Source: Alphaproteobacteria bacterium
GTDB lineage: Bacteria > Pseudomonadota > Alphaproteobacteria > Micavibrionales > Micavibrionaceae
NCBI GenBank assembly: GCA_030426925.1
Contig: JAUHXT010000004.1
Coordinates: forward strand, 1 to 45,848
Reading direction: 5' to 3'
Length of the DNA: 45,848 nucleotides
This document shows, in pieces, positions 1 to 45,848 of this stretch. Both the position numbers and the translations under genes were made by a program. Under the pieces are notes generated by a model that searched no databases, had not been told where the DNA came from, and saw nothing but the letters and a program-made list of their open reading frames with translations. The number at the start of each line of letters is the position of its first letter. Positions within the stretch are counted from its first letter, which is position 1.

Positions 1-2
1 AG

Positions 3-83
3 ATCGTCGCGGGCGAAGGCGATACGGTCGGCGTCAACGCGCTTCTGGCAACGCTGGAAGAAGGTGCGGGCGGCGGCGGGTGA
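3..83 (+). pseudogene. Fragment resembling the end of a lipoyl domain (2-oxoacid dehydrogenase E2), at the window edge
   Basis: Read in the frame starting at base 3, the first 78 bases translate to a peptide ending GDTVGVNALLATLEEG followed by four glycines and TGA. This resembles the last strand of a biotinyl/lipoyl domain as in SucB or PdhC, where the pattern V-x-V-G-x-L-L-x-x-I-x-E-G is typical. In real E2 proteins this is followed by an Ala/Pro linker, not a stop, so the reading frame breaks at the GC-rich stretch at 66-80. It is probably a piece of a different gene joined here. The match is short and judged by eye. Confidence 0.4.
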
Positions 84-408
84 GCTGAATTCGCTCCTCA
101 TCGAGGACATTCAGGGAAATCGGCTTATCAACTCCTTCGCCCTGAAGGACCAGGAGAAAAAGCGCTTCAAGGAGCATAAGGAGATGCTGGACGGCCTTAA
201 AAAAGGTGACAAGGTTGTTACTGCCGGTGGCTTGCTTGGCACGATCGAGACAATCGATGATGCCAGCGATGAAGTCGTGCTGGATATGGGGCATGGCACG
301 AAAGTCAGTGCGCTGCGTTCCACCATCCATCAAAAACATGACAAGAAATCAGGCACGGCCAAAAAAGAAGATAACAAAGCCGACAAGAAGAAAGACGACA
401 AGAAGTAA
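64..408 (+). CDS. yajC: Sec translocase accessory subunit YajC, abnormal N-terminus
   Basis: The C-terminal two thirds are a clear YajC: KEHKEMLDGLKKGDKVV, then TAGGLLGTIETI and a short beta-rich domain ending in a Lys-rich tail. YajC is a small inner-membrane partner of SecDF in protein export. The last base of its stop codon is the first base of the secD start codon, the usual yajC-secD-secF order. The expected N-terminal membrane helix before the QQKK-like motif is absent. In its place, bases ~79-160 encode GELNSLLIEDIQGNRLINSF, which looks like the cytoplasmic part of an ABC-transporter membrane domain. The GTG at 64 is only the first in-frame start and is probably not the native one. Confidence 0.75.
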   Translation: MRAAAGELNSLLIEDIQGNRLINSFALKDQEKKRFKEHKEMLDGLKKGDKVVTAGGLLGTIETIDDASDEVVLDMGHGTKVSALRSTIHQKHDKKSGTAKKEDNKADKKKDDKK

Positions 409-1970
409 TGGTTCAAATACCCCGCTGGAAAGTTATTGCGTCGTTAGTTGTTATCGCGTTCGGGTTCCTGTACAGCGCGCCGAATGTGATCGGCGCATCA
501 GGGCAGGCGTGGGTGGAAGAACACCTGCCGGGGTGGATGCCGCATAAAACGGTGAACCTGGGTCTTGACCTGCAGGGGGGATCACACTTGCTGTTGAGCG
601 TGGATGTCGATGTCGTGTTGAAGGAACGGGCAGGCACGTTGGAAGATTCCGCCCGTAAAGAGCTGCGTGGGGAGAGATTAGGGTATAAACGTATCGGCGT
701 GATCCCGAACGGCGTGCGCGTGACGCTGCGCGACCTGGAAGACGGGGACGCGGTGCGTAAGATTTTATCCAATCTGGAAGACGGTCTGGACGTTACGGTC
801 GACGGCGACAAGGTCGAAGCCGTGTTTACGGAAGAGTACCTGGAGCAGACAAAAGACCAGGTGATCGGACAGTCGATTGAGATCGTCCGCCGCCGTATTG
901 ACGAAACGGGAACCAATGAGCCTGTGATCCAGCGTCAGGGGGAAGACCGTATTTTGGTACAGCTTCCCGGTGTTGACGATCCGGCGCGTGTAAAAGACCT
1001 GCTGGGTAAAACCGCGAAAATGACATTCCATCTGGTTGATCAGGACGCGGGGATTGATGCGCGTAATACCGGATCCACGTGGGTTGTACCGTATGTCGAT
1101 GAACCGATGCGCACATTGGCGTTAAAGCGCAAGGAAGAGCTGTCCGGTGATGCGCTGACCAATGCGCAATATGCACAGGACCAGACAGGACAGTCGGCAG
1201 TATCGTTCCGGTTTAACAATACGGGAACGAAAAAATTCTGTGATTTGAGCCGTGAGAATGTCGGGCGGCTGTTTGCCATTGTGCTGGACAAGGAAATCAT
1301 TTCCGCGCCGGTCATCCGTGAACCGATTTGCGGCGGAAACGGCCAGATTTCCGGTAATTTTTCAATCAAGGAAGCCAATGACCTTGCGCTGCTGCTGCGT
1401 GCAGGCGCTTTGCCGGCTCCGCTTACCATTATCGAAGAGCGCACCGTTGGACCGTCGCTGGGGGCCGATTCCGTCGCCGCCGGTAAAGTGGCCAGTATGA
1501 TCGGGCTTGTCGCCGTTCTGGTATTTATGGCGGTGATGTACGGATTGTTCGGCGCGTTTGCGTCTATTGCGCTGTTTGTCAACGTGGCGTTGATATTCGC
1601 GCTTTTGTCCGGGCTTCAGGCAACACTGACGCTGCCCGGCATTGCGGGGATTGTTTTGACCATCGGTATGGCGGTCGACGCGAATGTGTTGATTTTCGAG
1701 CGTATCCGCGAAGAAATCCGCAATGGCCGTTCGGCGATCGCATCGATTGACGCGGGGTATAGCCGGGCGATGTCGACCATTATCGACTCTAACCTCACCA
1801 CCCTGATTGCCGCGATTATCCTGTTTTCATTCGGGACGGGGCCGATCAAAGGCTTTGCTGTGACGCTGGCGATCGGGATTGTGACATCCTTCTTCTCCGC
1901 GATCGTCGTGACACGGTTGATGGTCGTGGGGTGGCTGCATAACAAAAAACCAACAACGTTGCCGGTATAG
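408..1970 (+). CDS. secD: Protein translocase subunit SecD
   Basis: SecD is an RND-type inner-membrane subunit that works with SecF and uses the proton-motive force to complete export of proteins through SecYEG. At 520 residues it has the usual length. Visible features are a first membrane helix at about residues 9-29, the D1 motif LGLDLQGGSHLLL at about 51-63, the periplasmic P1 region with RRRIDETGTNEP and ILVQLPGV, the segment EERTVGPSLG before the helical bundle, and the D5 motif GMAVDANVLIFERIREE near residue 430. The ATG shares one base with the yajC stop, and secF follows after 17 bp, so the genes are co-transcribed and probably translationally coupled. Confidence 0.97.
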   Translation: MVQIPRWKVIASLVVIAFGFLYSAPNVIGASGQAWVEEHLPGWMPHKTVNLGLDLQGGSHLLLSVDVDVVLKERAGTLEDSARKELRGERLGYKRIGVIPNGVRVTLRDLEDGDAVRKILSNLEDGLDVTVDGDKVEAVFTEEYLEQTKDQVIGQSIEIVRRRIDETGTNEPVIQRQGEDRILVQLPGVDDPARVKDLLGKTAKMTFHLVDQDAGIDARNTGSTWVVPYVDEPMRTLALKRKEELSGDALTNAQYAQDQTGQSAVSFRFNNTGTKKFCDLSRENVGRLFAIVLDKEIISAPVIREPICGGNGQISGNFSIKEANDLALLLRAGALPAPLTIIEERTVGPSLGADSVAAGKVASMIGLVAVLVFMAVMYGLFGAFASIALFVNVALIFALLSGLQATLTLPGIAGIVLTIGMAVDANVLIFERIREEIRNGRSAIASIDAGYSRAMSTIIDSNLTTLIAAIILFSFGTGPIKGFAVTLAIGIVTSFFSAIVVTRLMVVGWLHNKKPTTLPV

Positions 1971-1987
1971 GGAAGGGAATTTAAACG

Positions 1988-2947
1988 ATGAAAGCAATAC
2001 GGGTTATACCGGACGATACAAACATCAACTTTATCGGGATGCGGTTTGCGGCATTTGCGCTGTCGATCGCCATTATTCTGGGCTCTATCGCACTGACCGT
2101 TAAAAACGGACTGAATTTCGGGATCGATTTCACGGGCGGTACGATGATTGAAGTGCGCGTGCCGGAAGAACAGCCGGATTTGTCCGCTTTGCGTGCCCAA
2201 TTGAATGGGTTGGGGCTAGGTGCGGTATCCATACAGGAATTCGGGCGCGCGGATGATTTGCTGATCCGCCTGGGCGAACAGCAGGGCGGGCCGGAAGCGC
2301 AAAAGCAGGCCGTGGAGACAATCAAGGCAACGCTAGCCGAAAAATACGTTGCGTATGAAGGCGGGGACGATGTGGAATACCGCCGGGTGGAATTTGTCGG
2401 CCCGCAGGTGGGTGAGGAGCTGAAGCAGCAGGGGATGTATGCGATCCTGTTTTCGCTTTTGGGTATCCTTGTGTATATCTGGTTCCGGTTCGAATGGCAG
2501 TTTGGCGTTGCCGCAGTTGCCGCGCTGGCGCATGACACGATTGCGACTGTCGGATTGTTTGCATTAACCCAGATGGAGTTTAACCTATCTACCGTGGCGG
2601 CTGTTTTGATGATCGCCGGTTATTCGATCAACGATACTGTTGTGGTGTTCGACCGGATTCGCGAAAACTTACAAAAATTCAAGAAAATGGCGTTACCTGA
2701 GTTACTGAACAATACCGTCAACCAGACGTTATCCAGAACGACCATGACATCCTTTACCACTTTGCTGGCGTTATTCGCGCTGTGGTATTTCGGGGGTGAA
2801 GTGATCCGCGGGTTCGTCAATGCCTTGATTTTCGGTATAGCGATCGGTACGTATTCGTCCATTTTTGTGGCCGCGCCGATTTTGCTGTTTATGAATATCC
2901 GCCGATCCGGAAAAGACGGAGAAGCGGCCAAAACCGCAGAAGCCTGA
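1988..2947 (+). CDS. secF: Protein translocase subunit SecF
   Basis: SecF is the partner of SecD in the proton-driven late step of Sec export. The 319-residue protein has a first membrane helix (about residues 14-36), the D1 motif LNFGIDFTGGTMIEV, a short periplasmic domain, and then the membrane bundle with YSINDTVVVFDRIREN, the SecF version of the D5 motif. The C-terminal tail is Lys/Glu/Ala-rich and cytoplasmic. A GGGAAGGGA purine stretch lies 8 to 16 bases before the ATG and supports this start. It is the third gene of the yajC-secD-secF operon. Confidence 0.97.
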   Translation: MKAIRVIPDDTNINFIGMRFAAFALSIAIILGSIALTVKNGLNFGIDFTGGTMIEVRVPEEQPDLSALRAQLNGLGLGAVSIQEFGRADDLLIRLGEQQGGPEAQKQAVETIKATLAEKYVAYEGGDDVEYRRVEFVGPQVGEELKQQGMYAILFSLLGILVYIWFRFEWQFGVAAVAALAHDTIATVGLFALTQMEFNLSTVAAVLMIAGYSINDTVVVFDRIRENLQKFKKMALPELLNNTVNQTLSRTTMTSFTTLLALFALWYFGGEVIRGFVNALIFGIAIGTYSSIFVAAPILLFMNIRRSGKDGEAAKTAEA

Positions 2948-3013
2948 TTTTCCCTTGATCAAACAGGCGTAAGCGGATTAGCCTTAGCGGGCAGAATTGT
3001 GAAGGAAAGATCC

Positions 3014-3970
3014 ATGAAACACACATTTCATTATTTATTGATAGGTAGTGCCGTGCTGGCACTTGCAGCTTGCGGTTCATCCAAGGGGCCGGGCGATATC
3101 GGCAGCAGAGGCGATATCGTGATCCGCAATGCGGGGGACCCGGAACCGGCAGCCATGGCAGCCAGTGGGGAGGCCCCGGTTGATCCGGTTATCGCACAGC
3201 ATGCGCAAGCGGTGGAAAACGCACAGCCGGTGATAGATGAAATGGCCGCGAAAGACCCGGACAACACCCCGGTTCCCGGCGACCAGATCGAGGAACCGAA
3301 AGCAGAGATGAGCGCGGAAGCGGAATCAGCTGCGCCATCCGATTCAGAAGTGCTGGCGGCGGGCAGTAAATCCATGGAACCTGTGGCAGATGAAGCGGAA
3401 GCCATGGTTTCAGAAGAAGTGGCCGAAACCGTTGTCGAAGAGACCATCACGGAAGCGGAAGAGGTTGTCGCGCAGCCAATGAAGCGTACGTCGATGGTAC
3501 AGCCCGATGCGGAAACTATATTAGAGCCGATTGATACGCAGGCGCATGATACCGCGATGGCCTCAGAAGAGATAGCCGAACCCGTTATGGAAGAAGCCAC
3601 GGCCGTTACAACGGCTGCTGCACCCGAACCGGAAGCCATGCCAGAAGCGGAATTGCCGAAGCCTGTTTATGAAGGCGATCCGGCGGTCAGCGACGTGCAG
3701 GCGATGGAAGTGGAAGCAGAACAGGCCGAGACTTATACGCCTTCGACGGGCGTGACGAGCGGTCTGATCGCACATCCGAGCAAGGGGCTTATTTCAGCGC
3801 TGCAAAAAGCGTTGAACGGGAAGGGCTATTATTTTGGTGCGATGGATGGAAACCTTGGCGCAGAGACGCTGAACGCCCTGCACCTGTACCAAAGTGCGCA
3901 CGGCATGTCCGATTATGGCATGACAGTTGAGACGCTGGAAAAGCTCGGCGTTGACGCAACACAGTACTAA
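3014..3970 (+). CDS. Acidic Ala/Glu-rich lipoprotein with C-terminal peptidoglycan-binding-like domain
   Basis: The start at 3014 is preferred over an upstream GTG at 2999 because GAAGGAAAG lies just before it and the N-terminus then reads as a clean lipoprotein signal peptide (MKHTFHYLLIGSAVLALAAC), with the lipidated Cys at about residue 20. Residues ~40-250 are low-complexity, rich in Ala, Glu, Met and Pro with repeated EEVAE/EEIAEPV-like units, probably an extended periplasmic spacer. The last ~60 residues (ALQKALNGKGYYFGAMDGNLG ... TLNALHLYQ) fit a PG_binding_1 fold, with the aromatic run and DG.LG turn typical of it. I infer an outer-membrane lipoprotein that reaches to peptidoglycan. 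It sits between secF and the Mth938-type gene, three bases before the latter. Confidence 0.75.
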   Translation: MKHTFHYLLIGSAVLALAACGSSKGPGDIGSRGDIVIRNAGDPEPAAMAASGEAPVDPVIAQHAQAVENAQPVIDEMAAKDPDNTPVPGDQIEEPKAEMSAEAESAAPSDSEVLAAGSKSMEPVADEAEAMVSEEVAETVVEETITEAEEVVAQPMKRTSMVQPDAETILEPIDTQAHDTAMASEEIAEPVMEEATAVTTAAAPEPEAMPEAELPKPVYEGDPAVSDVQAMEVEAEQAETYTPSTGVTSGLIAHPSKGLISALQKALNGKGYYFGAMDGNLGAETLNALHLYQSAHGMSDYGMTVETLEKLGVDATQY

Positions 3971-3972
3971 CA

Positions 3973-4350
3973 ATGGATGTTACCCCGTTAGTCCGCAAGG
4001 GCACACAAATTATCCAAAGCTATAGCGGTGGCCGGTTCAAGGTCAGCGGTGCAGTGTATGACGGTGCGGTGATCGTACGCCCCGAAGGAACAACGCCGTG
4101 GGAGTTTTCGGGTGCGTTCGAGGAGATTGGCGCGCAGGATTTCGATGCGCTGGCCGCACAGGCAGACGAGATTGACGTCGTGTTATTGGGCACCGGCAAC
4201 GGGATGAAGTTCTTTCCGCCGATCCTGAAAGACAAGCTGAAAAGCAGGGGCCTGATGATTGAAGCCATGGACACGGGCGCAGCGTGCAGAACATATAACG
4301 TGCTTATGGCCGAAGGGCGGCGGGTTGCCGCGGTTTTGCTTCCGTTTTAA
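3973..4350 (+). CDS. Mth938-like domain protein (DUF498, NDUFAF3 family)
   Basis: The 125-residue protein is a single Mth938-like domain: YSGGRFKVSG, a VDVVLLGTGNGMKFFPP-like central strand (here IDVVLLGTGNG) and MDTGAACRTYNVLMAEGRRVAAVLLP at the end. The family includes human NDUFAF3, a complex I assembly factor. The biochemical function in bacteria is not established. In alphaproteobacteria a gene of this type commonly follows secF, as here. The start is three bases after the preceding stop, so it is in the same transcript. No good ribosome-binding site is visible, which suggests translational coupling to the lipoprotein gene. Confidence 0.9.
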   Translation: MDVTPLVRKGTQIIQSYSGGRFKVSGAVYDGAVIVRPEGTTPWEFSGAFEEIGAQDFDALAAQADEIDVVLLGTGNGMKFFPPILKDKLKSRGLMIEAMDTGAACRTYNVLMAEGRRVAAVLLPF

Positions 4351-4365
4351 GGGGCTGAAAATCGC

Positions 4366-4986
4366 CTACGCGGCCAGTTTCATCGGCCCTTTTTCAAAGA
4401 GTTCGCCGACATAATCCCAGTTTATCAGGCTGTCCACGAAGGCTTCGAGGTATTTGGGGCGCGCATTGCGGTAGTCGATGTAATAGGAATGTTCCCAGAC
4501 ATCGCAGCCCAGAAGCGCGGTTTTACCATGAACGACCGGGTTTTCACCGTTCGGTGTTTTCATGATTTCAAGCTTGCCGGAATTGTTATCCATGGCAAGC
4601 CAGCACCAGCCGGAGCCGAACTGGCCGACGCCGGCTTCGATGAATTTGGACTTAAAGCCGTCATAGCCGCCGAGGTCTTCGGCGATTTTCTTTTCCAGCG
4701 CGCCGGGAATTGACGTGCCGCCGCCATTCTGTTTCATCCATCTCCAGAAATGGATGTGGTTGAAATGCTGGCCCAGCTGATTAAACAGGCCGGGGTTATT
4801 TTTGTATGCCCAGACCATGGCTTCTTCGAGGGAGGCATTTTCCTGCCCCGTACCGGCAATCAGTTCGTTCCCCTTCACAACATAGGCGTTGTGGTGCTTG
4901 TCATGGTGGAATTCCAGGGTTTCGGCGGACATGTACGGATCCAGCGCGTCATAGGCGTATGGCAGGTCCGGTAATTCGAAAGGCAT
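4366..4986 (-). CDS. sodB: Superoxide dismutase, iron type
   Basis: This cytoplasmic enzyme converts superoxide to peroxide and oxygen. The 206-residue length is normal. Metal ligands visible by alignment to the family are H27 (in EFHHDKHHNAY), H77 (in GQHFNHIHFW), D162 and H166 (in CDVWEHSYYIDY). Gln73, one helical turn before the second His, is the residue that marks iron rather than manganese enzymes, so I call the Fe type; cambialistic activity cannot be excluded. AGGAG lies well placed before the ATG, and a TTCATA-N17-TATAAA promoter lies upstream on the same strand. It is inserted, in opposite orientation, between the Mth938-type and phytoene-synthase-like genes that are often adjacent. 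Confidence 0.95.
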   Translation of the reverse strand: MPFELPDLPYAYDALDPYMSAETLEFHHDKHHNAYVVKGNELIAGTGQENASLEEAMVWAYKNNPGLFNQLGQHFNHIHFWRWMKQNGGGTSIPGALEKKIAEDLGGYDGFKSKFIEAGVGQFGSGWCWLAMDNNSGKLEIMKTPNGENPVVHGKTALLGCDVWEHSYYIDYRNARPKYLEAFVDSLINWDYVGELFEKGPMKLAA

Positions 4987-5017
4987 TGGTCTTCTCCTTA
5001 TTTTTTGTAATTTCGTC

Positions 5018-5046
5018 TTTATACGCTACGATTTTCAACGTATGAA
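5018..5046 (-). promoter_or_regulatory. Probable sigma70-type promoter of sodB
   Basis: On the minus strand, TTCATA (5041-5046) and TATAAA (5018-5023) are separated by exactly 17 bp, 31 bp before the sodB start codon. They match consensus at 4/6 and 5/6 positions. This was found by eye only. Confidence 0.5.
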
Positions 5047-5078
5047 CTCAAACAAAGTTTCAACTTTTTGTGAGCCTT

Positions 5079-5867
5079 ATGAATTATACGTATTGCGGAA
5101 ATCTTGTGCGTCAACAGGACGCGGACAGATATTTGCTCAGCCTTTTGTATAAAGGGGCGCAGCGGGAGGCGTTATGGGCGCTGTTCGCGTTCAATCACGA
5201 AATAGCCAAGACACGCGAAGTGGTGAGCGAGACGGCAACGGGCCTTATCCGCCTGCAATGGTGGCGGGACGCGGTGAACAAGATTTACGACGGCGAGGTT
5301 TTAGAGCATGAAGTTGTGAAGGCGCTGGCCGATACGATTGCGCAATATGATTTGCCGAAGGAACCGTTCGAGACATTGATCTATGCACGGGAGTTTGATG
5401 TCGAGGACCGGCAGCCATCAAATCTGGATGGCATGTTAAAATATGCGGGGCTGACGAGTGTTCCGTTAAACGCGCTTGTCCTTAAAGTTTTAGGTGAGGA
5501 TGAGGACGAGGGTGTTTTGCATGATGTGTCGGTGCAATATGCGGTTGCCGGGTTGTTACGCGCGGTGCCGTATCATATGAAACAGCGGCGGTGTTATTTG
5601 CCACAAGCGTTGATGGACGGGTATGACGTGAGTGTATCGAAATTATATGACTGGAAAAAATTTGAGGCGCTAATCCCTGTGACGCGTGAGATTGTACAGG
5701 TGATGGATAAGAAAGTGCAGCCGGATAATCGCTTTCTTAAAGCCAGTTATAAGCTGTCTGCCATCTATTACAACCAGATATCAAAATGCGGGTATAACAT
5801 GTTTGATTCAAAGATGATTCTGGATCCGCCGTTCAAGGCGCTGCGCGTGTGGGCTGCGCGATTTTAG
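5079..5867 (+). CDS. Squalene/phytoene synthase-like protein (NDUFAF6-like)
   Basis: The protein has the all-helical trans-isoprenyl-diphosphate synthase fold signature: REALWALFAFNHEIAKTRE, LIRLQWWRDAVNKIYDG and later VQYAVAGLLRAVPYHMKQRRCYLP. The two Asp-rich DxxxD motifs that bind the substrate diphosphates in true squalene or phytoene synthases are not recognisable, so catalysis is doubtful. In this it resembles NDUFAF6, a mitochondrial complex I assembly factor. I use the ATG at 5079; a GTG at 5070 is in frame and neither has a good ribosome-binding site. Its last four bases overlap the end of the convergent gene on the other strand. Confidence 0.8.
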   Translation: MNYTYCGNLVRQQDADRYLLSLLYKGAQREALWALFAFNHEIAKTREVVSETATGLIRLQWWRDAVNKIYDGEVLEHEVVKALADTIAQYDLPKEPFETLIYAREFDVEDRQPSNLDGMLKYAGLTSVPLNALVLKVLGEDEDEGVLHDVSVQYAVAGLLRAVPYHMKQRRCYLPQALMDGYDVSVSKLYDWKKFEALIPVTREIVQVMDKKVQPDNRFLKASYKLSAIYYNQISKCGYNMFDSKMILDPPFKALRVWAARF

Positions 5868-6559
5868 TAACGGGATTTTTCGCGGTTCACTGCGTTTGTC
5901 AGGTCGCGGCAGACTTTTGATCCTTCGTCATATTCTTCTTTTGAGTCAATTGCCTGCTGCTTTTGATTCATTTCGTTTTTCATCAGAAGCAGGACGGAAT
6001 TTATCGCGCTTTCAATATGTTTTTGCATGCTTTCCCGGATTTCATTGATTTGCGCGTAGTTGTATGGCCCTTGTGCGCCTGCAAGGTTCACAGCATTCTG
6101 GATCGATTGTCCCATCATTTTTGAATATTTGTTCATCACTTTACGGTCAACGAGGACGTGTTTTTTCTCGTGTTCCAGAATGAACTGGCCGCATTTGCCT
6201 TTGTTGTACCCTTTGGCGATGAAAATTTTCGGTGAGAGTTTGATGTCTACATTGATCTGTTTGTACCAGACGCAGAAAGTCCCGTTTTTCGGGTTTTGCG
6301 ATGAACCGAATTCGATGTTGTAGCTCATTTCCGGTTTGTCGTGACGCAGGCCTTTTGTTACCAGGTCAACGCCAATACCGTAAGGCGAGATCGTGTTGCT
6401 TTTCATCGCCGTCAGTTCGGCATCCGTTTTTGAAAAGTCGTATTGAATGTTTGCCGTTGTCGGCTTGATATTGATAACGGGGGCTTCAGGCAATATGCAT
6501 TGCCCGCCAGCAGCGGCCAGCGTGAACATCGCCATAGTTTCAAGTACCGTTGGAAGCAT
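5864..6559 (-). CDS. Secreted protein of unknown function with HExxH motif
   Basis: I do not recognise the family with certainty. The 231-residue protein starts with a short hydrophobic N-terminus (MAMFTLAAAGGQCILPEAP) that could be a signal peptide, and AGGGGG lies 8 to 13 bases before the ATG. At about residues 128-132 it has HEKKH inside FILEHEKKHVLVDRK, the HExxH zinc-metallopeptidase pattern, in a setting like that of DUF922-type predicted proteases. Several cysteines (QCIL, TFCVWY, GKCGQF, KVCRD) could form disulfides in the periplasm. The second half is helical and Gln/Glu/Lys-rich. Its end overlaps the phytoene-synthase-like gene by four bases. Confidence 0.7.
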   Translation of the reverse strand: MLPTVLETMAMFTLAAAGGQCILPEAPVINIKPTTANIQYDFSKTDAELTAMKSNTISPYGIGVDLVTKGLRHDKPEMSYNIEFGSSQNPKNGTFCVWYKQINVDIKLSPKIFIAKGYNKGKCGQFILEHEKKHVLVDRKVMNKYSKMMGQSIQNAVNLAGAQGPYNYAQINEIRESMQKHIESAINSVLLLMKNEMNQKQQAIDSKEEYDEGSKVCRDLTNAVNREKSRY

Positions 6560-6619
6560 GGTATTTTCCCCCTATCTTACTTTCACCCAAAAGGGTTTAT
6601 TTTCCTTTAAAAGTTTCGT

Positions 6620-7987
6620 TTACGCAGCAATTTTACCAATGTTTTCAAGCCATAAGCCAAGGTCGTTCAGGGCGCGCTGTGACATCAGCTTTTTCTTTTC
6701 CCGGCCTTTTTCCTTGCCTTTTAAACCCTTTAGCGCGCCTTTGGGCACTTCCATTTCCGGGAAGAGGCCGAAATTCACGTTCATCGGCTGAAACGTTTTT
6801 TCATCCGCGCCGCCGGTAATGTGCGAGAGGATCGCACCTAGTGCCGTGGTTGCGGGCGGCAGCTCCACAGGGTTTCCAAGAATTTCAGATGCGGCGAAGC
6901 GCGCGGCCATGATGCCGACGGCGGCGCTTTCCACATAGCCTTCGCAGCCTGTGATTTGCCCGGCGAAACGAATGTCCGGGCGGGCCTTTAGCCGCAGGCG
7001 TTCATCGAGCAGTTTCGGCGAGTTGATAAAGGTGTTGCGGTGGAGACCGCCAAGGCGCGCGAACTCCGCGTTTTCCAGACCGGGTATCAGTTTGAAGACG
7101 CGGGTCTGTTCGCCGTATTTCATTTTTGTCTGAAAGCCGACCATGTTGTAGAGCGTGCCGAGCGCGTTGTCCTGGCGCAGCTGCACGATAGCGTAAGCGC
7201 GTTCGTCTTTATGCGGATTGGTGAGACCGACGGGCTTCATGGGGCCGAAACGTAAGGTTTCGGGGCCGCGTGATGCCATGACCTCAATCGGCATGCAGCC
7301 TTCGAAATACGGGGTGTTTTTTTCCCATTCCTTGAATTCGCCGTATTCGGCGTGGGTGAGTTCGTGGACGAAGGCTTCGTATTGTTCCTTTGTCATCGGG
7401 CAGTTGATGTAATCTTTGCCTGTGCCTTTATCATAGCGGGACTGGAACCATGCGATGTCAAAATTCACGCTGTCCTTATGCACAATCGGGGCGATGGCAT
7501 CGAAGAAGGCGAGTTCGTCTTCGCCTGTGATGTCCTGTATCGCCTTTGCCAAGGGTTCGGAGGTCAGGGGGCCGGTGGCGATGATTGTGCTGCCCCAATC
7601 TTTTGGCGGAAGTCCCGCGATTTCTTCGCGTTCGATAGTAATCAACGGGTGTTCGGTCAGAGCCTGTGTCACGCCATCAGAAAAAATATCACGGTCAACG
7701 GCGAGCGCACCGCCGGCGGGGACGGCGGCCTTTGCCCCCTCACGCATAATGATGGAACCACAGCGGCGCATTTCTTCGTGCAGCAGGCCGACGGCGTTGT
7801 AATCAACGTCATCGGAGCGGAAAGAGTTGGAGCAAACCAGTTCGGCCAGACCGTCGGTTTTATGGGCATCGGTTTTTCGTACCGGGCGCATTTCATGCAG
7901 CACCACAGGGACGCCCATTTGCGCGGCTTGCCATGCGGCTTCGCTGCCCGCCAATCCACCGCCTACGATGTGAAGTTCTTTTGTCAT
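6620..7987 (-). CDS. trmFO: Methylenetetrahydrofolate-tRNA-(uracil-5-)-methyltransferase TrmFO
   Basis: TrmFO makes ribothymidine at position 54 of tRNA using methylenetetrahydrofolate and FADH2. The N-terminus has the FAD-binding fold motif [14 protein letters not shown] (residues 7-20), followed by LHEMRP and LVCSNSF with the conserved Cys at residue 52. A second conserved Cys lies in [30 protein letters not shown] and [12 protein letters not shown] are further family signatures. The length, 455 residues, is normal; the C-terminus carries a Lys-rich stretch ([14 protein letters not shown]) before the last helix. The gene stands alone on the minus strand. Confidence 0.96.
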
Positions 7988-8043
7988 GCCGCAGTTTTAT
8001 GGGCTTTTGGATAGAAATTCAAGATGGAAGCAAGGGGTATTTA

Positions 8044-8072
8044 TTGACATAACGTAAAGGCGCTGCTATGAC
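8044..8072 (+). promoter_or_regulatory. Near-consensus sigma70 promoter, TTGACA-N17-TATGAC
   Basis: A perfect -35 hexamer TTGACA (8044-8049) and TATGAC (8067-8072) are exactly 17 bp apart, in the gap after the divergent trmFO start. Transcription would begin near 8079, on or next to the first of several in-frame ATG codons of the small downstream gene. Confidence 0.65.
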
Positions 8073-8096
8073 CAGTTGATGAGTATGAGGCGTGTT

Positions 8097-8363
8097 ATGA
8101 GTGTCAGGCGTGTTATGAAGGATGAAACCAAAAAGTTACTTGCTTCGCTGTGGACGGTGGAGGAAAGGGCGACATTTGAAACCAAAGCTGTTCGTGAGGC
8201 TTTTGAAGATGCCGGAGCGGCGGTCCATATCATGCCAAGCGGGCTGCATATCCATTTTAAAGGTTCCAGCGGATATTTCTATTACACCGACAAGACCCAC
8301 AAGACAGTCGGGCGGCCATGCGGCGTCGGCATGTTTAATATACGGCGCTTTTTGCAGGGGTGA
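8097..8363 (+). CDS. Small protein of unknown function
   Basis: I do not recognise this protein. In-frame ATGs lie at 8079, 8085, 8097 and 8115, within a tandem repeat of the unit ATGAG(T)..CGTGTT. I choose 8097 because TGAGG lies six bases before it; 8079 coincides with the predicted transcript start, and 8115 gives the most natural N-terminus (MKDETKKLLASLW). The body is a soluble domain with EERATFETKAVREAFEDAG followed by beta-rich GLHIHFKGSSGYFYYTDKTHKTVGRP, ending NIRRFLQG. It is convergent with the GNAT gene, whose stop lies three bases beyond its own. Confidence 0.6.
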   Translation: MSVRRVMKDETKKLLASLWTVEERATFETKAVREAFEDAGAAVHIMPSGLHIHFKGSSGYFYYTDKTHKTVGRPCGVGMFNIRRFLQG

Positions 8364-8365
8364 AT

Positions 8366-8872
8366 TTACAAGTCTTTGAGGTAGACCAGACGGTTGCAGC
8401 GTACACCGCCGAGTGCTGATTCATATTCGTCGATCTGGCTGAATTTTTCTTTTTTCAGGATATGCCGCATGGCCTTGTTGGATGCGCGGCAGCGGACAAC
8501 GGCATGATGGAATCCTTTTTCCCGCGCGCGCAGGATGGATTGACACATTAGTGTTTGTCCCAGACCTCGGCCCTGATAATGGTTACGGATAGCGAGTACC
8601 GATAAATAGAATCCTTTTTGAATCGGGTAAGGTCTTTCGCGGGCAATTATGGTGTTGTCAAAGGGGCAGCCGATGGACAGACCCAGTATATTGTCCTGTT
8701 CGCCCTTTGTTAGCATGAAATAGGATTGTTCCTCGGCGCGTTCGTTTAAAAAATCAATGGTAGAGTGCCTGTCCCAGTTTTCATTTTTTTCCGGAGCGTT
8801 GAAACATTCACAATACAGATCGGCGATTGCGTCGAGATTGCTTTCGCTGGCGTGTAGGATTTCTGTTTTCAT
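8366..8872 (-). CDS. GNAT-family N-acetyltransferase
   Basis: The 168-residue protein is a single GNAT acetyl-CoA-dependent transferase. Motif A is clear: FYLSVLAIRNHYQGRGLGQTLMC, with Q-G-R-G-L-G binding the acetyl-CoA pyrophosphate; HAVVRCRASNKAMRHILKKEKF follows as motif B with the asparagine typical of the fold. The substrate cannot be told from sequence. It stands alone on the minus strand; an extended -10 and a pair of direct repeats lie upstream. Rimi-type ribosomal protein acetylation or small-amine acetylation are both possible. Confidence 0.85.
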   Translation of the reverse strand: MKTEILHASESNLDAIADLYCECFNAPEKNENWDRHSTIDFLNERAEEQSYFMLTKGEQDNILGLSIGCPFDNTIIARERPYPIQKGFYLSVLAIRNHYQGRGLGQTLMCQSILRAREKGFHHAVVRCRASNKAMRHILKKEKFSQIDEYESALGGVRCNRLVYLKDL

Positions 8873-8898
8873 ATGCGTAGTGTACTTTTGATTTTTTC

Positions 8899-8926
8899 TA
8901 TCAACTGTCAGTTAGTATATCAACTG
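8899..8926 (-). promoter_or_regulatory. Direct repeat pair overlapping an extended -10 upstream of the GNAT gene
   Basis: TATCAACTG occurs twice on the plus strand, at 8899-8907 and 8918-8926, 19 bp apart (about two helical turns). On the minus strand the bases between and within them read TGATATACT, an extended -10 (8914-8922), so a factor bound to the repeats would sit over the promoter of the GNAT gene. Confidence 0.4.
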
Positions 8927-8952
8927 GAGCGGCCGATGAAAGAGCGGAGCGG

Positions 8953-10257
8953 TTAATTCCAGAATTCATCTTTGGATGGAACACGGGAAAAAGCGATTTT
9001 TGTGCCAACATGTCCGGCCAGCGTTTTCGGCGGCAGGCCGATGCTGACCGCTTCCTTTTTATATTTGTCGCGCAGCAGGTCGAGAGCAGAAGAGAGCGCT
9101 TCGTTTTTTTGCATTACTTTACGCTTTTCTTCCAGCGCGTGGTCGAACATATCGTCGGTAATGTCTTCGGCGCGTTTGAGACCGTGCAGGACGACGGAGA
9201 CTTTTTTGAACACGGTCTTGTTGTGATGCGAGGGGAGGAGGCCGCAATCATGCACCATCATGATCCAGAGTTCTTCCAGATAATGCAGAAATGTAAACGG
9301 GTCGTGCGCGTGGGCGAAGGAGAGGTCGTGGCTCCAGCGGTAGCCGTCAATAAAGCGAACGCTTAACGACAGGCGGGAGGCGTAAAATTCCTTACGCCGC
9401 AGGCGGTATCCGGCCTTTACCAGCAGGCGGCGGGCCATGGCGCGGGTTTTTTCAGGTGTGCGCAAGTCCGGGTCGAGCACGCGGGAGTGGCCAACCATCG
9501 AGGTGTTGGTGGATTGATAGGGGACATCGTAGCCGTGCAGCCAGTACCAGAAGCGTTCGCCCTGAACACTGCCCCATATGCTGCGCGCTTGTTTTGGGGA
9601 TATGTGCCAAAGCTGTTCCACCGTTTTGATGCGCGCGCGTTCAAGGCGGGCGGCCATGTTCACGTTAATGCCGGGCAGGTCCATGAGTTTGAGGTCGAAG
9701 AGGCGACCCGGCAAATCTTCAGGTGAGAGAATAACCAGCCCGTCCGGTTTTTCAATTTCGGTGGCGACCTTTGCCAGGAAGCTGTTGGGGGCAATGCCGA
9801 TAGAGCAGTTAATATGTTCACCGACATTGCGCCAGATCGATTCCTTTACCGCCATGGCCAGCGCGCGGGCGTTTTCCGGTTCGCGTTCACGGCCTAGCAG
9901 GATGCAGTCACATTCATCAATCGACCAGATTTTGTTCACGGGCAGATGGCGTTCCACTGCATCGAGGATTTTATGGTGATATTCGACGTATTTATCATGG
10001 CGGGCGAGGACGCATTTCAGGCCAGGACACATGCGGCGGGCCTCGTAGATTTTTGTGCCGGTTTTGACGCCGTATGCCTTGGCCTCATACGAAGCGGCGA
10101 TGGCGCAGGTGGAATCGGTTACCATGGGCGTGACGGCCACTGGTTTTCCGCGCAGGTGCGGGTTTTCCTGTTGTTCCACGCTGGCGAAGTAGCTGTTCAG
10201 GTCTAAAAAGAGCCACTTTAAACCCGCTTGTGCCGGTGTTTGCAGTCCAATGTTCAT
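8953..10257 (-). CDS. Y-family DNA polymerase (Pol IV/UmuC-like)
   Basis: Translesion polymerase of the Y family. Motif I reads LFLDLNSYFASVEQQ with catalytic D19; the second acidic position of the usual DxD is N21. Motif III SIDEC (S112-E115) keeps the D and E that bind metal, so unlike ImuB it is probably catalytic. SYEAKAYGVKTG and NCSIGIAPNSFLAKVATEIEKPDGLVIL are palm/finger signatures, MDLPGIN is the helix-hairpin-helix, and residues ~240-350 form the little finger. The C-terminal KIAFSRVPSKDEFW may be a partner-binding tail. No imuA, dnaE2, umuD or lexA neighbour is seen. The TerB-like gene diverges from its start. Confidence 0.88.
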   Translation of the reverse strand: MNIGLQTPAQAGLKWLFLDLNSYFASVEQQENPHLRGKPVAVTPMVTDSTCAIAASYEAKAYGVKTGTKIYEARRMCPGLKCVLARHDKYVEYHHKILDAVERHLPVNKIWSIDECDCILLGREREPENARALAMAVKESIWRNVGEHINCSIGIAPNSFLAKVATEIEKPDGLVILSPEDLPGRLFDLKLMDLPGINVNMAARLERARIKTVEQLWHISPKQARSIWGSVQGERFWYWLHGYDVPYQSTNTSMVGHSRVLDPDLRTPEKTRAMARRLLVKAGYRLRRKEFYASRLSLSVRFIDGYRWSHDLSFAHAHDPFTFLHYLEELWIMMVHDCGLLPSHHNKTVFKKVSVVLHGLKRAEDITDDMFDHALEEKRKVMQKNEALSSALDLLRDKYKKEAVSIGLPPKTLAGHVGTKIAFSRVPSKDEFWN

Positions 10258-10327
10258 GGTTTGTTCTATGCTGTTTTGGTGCGGGACGCAAGCGGTTTTT
10301 TTATAAACAGGGCAGGGAGCCCTGGTA

Positions 10328-10357
10328 TTGGTTCTTTAACGTTTTATTTGGTATGAT
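10328..10357 (+). promoter_or_regulatory. Possible promoter of the TerB-like gene
   Basis: TTGGTT (10328-10333) and TATGAT (10352-10357) are 18 bp apart, 23 bp before the ATG of the TerB-like gene. Just upstream is a hairpin, CAGGGC (10308-10313) and GCCCTG (10319-10324) with a 5-base loop, which lies in the region shared by the two divergent genes and could be an operator. Confidence 0.4.
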
Positions 10358-10380
10358 CTTAAAAAGAGGGCTTTCATATC

Positions 10381-10857
10381 ATGGAATCAGCTAAAAAAGA
10401 GGGCTTGTCCCCCAGCCGTTTTTACATGTGGCGCGCCATTTTCGCGATGGCGCATGCCGACGGTATCGTTACGCCACACGAAGTGTCTTTTTTAAGTGAA
10501 AGTACGCTGAATTTACCGCTATCGGATTCACAGCGGGAAATGTTGAAGCGCGATCTTGCCGAAGCGCAGGATCCGGCGACGATGTTTACGCAAGTGACCG
10601 AAGCCAGAGACCGGGAAGAGTTTTTTGTGCTGGCGCGCGTTCTATGTTGGTCGGATGGCGACTTTGATGTGCAGGAACGCAAGATGATGAACGTGCTGGA
10701 AGACCTGGACGCACAGCAGGAGGCCAGAGCGCTTTTGGAACGCAGCCGCCAGGTGGTGCAGGAAATCCAGCTCAACAAAGACCAGTGGGTCAGTGAACAT
10801 AAGCGCGAAGAACAATCGATATTCGAAAAATTCAGCAGCCTGCTGAAGACGTCCTAG
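10381..10857 (+). CDS. TerB-like domain protein
   Basis: The 158-residue cytoplasmic protein matches the TerB/DjlA-N-type helical domain: AIFAMAHADGIVTPHEVSFL at about residues 18-38 and a second equivalent turn CWSDGDFDVQERKMM at about 90-104, the two acidic DG loops that characterise the family and may bind metal. The last ~50 residues are a helical tail. TerB proteins are named for tellurite resistance, but most stand-alone members have no known role, and no other ter gene is near. It diverges from the Y-family polymerase, which could indicate shared control. Confidence 0.75.
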   Translation: MESAKKEGLSPSRFYMWRAIFAMAHADGIVTPHEVSFLSESTLNLPLSDSQREMLKRDLAEAQDPATMFTQVTEARDREEFFVLARVLCWSDGDFDVQERKMMNVLEDLDAQQEARALLERSRQVVQEIQLNKDQWVSEHKREEQSIFEKFSSLLKTS

Positions 10858-10863
10858 AATTCT

Positions 10864-11406
10864 TTAAGGGAAAATACGTGTACCGGGAATATTGGCCATG
10901 CGGATGCCGATATCCGTTTGGGTGAACGGGTTTACCGGATAGCTTTCGCCATCGAACTGCATTGCGACATTGCGGTCCGGCATGTTTGTGCCGGAGACCC
11001 GGACGATAATATCTTTCCAGCCGTTTGTCGCGTTTTCAGAGATAAGCAGAGGGCCGCGGATTCCGGTGACTTCATTTACGATCCGGAAGTCGTTATCTGT
11101 GGCTTCCATGATTACCATCATGCAACCTGACCAGCCGCACCAGTAATTGTAAGGCCCCTTAAACAAGAAGATGGCATCGCGCGCGCCATCACCATTTAAA
11201 TCCGCGCGGGTGTAGTCGTAACGTGAATAGGGTGGGCCTTTTTGTTCGGAGATGTAGGTTTTTAGCAGGCTCATTGCCTGTGCGTCCGAGGGGCCATTAC
11301 TGGCCATCGGCATTGGCGTCAGGCCCGGCCCTTCATCGTTTGTCGATCCGCAAGCGCCCAGCAGGAGCAAAAAAGACAATAAAAGCGCGGTTGTCCTAGC
11401 CTGCAT
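10864..11406 (-). CDS. Lipoprotein of unknown function with EF-hand-like DLNGDG loop
   Basis: The N-terminus MQARTTALLLSFLLLLGAC is a lipoprotein signal peptide with lipidated Cys at residue 19. After a short linker, YDYTRADLNGDGARDAIFLF is a calcium-binding-like loop of the kind seen in FG-GAP/VCBS and dockerin-like repeats. Two further cysteines (YWCGWSGCMMV) may form a disulfide. I do not recognise a specific family. Its first 11 bases overlap the end of the upstream REC-Hpt gene, so the two are co-transcribed. Confidence 0.65.
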   Translation of the reverse strand: MQARTTALLLSFLLLLGACGSTNDEGPGLTPMPMASNGPSDAQAMSLLKTYISEQKGPPYSRYDYTRADLNGDGARDAIFLFKGPYNYWCGWSGCMMVIMEATDNDFRIVNEVTGIRGPLLISENATNGWKDIIVRVSGTNMPDRNVAMQFDGESYPVNPFTQTDIGIRMANIPGTRIFP

Positions 11407-12196
11407 TGTTCATGACCTCCAGTATCTTTTTCAACTGTTCCAGACTGACATCATAGATGTTCTGAATTTCCGTGAGGCGGGTTTCACGATCCATTGAATC
11501 GTTTGTCTTTACGTCCGTCATCATCAGGCGGCAGGCCATGGAAAAGCGGCTCAGCCCCACATTGCCGGAAATGGACGCGATGGCGTGCAGTTCCTTTGAC
11601 ACATCGTCAGCTGCGGTCTGCGGGTCAAAAATGAAGTCTTTCTTTTCGGTGTAATGGGTAATGAAATCTTCGATCAGTTCCCGCGTACGACCAATGCCTA
11701 TAAACTCAAGGAATGATTCAATTTGTTTCGGATCGACGATGGGAAAAGCTTCCAGATCCTGATTGTCGAACATCCTGGCCGCTTCGGAAAACGAATCCGA
11801 GTTGTCACGGTTGATCCAGTAACGAATTTTTTCTTCCAGTTCTTCGTGGTCGAACGGTTTCGGGATAAAATCATCCACACCGACTTCCAGCGCGGCGTTG
11901 CGCGTTTCCTGGGTGTTGTGAATGGTAAGCGCGACGATCGGCAGATCATCGTTCGAATGGTGGAGTTCATTGCGGATAAAGCGCGTGGCCTCGATTCCAT
12001 TCATAACCGGCATTTCGATGTCCATTAACACCAAGTCGAATTTTTCTTCCTTTAGTCTATCCACAGCTTCCTGGCCATTAGCGGCGACGCTTATTCTGTA
12101 TTTATTTTCAGATAATACGCTTGGCAGGAGAATTTGATCAGTTTCCAAGTCCTCTACATATAATATGTGACATATCGCCGATTGCTCAGTGTGCAT
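11396..12196 (-). CDS. Response regulator receiver - Hpt phosphotransfer protein
   Basis: Residues ~9-130 are a receiver domain: ILYVEDLETDQ acidic pocket, phospho-acceptor D59 in LVLMDIEMPVMNG, and K113 in IPKPFD. Residues ~155-266 are an Hpt-type helical domain with His204 in KELHAIASISGNVGL, which matches the consensus H-x-L-K-G-x-A-x-x-x-G except that Lys is replaced by Ala. It can therefore pass phosphate between partners but has neither a kinase nor an output domain. No cognate hybrid kinase is adjacent. It diverges from nhaD across a 161-bp gap and overlaps the downstream lipoprotein gene. Confidence 0.85.
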   Translation of the reverse strand: MHTEQSAICHILYVEDLETDQILLPSVLSENKYRISVAANGQEAVDRLKEEKFDLVLMDIEMPVMNGIEATRFIRNELHHSNDDLPIVALTIHNTQETRNAALEVGVDDFIPKPFDHEELEEKIRYWINRDNSDSFSEAARMFDNQDLEAFPIVDPKQIESFLEFIGIGRTRELIEDFITHYTEKKDFIFDPQTAADDVSKELHAIASISGNVGLSRFSMACRLMMTDVKTNDSMDRETRLTEIQNIYDVSLEQLKKILEVMNNAG

Positions 12197-12357
12197 ATTT
12201 GTACCCTAACGTTACACCCATGACTTATTTTATGTTTTTTAGATTACATGAATTTCCTTCGGATACAATTTACATCAATAGTTTATCCCTATTTATCCGG
12301 ATTGAGTTGACATGTCCCCCCATTCTGCCAGTATTTGTATAAAGTAGGAATTATTCT

Positions 12358-13773
12358 ATGCCTTCCAGATTGTTTTTATTTTCAGTATTGACCATGTTTT
12401 TTTCCCTTGCCGGGTTTGCCGTTATGGCTTCCAGCGGAGGAGAAGAAGGCGGTGGTATGAAAAGCATGAGTATGGTGGACCACCCCGGAGCGATTCTGTG
12501 TCTGGTGATCTTTGTTTTGTCATATCTTGCCGTTTTGCTGGAAGAACGCACACATTTGCGTAAATCCAAGCCCGTTATGCTGGGGGCAGGGCTTATTTGG
12601 GTGACGATCGGTATTATGGCGCCGGATTACGATATCAGCCATGATGAGGTTCATACTGCCGTTTTGCACGGGTTGGAAGAATACGGATCGTTGTTGTTGT
12701 TCCTTCTGGCCGCCATGACGTATATCGCCGCGCTTCAAAACCGTATGGTTTTCGCGGCATTGCGTGCGAAGCTGGTGCAGGCGGGGCTGAATATGCGGCA
12801 GTTGTTCTGGGTTACCGGGTTTTTTGCGTTTTTCCTGTCGCCGATCGCCGATAACCTGACGACTGCGCTGGTTCTGGGGGCGGTGGTGATGGCCGTGGGT
12901 GCGAACGACCCTAAGTTTGTCGCCATAGCCTGTGTTAACATCGTAAGTGCGGCCAATGCGGGTGGGGCGTTTTCGCCGTTTGGAGACATTACGACCCTGA
13001 TGGTATGGCAGGCAGGGAAAGTGGAATTTTTTGATTTCTTCCCGCTGTTTATTCCGTCGCTGGTTTGTTTCCTTGTTCCGGCCTTTATCATGAGCTTTTT
13101 TGTGAATCCCCATAAACCGCTGGCCGTGAGGGACAAAATCCGGATCAAGAGGGGCGGAAAAGGTATTATCGTTCTTGGCCTTCTGACCATTTCTATGGCG
13201 GTTGGGTTTGAACAGATGCTGGGTCTGCCGCCCTTTATCGGGATGATGACCGGTATGTCGATCCTGATGATCTGGGCGTTCCTGGTGCGTAAACTGGGCA
13301 AGGAGCGGGACCCGGAGTTTGATATCCTGAAGACCGTTGCCCTGGCCGAATGGGATACGCTGTTGTTTTTCTTTGGTGTTATTTTCAGCGTTGGCGGCCT
13401 GACCTTTATCGGTTATCTCGAGATTGCATCCAGTGCAATGTACGAAGGATGGGGCCAGACACCGACAAATATCATGATGGGCTTTGCATCCGCCATTATC
13501 GACAATATCCCGGTGATGTTTGCCGTGCTGTCCATGAACCCGCCGCTGGATGAGTTCCAGTGGCTGCTTGTGACCCTGACCTGCGGTGTGGGCGGTAGTA
13601 TGCTATCTATCGGCTCGGCTGCCGGGGTGGCGCTGATGGGGGTTGCCCGCGGACAGTACACGTTCTTTACGCACCTGAAATGGTCCCCGGTGATACTGAT
13701 TGGCTTTTCCGTTTCTATCTGGGTGCACTTCCTTGTGAATGGCGGGAACGAAGCTCTCAAGGTCATCCATTAA
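12358..13773 (+). CDS. nhaD: Na+/H+ antiporter NhaD
   Basis: This is an inner-membrane sodium(lithium)/proton antiporter of the NhaD family (ion transporter superfamily). The 471-residue protein starts with a cleavable-looking hydrophobic segment, then about 11-12 membrane helices. The family signature is intact: FLSPIADNLTTALVLGAV and SAANAGGAFSPFGDITTLMVWQ, with polar Asp/Asn/Thr residues in the middle of helices; a second inverted half carries ASAIIDNIPVMFAV and GVGGSMLSIGSAAGVALMG. AGGA lies before the ATG. It suggests a sodium-containing or alkaline habitat. A structured repeat follows its stop. Confidence 0.95.
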   Translation: MPSRLFLFSVLTMFFSLAGFAVMASSGGEEGGGMKSMSMVDHPGAILCLVIFVLSYLAVLLEERTHLRKSKPVMLGAGLIWVTIGIMAPDYDISHDEVHTAVLHGLEEYGSLLLFLLAAMTYIAALQNRMVFAALRAKLVQAGLNMRQLFWVTGFFAFFLSPIADNLTTALVLGAVVMAVGANDPKFVAIACVNIVSAANAGGAFSPFGDITTLMVWQAGKVEFFDFFPLFIPSLVCFLVPAFIMSFFVNPHKPLAVRDKIRIKRGGKGIIVLGLLTISMAVGFEQMLGLPPFIGMMTGMSILMIWAFLVRKLGKERDPEFDILKTVALAEWDTLLFFFGVIFSVGGLTFIGYLEIASSAMYEGWGQTPTNIMMGFASAIIDNIPVMFAVLSMNPPLDEFQWLLVTLTCGVGGSMLSIGSAAGVALMGVARGQYTFFTHLKWSPVILIGFSVSIWVHFLVNGGNEALKVIH

Positions 13774-13781
13774 CCTTCCAT

Positions 13782-13855
13782 AGTTTTGTCTGGATTACGC
13801 CGTGGCGTCACTCATGCATATCATGTGCATATCGTTCCTTGCGCCTGCTCAAAAT
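13782..13855. repeat. Structured intergenic repeat, copy A
   Basis: The conserved core is at 13805-13843: GCGTCACTCATG, an inner hairpin (ATGCA / TGCAT around a short loop), then ATCGTTCCTTGCG. Weak outer arms TTTTG (13784-13788) and CAAAA (13850-13854) pair across the element. It lies between the convergent nhaD and mutS genes. Related copies are at 24063-24142 and 43821-43899. Confidence 0.65.
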
Positions 13856-13871
13856 GAAATACTCTTCACGT

Positions 13872-16550
13872 TTAATCTGACGATAAAAGTTTCAGTTGAT
13901 AGAGGACGTCGAGGGCTTCGCGGGGCGTGAGGGTGTCGGGGTCGACGGTGGCCAGTTTTTGTTCGAGTTCCGAAGCTTGCGGCTGTTCGGGGGCTTGCGC
14001 GGTGAAAAGCGGCAGGTCGTCGGCGAGTTTGGTGAGGGACGCGGAATGTTCGCCCTTTTGCAGTAAATCGAGCACGGCCTGTGCGCGGTCAATGACGGGT
14101 TTCGGCAGGCCGGCGAGTTTGGCGACATGAATGCCGTAGGAGCGGTCTGCCGTGCCTTCGGCCACAGAGTGCAGGAACACCACATCACCTTTCCATTCCT
14201 TTACCTGCATCGAATGGCAGGACAGGGCGGGGAGTTTTTCTTTCAGCGAGGTGAGTTCGTGGTAGTGCGTTGCGAACAGGCCGCGGCATTTGTTGACTTC
14301 ATGTAAATTCTCAACACAGGCCCAGGCGATGGACAGGCCGTCAAAGGTTGCCGTGCCGCGTCCGATTTCATCGAGAATGACGAGCGAGCGCTGGGTCGCC
14401 TGATTTAAAATCGTGGCGGTTTCAACCATTTCGACCATGAAGGTCGAGCGTCCGCGCGCGAGGTCATCGGCTGCGCCGACACGGGAAAAACAGCGGTCGA
14501 CGAGGCCGATATGTGCGGTATCCGCCGGAACGAAGGAGCCGATTTGCGCGAGGATGGCGATAAGCGCGTTTTGCCGCAGGAAGGTGGATTTACCGGCCAT
14601 GTTTGGGCCGGTCAGAAGCCACAGGCGGTTATTGTCCGATAAATTGCAATCGTTTGGCGTGAATTGTTCGTTTTGTTTTTGAAGGGCGCGTTCAACAACC
14701 GGGTGGCGTCCACCAACAATATCGAAGGCAAGGGTGTCATCGATTTTTGGCCGTGTGTAATTTTCAGTTATTGCCAGTTCGGCCAGTGCGGCATAGACAT
14801 CGAGCGACGCAAGGCCGCGGGCGATTGTTCCAATGTTTTCGGCGTTTTGGGTGACGGCATCGCAAAACTGCATGAAGAATTCGAGTTCGAGAGCGATGGA
14901 TTTTTCGGCCGCCGAGGCAATATCACGTTCGAGTTCGGACAGTTCCGCCGTCGTAAAGCGCACATTGTTGGCCAAGGTTTGGCGATGGATAAAGGGGTTG
15001 TCGGTATCGCCGTCCTTTATCATCAGTTTGTCGGCGTGGCGGGCGGTGACATCAATAAAGTAGCCGAGGACATTGTTATAAGCGATTTTCAGGCCGTCTA
15101 TGCCGGTCAGTTTTTTGTATTTGGTCTGCAGTTCGGCAATCAGCCGTTTGCTTTCATCACGTAAGGATTTGAGTTCATCGAGTTTATGTGCATAGCCTTT
15201 GCGGATAAAGCCGCCGTCCCGTTCCATGGCGGGGAGGTCGTCGTTTAACGCCTTCGTCAGTAGATCCTTTAGTTCCTGAATATTATTGTTTTGTGCCAAT
15301 GATATGGCGATGGTTTTTAAAGCGGGAACATCATCGAATTGTAACAACTGAACACGGATGGTTTCGGCTTGCGCCAGCCCGTCACGGACCATGCCGAGGT
15401 CGCGCGGGCCGCCACGGCCAACGGCGATGCGGGCGAGGGCGCGTTCTATATCAGGAACAGATTTGAGCATATCGCGCATGGCGGTACGCAAAGGGGCGTT
15501 ATCGGTGAAGGCCTGGATGCTGTCCTGCCGCGCCAGGATTTCTGTGAGGTTCGTGGATGGCGCGGAGAGTATGGATTGTAGTTTACGTGCGCCAGCGCCC
15601 GTGATGGTACGGTCGATGGTTTCAAGCAAAGAGCCCTTACGTTCGCCGGACAATGTGCGGATGAGTTCGAGGTTCGCGCGGGTGGACGCGTCGATGTCCA
15701 TGACATCGTTTGCCGCGACCCGATGCAATGGTGACAAGCGCGGCATTTTGCCCTTTTGCGTGCGTGTCACGTAGTCAATCAATGCGCCTGCGCTTGCGAC
15801 TTCCGCGCGGGAGAATGCGCCGAATGATTCCAGCGTGCCGACGCCGAACATGGATTCCAGCCGTTTTTGCGCGTTTTGGGAATCGAAGAGCGAAGCAGGC
15901 TGGGCCGAGATATTTTCAAATTCGATTCCGGAGAGTTTTTCAGAAACCAGAAGTTCGCTTGGCGCGATACGGGCGAGGGACGCGGGCAGGGTATCGGGTG
16001 ATACGGGCTGGACGCTGAATTCCCCGGTCGACATATCAAGCCAGGCAAGGCCGATTTGCCCGCCGACATCACAGGCGGCGGCGAGGTAATTGTTTTCGCG
16101 GGCATCGAGCAGGGTGTCTTCGGTCAATGTGCCTTGCGTTACCACGCGCACAACATCGCGGTGGACGAGGGCTTTGGACGCCGGTTTGCCTTCGGCCTTT
16201 GCGCGCGCCTTTGCCTGATCCGGTGTTTCGGATTGTTCGCAAATTGCGACCTTGAATCCAGACCGGATGAGTTTTTCGAGATAGGGTTCGTAGGAATGAT
16301 AGGGAACACCGCACATGGAAATATCGCCGCCCTGTGATTTGCCGCGTTTGGTTAGCGTGATATCCAGTGTTTCGGCGGCCTGAACTGCATCATCGTAAAA
16401 CAGTTCGTAAAAGTCACCCATGCGGTAGAAGAGCAGGCAGTCCGGATATTGCGCCTTTAGCGCATGATACTGCGCCATCATCGGCGTATGGCCGTCGGCA
16501 ATATACTCATCGGCCGTTTTCGGCGGTTCTTTCAGGGCTGTTTGTGACAT
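13872..16550 (-). CDS. mutS: DNA mismatch repair protein MutS
   Basis: MutS finds mismatches and small loops and starts methyl-directed-type repair with MutL. The 892-residue protein is full length. The mismatch-reading Phe-x-Glu motif is F47-Y48-E49 in [13 protein letters not shown]. The connector, lever and clamp domains follow, and the C-terminal ABC-type ATPase has Walker [16 protein letters not shown], the signature region [16 protein letters not shown] and Walker [23 protein letters not shown], then ATHYHEL. The extreme C-terminus ([17 protein letters not shown]) is the tetramerisation helix. It stands alone on the minus strand; mutL is not in the window. Confidence 0.97.
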
Positions 16551-16681
16551 AAAACAGTTTTACGACAATAGAAGCGGGCAGGAAAGGGATAGAACGATAC
16601 TTATCCTGAGCATAATGCCGTGCGGATTAATGCGCATGATACGTTTACGAACCGCGAGCGTGTCCATGTTTTTGTGCCGTG

Positions 16682-17035
16682 TTAATTATTTTGAGGTGGC
16701 TTCGGGGTATCACCGCTTTGGTTGCGGTGCCGGCGCCAGAAGGCAATTCCAGCCAGAGTGTAGAGAAAGGAGATGTCGCCAACGTAACTGAGGCCAACTG
16801 CTACGCTCCCCTGAACGCCGTGTTTTTGTATGAGATTGAAAGAAAGTAAATCGGTAATGTGAAAATCGTCTTTTTTGTCTTCCCATTCAGACTTTCCGAT
16901 ATTGTAAACTATGGCTCCGGTCGCACTATAGGATACTGCGACGCTGACCAACGCAGCGGCGATAAATTGCTTTTTGAAAAATCTTTCCGGGTTGGCCGCG
17001 TTTTTGAATTTACTGTAGAGCGGGGCAATCAGCAT
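16682..17035 (-). CDS. Small membrane protein of unknown function
   Basis: I do not recognise it. The start at 17035 avoids overlap with dut and has AGG about ten bases upstream; longer in-frame extensions run into dut in a shadow frame. The 117-residue product has a basic N-terminus (YSKFKNAANPERFFKKQ), a hydrophobic segment FIAAALVSVAVSYSATGAIVY at residues ~24-44, a polar stretch with KSEWEDKKDD, a second hydrophobic segment around GDISFLYTLAGIAFW, and a polar C-terminus. It begins 13 bases after the dut stop and is probably the last gene of the coaBC-dut transcript. Confidence 0.6.
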   Translation of the reverse strand: MLIAPLYSKFKNAANPERFFKKQFIAAALVSVAVSYSATGAIVYNIGKSEWEDKKDDFHITDLLSFNLIQKHGVQGSVAVGLSYVGDISFLYTLAGIAFWRRHRNQSGDTPKPPQNN

Positions 17036-17048
17036 CTTACATGCCTGG

Positions 17049-17504
17049 TTATGTACCCGTGCCGGTAGAACCGAAGCCGCCAGCGCCGCGCTGCGTTTCT
17101 TCGAGTTCTTCCACAACCGACCATTCGATATGTTCGAATTTTGCGATGACCATTTGCGCAATGCGCATGCCGCGTTCAACCGTGAAGTTTTCCGTGCCGA
17201 GGTTGGCAAGGATGACCTTGATTTCCCCGCGGTAGTCAGCATCAACCGTGCCGGGTGTGTTTAAAACCGTTACACCATGTTTGATGGCAAGGCCGGAGCG
17301 GGGGCGGATTTGCGCTTCGTAACCATCGGGCAGGGCGATAGACAGGCCGGTTGGAACCAGGGCGCGTTCACCGGGGGCGAGTTCAATTGCTTCCTGCAGG
17401 GCGGCGGAGAGATCCATGCCCGCAGACTGATCGGTTTCGTAGGTCGGGAGTTTTAACCCGACGGCATGATCGAGAGGTTTCAGGGCAACTTTAATCTGGC
17501 TCAT
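17049..17504 (-). CDS. dut: dUTP diphosphatase
   Basis: Dut hydrolyses dUTP to dUMP and pyrophosphate, keeping uracil out of DNA and supplying dTMP synthesis. The 151-residue trimeric-type enzyme shows all five motifs in order: [44 protein letters not shown] and [10 protein letters not shown], including the catalytic Asp in VDADYRG. The start codon is one base from the coaBC stop, the coaBC-dut arrangement that is common in proteobacteria. Confidence 0.97.
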
Positions 17505-18731
17505 TTACGCGACGTCCTTACATACATCTGGTTGAAGTGTTCGTATTATGCGGGTTGCCAGTTTTTTTGCAACGGCTGTTTTGGATAAAACGCCCCAGTC
17601 TTCGGCATCAGTCCGGGTGATAAGATGAATATGGGTTTCATCGTGACCGAAGACTTTTTCGCCGGATACATCGTTGGCGAGGATCATGTCACAGCCCTTT
17701 TTATCGATCTTGGCTTTCGCGTTGTCGACCAGGCTCGTTGTTTCCGCCGCGAAGCCGATGACGAGTGCCGGGCGGTTGTCAGCGTTTGAGATTGCCGCGA
17801 GGATATCAGGGTTTTCGGTGAGTTCGAGCGTTGGCGCATCACCGGATTTTTTGATTTTTTGCGCGCTTGTTTCTTTTGCGCGCCAGTCAGAGACGGCGGC
17901 GGCGCATACGGCGATATCGTAAGGGGCGTTCGCCTGCACCGCCGTTAACATTTCCTGCGCCGTTTCAACATGGAGCGTTTTGACGCCCGCGGGATCAGGT
18001 ATGGATACCGGGCCTGTGACCAGTGTGACGTCTGCCCCGGCATTGCTTAGCGCCCTTGCAATCGCATGGCCCTGTTTGCCCGACGAGCGGTTGCCGAGAA
18101 AACGCACGGGGTCGAGCGGTTCATATGTCGGGCCGCTGGTTACCAAAGCTTTGTAGCCGTTCAGTATTGCATGCAAGCGCATGTGGGCGAGCAAGGCGAC
18201 AGTGATGTCTTCGGGTTCGCTCATCCGGCCAAGGCCGGTTTCACCGCATGCGAGATCGCCTTCCGCAGGCCCGATAAAATGCGCGCCGCGTTCGACAAGC
18301 GTTTGCACATTGGCGCGCGTTGCCGGGTGGTTCCACATTTCGACGTTCATGGCCGGGGCAATAAAGACGGGTTTGCTGTTGTTCGCCAGCAAGGTGGCTT
18401 CCGCCAGATCTTCGGCGTAGCCGTGGACCATGCGGGCCATGAAATTGGCAGACGCGGCGGTGATGAGCACCAGGTCGCTTTTACGGGTGAGGTCGATATG
18501 TTCAATGGCGGCGCCTTCTTCTGTCTGACCGGGTTTCCAGAGGTCATGCGAAACGGGATTGCCGGACGCTTGTTCCAGTTCTTCAAGGCTTACAAATTCC
18601 TGCGCGGCTTTGGTGGCGATGCAGCGCACGTTTGCGCCTTCCTTCACCAGAAGTCTGGCGAGGGCAGGGGATTTTTGGGCCGCGATGCTGCCTGTGACGA
18701 TCAAAAGGATATTTTTATCCCGTAGTGACAT
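17505..18731 (-). CDS. coaBC: Bifunctional phosphopantothenoylcysteine decarboxylase / phosphopantothenate-cysteine ligase
   Basis: CoaBC performs two steps of coenzyme A synthesis: joining cysteine to phosphopantothenate and decarboxylating the product with FMN. The N-terminal CoaC half has VTGSIAAQKS, the active-site His in IEHIDLTR, the PAMNVEMW substrate motif and the conserved Cys in GDLACGETGLGRM. The CoaB half starts near residue 190 with LVTSGPTYEPLDPVRFLGNRSSGKQG and continues with AAVSDWRAK and KIKKSG. Length 408 is normal. The usual GSIAAYK is GSIAAQK here. It heads a transcript with dut and a small membrane protein. Confidence 0.96.
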   Translation of the reverse strand: MSLRDKNILLIVTGSIAAQKSPALARLLVKEGANVRCIATKAAQEFVSLEELEQASGNPVSHDLWKPGQTEEGAAIEHIDLTRKSDLVLITAASANFMARMVHGYAEDLAEATLLANNSKPVFIAPAMNVEMWNHPATRANVQTLVERGAHFIGPAEGDLACGETGLGRMSEPEDITVALLAHMRLHAILNGYKALVTSGPTYEPLDPVRFLGNRSSGKQGHAIARALSNAGADVTLVTGPVSIPDPAGVKTLHVETAQEMLTAVQANAPYDIAVCAAAVSDWRAKETSAQKIKKSGDAPTLELTENPDILAAISNADNRPALVIGFAAETTSLVDNAKAKIDKKGCDMILANDVSGEKVFGHDETHIHLITRTDAEDWGVLSKTAVAKKLATRIIRTLQPDVCKDVA

Positions 18732-18733
18732 AC

Positions 18734-18764
18734 AAAAAGCCCCGCAAATGGTTGTTCGCGGGGC
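18734..18764 (-). terminator. Intrinsic terminator of the acidic His-rich protein gene
   Basis: GCCCCGC (18739-18745) pairs perfectly with GCGGGGC (18758-18764) around a 12-base loop. On the minus strand it is followed by five T residues (complement of 18734-18738), so it ends transcription coming from the gene at 18803-19087 just before coaBC. Confidence 0.85.
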
Positions 18765-18802
18765 AGTTTGCTTAATTTTCGATAAAAAGTAAAGCGTTTG
18801 GC

Positions 18803-19087
18803 TTAGTGTTCGTCGCCGTGGCCTTCTTCTTCATGGTGCTCTTCGGCAGCGTCAGCGGCGTCATCAGCGGCTTCTTCTGTAGCTTCTTCAGCACAGTCGT
18901 GTTCTTCGCCTTCCGCATGCTCAGCATCGTCAGCACAATCTTCAGCCGGTGCAGCCTCAGCATCATCTGCATGCTCTTCAGTAGCGGCTTCTTCGCCATG
19001 GTCATCAGCCAAAGCAGAATTTTGCATGGCCGGCAGTGCGAAACCCAGAGTCATCAGGGCGAACAGAAGTAAAGTCAGGTCTTTCAT
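18803..19087 (-). CDS. Secreted, very acidic His-rich small protein
   Basis: No family recognised. The start at 19087 is chosen because AAAGGA lies upstream and the product then begins with a typical signal peptide (MKDLTLLLFALMTLGFALPA, cut probably after SALA). The mature part, about 65 residues, is almost only Glu, Asp, Ala and His with two Cys (EDCADDAEH, EEHDCAEE) and ends EEHHEEEGHGDEH. Such composition suggests an unstructured or helical periplasmic protein that may bind metal ions; that is inference from composition only. It has its own terminator on the downstream side and another just upstream, so it is probably transcribed alone. Confidence 0.6.
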   Translation of the reverse strand: MKDLTLLLFALMTLGFALPAMQNSALADDHGEEAATEEHADDAEAAPAEDCADDAEHAEGEEHDCAEEATEEAADDAADAAEEHHEEEGHGDEH

Positions 19088-19143
19088 CGATGTATCCTTT
19101 TGTACGATTGTTAAACTGTGAGTTGAGATTGTGGGAGAGTCTT

Positions 19144-19179
19144 CAAAAAAATCAAGCCCTTTTGCATACACAAAAGGGC
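19144..19179 (-). terminator. Intrinsic terminator of the Ala/Glu-rich membrane protein gene
   Basis: GCCCTTTTG (19156-19164) and CAAAAGGGC (19171-19179) form a perfect 9-bp stem with a 6-base loop. On the minus strand it is followed by TTGATTTTTTTG, a strong T-run. It lies 33 bases after the stop of the gene at 19212-19754. Confidence 0.85.
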
Positions 19180-19211
19180 CTGATAACAAATTATTTGATG
19201 TTTATCGACGA

Positions 19212-19754
19212 TTAGAAGTCGATAGCGTCATCCATTTTTTCTTTGGCTTCTTCAGCATCGCCAGCGGCAGGTGTTTCTTCAGAAATTTCCTCAGCAGCGT
19301 CTTTTGCCATTTCTTCTACTTTTTCAGCAGCGTCTTCGGCGGCTTCAGCAGCTTCTTCAGCAACATCAGCAGCTTCTTCGGCCATGTCTGTACCTTCAGC
19401 TTTTTCTGCGGCGGCTTCTGCAGCATCAGCAGCTTCTTCCATAGCTTCAGCGGCTTCTTCTTCCGGAGTTTCCGCCATTGCATCAGCAGCGTCTTCTTTC
19501 AGCGCTTCGATGCCTTCAGCTGTTGCATCTGCAGCGTCTTCCGCTGTGTCAGATACTGACTGGATCATGTCGTCTGTTGCTTCACCTGCTGCGGCAGCCG
19601 CATCATCGATTGCATCCATCATGCTTTCGCCAGCAGCCGGCTCCATTGAAGCCATTTCGCTGCCTGTTACGTTTTTGTAGATTACCTGCATGACTGCGAT
19701 ACCGGCTACCAGTACAACAGCAGCAAATACTACTGATTTCACGATGTTATTCAT
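19212..19754 (-). CDS. Membrane-anchored Ala/Glu/Asp-rich helical protein
   Basis: No family recognised. The 180-residue protein has one N-terminal hydrophobic segment (SVVFAAVVLVAGIAVMQVIY, residues ~7-26) as a membrane anchor, then a long highly acidic domain built almost entirely of Ala, Glu, Asp, Met and Lys, with quasi-repeats such as EEAADVAEEAAEAAEDAAEK. This predicts a long single helix or coiled coil in the periplasm. GGAAGGA precedes the ATG and a strong terminator follows the stop. It shares composition with the next gene on the same strand and with the lipoprotein at 3014-3970, but low complexity prevents a claim of homology. Confidence 0.65.
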   Translation of the reverse strand: MNNIVKSVVFAAVVLVAGIAVMQVIYKNVTGSEMASMEPAAGESMMDAIDDAAAAAGEATDDMIQSVSDTAEDAADATAEGIEALKEDAADAMAETPEEEAAEAMEEAADAAEAAAEKAEGTDMAEEAADVAEEAAEAAEDAAEKVEEMAKDAAEEISEETPAAGDAEEAKEKMDDAIDF

Positions 19755-19830
19755 AAGTTCTAGTCCTTCCTTTTATTATTCGGTTCACCTATGGCCCAAA
19801 TGACCCATAGACGTAGAGCAAAATTTTATC

Positions 19831-19877
19831 CTTTGCAAGCGGTACTAATGAAAGGAATTTCAAAGCACTTTGCAAGC
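19831..19877. repeat. Direct repeats CTTTGCAAGC in the ubiE / Ala-rich gene gap
   Basis: CTTTGCAAGC occurs at 19831-19840 and again at 19868-19877, 37 bp apart, in the 145-bp gap between ubiE and the Ala/Glu-rich gene, both on the minus strand. On that strand GATAAAAT follows the second copy and could be a -10, so the pair may be an operator for the Ala/Glu-rich gene. Confidence 0.4.
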
Positions 19878-19899
19878 TTTTTTTCATATAAATTAGCTG

Positions 19900-20688
19900 T
19901 TATGGCTTTGATCCGCTATGAATAGCCACAACGCCGAAGGTTAAATTTTCATAATTGCAACTTTGAAGCCCTGCCGCGGCCATGCGGCGGATCAAATCCT
20001 GCTGCCGCGGGAATTTGCGGATGCTTTCGACCAGATACTGGTAGCTGTCACGGTCCTTTGCCACGACCTGACCAATCACCGGAATGGCGTTATAAGAGTA
20101 GAAGTCATAGAGCCGTTGCAGCATTGCGTCTTCGAGATGGCTGAATTCCAGACAGAAAAAGCGCCCGCCGGGTTTCAGTACACGGGCCGCTTCCTTCAGC
20201 GCCGTGTCAATATGCGTCACGTTGCGCAGGCCAAAAGCAATGGTGTAGACATCGAAGCTGTTGTCCGGGAAGGGCAGGTCTTCGGCATTGCCGGTAATCC
20301 ATTCGAAGTCATTGTCGGTAAAGCCTTTGTCCGCCGCGCGGTCACGCCCCACGGACAGCATTTCGGCGTTGAGGTCGCATAAGGTGATATTGGCGCTCGC
20401 CCCTGCTCGTTTCCTGATGCGGAAGGCGATATCGCCCGTGCCGCCCGCGACATCCAGAAACGACTGCCCCGGTTTTGGCCGGATGCGGCGGATGAAGGAA
20501 TCTTTCCAGAGGCGGTGCAGGCCGCCGGACATCAGGTCGTTCATCACGTCATATTTATTCGCTACGGAATCAAAAACACCGATGACTTTTTCGGTTTTTT
20601 GAGTGGGGGAGACATGCTCTTCCCCAAACCATTCGCTTTCAGGATTATTTTGCATTTCAGTACTCATATTAAAATGTGGTACAGCCAT
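19900..20688 (-). CDS. ubiE: Demethylmenaquinone/ubiquinone biosynthesis C-methyltransferase UbiE
   Basis: UbiE (COQ5 family) transfers a methyl group from S-adenosylmethionine to the quinone ring in ubiquinone and/or menaquinone synthesis. Visible motifs are VFDSVANKYDVMNDLMSGGLHRLWKD at the N-terminus, the SAM site LDVAGGTGDIAFRI (motif I), NAEDLPFPDNSFDVYTIAFGLRN and LKPGGRFFCLEFSH. The 262-residue length is normal. Its start codon is five bases from that of divergent murJ; an in-frame ATG at 20667 (MSTEMQNNPESEW) is an alternative that would widen the gap. Confidence 0.95.
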   Translation of the reverse strand: MAVPHFNMSTEMQNNPESEWFGEEHVSPTQKTEKVIGVFDSVANKYDVMNDLMSGGLHRLWKDSFIRRIRPKPGQSFLDVAGGTGDIAFRIRKRAGASANITLCDLNAEMLSVGRDRAADKGFTDNDFEWITGNAEDLPFPDNSFDVYTIAFGLRNVTHIDTALKEAARVLKPGGRFFCLEFSHLEDAMLQRLYDFYSYNAIPVIGQVVAKDRDSYQYLVESIRKFPRQQDLIRRMAAAGLQSCNYENLTFGVVAIHSGSKP

Positions 20689-20693
20689 AACAC

Positions 20694-22226
20694 ATGAAAT
20701 TAGTAAAAGCCATGGCGACGGTGGCGGGTTTAACCGGCCTGTCCCGCATTTTCGGATTTATCCGCGACATTATGATGGCGGCCGTCTTAGGGGTCGGGCC
20801 GATTGCCGACGCGTTTTTTGTTGCGCTGAAGCTTCCCAATTTTTTCCGGCGGGTCACGGCGGAAGGGGCGTTCAGCGTATCGTTCATCCCGCTATACACC
20901 GAAAAGCTGGAAAAAGATGGAACGGGAGAAGCAGACCAGTTCGCGTCCAACGCGTTTGCGGTCATGCTAGCCGTTCTTGTTCCCTTTACCATCCTGTGCC
21001 TTTGGGTGATGCCGTGGATTATATACGCGATTGCGCCGGGATTTTCCGAAGACCCGGTGCGCTATAACCTAGCGGTCGAGCTGAGCCGTGTGACGTTTCC
21101 TTACCTGCTGCTGATGTCATTAACGGCGCTATTGGGGGGCGTTTTAAATGCGCGGAACCGCTTTGCGCCCTTTGCCGCCGCGCCGATATTATTCAACCTC
21201 TGCCTGATTGCCGCTTTGTTTGTATCGCCCGCAATAGGGAGCGCCGGGCATGCGCTGGCGTGGGGTGTGTTTGCCGCCGGTATTGTACAGTTTTTATGGC
21301 TGGTATATTCCATTCAGCGGGCGAAGGTGCGGCTGACCTTCGTTATGCCGAAATTCGGGGCGGATATCAAAAAGCTGTTCAAGCTGATGGGGCCGGGAGT
21401 GATTGGCGCAGGGGTGGTGCATATCAACCTGTTTGCCGATTTGATTATCGCATCGTTATTGCCGGCCGGGGCTATTTCGTACCTGTATTATGCCGACCGT
21501 TTGAACCAGTTGCCGTTAGGGATGGTCGGGATTGCGGTTGGTACGGCGTTGTTGCCGATGCTGTCCAAAGCCGTGGCCGCCAGCAATATGGACGAGGCAC
21601 GGCATTTGTTTAACCGGTCATTGGAGGTTTGTTTCCTGTTTTCGCTTCCAGCCGCGTTTGCATTTTTCGCGGTTGCGCCGGAGCTGATTTCCGGGTTGTT
21701 CCAGCGCGGCGCGTTTGAGGCGCATGACAGTTCCATGACGGCGACGGTTTTGATGCTGTATGCGATCGGCCTTCCGGCCTATATCGCGGTGAAGGTGTTT
21801 TCTTCGGTGTTCTGGTCGCAACAGGATACGATGACGCCTGTAAAGATTTCGATCCTTTGCACTATCCTGAATATCGTGATTGCGTTGTCGCTGATCCGGT
21901 TCATAGGGGTCTTTGGAATCGCTCTGGCAACGGGCATTGCGGGGTGGGTGCAGCTTATTTTGATGCATTTGCGGGTCAGGACAATGGATGGTTTCTCGTT
22001 CGATGACCGGTTTAAGCGAGCGTTTGTCAGGATGCTGGTTTGCTCTTCGCTGATGTATTTTGTCCTGAAATGGGGCGTTATGATGCTGGGCGACCATCTT
22101 GCTCCTGTCCCGTTGATGGTAGCGCTTGTGTTTTTGGGGGCGGGGATTTATGGTCTGGGCATTCTGCGCTTCCGGGTTATTCAGGTGCAGGATTTGAAAC
22201 AGTATTTTATAAAAAACCGCAGATGA
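20694..22226 (+). CDS. murJ: Lipid II flippase MurJ
   Basis: MurJ (MviN) flips the peptidoglycan precursor lipid II across the inner membrane. The 510-residue protein begins with TGLSRIFGFIRDIMMAAVLG and continues ADAFFVALKLPNFFRRVTAEGAFSVSFIPLY, the two signature regions with the conserved Arg and Asp residues of the central cavity, and has about 14 membrane helices, as in the family. The last codons (KNRR and TGA) fall inside a palindromic repeat, so the C-terminal tail is shaped by that element. It diverges from ubiE with 5 bp between start codons. Confidence 0.95.
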   Translation: MKLVKAMATVAGLTGLSRIFGFIRDIMMAAVLGVGPIADAFFVALKLPNFFRRVTAEGAFSVSFIPLYTEKLEKDGTGEADQFASNAFAVMLAVLVPFTILCLWVMPWIIYAIAPGFSEDPVRYNLAVELSRVTFPYLLLMSLTALLGGVLNARNRFAPFAAAPILFNLCLIAALFVSPAIGSAGHALAWGVFAAGIVQFLWLVYSIQRAKVRLTFVMPKFGADIKKLFKLMGPGVIGAGVVHINLFADLIIASLLPAGAISYLYYADRLNQLPLGMVGIAVGTALLPMLSKAVAASNMDEARHLFNRSLEVCFLFSLPAAFAFFAVAPELISGLFQRGAFEAHDSSMTATVLMLYAIGLPAYIAVKVFSSVFWSQQDTMTPVKISILCTILNIVIALSLIRFIGVFGIALATGIAGWVQLILMHLRVRTMDGFSFDDRFKRAFVRMLVCSSLMYFVLKWGVMMLGDHLAPVPLMVALVFLGAGIYGLGILRFRVIQVQDLKQYFIKNRR

Positions 22227-22341
22227 ACACTGATCAACACGGATAATTTAAAAATGAAGGCAAATTCATAGCCCGGAATTTATAGAATATTGCGCCTTCG
22301 GCGCAGAATGGATCTGAGTTCATTTGAGTCTATCTGTGGTT
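22215..22341. repeat. Imperfect palindromic element between murJ and trpS
   Basis: The element starts with AACCGCAGATGAACAC (22215-22230) and ends with the inverse of AACCACAGATAGACTC (to 22341). Each arm holds two units of the kind GAT.AAC.C, about 32 bp per arm. In the middle is a perfect hairpin TGCGCC-TTC-GGCGCA (22291-22305). The murJ stop codon (22224-22226) lies in the left arm and the right arm ends just before the trpS ribosome-binding site. It resembles a small non-autonomous element. It is unrelated in sequence to the repeats at 13.8, 24.1 and 43.8 kb. Confidence 0.65.
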
Positions 22342-22355
22342 AAAAAGGAATGGAA

Positions 22356-23363
22356 ATGAAACGCATTTTGTCATGCATGCAACCGACCAACAGGCTTCAC
22401 CTCGGCAATTATCTTGGCGCGCTGAAAAACTGGGTGGCGTTGCAGAATGAAGGGGCGGAGTGCCTGTACGGCGTTGTCGACCTGCATGCAATTACGGCGG
22501 GTCATGACCCGGCGGAACTGGCGCAGTCCACACGGGAAATCGCGGCGGCCTATATCGCCAGCGGGGTGGACCCCAAGAAATCAACGATTTTTGTGCAGTC
22601 GTCGGTTCTGGCGCATTCGGAATTAATGTGGCTGTTTTCAGCCATAGCGCAGATGGGCAAATTGGAGCGCATGACCCAGTTCAAGGACAAGGCGGGCAAG
22701 CATAAAGAGCGTGCGAGTGTCGGCCTGTTTGCCTATCCCGTCCTGATGGCGGCGGATATCCTGGTTTACAAGGCTACGCATGTGCCGGTGGGCGAAGACC
22801 AGAAACAGCATTTGGAGCTGGCGCGCGAGATTGCATCCACGTTCAATCACAAATTCTGTGGCGGGGACGAGTTTTTCCCGATGCCCGAACCTGTGATTAC
22901 AGGCGAAGCGACGCGCGTGATGTCTTTGCGTAACGGCACGGAAAAGATGAGCAAGTCGGCGGAAAGTGATATGAGCCGCATTAATCTGACTGACGATGCC
23001 GATCTGATTGCCAAGAAAATCACGAAGGCGACCAGCGATCCGCATCCTTTGCCGGATAACATCAAGGATTTAGAAGAGCGGCCGGAGGCCGATAACCTGT
23101 ATTCCATTTACGCCGCACTGTCCGGCAAACGTAAAGAGCACGTGGTGAAGGAATTTGCAGGAAAAGGATTTGGTGAGTTCAAGCCAGCATTGGCGGATTT
23201 GTGTGTCGAGAAGTTGTCACCCATTACCGCGCGGATGAGCGAATTGATGGCGGATCCGGCGGAAATTGACAAAATCCTGCGAGCGGGAGCGGAGAAGGCG
23301 AATACCCTCGCGGAGCCTGTGTTAAAAGAGGCTATGGATAAAATGGGGTTCTGGCGTCCTTAG
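22356..23363 (+). CDS. trpS: Tryptophanyl-tRNA synthetase
   Basis: TrpS charges tRNA-Trp with tryptophan. This class I synthetase has the HIGH-type motif as [14 protein letters not shown] (H15-N18), the KMSKS motif intact in [12 protein letters not shown], and the family sequences [14 protein letters not shown] and [18 protein letters not shown]. The start at 22356 is preferred to the ATG at 22350 because AAGGA (22345-22349) is then six bases away. Length, 335 residues, is normal. Confidence 0.96.
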
Positions 23364-23388
23364 CTCTTGGCCAAAATAACCAGAATGG

Positions 23389-23397
23389 TGATATACT
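23389..23397 (+). promoter_or_regulatory. Extended -10 promoter element, TG-A-TATACT
   Basis: TG at 23389-23390, one spacer base, then TATACT at 23392-23397. Transcription would start near 23404, only two or three bases before the ATG at 23407. No clear -35 is present at 17 bp (TTGGCC lies at 19 bp). No ribosome-binding site is seen. Confidence 0.45.
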
Positions 23398-23406
23398 GAC
23401 ATCACT

Positions 23407-24054
23407 ATGCTTCGTACTCTTTTATTTTCAGCCCTGTTATTGTTTCCTGCCGCCGCGAAAGCGGATTATTTCCTGTGGGAGGACCCGGTCAGCCATTTGA
23501 CCATCACGTTCCCCGATACATGGAAAACAGCGCATAATCAGAAACCGGATGATATTTTGACCATTCTTGGCCCGTCGGAGCACGGTTTTCCCAAGTGCGT
23601 CGTTAAAACACGCGATGACAAGCGGTACGTGATTTTCCCGCCGCAATACGGGCGTTCGATACAAAATGAGGCGGTGAGTAGTGGTTTCTGGAAAACGTAT
23701 CTGGACGAATATCAGGATTATAACCTTGCCAAGGTCGTGGACGATGCGGGGCTTGGGCGCTGGCATGCGTCCTATGCGCTGGCCGGTTACACGGATTATG
23801 ACGGACGCGTGTTTGAAAAGCGCCGTTCCATCATGTTTGCGTCGCTGTATTACGACACGATGTATATTTTAGAATGTTCCGCATTGGAGCATGCCTATGA
23901 AGACTGGTATTTCCCGTTCATGAGCATCGTGAAATCCGTCGATTTCCGCAAGATGTACAACGAAGTGCCAAGCGGCCATTACCGTAACTTCATGAAGAAG
24001 GCGGAGCGGTATTTTTGGGTTCAGGGTCGCCCAGACGGCGTCACCGGCTACTAG
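23407..24054 (+). CDS. Secreted protein of unknown function
   Basis: The 215-residue protein has a signal peptide (MLRTLLFSALLLFPAAAKA, cut before DYF). The mature part begins DYFLWEDPVSHLTITFPDTWKT, which by eye resembles the first strand and Trp-containing turn of the PsbP/Mog1 fold; this is weak. Two cysteines (FPKCVV, ILECSA) could form a disulfide. The rest alternates short aromatic-rich strands (YDTMYILE, YEDWYFPFMS). No catalytic motif is visible. It has its own predicted promoter and is followed by a copy of the structured repeat, so it is probably a single-gene unit. Confidence 0.65.
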   Translation: MLRTLLFSALLLFPAAAKADYFLWEDPVSHLTITFPDTWKTAHNQKPDDILTILGPSEHGFPKCVVKTRDDKRYVIFPPQYGRSIQNEAVSSGFWKTYLDEYQDYNLAKVVDDAGLGRWHASYALAGYTDYDGRVFEKRRSIMFASLYYDTMYILECSALEHAYEDWYFPFMSIVKSVDFRKMYNEVPSGHYRNFMKKAERYFWVQGRPDGVTGY

Positions 24055-24062
24055 GCTTCCAT

Positions 24063-24142
24063 CCTTTCATTTGGGATGCGTTGCTGCGTCACTCGTGTAC
24101 GTCATGTACACTTCGCTCCTTGCGACTGTCCCAAATAAAAGG
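24063..24142. repeat. Structured intergenic repeat, copy B
   Basis: This is the best-preserved copy. The outer arms are CCTTTCATTTGGGA (24063-24076) and TCCCAAATAAAAGG (24129-24142), paired at 13 of 14 positions. The core at 24086-24124 is GCGTCACTC, an inner hairpin GTGTAC-GTCAT-GTACAC, then TTCGCTCCTTGCG. It lies nine bases after the stop of the secreted orphan, upstream of nfu. The overall shape is a long stem with internal loops. Confidence 0.75.
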
Positions 24143-24230
24143 CTGTTTGCCTGATTTCACGGACCTTAATAATTGAATTTTGATGCGTAAAAGCATTGAA
24201 AAAGAGGCCGGATCGGCCTATGTCAGGGGC

Positions 24231-24782
24231 ATGTTTATTCAAACCGAAAATACGCCGAACCCGGCAGTTGTGAAGTTCCTGCCCGGTCAGCCCGTTATGG
24301 ACAAGGGCGTGGCAGAGTTTAAAACCCGTGACGATGGTGGGCGATCGCCGCTGGCCGAGCGGCTGTTTGCGCTGGAAGGGGTTGAGGGTGTTTTCTTCGG
24401 GCAGGACTTTGTGTCCGTTACCAAAAGTGATGCGATGGGATGGGACCTATTAAAGCCGCGCATCCTTGGCGTTATCATGGAGCATTTCACCACGGGCCAG
24501 CCGTTGTTCCGCGACGGCGTTATAGCTGACGAAGCGGGCGGGGCAGAAGACGACCCGATTTCTGCACAGATCCGCGAGTTGATCGATACCCGCGTGCGGC
24601 CGATGGTGGCGCAGGACGGCGGAGATATCGTGTTCGAGAGGTTCGAGGACGGGATTGCGTATTTACACATGCGGGGCGCGTGTTCCGGATGCCCGAGTGC
24701 GACCATGACGTTAAAATCCGGGATCGAGAATATGTTACGGCATTATGTGCCGGAAGTTTTAGAGGTCAGACCGGTCGAATAA
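24231..24782 (+). CDS. nfuA: NifU-like iron-sulfur scaffold/carrier (Nfu)
   Basis: Nfu proteins carry Fe-S clusters to target enzymes. The start at 24231 gives MFIQTENTPNPAVVKFLPG, the canonical N-terminus of the alphaproteobacterial/mitochondrial NFU1 type; in-frame starts at 24180/24183 would add 16-17 residues that do not fit. The N-terminal domain ends near residue 90 and the C-terminal NifU domain (RVRPMVAQDGGDIVFERF) carries the cluster-binding CxxC in GACSGCPSATMTLKSGIEN. The 183-residue length is typical of NFU1 rather than E. coli NfuA. It stands alone; downstream is the convergent NodB-fold gene. Confidence 0.93.
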   Translation: MFIQTENTPNPAVVKFLPGQPVMDKGVAEFKTRDDGGRSPLAERLFALEGVEGVFFGQDFVSVTKSDAMGWDLLKPRILGVIMEHFTTGQPLFRDGVIADEAGGAEDDPISAQIRELIDTRVRPMVAQDGGDIVFERFEDGIAYLHMRGACSGCPSATMTLKSGIENMLRHYVPEVLEVRPVE

Positions 24783-24862
24783 TTTTCAGCCCTGCCATCG
24801 TTAATCGCCGCTTACGTATAAATAATACGCTGTGCTCCTCTTGCCTTGTCAGGAGTAAAAAT

Positions 24863-25945
24863 CTAAGGGAGCAGGGGGACGTCTTCGGTTATTGCAGGTT
24901 CGGTATAAGTGAAGAGCAGGCCGAACCAGCGCCAGATCGTTTCACCGTTATCGTTTTTTCCGGCCGGCAGGGTGCAGTTGATACGCGCGCGATCTTCGGT
25001 AAAGGGCTGTGAGAGGCGCAGTTCAAAGCGGTCTTCGCCCAGTTTTTCAACTGCCGGTTTGTCCTGGTTGCTGGCGTAGCAGCCAAGGTTTTCAGCCGCG
25101 CCAGCAAAATCCGGGTGCAGGGTAAAGCCGATAGCGGGCGGGTTATCCATCACCACGGTTGTTGCGGGTTGCACATCTGATACGGGCAGGGGCTTTGCCT
25201 GCGCCGCCATGCGGAAGCGTTCAAGATCGCCATAAGCATCGGTCATTAAAAAGCGGGGCAGGGCCGAGAGGTCCGAGCCGTTATAGGTGACGCCTGAATT
25301 CTGGCCCATAGTGGCGGTAAAGTTATAGTCCGTCAGAATACCGGCGTAAGACGCATCAAATTCCCCGAACGGGTAGGCGAAGAAGTCCGGGCGCGCGCCG
25401 AGGTGTTTTTCAAAATCGCCAAGCGCGGTATTCAGGTTTTTGCGGATCGCGGTGTCGCCTTCGCTATACAGGGCGGCATAAGAGGCCGGGTGCATGCCGA
25501 TGGTGGCAAGACCGGAGTGGCCAAGTTTTTTTATGTCTTCCCAGTTCATATACTGACCGCCGGATTCTCCCGCCTGATTTGCCGCGATAAAAACCGTATA
25601 GGGAAAGCCGTGCTCTTCGAGTAACGGCAAAGCATTTTCCAGAACCGAGCGGTAACCGCCATCAAAGGTCAGAACCACCGCGTTCGTTGGTAAAGGAGTA
25701 TCAGTCTTTAGCGCGTTTACAAGGTCAGGCAGTGAAACGACGTTGTAATTGCCATCGGCCAGTTCCTGAATATGCGCGGCGAAAACCGTGGTGGAGAGGT
25801 TGCTGTCGGGGTAGGCGTCTTCGCCAATCCGGTAATACGCGAAAACGGTCGCGGAGATACGGTCATAATCGTTAAACGGACCGGCCATGGCGGCGGACGG
25901 CGCAGCCATGCACAACATTGCGATGATAACGAAAAGGCGTGACAT
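24863..25945 (-). CDS. Polysaccharide deacetylase-like (NodB-fold) secreted protein, altered active site
   Basis: A signal peptide (MSRLFVIIAMLCMAAPSAAMA) precedes a NodB homology domain closest in style to PgaB-like deacetylases: AVVLTFDGGYRSVLENALPLLEEHGFPYTVFIAA, ATIGMHPASYA and FFAYPFGEFD. In active enzymes motif 1 is TFDD and motif 2 is HxxxH; here the metal-binding second Asp is Gly (TFDGG) and the second His of motif 2 is replaced by Tyr. Two metal ligands therefore appear to be missing, so it may be a non-catalytic binder or have changed chemistry. Residues ~265-360 are an extra C-terminal region with two Cys. It is monocistronic. Confidence 0.8.
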   Translation of the reverse strand: MSRLFVIIAMLCMAAPSAAMAGPFNDYDRISATVFAYYRIGEDAYPDSNLSTTVFAAHIQELADGNYNVVSLPDLVNALKTDTPLPTNAVVLTFDGGYRSVLENALPLLEEHGFPYTVFIAANQAGESGGQYMNWEDIKKLGHSGLATIGMHPASYAALYSEGDTAIRKNLNTALGDFEKHLGARPDFFAYPFGEFDASYAGILTDYNFTATMGQNSGVTYNGSDLSALPRFLMTDAYGDLERFRMAAQAKPLPVSDVQPATTVVMDNPPAIGFTLHPDFAGAAENLGCYASNQDKPAVEKLGEDRFELRLSQPFTEDRARINCTLPAGKNDNGETIWRWFGLLFTYTEPAITEDVPLLP

Positions 25946-26074
25946 ATGAGAGTTTCTATCCGCTGTTTGCCCAAAAAGCCAGTGTAATTCAAAAAGGCAT
26001 TAAAAGGCTTGATCTTTTGCCGCAGCCCCATACATTGCCTAGATATATTGGCGTCAGGCAAGGAGAAAGCATCA

Positions 26075-26698
26075 ATGAGCGCAGACCAGAAAATTCAAAC
26101 GTCCGGAAACGGGATTTTAAGCGATGAAGCGCTGGATGTTTTGTTCCGCGAAGCCCGCACCTATAACGGATGGCAGGACAAGCCGGTGAGTGAAGTGTTG
26201 CTGCGCGCGTTGTACGACCTTGTAAAATGGGGGCCGACGAGCGCGAACTGTTCACCGATGCGGGTTGTGTTCATCAACACCGATGAAGGGCGTGAACGGT
26301 TAAAGCCTTTGCTGGCCGCCGGAAATGTCGAAAAAACCATGAGTGCGCCGGTGACGGCCATTCTTGCGTTTGATAAGGAGTTTTATGAACACCTGCCGAA
26401 ATTGTTCCCGCATACCGATGCCAAAAGCTGGTTTGTCGGCAAGGACAAGATGATCGAGGAAACGGCCTGGCGGAACGGGACGTTGCAGGCCGGGTATTTT
26501 ATTATGGCGGCGCGGGCGCTGGGCCTTGATACAGGCGGGATGTCCGGTTTCAACAAGAACGGCACACGCGAAGAGTTTTTCCCCGGTGAAGAGAATATCG
26601 AGGTGAATTTCCTGTGTAACCTGGGCTATGGCGATCCGGAGAGCCTGTTTGACCGTTCCCCGCGTTTTGAATTCGATGAAGTCTGCCGGTTTGCCTGA
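26075..26698 (+). CDS. Nitroreductase family protein, RutE-like (malonic semialdehyde reductase type)
   Basis: FMN-dependent reductase of the nitroreductase fold. The start at 26075 has AGGAGA eight bases before it. [41 protein letters not shown] is the FMN-binding N-terminal signature of the RutE/HadB group, and [21 protein letters not shown] and [11 protein letters not shown] complete the fold. RutE acts in uracil breakdown, but no other rut gene is present, so the substrate here is open; reduction of 3-hydroxypropanoate-type aldehydes, quinones or nitro compounds are possible. Its last 23 bases overlap tsaB, so the two are co-transcribed. Confidence 0.88.
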
Positions 26699-27392
26699 TC
26701 CTGCGCATAATTTCATTCTTTCGATTGATACAGCGTTGGGGCCGTGCAGTGTTGGCTTGCTGGATGTTGCCAGCGGGGAGGGCGTGTCACGTATTGTGCA
26801 TGAAGAACGCGCGCAGGCGAAAATCCTTGTGCCTTTGATCGAAGAGGTACTAGCGGAAGCGGGTAAGACGTTTGAGGGTATTGATGCTATTGTTACCACG
26901 GTCGGGCCGGGATCTTTCACCGGCCTTCGGTTAAGCCTTTCGACTGCGCGTAGCCTGGGGCTTGCGCTAAACAAGCCGGTGATCGGCATTACAACGCTGG
27001 ATGCTGCGGCACACCAGGTTTTGCAAGGGCAGGAGGCGAAAACGGCCTGTATCGTTTTAGAGACAAAACGGCAGGATTTTTACGCCCGGGCCTATCATTC
27101 CGACCTGTCACCAATGATGGAAATGTGTGCAAGCAGTGGTTCAGATATTATAGAGCAGCTACCTGATTCCATTGATATTTTGTCAGGAGATGCGACCCGG
27201 CGTTTCGTTGAAAACTGCGGGGATGGCCGCGCGATGTTTGGTGAGATTTTGCCGATGGAGGCGCTTGACCCGCTTTTGCTGGGGGCGCTGGCCATGAGGG
27301 AAGAGATTCATTATGATGCGCTGCCTGTTTATTTGCGCGGCGCGGACGTATCCAGCCCGAAACGGGTGCAGCGTGTCATTTCAAAGGCATAA
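26676..27392 (+). CDS. tsaB: tRNA threonylcarbamoyladenosine biosynthesis protein TsaB
   Basis: TsaB is the non-catalytic partner of TsaD in making the t6A modification at position 37 of ANN-decoding tRNAs. The 238-residue protein has the ASKHA-fold start [17 protein letters not shown] and the signature [33 protein letters not shown]. The start at 26676 is chosen because it begins just ahead of the fold; it lies inside the end of the nitroreductase gene (23-bp overlap). The C-terminus ends [14 protein letters not shown], a typical YLR motif. tsaD and tsaE are not in the window. Confidence 0.93.
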
Positions 27393-27515
27393 ATCATAAC
27401 AAAGTAATCATCAGATCTTTATTCAGCGAAATGCTTTTTTACTTGAAATTTCCGTATAGGACGGTAGAAATTGCACGCAGTTTATTTTTTTATAATTTAA
27501 CGGTAGGCAAATTTT

Positions 27516-27932
27516 ATGGCGGAGTCAGCAACACATTCAGAGCTTTTAACTTTAACAACGGATATCGTTTCTTCCCATGTGTCCAACAACACTGTCAACC
27601 CGGCGGAAGTTACCAACCTGATCGAACAGGTGTTCAAGACGTTATCGTCGCTGGGCACTGACGGTGTTGTGTTCGGCGAACGCCCGCAGCCAGCCGTTCC
27701 GATCAAACGTTCGGTCACGCCGGATTACATTATCTGCCTGGAAGACGGCAAGAAGCTGAAGATGCTGAAACGTCATTTGAAAACAGCTTACAATATGAGC
27801 CCGGAAGAATACCGCGAGCGGTGGAATTTGCCTGCGGATTACCCGATGGTCGCCCCGAACTATGCCAAGCAGCGAAGCAAGCTGGCCAAAGATATTGGCT
27901 TGGGTACCAGCGCCACTTCTCCAAAGAAATAG
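27516..27932 (+). CDS. mucR: MucR/Ros-family transcriptional regulator
   Basis: A zinc-finger DNA-binding regulator of the type that controls exopolysaccharide, motility and cell-cycle genes in alphaproteobacteria. Of 138 residues, the C-terminal half is strongly conserved: VTPDYIICLEDGKKLKMLKRHLKTAYNMSPEEYRERWNLPADYPMVAPNYA is present in full when read in segments. The finger is of the C-x2-D-x9-H type (Cys in IICLED, His in KRHL), with Asp at the second ligand position as in many MucR proteins. The upstream region is AT-rich with TATAAT at 27491-27496. MucR proteins often repress their own gene and bind AT-rich DNA. proC abuts it on the other strand. Confidence 0.93.
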   Translation: MAESATHSELLTLTTDIVSSHVSNNTVNPAEVTNLIEQVFKTLSSLGTDGVVFGERPQPAVPIKRSVTPDYIICLEDGKKLKMLKRHLKTAYNMSPEEYRERWNLPADYPMVAPNYAKQRSKLAKDIGLGTSATSPKK

Positions 27933-28748
27933 TTATTTCGAGAGTTGTTTGCCGCGGGCAGCGGCGGCTTTTACTGCTTTTGTCAGGATATCCTGAAACT
28001 TTCCATCCATGAGGACGTTCAGCGCGGCTTCGGTCGTTCCGCCGGGGCTGGTGACGTTGCGGCGCAGTGTTGCGGCATCCGTATCCGGCTTGTTTTCGGC
28101 GAGTGCGGCCGCGCCGATGACAGTCTGACGCGCCAGTTTTTCAGCCACGTCTTTCGGCAAGCCGGATGATTTTGCCGCTGCGGCCAGCGCTTCGATCAGG
28201 AAAAAGACATAGGCGGGGCCACTGCCCGATACTGCCGTGATGCTGTCCATCAGGTCTTCATCATCCACCCAGACAACATCGCCGAGGGCGGAGAGCAGGT
28301 CACCGACCATGGACTGGTGTGCCTTTGTCAGCAGGTGTGTGTGCAAGGCGCCGGTAATTCCCTTGCCGATCGCGCCGGGCGTGTTGGGCATGCAGCGGAT
28401 AATCGGCTGTTTGTCATGGAAGTGGCGGTGGAAATTTTCCAGCGTATACCCGGCGGCGATGGAGAGAACCGGAAGATTATGCGGGACGAGTGAGGCTACC
28501 TGCGCCGACAGGTCGGTGATGATTTGCGGCTTTACCGCAATAACAAGGCAGTCCAAATCATTGATACAAGGGGAAAAATCGTACAGGCTTTCAAACGTAG
28601 ACACCGTATCGTTTTTAATTTTTTTCGGCGTGGGGTCGAGAACGTATATATGTTTTGCGATGTTTTTTGCGAGCCAGCCGTCGAGCATCGCGGAGCCCAT
28701 GTGTCCGCAACCGATCAAGCCAAGCGTATATGAGGGGGTACTGGTCAT
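27933..28748 (-). CDS. proC: Pyrroline-5-carboxylate reductase
   Basis: ProC catalyses the last step of proline synthesis, NAD(P)H-dependent reduction of pyrroline-5-carboxylate. The N-terminal Rossmann motif is LGLIGCGHMGSAMLDGW, followed by VIAVKPQ and IIRCMPNTP; the C-terminal dimer domain carries DSITAVSGSGPAYVFFLIEALA and RRNVTSPGGTTEAAL, which bind the substrate. Length 271 is normal. Its stop codon directly abuts the end of mucR with no intergenic base. The upstream ybjN-ubiK pair is on the same strand but separated by 44 bases. Confidence 0.96.
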   Translation of the reverse strand: MTSTPSYTLGLIGCGHMGSAMLDGWLAKNIAKHIYVLDPTPKKIKNDTVSTFESLYDFSPCINDLDCLVIAVKPQIITDLSAQVASLVPHNLPVLSIAAGYTLENFHRHFHDKQPIIRCMPNTPGAIGKGITGALHTHLLTKAHQSMVGDLLSALGDVVWVDDEDLMDSITAVSGSGPAYVFFLIEALAAAAKSSGLPKDVAEKLARQTVIGAAALAENKPDTDAATLRRNVTSPGGTTEAALNVLMDGKFQDILTKAVKAAAARGKQLSK

Positions 28749-28792
28749 AACGATTTTAACCTAGAGGATTTTCACGTTACGCGAAAGAGGGA

Positions 28793-29293
28793 TCAGGAAT
28801 TACCAGCGTTATCCATCAGGGCAAGACCGAGATCACCATCACGGACCGGGCCGTTTTGAGAGAGCAGGTGGAAGACGGGGTAGAAGCGCTCACATTCCTT
28901 TAAGGCGATGTCCATCAGGTCTTCGACGTGCTCAGCGCCGGAGGAGTAGGTCATGCCGCGCATCAGGCTTGTATGGCGGAAACGCGGGGCATGAGTTTCA
29001 TCGTCAATGTCAAAGTGGCCGAGCCACAAAGAGGCGTTGATGGCCGTGATTGTCTTTGCGGCCATGTCGAGGCTGTCTTTCGTAAATGACAGGTCGATAT
29101 CGCAGGAGAACTGGATCGCGCTCATATTTTCATGCCAGGAGAAGTAAAGGCTGTATTCGCAGGCGTTTCCAGTGATCTGAACGCGCAGTTCGTCTTCGTT
29201 CATGCGGTCGAATGTCCAGTCGTTGGCACAAAGGATTTCCTCTACGCTGTCCAGAGGATTGCTGACATCCTCGAATACATCCAGATCAGTCAT
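28793..29293 (-). CDS. YbjN domain-containing protein
   Basis: The 166-residue acidic cytoplasmic protein fits the YbjN domain family (PF10722-type): DWTFDRMNEDELRVQITGNACEYSLYFSWHENMSAIQFSCDIDL is the first half and KTITAINASLWLGHFDID the second, giving a type III secretion chaperone-like alpha/beta fold. In E. coli YbjN is linked to stress and motility; in alphaproteobacteria a YbjN-like gene is commonly beside proC, as here, but its role is unknown. Its first eight bases overlap the end of the ubiK-like gene. Confidence 0.85.
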   Translation of the reverse strand: MTDLDVFEDVSNPLDSVEEILCANDWTFDRMNEDELRVQITGNACEYSLYFSWHENMSAIQFSCDIDLSFTKDSLDMAAKTITAINASLWLGHFDIDDETHAPRFRHTSLMRGMTYSSGAEHVEDLMDIALKECERFYPVFHLLSQNGPVRDGDLGLALMDNAGNS

Positions 29294-29561
29294 TGTTCTT
29301 TTTTCCTGACGATTTTTTTGCTTTTGGTTTTTGTTCCAGCTTTTGCAGGCGTTCTGAGAGTTCGTTTACGCGGGCCTGTAAAGCGTCGTAATCTTCACGT
29401 GAAACCAGATCCAGACGGTCTATGGTTTCATCAATACGAGATTTTATTTCATTACGCATCTGGTGGCGCAGGCTGGCCAGTATGTTGACCGCGCCGCCAG
29501 CGAGACTGGCAATATCGTCCAATGCCCGTACATTGGGTTTTAAATTACCGGGTTTTATCAT
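29286..29561 (-). CDS. UbiK-like accessory protein (BMFP family)
   Basis: The 91-residue protein has the UbiK/BMFP layout: an amphipathic N-terminal helix (ALDDIASLAGGAVNILASLRHQMRNEIKSRIDETIDRLDLVSREDYD is the conserved stretch, read in segments) and a C-terminal coiled coil (ARVNELSERLQKLEQK) with a Lys-rich tail. UbiK helps assemble the ubiquinone biosynthesis complex in proteobacteria. The start at 29561 is chosen because homology begins shortly after it; a start at 29654 would add a basic, unconserved extension. It overlaps the ybjN gene by eight bases. Confidence 0.82.
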   Translation of the reverse strand: MIKPGNLKPNVRALDDIASLAGGAVNILASLRHQMRNEIKSRIDETIDRLDLVSREDYDALQARVNELSERLQKLEQKPKAKKSSGKKNND

Positions 29562-29736
29562 AAGGAATCGACCCTTCAGAGAAATCTGTTGCGTGTTATA
29601 ACGCCGCCGAATTTTGCGTTCAAGAGTAATCGGATTCTTTTTAAAACTATCCACAAGGACGAAATCGATCCTGTCAATTTGAGTTCGAATATTCTATGAC
29701 TATGGGGTTATTTGCAGACAAATATGAGGATGTCAG

Positions 29737-30726
29737 ATGATTATTGTTACAGGCGGTGCCGGTTTTATCGGGTCTAATCTGGTGGCGGGGCTGGAAGAAA
29801 AGGGCCTGCGCGATATTGTCGTATGCGATGTGCTGGGGTCGGAAGACAAGTGGCGCAACCTGGCCAAGCGGGAGATCCGGGATGTGGTTCACCCGGACCG
29901 GTTGTTTGATTACCTGGATACTCATAAGGAAGCGGTCGAGGCGATTTTCCACATGGGGGCGATTTCGTCGACGGTCGAAAAAGATGCCGACCTGATTATC
30001 GATACCAATTTTGTGCTGTCGCGCCGTTTGTGGAAGTGGTGCGCAAAGAATGAAAAGCGGTTCATTTATGCGTCATCCGGCGCCACTTATGGCGGCGGAG
30101 AAAACGGATTTGAAGATTTTGAAGATGTGGATTCATTGGCCAAACTTGCGCCTCTGAACCCGTATGGATGGTCCAAGCATTTGTTCGACCGGCGTGTGGC
30201 GCGTGTGATTAAGGAAAAGCTTGAACCTATTCCGCCACAGTGGGCGGGCCTTAAGTTTTTCAACGTTTACGGCCCAAATGAATACCATAAAGAGGGTCAA
30301 TGCAGCGTCATTTGCTCTTTGTTCCCGCAGGCGAAGGCGGGCGCTGCGGCGCGGCTGTTTAAGTCTTATCACCCGGACTATAAAGACGGTGGGCAGTTGC
30401 GGGATTTTGTCTGGGTCGGGGATTGCGTCAATGTGATGTTATGGCTGTATGACCATCCGGATGTCAGCGGCTTATTCAATGTAGGAACCGGCAAGGCACG
30501 GAGTTTCAAAGACCTTGCCGAGGCAACATACAAATCTGCGGGCGTGTCACCGAAAATCAATTACATCGACATGCCGGAATCCCTGCGCCCCAAATACCAG
30601 TATTATACGCAGGCCAATACCGACAAGCTGCGGTCTGCCGGGTATAATGGCGGGTTTACCGAGCTGGAAGACGGCGTCAAAGAATATGTGCAGCACTTCA
30701 TGGCGAGCGGTGACCCGTACAGGTAA
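29737..30726 (+). CDS. hldD: ADP-L-glycero-D-manno-heptose 6-epimerase
   Basis: HldD (RfaD) makes the heptose donor for the inner core of lipopolysaccharide. It is a short-chain-dehydrogenase-fold epimerase: NADP site VTGGAGFIGSNLV (residues 4-16), substrate region FHMGAISSTVEKD, catalytic SSGATYG and YGWSK (Tyr-x-x-x-Lys), then LKFFNVYGPNEYHKEG. Length 329 is normal. GAGGATG precedes the ATG. It begins a tight plus-strand cluster with lgt, six bases downstream. Confidence 0.96.
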   Translation: MIIVTGGAGFIGSNLVAGLEEKGLRDIVVCDVLGSEDKWRNLAKREIRDVVHPDRLFDYLDTHKEAVEAIFHMGAISSTVEKDADLIIDTNFVLSRRLWKWCAKNEKRFIYASSGATYGGGENGFEDFEDVDSLAKLAPLNPYGWSKHLFDRRVARVIKEKLEPIPPQWAGLKFFNVYGPNEYHKEGQCSVICSLFPQAKAGAAARLFKSYHPDYKDGGQLRDFVWVGDCVNVMLWLYDHPDVSGLFNVGTGKARSFKDLAEATYKSAGVSPKINYIDMPESLRPKYQYYTQANTDKLRSAGYNGGFTELEDGVKEYVQHFMASGDPYR

Positions 30727-30732
30727 TATCCG

Positions 30733-31545
30733 ATGATCCCTTATCCCAATATTGATCCCGTGGCCATTGCATTAGGGCCGTTGCAGATACGGTGGTACGC
30801 GCTGGCGTATTTGTGCGGGTTTTTGCTGGCGTGGGCGTATGCAATCTATCTTGCGAAATTAGACCCTGACAAAAAACCAGGCAAAGAAGATATTGATGAT
30901 TTTCTGCCGTGGGCCATCCTGGGCGTTATTCTTGGCGGACGGATCGGCTATACGATTTTTTACCAGCCTGCGCTGTATTTATCCGATCCGCTGGAGATAT
31001 TGAAAGTCTGGAACGGGGGGATGTCGTTCCATGGCGGGGCGATGGGCGTTATTGCCGCGCTGTTTTTATATTCATGGAAAAAGAATATTCCTTTGTTGCG
31101 GTTGTCCGACATTGTGTGCGCGGGGGTTCCGATTGGACTGCTCCTCGGGCGGGCTGCCAATTTTATTAATGGCGAACTGTTCGGGCGCGCGGCGCCGGAG
31201 GATTTGCCGTGGGCGATGGTATTTCCGCGCGGGGGTGAGATCGCGCGCCATCCGAGCCAGATTTATGAAGCGCTGCTGGAAGGTGCGGTGCTGTTTGCCA
31301 TCCTTTTTGTGCTGGCGCGGATTGGCAAGACGCGCAATATGCCGGGAATGGTGACAGGCGTGTTCCTGGCCGGATACGGGCTGGCGCGGTTCACGGTTGA
31401 ATATTTCCGCGAACCGGATTTCCATCTGGGCCTGATCGGCGGGATTGCATCAATGGGGCAGATCTTAAGCCTGCCGATGATATTGCTGGGGACCGGGGTA
31501 TGCATTTACGCGTTCAAAAAGAACCGCAGCCAAGCCGCAGCATGA
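30733..31545 (+). CDS. lgt: Phosphatidylglycerol-prolipoprotein diacylglyceryl transferase
   Basis: Lgt attaches diacylglycerol to the lipobox cysteine of pre-lipoproteins in the inner membrane, the first step of lipoprotein maturation. The 270-residue polytopic protein has IRWYALAY, GGRIGYTIFYQP, the essential His in MSFHGGAMG (H100) and the signature GLLLGRAANFINGELFGR (R140). The window encodes several substrates, including the lipoproteins at 3014 and 10864. Its end overlaps the start of midA by four bases (ATGA). Confidence 0.97.
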   Translation: MIPYPNIDPVAIALGPLQIRWYALAYLCGFLLAWAYAIYLAKLDPDKKPGKEDIDDFLPWAILGVILGGRIGYTIFYQPALYLSDPLEILKVWNGGMSFHGGAMGVIAALFLYSWKKNIPLLRLSDIVCAGVPIGLLLGRAANFINGELFGRAAPEDLPWAMVFPRGGEIARHPSQIYEALLEGAVLFAILFVLARIGKTRNMPGMVTGVFLAGYGLARFTVEYFREPDFHLGLIGGIASMGQILSLPMILLGTGVCIYAFKKNRSQAAA

Positions 31546-32606
31546 ATGCGCTGGAGGAGATTGTCCGCAGGCGCATTGCGCAGGACGGGCCGATGAGCGT
31601 GTCCGAATTTATGGCGTTGGCGCTGGGTCATCCGCAGCACGGATATTATATGAAGCAGGACCCGTTCGGGGTGGGCGGTGATTTCACAACCGCACCGGAA
31701 ATATCGCAGATGTTCGGGGAGATGATCGGGGCGTGGGTTGCCGATGCGTGGATGAAGTGCGGATCGCCCGAGCGGTTCATATTGTTAGAGTGCGGGCCGG
31801 GGCGCGGGACATTGATGGCCGATATATTGCGTGTCACAAAGGGCGCGCCGGGATTTCATGACGCGGCGGACGTGCATTTGATGGAAACCAGCCCGGTTTT
31901 GCGGGAGAAGCAGAAAGAGACGCTTTCGGAGTATGAAGTGCAGTGGCATGAGACGCTGGAGAGTGTGCCGGATGATGCGCCGCTGTTCGTGATCGGGAAC
32001 GAGTTTTTTGACGCGCTGCCGGTGCAACAATTTATCTATCAGGACGGGCGGTGGTACGAACGGCGGATCGGTTTGGAGGGGGATGCGTTATCCTTCGCCG
32101 CGTGTGATGCGTCCGCACCGGAAATGGCGGGCCTGCCCGCGCCAAAGAATGGGGATGTTTACGAATATTCACCGCTGAGCCGGTCCATCATGGCCGAATT
32201 AAGTGCACGGATTGCAAAGGCTGGCGGGGCAATGCTGTTCATGGATTACGGGTATGACCAAGACGCTTATGGCGATACGTTGCAGGCGGTGAAAGCGCAT
32301 CAGTTTGCACCTGTTCTGGAAAGCGCCGGGGATTGCGATTTGACTGCGCATGTTGATTTTGCAGCGTTAAAGAGCGCTGCATTGGAAGCGGGTTTGGAAT
32401 GTTTTGGCCCGGTGGGACAGGGGGATTTTTTGCGGGCGCTTGGCATTGATGTGCGGGCGCATATGTTGCAGCAGAAGGCCAGTGAAGCGCAGCAAAAGGA
32501 TATTCAAAGTGCGTTGGAGCGCCTGAGCGGTGATGATGCCATGGGGCGGTTGTTCCGCGTGTTCGCGGCGTGCCGCAAGGATGCGTCAATGGAGGGGTTC
32601 GCATGA
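31542..32606 (+). CDS. SAM-dependent methyltransferase, MidA/NDUFAF7 family
   Basis: The 354-residue protein shows the MidA family sequences GPMSVSEFMALALGHPQHGYYM, DFTTAPEISQMFGEMIGAW, the SAM-binding LLECGPGRGTLMADILR and FVIGNEFFDALPVQQF. In mitochondria NDUFAF7 dimethylates an arginine of complex I subunit NDUFS2; the bacterial target (possibly NuoD) is inferred. The start at 31542 overlaps the lgt stop as ATGA, and its own stop overlaps pgeF the same way, so lgt-midA-pgeF form one translationally coupled unit, an order widely found in alphaproteobacteria. Confidence 0.93.
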   Translation: MNALEEIVRRRIAQDGPMSVSEFMALALGHPQHGYYMKQDPFGVGGDFTTAPEISQMFGEMIGAWVADAWMKCGSPERFILLECGPGRGTLMADILRVTKGAPGFHDAADVHLMETSPVLREKQKETLSEYEVQWHETLESVPDDAPLFVIGNEFFDALPVQQFIYQDGRWYERRIGLEGDALSFAACDASAPEMAGLPAPKNGDVYEYSPLSRSIMAELSARIAKAGGAMLFMDYGYDQDAYGDTLQAVKAHQFAPVLESAGDCDLTAHVDFAALKSAALEAGLECFGPVGQGDFLRALGIDVRAHMLQQKASEAQQKDIQSALERLSGDDAMGRLFRVFAACRKDASMEGFA

Positions 32607-33382
32607 TTATCAAGGACCGGAATTTCCTGAACGACCATCCCAAGGCAGAGCATGGGTTTTTCACCCGCATGGGCGGTGTCAGCGATGGCATTTATAAAAG
32701 CCTGAATTGCGGGCCGGGTTCAGGCGATGCGCCGGAGAAGGTGCGCGAGAACCGGGTGTGCGTGGCCGAGGAATTGAAGGTGGCACCGCAAAACCTGCTG
32801 ACCCTGTACCAGATACACAGCGCGGAGTGTATTTACGCGGATGCGCCCTATACGGACGCGCCGCAGGCGGATGCGATTGTGACGGATGTGCCGGAGCTGG
32901 CCATCGGGATTTTGACGGCGGATTGCGGGCCGGTACTGTTTTACGGGGAGAAGGAGGACGGCGCACCGGTTATAGGTGCAGCGCATGCCGGATGGGGTGG
33001 CGCGTTCAAGGGTGTTTTGCAGTCCACAACATCCATGATGACAGAGCACGGGGCTGTTCCGGCCAGTATCCGCGCGGCGCTGGGTCCTTGCATCGGTCAG
33101 GCATCATACGAGGTCAGGACCGATTTCGCCGAACCTTTCCTGGAACAGGACGAGGCCAACGAGCATTTTTTCAAATCCGCGCAGAAAGAGGGACATCTGA
33201 TGTTCGATTTGCCCGGATATATCGCCAGGCGGCTGGCCGAAACGGGGGTGCGGCATGTGTCGTTATCGGGCCTTGATACTTATGCCGACGAGCAGCGGTT
33301 TTTCAGTTACCGCCGGGCGACACACCGGGGCGAAAAGGATTACGGGCGGCAGATTTCCGCGATTGTGATTAAGTCATATTAG
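32603..33382 (+). CDS. pgeF: PgeF/YfiH-family protein (laccase domain; peptidoglycan editing / purine nucleoside phosphorylase)
   Basis: The 259-residue protein has the zinc-site residues of the family: H72 in YQIHSAE, C108 in LTADCGPVLF and H128 in AAHAGWGG, plus LGPCIGQASYEV. Members have been described both as editing factors that remove wrongly built UDP-MurNAc-L-Ser and as purine nucleoside phosphorylase/adenosine deaminase enzymes, so the physiological role is not fixed. The start at 32603 has GGAGG seven bases before it and overlaps the midA stop as ATGA. A long AT-rich hairpin follows its stop. Confidence 0.94.
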   Translation: MIIKDRNFLNDHPKAEHGFFTRMGGVSDGIYKSLNCGPGSGDAPEKVRENRVCVAEELKVAPQNLLTLYQIHSAECIYADAPYTDAPQADAIVTDVPELAIGILTADCGPVLFYGEKEDGAPVIGAAHAGWGGAFKGVLQSTTSMMTEHGAVPASIRAALGPCIGQASYEVRTDFAEPFLEQDEANEHFFKSAQKEGHLMFDLPGYIARRLAETGVRHVSLSGLDTYADEQRFFSYRRATHRGEKDYGRQISAIVIKSY

Positions 33383-33408
33383 GAAAATCAAAAATGTTTG
33401 ATTTTCTT
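33383..33408 (+). terminator. AT-rich hairpin after pgeF
   Basis: GAAAATCAAA (33383-33392) and TTTGATTTTC (33397-33406) form a perfect 10-bp stem with loop AATG, directly after the pgeF stop and before prs. The stem is AT-rich and the following bases (TTAAAAAATATT) are not a clean T-run, so it may be a weak or bidirectional terminator, or an RNA-stabilising hairpin. Confidence 0.5.
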
Positions 33409-33466
33409 AAAAAATATTCCTAAGGTGCAGGCAATCAAAAATAAGGGTGCGAAGAAGGGTTAGTCC

Positions 33467-34399
33467 ATGAAGATTATCGCTGGTAACTCCAACCGGCCGT
33501 TGGCCGAGGCTATTTCATCATATCTGAATGCGCCTTTGACCAAAGCCAGTATCCGCCGTTTTTCGGATATGGAAGTGTTCGTGGAAATCCTGGAAAACGT
33601 GCGGGGGGAGGATGTTTTCGTCATCCAGTCCACGTCTTATCCGGCTAATGACAATCTGATGGAACTGCTGGTTACGCTGGATGCGCTGAAACGCGGGTCG
33701 GCCAAGCGTATCACAGCCGTTTTGCCGTATTTTGGATACGCCCGACAGGACAGGAAAACAGGCCCAAGAACGCCGATTTCGGCCAAGCTTGTGGCGAACC
33801 TGATTACATCGGCCGGTGCCGACCGTGTTTTAACCCTGGATTTACATGCTGGTCAAATCCAGGGTTTTTTCGATATTCCAACCGATAACCTGATGGCTTC
33901 ACCGGTTTTACTGCCGGACATTGAAAAACGTTTCGACTGCAAGAACCTTGTCATCGTATCGCCGGATGTGGGCGGGGTTGTGCGCGCGCGGGCGATTGCC
34001 AAGCGGCTGGATGCAGACCTTGCTATTATCGACAAGCGCCGCGAACGGGCGGGCGTATCGGAAGTGATGAACGTTATCGGGGACGTGGACGGTAAATGCT
34101 GTATCCTTGTCGATGATATCGTGGACAGTGCGGGAACGTTGTGTAATGCCGCTGTTGCGCTCAAGAAAAAGGGTGCGGAAGAGGTCGATGCGTTCGTCGT
34201 GCATGGCGTGTTGTCCGGTGGCGCGGTGGCACGGGTATCATCGTCACCCTTAAGCAAGCTGGTCATTACAGACAGTATTGCGGCCACGGAAGCGGTGCGC
34301 GTATCGCACAATATTGAACAGCTGACCATTGCACCGTTGATCGGTGAGGCGATCAAGCGGATTTCCGAAGAACGTTCGATCTCTGCGCTGTTCAAGTAA
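33467..34399 (+). CDS. prs: Ribose-phosphate pyrophosphokinase
   Basis: Prs makes phosphoribosyl pyrophosphate from ribose 5-phosphate and ATP, the precursor for nucleotides, histidine and tryptophan. The 310-residue enzyme has the N-terminal pattern [25 protein letters not shown], the ATP/Mg region [35 protein letters not shown], and the PRPP loop [18 protein letters not shown], all typical of class I enzymes. It is followed after about 100 bases by rplY, a pairing common in proteobacteria. Confidence 0.97.
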
Positions 34400-34500
34400 A
34401 TCCTTGCAATTTCGGGTAAAACCCATTAATCAAAGGCAACAATATCGGGCCAGCACCCCTGGAGGCCGGCCTTAACTATTGAAACAAAAGGAAAAAAGCT

Positions 34501-35190
34501 ATGAGCAGCAAAAACTACGCGATCAAAGCGGAACAACGTGACGGCGCCGGTAAGGGGGCAGCCCGTGCACTTCGCCGCGATCATAAAATCCCGGCCGTTA
34601 TCTATGGTGACGGTAAAGCCCCTATCACGATCGCCATGCCGGCGAAGGAAGCCAATGTCGAGTACAATAAAGGCCACATGTTCACAACATTGTGCGACCT
34701 GGAAGTCGGCGGAGAAAAGCACCTGGTGCTGGCCCGTGATGTGCAACTGCACCCGGTTTCCGACAATGTTCTGCATATCGACTTCCTGCGCGTAACGCCG
34801 AAAACGAAGATCAAGGTGAACGTGCCCGTCGATCTGAGAAGTTTTGAAGGCAGCCCGGGTGAGAAGGAAAAAGGTATCCTGAACATCACACGTCACGATG
34901 TTGAACTGCTTTGTGTGGCAACATCTATTCCGGATTCTATCGAAGTAGACGCCAGCTGGGCGGATATTGGCGATTCTATCAAGAGTTCCAATGTGAAACT
35001 GCCTGATGGCGCCACGTTTGTTATTGATGACCGCGACTTCACAATCGCTACGGTTTCCGCGCCGCGCGCGATTATCGAAGATGAGCCGGAAGAGGGTGAA
35101 GAAGGAGCCGCAGAAGGTGAAGAAGGAGCCGAGGGCGAAGCCGCAGAAGGTGATGCCGCAGAAGGCGACGCAAAACCGGAAGGCGAATAA
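34501..35190 (+). CDS. rplY: Large ribosomal subunit protein bL25 (general stress protein Ctc form)
   Basis: The protein binds 5S rRNA in the large ribosomal subunit. Residues ~1-95 are the bL25 beta-barrel (GAGKGAARALRRDHKIPAVIYG, LVLARDVQLHPVSDNVLHIDFLRV), and ~100-185 the TL5/Ctc C-terminal domain (IKVNVPVDLRSFEGSPGEKEKGILN, IPDSIEVDASWADIGDSIK). The last ~40 residues are a Glu/Gly/Ala tail of the repeating kind EGEEGAAEGEEG. Length 229 fits the Ctc group. AAAAGGAAAAAAG lies before the ATG. A strong terminator separates it from pth. Confidence 0.96.
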   Translation: MSSKNYAIKAEQRDGAGKGAARALRRDHKIPAVIYGDGKAPITIAMPAKEANVEYNKGHMFTTLCDLEVGGEKHLVLARDVQLHPVSDNVLHIDFLRVTPKTKIKVNVPVDLRSFEGSPGEKEKGILNITRHDVELLCVATSIPDSIEVDASWADIGDSIKSSNVKLPDGATFVIDDRDFTIATVSAPRAIIEDEPEEGEEGAAEGEEGAEGEAAEGDAAEGDAKPEGE

Positions 35191-35213
35191 ACCTTTTAGA
35201 CAAAAGAATAACG

Positions 35214-35246
35214 ATGGCCGGGTGATTTGTGATCCGGCCATTTTTG
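35214..35246 (+). terminator. Intrinsic terminator after rplY
   Basis: ATGGCCGG (35214-35221) and CCGGCCAT (35234-35241) form a perfect 8-bp GC-rich stem with a 12-base loop, followed by TTTTTG. It lies only ~10 bases before the pth start, so pth needs read-through or a promoter of its own, and the hairpin could also act as an attenuator. Confidence 0.8.
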
Positions 35247-35253
35247 TTGATGG

Positions 35254-35865
35254 ATGACGATGATGTGGCTTTTGGTCGGACTGGGGAATCCCGGCGATAA
35301 ATACGCAAAGAACAGGCATAATATCGGCTTTATGGTCGCTGATGCGCTGGCCGATGCCTATAAATTTCCGAATTTTAAATCCAAGTTTCAGGGCGAGTAT
35401 GCGCAAGGGACGATCGCAGGTGAAAAATGCCTGATCCTGAAGCCCATGACATACATGAACGAGTCCGGAATCAGCGTGTCACAGCTGGTCAAATTTTATA
35501 AAATCGATACGTCACAGATTATTGTGTTTTATGACGAACTGGACTTGCCGCCCGGTAAATTGCGGGTAAAAAAAGGCGGCGGTTCCGGCGGACATAACGG
35601 TATAAAATCCATGGATAGCCATATGAGTTCAAAGGATTATTGGCGTGTGCGTCTGGGCATCGGCCATCCGGGTGACAAAGACCGTGTGTCGGGATATGTG
35701 TTGAGTGATTTTTCAAAAGAAGAGCAGGCGTGGTTGCCGGAGTGGATTGATGCGATTTCAAATCAGGCGCATTATCTGGTGCAGGATCGCCACGAAGATT
35801 TCATGACGCAGGTTGCGCGGAAATTTAAAGTTCCGGCGCAGAAAAAGGAAGAAGGACAATCATAA
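35254..35865 (+). CDS. pth: Peptidyl-tRNA hydrolase
   Basis: Pth frees tRNA from prematurely released peptidyl-tRNA. The 203-residue enzyme has LLVGLGNPGDKYAKNRHNIGFMVAD, with the catalytic His in NRHN, then MTYMNESGISV, the conserved Asp in VFYDELDLPPGKLRVKKGGGSGGHNGIKS and WRVRLGIGHPGDK. Three in-frame ATGs (35254, 35260, 35263) are all possible starts. The next gene, ychF, begins just after its stop and the pair pth-ychF is a common order. Confidence 0.96.
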   Translation: MTMMWLLVGLGNPGDKYAKNRHNIGFMVADALADAYKFPNFKSKFQGEYAQGTIAGEKCLILKPMTYMNESGISVSQLVKFYKIDTSQIIVFYDELDLPPGKLRVKKGGGSGGHNGIKSMDSHMSSKDYWRVRLGIGHPGDKDRVSGYVLSDFSKEEQAWLPEWIDAISNQAHYLVQDRHEDFMTQVARKFKVPAQKKEEGQS

Positions 35866-35866
35866 G

Positions 35867-36970
35867 ATGAGTTTTAATTGTGGAATTGTTGGACTGCCGA
35901 ATGTTGGAAAGTCGACTTTGTTTAATGCGCTGACGGAAACGGCGGCGGCGCAGGCAGAAAATTTCCCGTTTTGCACAATCGAGCCGAATGTCGGAAAAGT
36001 TGCCGTGCCGGATGAACGGTTGGAGAAAATTGCTGCGATTGCCGGATCGGCGAAAGTTGTTCCCGCACAGTTGGAATTCGTGGACATTGCGGGACTGGTG
36101 AAAGGTGCGTCACAGGGAGAGGGACTAGGCAACCAGTTTCTGGCCAATATCCGTGAAACGGACGCAATTATCCATGTGCTGCGGTGTTTTGAAGACGGCG
36201 ATATTACGCATGTGGAAGGATCGATCGATCCGCTGCGGGATGCAGAAACCATTGAAACGGAGTTGATGCTGGCCGACCTGGAATCGATTTCCAAGCAGGC
36301 GGAAAATGCAGCAAAGAAAGCGCGCGGCGGCGATAAGGATTTCAAGGCGCAGCATGATTTGATGCTGACAATCAAGGCGGCGCTGGAAGACGGGCAACCG
36401 GCGCGCACGGTGGAGCCTAACGGAGAAGATGAAGAGAAGTGGATCCGCCATTTTGGTTTGCTGACGGCGAAGCCGATCCTTTATGTCTGTAATGTCAATG
36501 AAAGTGATGCGGCGGACGGCAATGAATGGACGCAAAAGGTTGCGGACATGGCCGATGCGCAAGGAGCAACATCGGTGATTATTTGTGCGAATATCGAAGC
36601 GGAAATTGCGCAGTTGGATACAGCGGAAGAAAAGGCGGAATTCCTGGAAACCATGGGACTGCATGAACCGGGGTTAAACCGGATCATTCGCGCGGGATTT
36701 GATTTACTGGGCCTTCAAACCTATTTCACCGCAGGGCCGAAGGAAGCGCGTGCATGGACCATTCATAAAGGGGACACCGCACCGGAGGCGGCAGGGGTGA
36801 TCCATACAGATTTCCAAAAGGGGTTCATCAAGGCGGAAGTGATTGCGTATGACGATTTTACGTCACTGAACGGTGAACAGGGGGCAAAAGACGCAGGCAA
36901 GATGCGCCAGGAAGGTAAAGATTATATCGTGAAGGACGGGGATATTATCCTGTTCCGGTTTAACGTCTAA
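35867..36970 (+). CDS. ychF: Redox-regulated ATPase YchF (Obg-family)
   Basis: YchF is an Obg-related P-loop protein that prefers ATP and binds ribosomes; it is linked to the oxidative-stress response and to control of translation. The 367-residue protein starts at 35867 with GAAGGA ten bases upstream. Motifs are G1 GLPNVGKSTLFNAL, PFCTIEPNVGKVAVPD (switch region), G3 FVDIAGLVKGASQGEGLGNQFL and LYVCNVNE at the position of G4, which is why guanine specificity is lost. The C-terminal TGS domain covers YFTAGPKEARAWTIHKG to the end. It is the last gene of the prs-to-ychF run. Confidence 0.97.
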   Translation: MSFNCGIVGLPNVGKSTLFNALTETAAAQAENFPFCTIEPNVGKVAVPDERLEKIAAIAGSAKVVPAQLEFVDIAGLVKGASQGEGLGNQFLANIRETDAIIHVLRCFEDGDITHVEGSIDPLRDAETIETELMLADLESISKQAENAAKKARGGDKDFKAQHDLMLTIKAALEDGQPARTVEPNGEDEEKWIRHFGLLTAKPILYVCNVNESDAADGNEWTQKVADMADAQGATSVIICANIEAEIAQLDTAEEKAEFLETMGLHEPGLNRIIRAGFDLLGLQTYFTAGPKEARAWTIHKGDTAPEAAGVIHTDFQKGFIKAEVIAYDDFTSLNGEQGAKDAGKMRQEGKDYIVKDGDIILFRFNV

Positions 36971-37091
36971 TCCATTTCGCCTAGCTTATAATTTTTTAGA
37001 ATTTGATGATATATGCAATGTGTGCGTTTAGCGCTCTATAAGAGTTAATAAAGGTGCATCAAATTAACGTCACATAATTACATAATAAATA

Positions 37092-37121
37092 TTGACACAG
37101 TTTTCATAATTGTGTTATTAG
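37092..37121 (+). promoter_or_regulatory. Candidate promoter TTGACA-N18-TATTAG
   Basis: A perfect TTGACA (37092-37097) is followed after 18 bp by TATTAG (37116-37121) in an AT-rich gap of 158 bp after ychF. The transcript start would be near 37128, directly at the ATG (37129) of the large orphan gene. The -10 is a 4/6 match. Confidence 0.5.
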
Positions 37122-37128
37122 GCTGTTT

Positions 37129-38544
37129 ATGACAGATCAGTACATAGAACAATTGGTCAATGACCTTGAAGATCCAGATAAAACCGGGTTTCCCGCAATA
37201 GTAGCAATGACAAGGCTTAAAAGAGCTTTGCATAAGCATGGGCCAGGAATTTTAGCAGACTATCCAGACGTAGATGATGGTTATTTTGCCAGAAGACGTG
37301 CGGATTGTTTGCAGGCTATGGGCCGGGATGCATGGGTAAAGTCACAGGACGAAAATCGCGGGTTTGCTGAACGTGTTGATCTCCTTAAAGCCATAGAAGG
37401 GTACAAACTTAGGGGTGACTTTGGATGGCAGCATTTTGGCATTACTGAACGTGAGTTCTATAGACAAAAATATTATTTAATGGCCCATGCATTTTATCAA
37501 GCTCATGCTGATCATCAGGCAGATTATAATGCCGCTACATTTAACGAAAAATTTAACGATGACAGCATACGTCAGCAATTAACACGCGATACAGTGCTTT
37601 CGGATGAAGATATTGAGGCGATTGTGCAGATGTGTTCGCAGATCAGAGATAACAAATATGCCGAAATGAAAGCAGCATGTTTATCTGAATTTCAAAAACT
37701 ATCAGCCATAGCAGACGATCCAAATGTTCCTTTTGATGATCGTGTTGAAGCGCTTAAAGAGGCAAAAAAAGAAATGCAACATTTTGTTGCGACGGCAAAT
37801 GATGCAGAAAAAAAGAGTATGCGCGAGGTAGAGACGAGGCGGCGCAAATTATACGAGGATCATTTCCAATCACGATATTATGCCGCCATAGAATGTGAAG
37901 ATGCTTATGCATCATACAAGGAATTGGTCGCTTTAGAGAGAGATATTCAGGAAGAAGGATGTGAGATCGCAGATGTTTTAGGGATTGATCCTACCGATTT
38001 ATATAGCGATATAGAGTATTTTTTATATGAATCATTAGATGGATTAATCGAAAAGACAGGTAACATGGTTGAAGAAGGTAATCCTTCTGCCGCACATGAT
38101 GAATTTGACGAGTGTTTTTCACAATATGCAGTTGGATCTCTCAAAAATAGAGGGTATGACGTTGCAAGGATCGAAGATCACAGAATAAAGTTATTAAAAG
38201 CAAAAACAAAGTCAGAATTTGATTGCGCGGTGGCGCATGAGGATGCTTTCATAAAAGCAGAACAGCTGGCAGATTTTGGCCCCAGTGGATACAAGAGCGG
38301 CAAATTCCTTGATAATCTTTTTGGAGAGGACGAAGCCAATAAAATGCGTGGTATTGCCAAGGGTGCATTTGTCGAATGTGCAATGCTGGCTTTATCAGAT
38401 TATTTTGAAAGCAATGATCAAAATGATTTATTTAGAGCAGACTTTTGGCGTGCCGATAGTAATTCTGAATGGTCGGACATTACAGACGATGTATCTGCTT
38501 TAAGAGAAAGAGCTGCCCGTAACGGACATCGATTGCGGATTTAG
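37129..38544 (+). CDS. Large acidic helical protein of unknown function
   Basis: No domain recognised. The 471-residue product has no signal peptide or membrane segment and is predicted cytoplasmic, largely helical, with a charged central region (residues ~190-260, KEAKKEMQHFVATANDAEKKSMREVETRRRK in segments) that could be a coiled coil. Aromatic/His-rich patches such as GWQHFGITEREFYRQKYYLMAHAFYQAHADH stand out in the N-terminal third. The gene is visibly more AT-rich than its neighbours, with frequent AAA, AAT, TTA, ATA and AGA codons, which suggests recent acquisition or a different constraint. It is convergent with the 681-residue gene and has its own predicted promoter. Confidence 0.7.
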   Translation: MTDQYIEQLVNDLEDPDKTGFPAIVAMTRLKRALHKHGPGILADYPDVDDGYFARRRADCLQAMGRDAWVKSQDENRGFAERVDLLKAIEGYKLRGDFGWQHFGITEREFYRQKYYLMAHAFYQAHADHQADYNAATFNEKFNDDSIRQQLTRDTVLSDEDIEAIVQMCSQIRDNKYAEMKAACLSEFQKLSAIADDPNVPFDDRVEALKEAKKEMQHFVATANDAEKKSMREVETRRRKLYEDHFQSRYYAAIECEDAYASYKELVALERDIQEEGCEIADVLGIDPTDLYSDIEYFLYESLDGLIEKTGNMVEEGNPSAAHDEFDECFSQYAVGSLKNRGYDVARIEDHRIKLLKAKTKSEFDCAVAHEDAFIKAEQLADFGPSGYKSGKFLDNLFGEDEANKMRGIAKGAFVECAMLALSDYFESNDQNDLFRADFWRADSNSEWSDITDDVSALRERAARNGHRLRI

Positions 38545-38649
38545 ATCGCATCGTTTTTATGATCACTAGACCACATCTAAAACGTGGTGCGAATTTATCT
38601 TTTAGTGCGTTTTTCGCTATACATATCAGTGTTTTTTTTGATTAATTGT

Positions 38650-40695
38650 CTAAGCTGTACCCGTCGGGCCGCTGCCCAGACCGTAATTGCGGCTGATAAG
38701 GGGCGATCTTTCCTGTGACGGCGCTGGTTCCGGTTCATTGCCGGTATATTCATTGAAACCATCAACGAAGCTTTGCGGTAAGCCGCGTGTTGTAATGTCG
38801 TCGATTTCAGCGTCTGCCTGTGCATTTGCGTAAGCTGAAACGCCCTTTAACACATCCGCATATTGCTGCGGGTTGTTCACATCGAATTTATGCCCGGTTT
38901 CATATCCCAGTTCCTGCGCTATATTTGCTGCGATCTGGTCGATTTCGTAGATGCCGAAGCGGAATTGTTCCGATGTACCAAAAGTGATAGAGCTTTCGTA
39001 GTTATACAGAGCCGTTTCCATTGTTACAAATCCGCCCTTGGCATCGGCGAGGCTGCCTATCTGATCCGCCATATACTCAATGCCTGTTTCCATGTCCGGG
39101 AATTTTATCAATTTGCCATCTGCCGAATATTCTGTTCCTGTGCTCAGTGCTGCCATGTCGCCGTAAATAGTGCCGCTTCTCAATGCAAAGGGGTTGTTTG
39201 CTGCGACGGTTTCCAGTTCCGGTGCAGCATCATCTTTGAGGGTTACGGTATCATCAAGACTTCGTGGGCCAGCTTCGCCGGCATTACTAAACGGGCCCAT
39301 TAAAGCTCCGGGCACTGCTTTGAAGGTTGTTTGTTCAACCGGTACATCGGTTGGCGCCGGGTCTTCTATTACGATTTCTGACTGATCTATGGCCGCTTCA
39401 AGTTGCTCCTGTGTTGCGGGTACAAAAGTCGATGGATCCAGTTCTGATGCGATAGCTGACATACTGAATGCATCTCTTAATGCATCCCGACCAGCATCGA
39501 GCCAGGTTTCCCCGCCTTCTTGTAATTCTTCGGGTTCGATAACCGAAGGATCCTTCCGCGGTTCCTGTGTGGGGACGGGCTCACCTTTTACATAGGCTGC
39601 AACTTCGGCCTTTCTGTCGTCCGGCATCTCGGCGTAAGCCGTCATGAAACCGTTCTGCGCTTCAGTCACGCCGTTTTCAAATTCTTGTCTGATCGGGCCA
39701 TAGACACCACCAACCGCGCCGATTATCTTGCGCTCGGTATTTACTTCCAGAGGGAACGCCAAGTAGTTATCCAGCTCCTGTTCTGCCGCCAGTAACCCAT
39801 CATGCATGCCAACCAGTGTTTTATACCCGGACGGCGCGTCAGCAGGCAGGTTAGCCAGCGTGTCACCCGTTGTTTCGATATGAACCAGTACTGCATCAAA
39901 ATCAAGCGGGCTTGTGCCGGTGATAGCGACGCCGGGGCCTTCTTCGTCTTCTGGGCCATAGATTTGTGTTTCCAGTTTATCTGCCTCGACTTCCAGCGCA
40001 GCAGTATCTGTTGCGGCCTGTTGTGCCTGTTCACGCAGGGCTTCACGGTCGGCTTCGGTTTGTACGTAATCGGTGTCTATCACAGGTGTTTGATCCGCCT
40101 GAACTTCTTCCGGTTTTGCCGGTGCTTCGGTTGCTGCGGGGTCGAAGTTGGCAGGCATGATATTTGTTTCGGTTGGAGTGGCGGCCGCCCTATCCATGTC
40201 CGCGGGTGCAGGTTCCGGCTCTGGCTCTGGCTCTGGCTCTGGTTGTGGTTCAGGGTCAGGAGCCTTTGCGGGTTCGGGCGCTGCCTGCGCGGTTTGCTCG
40301 ATAGAGGTTTTTTCAGCGTCGGTGTATTGTTGTAAAGCTGCCTTTGTTTGCTCATCGTTGAAGCCCGTACCCTTTGCTTCCAGGGTCGGATCATCGTTGG
40401 CGAAAGCCAGAACGGCGCGCGCGGGGCCGTATTCGCCGCTTTCGACCATGCCAGTCAGTTCTTTTTGGAATTCTGTGGTTTGTGTGAGGTCGCGGATCGC
40501 GGCCATCTGGTCCTGTAATGACGCATCGGGGGAGATTTCTATACCGTAAGCTTCGGCGATTTTGTCGAAGGCTGCTTTTGTCATGCGACCCGGATCACCG
40601 TCCAGCGTCAGGGTGTTTATATCCAGCCCTTTCATTTGGGCGAGGGTATTGATTGATGCCTGATACCCTGCATTTATTGACCAAGACGAAGCCAC
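38650..40695 (-). CDS. Large Pro/Glu-rich multi-region protein with possible peptidoglycan-related ends
   Basis: The 681-residue protein starts with GTG (40695) preceded by GGGAGAT and has no signal peptide. Residues ~8-50 (NTLAQMKGLDINTLTLDGDPGRMTKAAFDKIAEAYGI in segments) resemble a peptidoglycan-binding or phage-type LysM-free repeat of the form LDGDxGxxTxxA. Residues ~140-165 are a Pro-Glu repeat (PEPEPEPEPEP). The middle is acidic and low in complexity. Residues ~500-630 begin NNPFALRSG and run through FPDMETGIEYM and VNNPQQYADVLKGVSAY, a pattern like the P5-type muralytic/virion structural domain. All assignments are weak. Transcription from ilvE is cut off before it by a hairpin. Confidence 0.6.
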   Translation of the reverse strand: MASSWSINAGYQASINTLAQMKGLDINTLTLDGDPGRMTKAAFDKIAEAYGIEISPDASLQDQMAAIRDLTQTTEFQKELTGMVESGEYGPARAVLAFANDDPTLEAKGTGFNDEQTKAALQQYTDAEKTSIEQTAQAAPEPAKAPDPEPQPEPEPEPEPEPAPADMDRAAATPTETNIMPANFDPAATEAPAKPEEVQADQTPVIDTDYVQTEADREALREQAQQAATDTAALEVEADKLETQIYGPEDEEGPGVAITGTSPLDFDAVLVHIETTGDTLANLPADAPSGYKTLVGMHDGLLAAEQELDNYLAFPLEVNTERKIIGAVGGVYGPIRQEFENGVTEAQNGFMTAYAEMPDDRKAEVAAYVKGEPVPTQEPRKDPSVIEPEELQEGGETWLDAGRDALRDAFSMSAIASELDPSTFVPATQEQLEAAIDQSEIVIEDPAPTDVPVEQTTFKAVPGALMGPFSNAGEAGPRSLDDTVTLKDDAAPELETVAANNPFALRSGTIYGDMAALSTGTEYSADGKLIKFPDMETGIEYMADQIGSLADAKGGFVTMETALYNYESSITFGTSEQFRFGIYEIDQIAANIAQELGYETGHKFDVNNPQQYADVLKGVSAYANAQADAEIDDITTRGLPQSFVDGFNEYTGNEPEPAPSQERSPLISRNYGLGSGPTGTA

Positions 40696-40728
40696 TTTTA
40701 TCTCCCTGTATTTTTATGTAATTGTAGC

Positions 40729-40766
40729 AAAAACGGTGGCGGCGACACAAAAAGTGCCGCCGTTTT
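40729..40766 (-). terminator. Probable terminator after ilvE
   Basis: On the minus strand GGCGG-CAC, loop TTTTT, GTG and CCGCC pair with a three-base bulge, extended by AAAAC/GTTTT at the base, and the run ends TTTTTGC (complement of 40729-40733). It lies between the ilvE stop and the start of the 681-residue gene, so it should end the ilvE transcript. Confidence 0.6.
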
Positions 40767-40793
40767 GAGAATTTATCTTTTTATATCAGGTTG

Positions 40794-41681
40794 TTAGGCT
40801 GCTTTGGCTTTGGTGCGGACCAGATCTTCATAGGCGCTGCGCAGCTGGCGGGTCACCGGCCCGACAGTGTATTGCGCATCGTCGATTTTGCCGACAGCCG
40901 TGACTTCCGCCGCTGTTCCGGTCAGGAAGACTTCATCGGCCGCATAAAGCTCTTCCGGCTTAATCTGCGTTTCCTCGATCGGCAGGCCGAGATCCTTGGC
41001 CAGCTGGATTAATGTCTGGCGCGTCAGGCCGTTCAGGAAGCAATCCGGAACCGGGGTTTTAATGCCGCCGTCCTTAATGACAAAGATATTCGCGCCCGTG
41101 GCTTCGGCAACCAAGCCGCGGTAATCGAGCATCAGGGCGTCGTCATGGCCGTTTTTTTCCGCCGCATGCTTGGCCATGGTGTGGGTCACGTAAAGCCCCG
41201 CCGCCTTGCTTTGCGTTGTTGCGGTATCCGGGGCGGGGGTGTGCCATTTGGTTGTCTGCATGGAAATGCCCTTTTCGCGCTTTTCCTCGCTGAAATAGCT
41301 GCCCCAGGGCCAGCAGGCGATGGCGACATGGGTTTTGGTGGCTTGCGCGGATATCCCCATCTGCTCGCTGCCGCGCCAGGCGACCGGGCGGATGTAGCCG
41401 TCGGTCAGCTTGTTGGCTTCCAGCACCTCATGGCGGGCGGCGGTGATTTCCTGCTCGCTTAACGGCATCTCCATATCAATCAATTCGGCTGAACGGATCA
41501 GACGGGCCGTGTGCTCCTTTTCCTTGAAGACATTGCCGCTGTAAATACGTTCGCCTTCGAAGACAGAGCTGGCGTAGTGCAGGCCGTGGGTCAGCACGTG
41601 AATCTTGGCATCCCGCCAGGGGACGATTTCCCCATCCAGCCAGATAAACCCGTCACGATCACTAAATGCGCTGTTTCCCAT
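40794..41681 (-). CDS. ilvE: Branched-chain amino acid aminotransferase
   Basis: IlvE exchanges amino groups between glutamate and the keto acids of leucine, isoleucine and valine using pyridoxal phosphate (fold class IV). The start at 41681 gives the usual N-terminus IWLDGEIVPWRDAKIHVLTHGLHYASSVFEGERIY; GAAAGAG precedes the ATG. The catalytic Lys lies in YVTHTMAKHAAEKNGHDDALMLD, and EATGANIFVIKDG and FLNGLTRQTLIQLAKDLG are cofactor-binding signatures; EVFLTGTAAEVTAV closes the site. Length 295 is typical. It diverges from the response-regulator gene across 84 bp. Confidence 0.95.
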   Translation of the reverse strand: MGNSAFSDRDGFIWLDGEIVPWRDAKIHVLTHGLHYASSVFEGERIYSGNVFKEKEHTARLIRSAELIDMEMPLSEQEITAARHEVLEANKLTDGYIRPVAWRGSEQMGISAQATKTHVAIACWPWGSYFSEEKREKGISMQTTKWHTPAPDTATTQSKAAGLYVTHTMAKHAAEKNGHDDALMLDYRGLVAEATGANIFVIKDGGIKTPVPDCFLNGLTRQTLIQLAKDLGLPIEETQIKPEELYAADEVFLTGTAAEVTAVGKIDDAQYTVGPVTRQLRSAYEDLVRTKAKAA

Positions 41682-41765
41682 GATTGCTCTTTCACTTATT
41701 TCAACAAGACAAAAATAACTATATCTGGTAAATAAACACCGGAAACGAACAGAAAGCAACGGATA

Positions 41766-42485
41766 ATGACAGTCCTGGACAGTTCGATCGACTATGCCGA
41801 CCTAGCGCATATTCTTGTTGTCGATGATGATGACAGGATCCGTTCGCTGGTGGCGCGTTACCTGAATGATCACGGGTTTATGGCGATGAGCGCAACGGAT
41901 GCGATGCAAGCCGAAAAAATGCTGCGCTTTTCAGATTTTGATGCGCTGGTTGTCGATATCATGATGCCGGGGAAGACCGGCCTTGAGTGGACAAAGGAAT
42001 TGCGCGCCTATAGCGATATTCCGGTTTTGCTGCTGACCGCCCTTGGTGAAGTTGATGACAAGGTTACGGGGCTGGACGCCGGGGCCGATGACTATCTGGC
42101 CAAGCCGTTCGAGCCGAAGGAACTTGTTGCGCGATTAAATGCAATGTTGCGGCGTAAGCCCGCACAAAAAACAGCCAGCACACATTATAAAATCGGTGAG
42201 TGGTCGTTCGACAGCGAGCTAGGGGTCATGGAATCCGCGGCAGGTAATGTCAAACTGACAGAGGTAGAAAGCCGGCTTTTGAAAGTTCTGGCGCAACGGT
42301 CCGGTGAAATATTAAGCCGTGAAGCGCTGGCGAAGTTATGCCAGTTCGATGATGCGGGAGAGCGCACAATCGATGTGCAAGTGACGCGTTTGCGCCGCAA
42401 AATAGAAACCGATACCAAAAACCCGAAATTGTTAGTAACCGTACGCGGCAAGGGATATTTGCTGCGGGATGGCGGGCCGGCATGA
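41766..42485 (+). CDS. OmpR-family response regulator
   Basis: The receiver domain (about residues 13-128) has ILVVDDDDRI, phospho-acceptor D64 in LVVDIMMPGKTG, and K112 in YLAKPFEPKE. The C-terminal winged helix (about 145-236) has VKLTEVESRLLKVLAQRSGEILSREALAKL and ERTIDVQVTRLRRKIE, and ends VRGKGYLLRDG, as in OmpR/PhoB proteins. In alphaproteobacteria an OmpR/EnvZ-like pair beside ilvE is a frequent arrangement. Its end overlaps the sensor kinase gene as ATGA, so it works with that kinase. The regulon cannot be told from the sequence. Confidence 0.95.
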   Translation: MTVLDSSIDYADLAHILVVDDDDRIRSLVARYLNDHGFMAMSATDAMQAEKMLRFSDFDALVVDIMMPGKTGLEWTKELRAYSDIPVLLLTALGEVDDKVTGLDAGADDYLAKPFEPKELVARLNAMLRRKPAQKTASTHYKIGEWSFDSELGVMESAAGNVKLTEVESRLLKVLAQRSGEILSREALAKLCQFDDAGERTIDVQVTRLRRKIETDTKNPKLLVTVRGKGYLLRDGGPA

Positions 42486-43810
42486 GCGAGCCACGGATAA
42501 AGAAAATCCTGCCGCGCAGCCTGCTGGGCCGTTCCATGATGATTTTGGTGACGCCGGTGCTGATTATCCAGGCGTTCACGACCTTCATGTTTTTTGACCG
42601 GCACTGGGATACAGTGACAGAGCGCATGGCCTTTGCCCTAGCCGGAGAAGTCGCCATTATTGCAGACCGGTATGAGAAAGACCCGTCGCCGCAAAGCGTT
42701 GAAATGGTTACAGGTTATGTGTCGGAATACCTGGACGTCGATGTGCGGTTCGAGCCGGGCGCGGCGATTACACAAAAGCAGCCCCACTATGTTTTCTGGG
42801 CCAAAATTGTTGCGGATTCACTGTCGCATGCGCTGGATGAAAAACTGAGAAAGCCGCACAATATTACGCTGTCCATTCCGGAAAAATGGCTGGAAATCGA
42901 TATCCAGCTAGATAACGGGGTGCTGCATGTTTCTGCGCCGATCCGGCGGCTGTTTTCATCGTCGAGTTATATTTTCCTTTTATGGATGATCGGGTCGTCG
43001 ATCATGATGCTGGTGATCGCGATTATATTCATGCGCAACCAGATACGCCCGATCCGTAAGCTGGCCGTTGCAGCGGAGCGGTTCGGTAAGGGGCAGGACG
43101 TGTTGTTCCTGAAGCCGTCCGGTGCGCGGGAAGTGCGGGCGGCAACACGCGCGTTCCTGACCATGAAAGAACGGCTGGACCGCCAGATACAACAACGCAC
43201 ATCGATGCTGGCCGGGGTTTCACACGATTTGCGCACACCATTGACGCGTATAAAAATTGAGCTGGAAATGATGGGGGAGCGCGAGGACGTATCAAACCTG
43301 AAACAGGACCTGGAAGACATGGAGCGCATGATCGATGCGTACCTGGAATTTGTGCGCGGAGAAGGCGATGAAGAATTACAGCGTGTGGATTTGAAGGATT
43401 TTACAAACGGTGTTGTCGATGGAATGTTGCGTTCGGACCATAATATCCATTGTAATATAGAAGAGGGTGTATCCATTATGTTGCGCCCGGTTGCGTTTCA
43501 GCGTTGCCTGAATAACCTCATCGGTAATGCGCTGAAATACGCAGAAAATGTGTGGGTTGATGGGTTCAAGACGCAGCAAAATACCGTTCTTATCCTTATA
43601 GAAGATGACGGGCCGGGGGTCGATGCACAGCATTACGAGGATTTGTTCCGACCATTTTTCCGGTTAGAGACATCGCGCAATAAAAAAACAGGTGGTATCG
43701 GCCTTGGCTTGCCGATCGCACAAGATATTGTCAACGGGCATGGCGGGGACATATCACTTGATAAAGGGAGTAAGGGCGGTCTGCGCGTGCGGATCGAATT
43801 ACCTTTATAG
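42482..43810 (+). CDS. EnvZ-like sensor histidine kinase
   Basis: Layout: membrane helix 1 at about residues 19-38, a periplasmic sensor region of ~120 residues, membrane helix 2 at about 163-184, HAMP (RNQIRPIRKLAVAAERFGKG), HisKA with phospho-acceptor H248 in AGVSHDLRTPLTRIKIELEMM, and the HATPase domain with the N box NLIGNALKYAE, G1 EDDGPGVD and G2 GGIGLGLPIAQDIVNGHGG. The DHp motif HDLRTPLTRIK matches EnvZ closely. Length 442 is normal. It is translationally coupled to the preceding regulator and followed by a copy of the structured repeat. Confidence 0.95.
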   Translation: MSEPRIKKILPRSLLGRSMMILVTPVLIIQAFTTFMFFDRHWDTVTERMAFALAGEVAIIADRYEKDPSPQSVEMVTGYVSEYLDVDVRFEPGAAITQKQPHYVFWAKIVADSLSHALDEKLRKPHNITLSIPEKWLEIDIQLDNGVLHVSAPIRRLFSSSSYIFLLWMIGSSIMMLVIAIIFMRNQIRPIRKLAVAAERFGKGQDVLFLKPSGAREVRAATRAFLTMKERLDRQIQQRTSMLAGVSHDLRTPLTRIKIELEMMGEREDVSNLKQDLEDMERMIDAYLEFVRGEGDEELQRVDLKDFTNGVVDGMLRSDHNIHCNIEEGVSIMLRPVAFQRCLNNLIGNALKYAENVWVDGFKTQQNTVLILIEDDGPGVDAQHYEDLFRPFFRLETSRNKKTGGIGLGLPIAQDIVNGHGGDISLDKGSKGGLRVRIELPL

Positions 43811-43820
43811 AACTGCCATC

Positions 43821-43899
43821 GTTTCCGTCCGGCGGCGTCACTGCGTCACTCATGTACTATTTGTACACTTCGCTCCTTGTTCCCGGCCGAACAAAAACG
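43821..43899. repeat. Structured intergenic repeat, copy C
   Basis: The core at 43843-43879 is GCGTCACTCATG, inner hairpin TGTAC-TATTT-GTACA, then CTTCGCTCCTTG. The outer arms differ from copies A and B (CCGTCCGG, 43825-43832, against CCGGCCG from 43883) but still pair. The GCGTCACT unit is duplicated in tandem at its left side. It lies just after the kinase stop, before the convergent csaA gene. Confidence 0.65.
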
Positions 43900-43939
43900 C
43901 TGTTTGTTCTAAATCAAATTGATCGAATATATTGAAGAA

Positions 43940-44275
43940 CTAGCAAAGGCGGGCGCCGTTTGGCACATCCTTGTCCGGGGAAATCAATACCACGGTATTT
44001 TGTTCATCCATGAAGCCTAATGTCAGGACTTCGGATATAAAGGGGCCGACCTGTTTTGGCGGAAAGTTCACGACGGCGCAGACCCGCTTTCCTACCAGTT
44101 CTTCGAGGGTGTAATGTTGCGTTATCTGGGCGGACGTTTTCTTCGTGCCTATTCCATCCCCGAAATCGATCCAGAGCTTGTAGGCGGGGCGGCGGGCCTC
44201 CGGAAATTCCTGTGCTTCGGTAATCGTGCCGACACGGATATCCACTTTTAAAAAGTCATCGTAGCTTATGGTCAT
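43940..44275 (-). CDS. csaA: tRNA-binding protein, CsaA family
   Basis: CsaA is a small dimeric OB-fold protein with the tRNA-binding domain of the MetRS C-terminal/Arc1p type; in Bacillus it has export-related chaperone activity. The 111-residue product has FLKVDIRVGTITEAQEFPEARRPAYKLWIDFG, KKTSAQITQHYTLEELVGKRVCAVVNFPPKQVGPFISEVLTLG in segments and ends PNGARLC, all close to consensus. I use the ATG at 44275; a TTG six bases upstream is in frame. The terminator of the upstream phasin gene ends only about eight bases before this start, leaving little room for a ribosome-binding site. Confidence 0.92.
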   Translation of the reverse strand: MTISYDDFLKVDIRVGTITEAQEFPEARRPAYKLWIDFGDGIGTKKTSAQITQHYTLEELVGKRVCAVVNFPPKQVGPFISEVLTLGFMDEQNTVVLISPDKDVPNGARLC

Positions 44276-44282
44276 ATTCAAT

Positions 44283-44304
44283 AAAAAAGCCGCCCGGAGG
44301 CGGC
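44283..44304 (-). terminator. Intrinsic terminator of the phasin gene
   Basis: GCCGCC (44289-44294) and GGCGGC (44299-44304) pair perfectly around a 4-base loop. On the minus strand the stem is followed by six T residues (complement of 44283-44288). It lies 22 bases after the phasin stop and abuts the csaA start region. Confidence 0.85.
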
Positions 44305-44325
44305 TCTCTCCTTATTCTTTTTTTG

Positions 44326-44772
44326 TTACGCGGCTTTTGTGGCCTGTTTCTTCACTTTTTCCATGGAGGCCTTCATTTCGCCAAGCGAGCAGGAGATACG
44401 CTTGCCGATAATTTCAGACGCCTGCTGGTTAGAGCTACCGACCATTTCGGCAATTTTCTGAGCGTTCAGCATAGATTTTTCATATGATTTTTTTACCATA
44501 TCGGCCTGCTTTGCGACCTTTTCCTCGGTCGTGCCTTTGCTCATCATTTCTTTGGCCAGTTTCGAGTTTTCTTCCATCATTTGGGAGAAGAATTCGGTCT
44601 GTTTTTGCGCGATGGCCTGAAAGCCTTCCATCGTTAATTGCTGCGCTTCGCCCAATGCCTGCATGTTTTTGCGTTGAGCTTCCATGAAGCCCTGCATGTC
44701 AAAACCCATGCCGCTAAAACCTTTCGTAAAATCGGTTCCTAAGAAGTCATACCCTGATTTACCCTGTGCCAT
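44326..44772 (-). CDS. Phasin family protein
   Basis: Phasins coat polyhydroxyalkanoate storage granules. The 148-residue protein is helical and amphipathic, with the family pattern GFMEAQRKNMQALGEAQQLTMEGFQAIAQKQTEFFSQMM in segments and a downstream heptad-like region with KKSYEKSMLNAQKIAEM. No PHA synthase, depolymerase or phaR is in the window, so PHA storage by this organism is inferred only from this gene. The gene is monocistronic with its own strong terminator. A role as a general membrane-associated helix bundle cannot be excluded. Confidence 0.85.
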   Translation of the reverse strand: MAQGKSGYDFLGTDFTKGFSGMGFDMQGFMEAQRKNMQALGEAQQLTMEGFQAIAQKQTEFFSQMMEENSKLAKEMMSKGTTEEKVAKQADMVKKSYEKSMLNAQKIAEMVGSSNQQASEIIGKRISCSLGEMKASMEKVKKQATKAA

Positions 44773-45030
44773 CCTATTCTCCTGAATTGATGTTTTTTGC
44801 TACGACCATAGAAAATACTGTAAGTGCATCCACGCTATGCTTTTGGAAGAATGGCGTCAAGAAAATAGTCTGAAGCTGCATGCATTTGTTACCCTTAATA
44901 ATAGGGCGGTTTGCCGCCAAAATAGCGGCTATCTTAGCGAAGTTTTAACCGATATCACGCATGGTATAGGTGAGTAATCTTATCTGCATTTTCAGGGCGA
45001 TCACACTGACACGAAGGAAAAGGGAAAATA
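44773..45030. other. Intergenic region between phasin and sensor gene
   Basis: This 258-bp gap between divergent genes holds a perfect small hairpin GGCGG-TTTG-CCGCC (44905-44918) followed by AAAATAGCGGCTATC, itself a small inverted repeat. No tRNA, no convincing promoter and no coding signal was found. It must contain the promoters of both flanking genes. Confidence 0.4.
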
Positions 45031-45848
45031 TGGCTGATACATCAGAGGGTTATCAGTTACATAGTGAGAATAAAGGGGGGCGACAAAAGGGCAAGAAGCT
45101 TTTGTCGAACAATTTCGCACAGCTTATGGTCTTTTTTAACGGCCTTATCCTGACCCTGACCGCCTATTTTACCCTCAGCGTTTTTGTGAACGATATCGTC
45201 GATGAAAGTCTGGCGCGCATGCCAGCCGAGGCGCAGAATTACATCTCCGACCGTTTTTCCGATTTGCAGCAATCCCTATACGCTTCCGGCGTTCTTATTT
45301 CCGTTGCCAATGACGAGCACAGGACGAATTACGCCGATGTTATAATCACTTCACCGGTTAAGGTACACGAGTTTACGCAGCTTATCCTCATCGCCAAAGA
45401 CAGTGGTGAGTGGCGTGGGCATGAATTGTTCAAGAAAGCGGATATGGGTCTTGATACATCATCAGAGAAATTTATCCAGCATGTGGTGACGCGCGTACCG
45501 TCGTCATATGACCAGGCGTACCTGGTTGTCGATTTCAAGGACGTGACGTCGTATGAGTCCAGGAACGGCAATATGCAGCGCCCTATTGCGCTGGTGCGGC
45601 CTTTGCCGACCGGGCCGGGCAAGGTGGGGGGGTATCTTGTCGGGCTGATTGATATTGAAAGCCTGCTGTTCGGGTGGCTGGAAAACCAGAATGCGCTGGT
45701 GAATTTAAATGTGCAGTATCAGGACAATTTTGTGTCGTTCCCGTTGTATCAATATATGTCGGCTGCGGCAAAAGAAGCCGCCGTTTCCGTTTACGGGTCG
45801 GAGCAATTTCAGGTTTTGCTGGGTAGCACGCCGGTGTTTGTGAGCCTT
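45031..45848 (+). CDS. Membrane sensor protein, CHASE-like N-terminal part (cut by the window end)
   Basis: The frame from the ATG at 45031 stays open to the end of the window (272 residues and two bases). AAGGAAAAGGGAAAAT precedes the start. After a basic N-terminus a membrane helix (LMVFFNGLILTLTAYFTLSVFV, about residues 32-53, in segments) is followed by an extracytoplasmic domain with FSDLQQSLYASGVLISVAN, VKVHEFTQLI and later PTGPGKVGGYLVGLIDIESLLFGWL. This order resembles the CHASE sensor domain of hybrid histidine kinases and cyclic-di-GMP enzymes. The output domain is outside the window, so kinase, GGDEF or cyclase are all possible. Confidence 0.65.

Follow-up and report, generated by a model that had tools for sequence, protein, structure and literature searches.

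The question raised by this locus is what kind of element is represented by the structured repeat designated copy B. A preliminary description of the window (the whole stretch of DNA analysed, 45,848 nt, which is an entire contig, C5, of a 2.14-Mb genome held in 111 contigs and 99.84% complete) placed copy B at 24063-24142 and recognised two further copies, A and C. That this repeated structured element is real is borne out by its core pattern, GTCACTC..TCGYTCCTTG, which occurs three times in the window and in 0 of 100 shuffles, and by 47 matches in the genome (E<=1e-3) to a full model, R2, built from 53 copies; a core model, R1, built from five copies, had given 46 places in the genome at E<=10. 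The sequence at 24063-24142 is as first stated, but the element is longer, with a terminal stem (P1) and a 3x3 internal loop lying outside those limits. The features are as follows.

24052-24158, minus strand (the GA strand): copy B, whole match to the R2 model, 107 nt including 5 nt of flank (24154-24158); 108.3 bits, E 6.6e-22.
24052-24056, minus strand: terminal stem P1, 3' strand, partner of 24149-24153; P1 covaries in 53 copies.
24149-24153, minus strand: terminal stem P1, 5' strand; covariation in 53 copies.
24060-24076, minus strand: variable long stem P2, 3' strand, partner of 24129-24145; double-sided changes in 15 of 16 pairs.
24129-24145, minus strand: variable long stem P2, 5' strand, covarying.
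24077-24094, minus strand: conserved core, 3' strand, with many near-invariant columns; contains GAGTGACGC, the complement of GCGTCACTC in the preliminary description.
24112-24128, minus strand: conserved core, 5' strand, with many near-invariant columns; contains CGCAAGGAGCGAA, the complement of the TTCGCTCCTTGCG given previously.
24095-24111, minus strand: inner 6-bp stem (24095-24100 with 24106-24111) and its loop, from folding and covariation.
13771-13877, minus strand: copy A; 61.8 bits, E 6e-11; 21 of 33 pairs.
24772-24878, minus strand: a fourth, diverged copy, absent from the preliminary description; 51 bits, E 2.2e-8.
43809-43915, minus strand: copy C; 104.6 bits, E 4.9e-21; 33 of 33 pairs.

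Copy B retains 31 of the 33 consensus pairs, and the 3' strand of its P1 (24052-24056) overlaps the TAG stop codon (24052-24054) of the upstream plus-strand gene. Copy A is positioned between the convergent CitMHS (plus) and mutS (minus) genes and, once the 5-nt flank is set aside, extends over the final 1-3 nt of each. The fourth copy (24772-24878) fills the gap between the convergent nfu (plus) and deacetylase (minus) genes, and copy C lies between a histidine kinase gene (plus) and a tRNA_bind gene (minus). Folding with RNA parameters gave copy B (24050-24150) z scores of -5.3 on the minus strand and -3.6 on the plus strand (200 shuffles); in correction of the preliminary description, the minus strand is the better folder. 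Under the same parameters copy C is distinct from its shuffles on the minus strand only (z -3.3) and copy A is indistinct on both strands; with DNA parameters, the fourth copy alone does not form a complete rod. Elsewhere in the window (18803-19754), long imperfect repeats in codon register run through two adjoining minus-strand ORFs encoding low-complexity proteins.

The element is an imperfect hairpin of about 105 nt (about 102-107) with near-invariant loops and freely varying stems. Along the GA strand (minus in copy B) the terminal stem of 5 bp is followed by a 3x3 internal loop, a long variable stem, the core and, innermost, a stem of 6 bp closed by a short loop. Hence, the 14-bp arms originally described as 'outer' do exist as a helix, but this is the middle helix, flanked by P1 (24052-24056/24149-24153). 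Similarly, the core described as 'unpaired' does consist of near-invariant loops, yet covarying pairs lie inside it (alignment columns 37-82, 38-81, 44-74 and 45-73). In the GA strand the core presents GA-RY-GA facing GA-RY-GA, stretches that may, judging from their base sequence, form sheared tandem G.A pairs.

Our covariation alignment (A3) holds 53 of the 59 loci L007-L065, omitting L017 and L023, which carry inserts, and L028, L032, L034 and L035, in which the inner strands are swapped. Of its 1744 cells 90.7% pair, whereas shuffles reach 68.3% and slid partners 31-43%, and double-sided changes account for 423 cells compared with 134.5 in shuffles and 52-93 in slid controls. Such changes occur in 30 of the 33 pairs, which upholds the initial picture of conserved loops between variable stems. 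RNAalifold, unaided, recovered a near-identical structure (29 of 32 pairs with double-sided changes), and mutual information, which makes no reference to structure, ranked the same pairs at the top together with two non-canonical couples: columns 36/83 (CA 45, AG 7, other 1) and columns 47/71 (AG 41, CA 8, AA 3, other 1), both among the 53 copies. Two model-fitted alignments, biased towards the structure by their fitting, gave 95.5% of cells paired (68 rows, some shared with the first alignment) and 90.6% (41 rows, mostly from outside the order). With DNA parameters, 140 of 143 copies fold better as the GA strand than as its complement, and with RNA parameters 117 of 143 do so, this set being the 147 copies less the four longer than 115 nt. 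Template switching inside quasi-palindromes could create part of the stem covariation without selection. Base pairing drops to background two to three bases beyond P1; this speaks against P1 being copied from the target, and P1 therefore seems to be part of the element.

Structural variants were also seen. In four copies of the host genome (L028, L032, L034 and L035) the core strands are swapped within an unswapped outer part, as though the loop module had been inverted, and some core-swapped copies sit directly before start codons. Others are 30-60 nt longer through extra internal hairpins: L017 and L023 (C102; L105:2297-2462, 4751-4917), which have a near-identical insert in common, L133:1268-1431 (G058) and L101:5318-5454 (G029).

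Our searches revealed an uneven distribution. Among 14 related genomes the number of R2 matches ranges from 0 to 64, the highest being in G027, and there are none in G022, G076 or G023, each assembled in one to three contigs and closed or nearly so. A match was found in 63 of 104 genomes of the family (R1, scoring the best candidates of each genome), in 80 of 142 genomes of the order (R2), 10 of these outside the family and one of them marginal, and in 27 of 385 genomes of a class-wide sample, 23 of them outside the order. As only the best 51 (R1, family), 27 (R2, order) or 10 (class) candidates per genome were scored, copy numbers in these wide searches are lower bounds and weak copies could be missed. 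In 37 copies from 11 genomes outside the order, the core and form are clear in most and weak in a few (G235, G490). A strict pattern scan with one genome per species returned 17 stretches, every one of them from a record titled Alphaproteobacteria or Micavibrio, a genus that the NCBI taxonomy places under Bdellovibrionota. The first pattern search, of 58 genomes, gave one match besides the host genome (L006 in G054); by eye this resembles a chance match in a different repeat, and G054 has two R2 matches of its own. No match was found in plasmid and phage collections (blastn with single copies) or in viral contigs (strict pattern). At Rfam gathering thresholds the window gave nothing, and 20 copy-bearing loci gave two tRNAs and no family for the element. 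Core strings sought in paper text returned nothing relevant, and among open-licence PMC papers we found no description of the element in this form.

Placement was analysed in 147 copies from 30 genomes (150 minus repeats), a set from which two tandem partners overlapping a neighbour, at C25:6789 and on C59 near 17500, are absent. Head-to-tail pairs about 100 nt apart occur in the host genome, G000 (C25:6789-6996, C59:17519-17685), and in G027 (C44:6311-6516). With the GA strand taken as plus, the neighbours, tRNA genes included, are ++ in 42 cases, +- in 41, -- in 39 and -+ in 13, with one side unknown in 12; these gene calls come from a home-made hexamer caller and certainly include some wrong start codons. 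At its 3' end the GA strand comes within -4 to +3 nt of a stop codon belonging to a gene on the opposite strand in 59 of 84 cases; at the other end a stop codon lies within that distance in 7 of 88. Boundary stops are rich in TAG (TAG 32, TAA 22, TGA 5) relative to all called genes (TAA 522, TAG 193, TGA 171), and therefore the first bases of the element seem to help form the stop codon. In 12 of 57 co-directional cases the element lies 0-4 nt before a start codon, and a few others lie close before a tRNA gene.

TA occurs within a 4-nt window at both ends of 65 of the 147 copies, against 14% per such window in the flanks. Within a burst of 14 G027 copies, inspected by eye, the left-hand TAGTC has TA on its outer side in 10, the right-hand GACTA in 12, and 8 copies have TA on both sides. 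No terminator-like match was found at 13771-13877, 24052-24158 or 24772-24878 (copies A, B and the fourth, which the scan covered), in agreement with the original view that the site is not a simple terminator; T-rich tails occur at 19 and 17 of 147 ends, figures that stand without a background value. A REP of the CGTC-tagged type was considered because the core holds GCGTCACTC; it was rejected, as the tag lies inside the element and no more than 1-2 of 147 copies have a CCA tail. At the hairpin foot GTRG occurs in 3 of 147 copies on each strand, and CGTC in 1 of 147 and 3 of 147. Several placements recur. Copies end a few bases before tRNA-Leu in several genera (L018, L043, L052, by eye, L060, L099, L168 and L172), reflecting either shared old insertions or a hot spot; L115 (G000 C24:23317) and L142 (G058 C102:27810) lie, by eye, at equal distance behind the end of a groEL-like gene in two genera; and one copy (L107:13847-13951) follows by 13 nt the 5S rRNA gene that ends an rRNA operon.

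The element has moved on an evolutionary time scale. The insertions relative to orthologous gaps that the preliminary description had proposed looking for were indeed found as empty sites. The nfu gene was located in 36 of 38 genomes searched, and the nfu loci of 29 relatives hold no copy at E<=1; the host locus holds both nfu-adjacent copies. A deacetylase gene follows nfu in 13 of these 29 loci with a gap of -44 to +119 nt, and in one more with 839 nt; in the remaining loci it was not called beside nfu. The gap comparison for copy B is weaker than that for the nfu-deacetylase gap, because the gene preceding nfu, on its far side, was recognised in one relative only. Gaps in relatives free of the core, coupled with an absence of other copies, had been named as telling against the proposal: these 29 loci do lack a copy, yet the genome carries many others. 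Further empty sites come from within genera. In genus g28, a gap that in G027 measures 118 nt and contains a copy is without one in the loci of 10 congeners, the closest of which has about 18 nt there. A copy in G058 sits exactly at a stop codon where its congener G029 has none, and two other G058 copies are common to G029. The 14 copies of the G027 burst share a mean identity of 93% in flanks that, by eye, are apparently unrelated. The empty sites are too diverged for an exact target duplication to be read.

Orientation follows base composition. The GA strand is the C-rich strand in 126 of 147 copies, and in 52 of the 53 with at least 8 kb of flank; in the host genome 40 of 42 copies agree in polarity. 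When larger G027 flanks were used and G051 was added (91 copies, from four genomes only), the GA strand coincided with the C-rich one in 10 of 15 copies of the G027 burst and in 72 of the 76 others. Subtypes here were assigned by rough regular expressions and used only to separate burst from rest, so that these 15 burst copies differ from the 14-copy identity set; two burst-like G027 copies (C73, C74), counted among the 76, disagree in polarity. Stretches sampled along contig C1 of G029 have a positive GC skew as far as 552 kb from its start and a negative one beyond 599 kb; in them, five copies at 315-397 kb point one way, and six copies plus one weak match at 806-1209 kb point the opposite way. 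All four copies in G051, from another family, agree. G252 lies outside the order; there 5 of 12 copies agree and one of the rest is at near-zero skew, on a chromosome whose skew is mostly two-armed. Most copies in the order are thus strongly polarised, but polarity is weak or missing in the two sets that look youngest, the G027 burst and G252, and is hence not a general rule of insertion. A polarity that follows transcription is not supported, the ++ and -- classes being of nearly equal size.

The strand that carries the rRNA operon is the locally G-rich one, and the G-rich strand was accordingly treated as leading, making the GA strand the leading-strand template; this assignment is based on GC skew and one rRNA operon. 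Bottom strands of attC sites in sedentary integrons are described as having the same preference (25 of 30), which limits excision (Loot et al., PMC5371416). By analogy with that account, loss of wrong-way copies may be one reading of the difference between the burst and the rest; a difference between subfamilies may be another. Some copies in the host genome have a nearest copy of about 0.9 identity, although 40 of 42 share polarity, and such similar copies of uniform polarity are not predicted by a loss model unless loss is fast.

Taken together, our findings describe an element that is repeated, has moved in the past, is maintained as a hairpin by compensatory change and, for most copies in the order, is polarised with GC skew. 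We put at roughly 0.6 the probability that copy B is a non-autonomous mobile DNA element, REPIN/ERIC-like, that acts via single-stranded DNA and whose wrong-way copies are lost. Under this model, the GA strand (minus here) would adopt, as single-stranded DNA, a rod-shaped fold containing two conserved internal-loop modules, and the loops, rather than the stems, would be the recognition site of a putative enzyme supplied in trans. Insertion would target short intergenic gaps, at a TA-containing site or next to one, mostly just behind a stop codon, where the element's first bases would help to restore the interrupted codon. On the lagging-strand template the GA strand would be exposed and able to fold at each replication; copies so placed would be excised, deleted or counter-selected, and the survivors would be those on the leading-strand template. 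Within its host the element is probably mostly neutral. It is tempting to extend this to an alphaproteobacteria-wide family of single-stranded mobile DNA, with a folded rod whose tandem G.A modules would be recognised by a putative recombinase unrelated to RAYT, IS200/IS605 and integrons, and whose copies would survive only with the structured strand facing the leading-strand template; we offer this extension tentatively and think it more doubtful than sound.

Several other explanations have to be weighed. Rather unlikely, in our estimation, is an ordinary double-stranded MITE moved by a TA-targeting DDE transposase (IS630-like), for which polarity and covariation would be secondary. The TA dinucleotides at both ends, in the burst as in the full set, fit such an origin, as does the sharp end of pairing at the element's limits. 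The pneumococcal RUP element, for which IS630-like mobilisation has been proposed, is likewise described as 107 bp long with TA-containing targets (PMC2229807). Nevertheless, the two ends are unlike in their association with stop codons, which symmetric ends would not predict, and a transposase acting on terminal inverted repeats needs no conserved, covarying internal core. Less probable still is a REPIN-like element moved by a RAYT or another HUH Y1 transposase since lost from the genome, even though hairpin, compensatory changes and mobility resemble those described for REPINs (PMC3116915) and the plus strand coincides with what is presumed to be the lagging-strand template, the insertion target described for IS200/IS605 (PMC6006769). 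The preliminary description had suggested a RAYT substrate and a genome-wide search for the enzyme; our enzyme search covered Y1_Tnp (PF01797), which was found neither in the 99.84%-complete host genome nor in G027, despite the 64 matches and recent burst of the latter. This and the near absence of the typical GTRG/CGTC foot tag speak against that suggestion. Y1 matches are present in 5 of 18 genomes tested (G029, G058, G062, G023 and G035), but G023 has zero R2 matches, and six loci around the Y1 matches of these genomes hold no copies. A RAYT may nevertheless act in trans or have since been lost. CGTC REPs are described as prevailing in alphaproteobacteria, occurring in Micavibrio and seeming to have no dedicated transposase (Di Nocera et al., PMC3733652).

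An RNA element, acting in 3'-end processing or as a stabilising or terminating structure at the ends of transcription units, we judge about as improbable as a Y1-moved one. Stop codons adjoin the element, one copy closely follows a 5S rRNA gene, the covariation is as strong as in structured RNA, and some copies lie just before start codons with, by eye, a GGAA-like sequence at the Shine-Dalgarno position. However, the element is antisense to both neighbours about as often as sense, so the better-folding strand is often outside the neighbours' transcripts. Furthermore, in the host genome polarity tracks GC skew in the ++ and -- classes alike, and neither terminator-like matches at copies A, B and the fourth nor an Rfam match were found. 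KOPS and Chi are functional sites kept in one orientation per replichore. The polarity outside the burst would suit a replication or segregation site of that kind, but such a role seems very improbable for an element that shows anything between 0 and 64 matches per genome in the 14 relatives compared, no match at all in G022, G076 or G023, and no clear bias in the burst or in G252.

The element may be compared with known systems. An attC site forms a hairpin behind a stop codon, as does the element, and carries the core sites RYYYAAC and GTTRRRY. This pair was found in 0 of 147 copies on either strand and, whereas attC sites lie in one cassette array, the element is dispersed behind genes such as mutS and a groEL-like gene. 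REPs and REPINs, as described, are likewise non-autonomous, intergenic and dispersed, with hairpins, compensatory changes and positions near the 3' ends of genes, and REP termini are able to supply a TAG stop codon (PMC3733652, PMC3116915). In contrast, the element is a single rod of about 105 nt with a conserved internal-loop core, where a REPIN consists of tagged REPs with a 20-40 nt palindrome; it also lacks a GTAG/GTGG or CGTC foot tag, and no Y1 transposase was found in G000 or G027. Hence, it shares compensatory hairpin, dispersal and mobility with REPINs, and differs in foot tag and in that no Y1 gene flanked by copies was found in the genomes tested. Rickettsia palindromic elements (RPEs) are described as alphaproteobacterial palindromes of about 95-150 bp, many with predicted stem-loops (PMC2229807, PMC3767692, PMC2267715); they are often in frame inside genes, a difference that we draw from their descriptions. 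Some small genomes with matches at class level could be near RPE bearers. In length the element is close to RUP (107 bp) and Bru-RS (103-105 bp), and ERIC, RUP and CIR are listed as having TA at their termini, as many copies of the element do; the available excerpts describing ERIC, RUP, Bru-RS and CIR mention neither non-canonical core loops nor replication polarity (PMC2229807, PMC2267715).

We therefore regard the element as belonging to a general kind already known, that of mobile palindromic repeats under structural constraint, in a form of which our searches of open-licence PMC papers returned no description; kinship with RPE or Bru-RS could lower its novelty. For many small bacterial palindromic repeats the mobilising enzyme and the active form are obscure, and this element is an unusually clear case. 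It offers more than 100 natural variants that resolve the constraints on stems and loops, young and older copies in related genomes, empty sites, and a polarity that differs between the young burst and the other copies. Thus, whether repeats of this kind persist and disappear as single-stranded DNA at the replication fork becomes a directly testable question.
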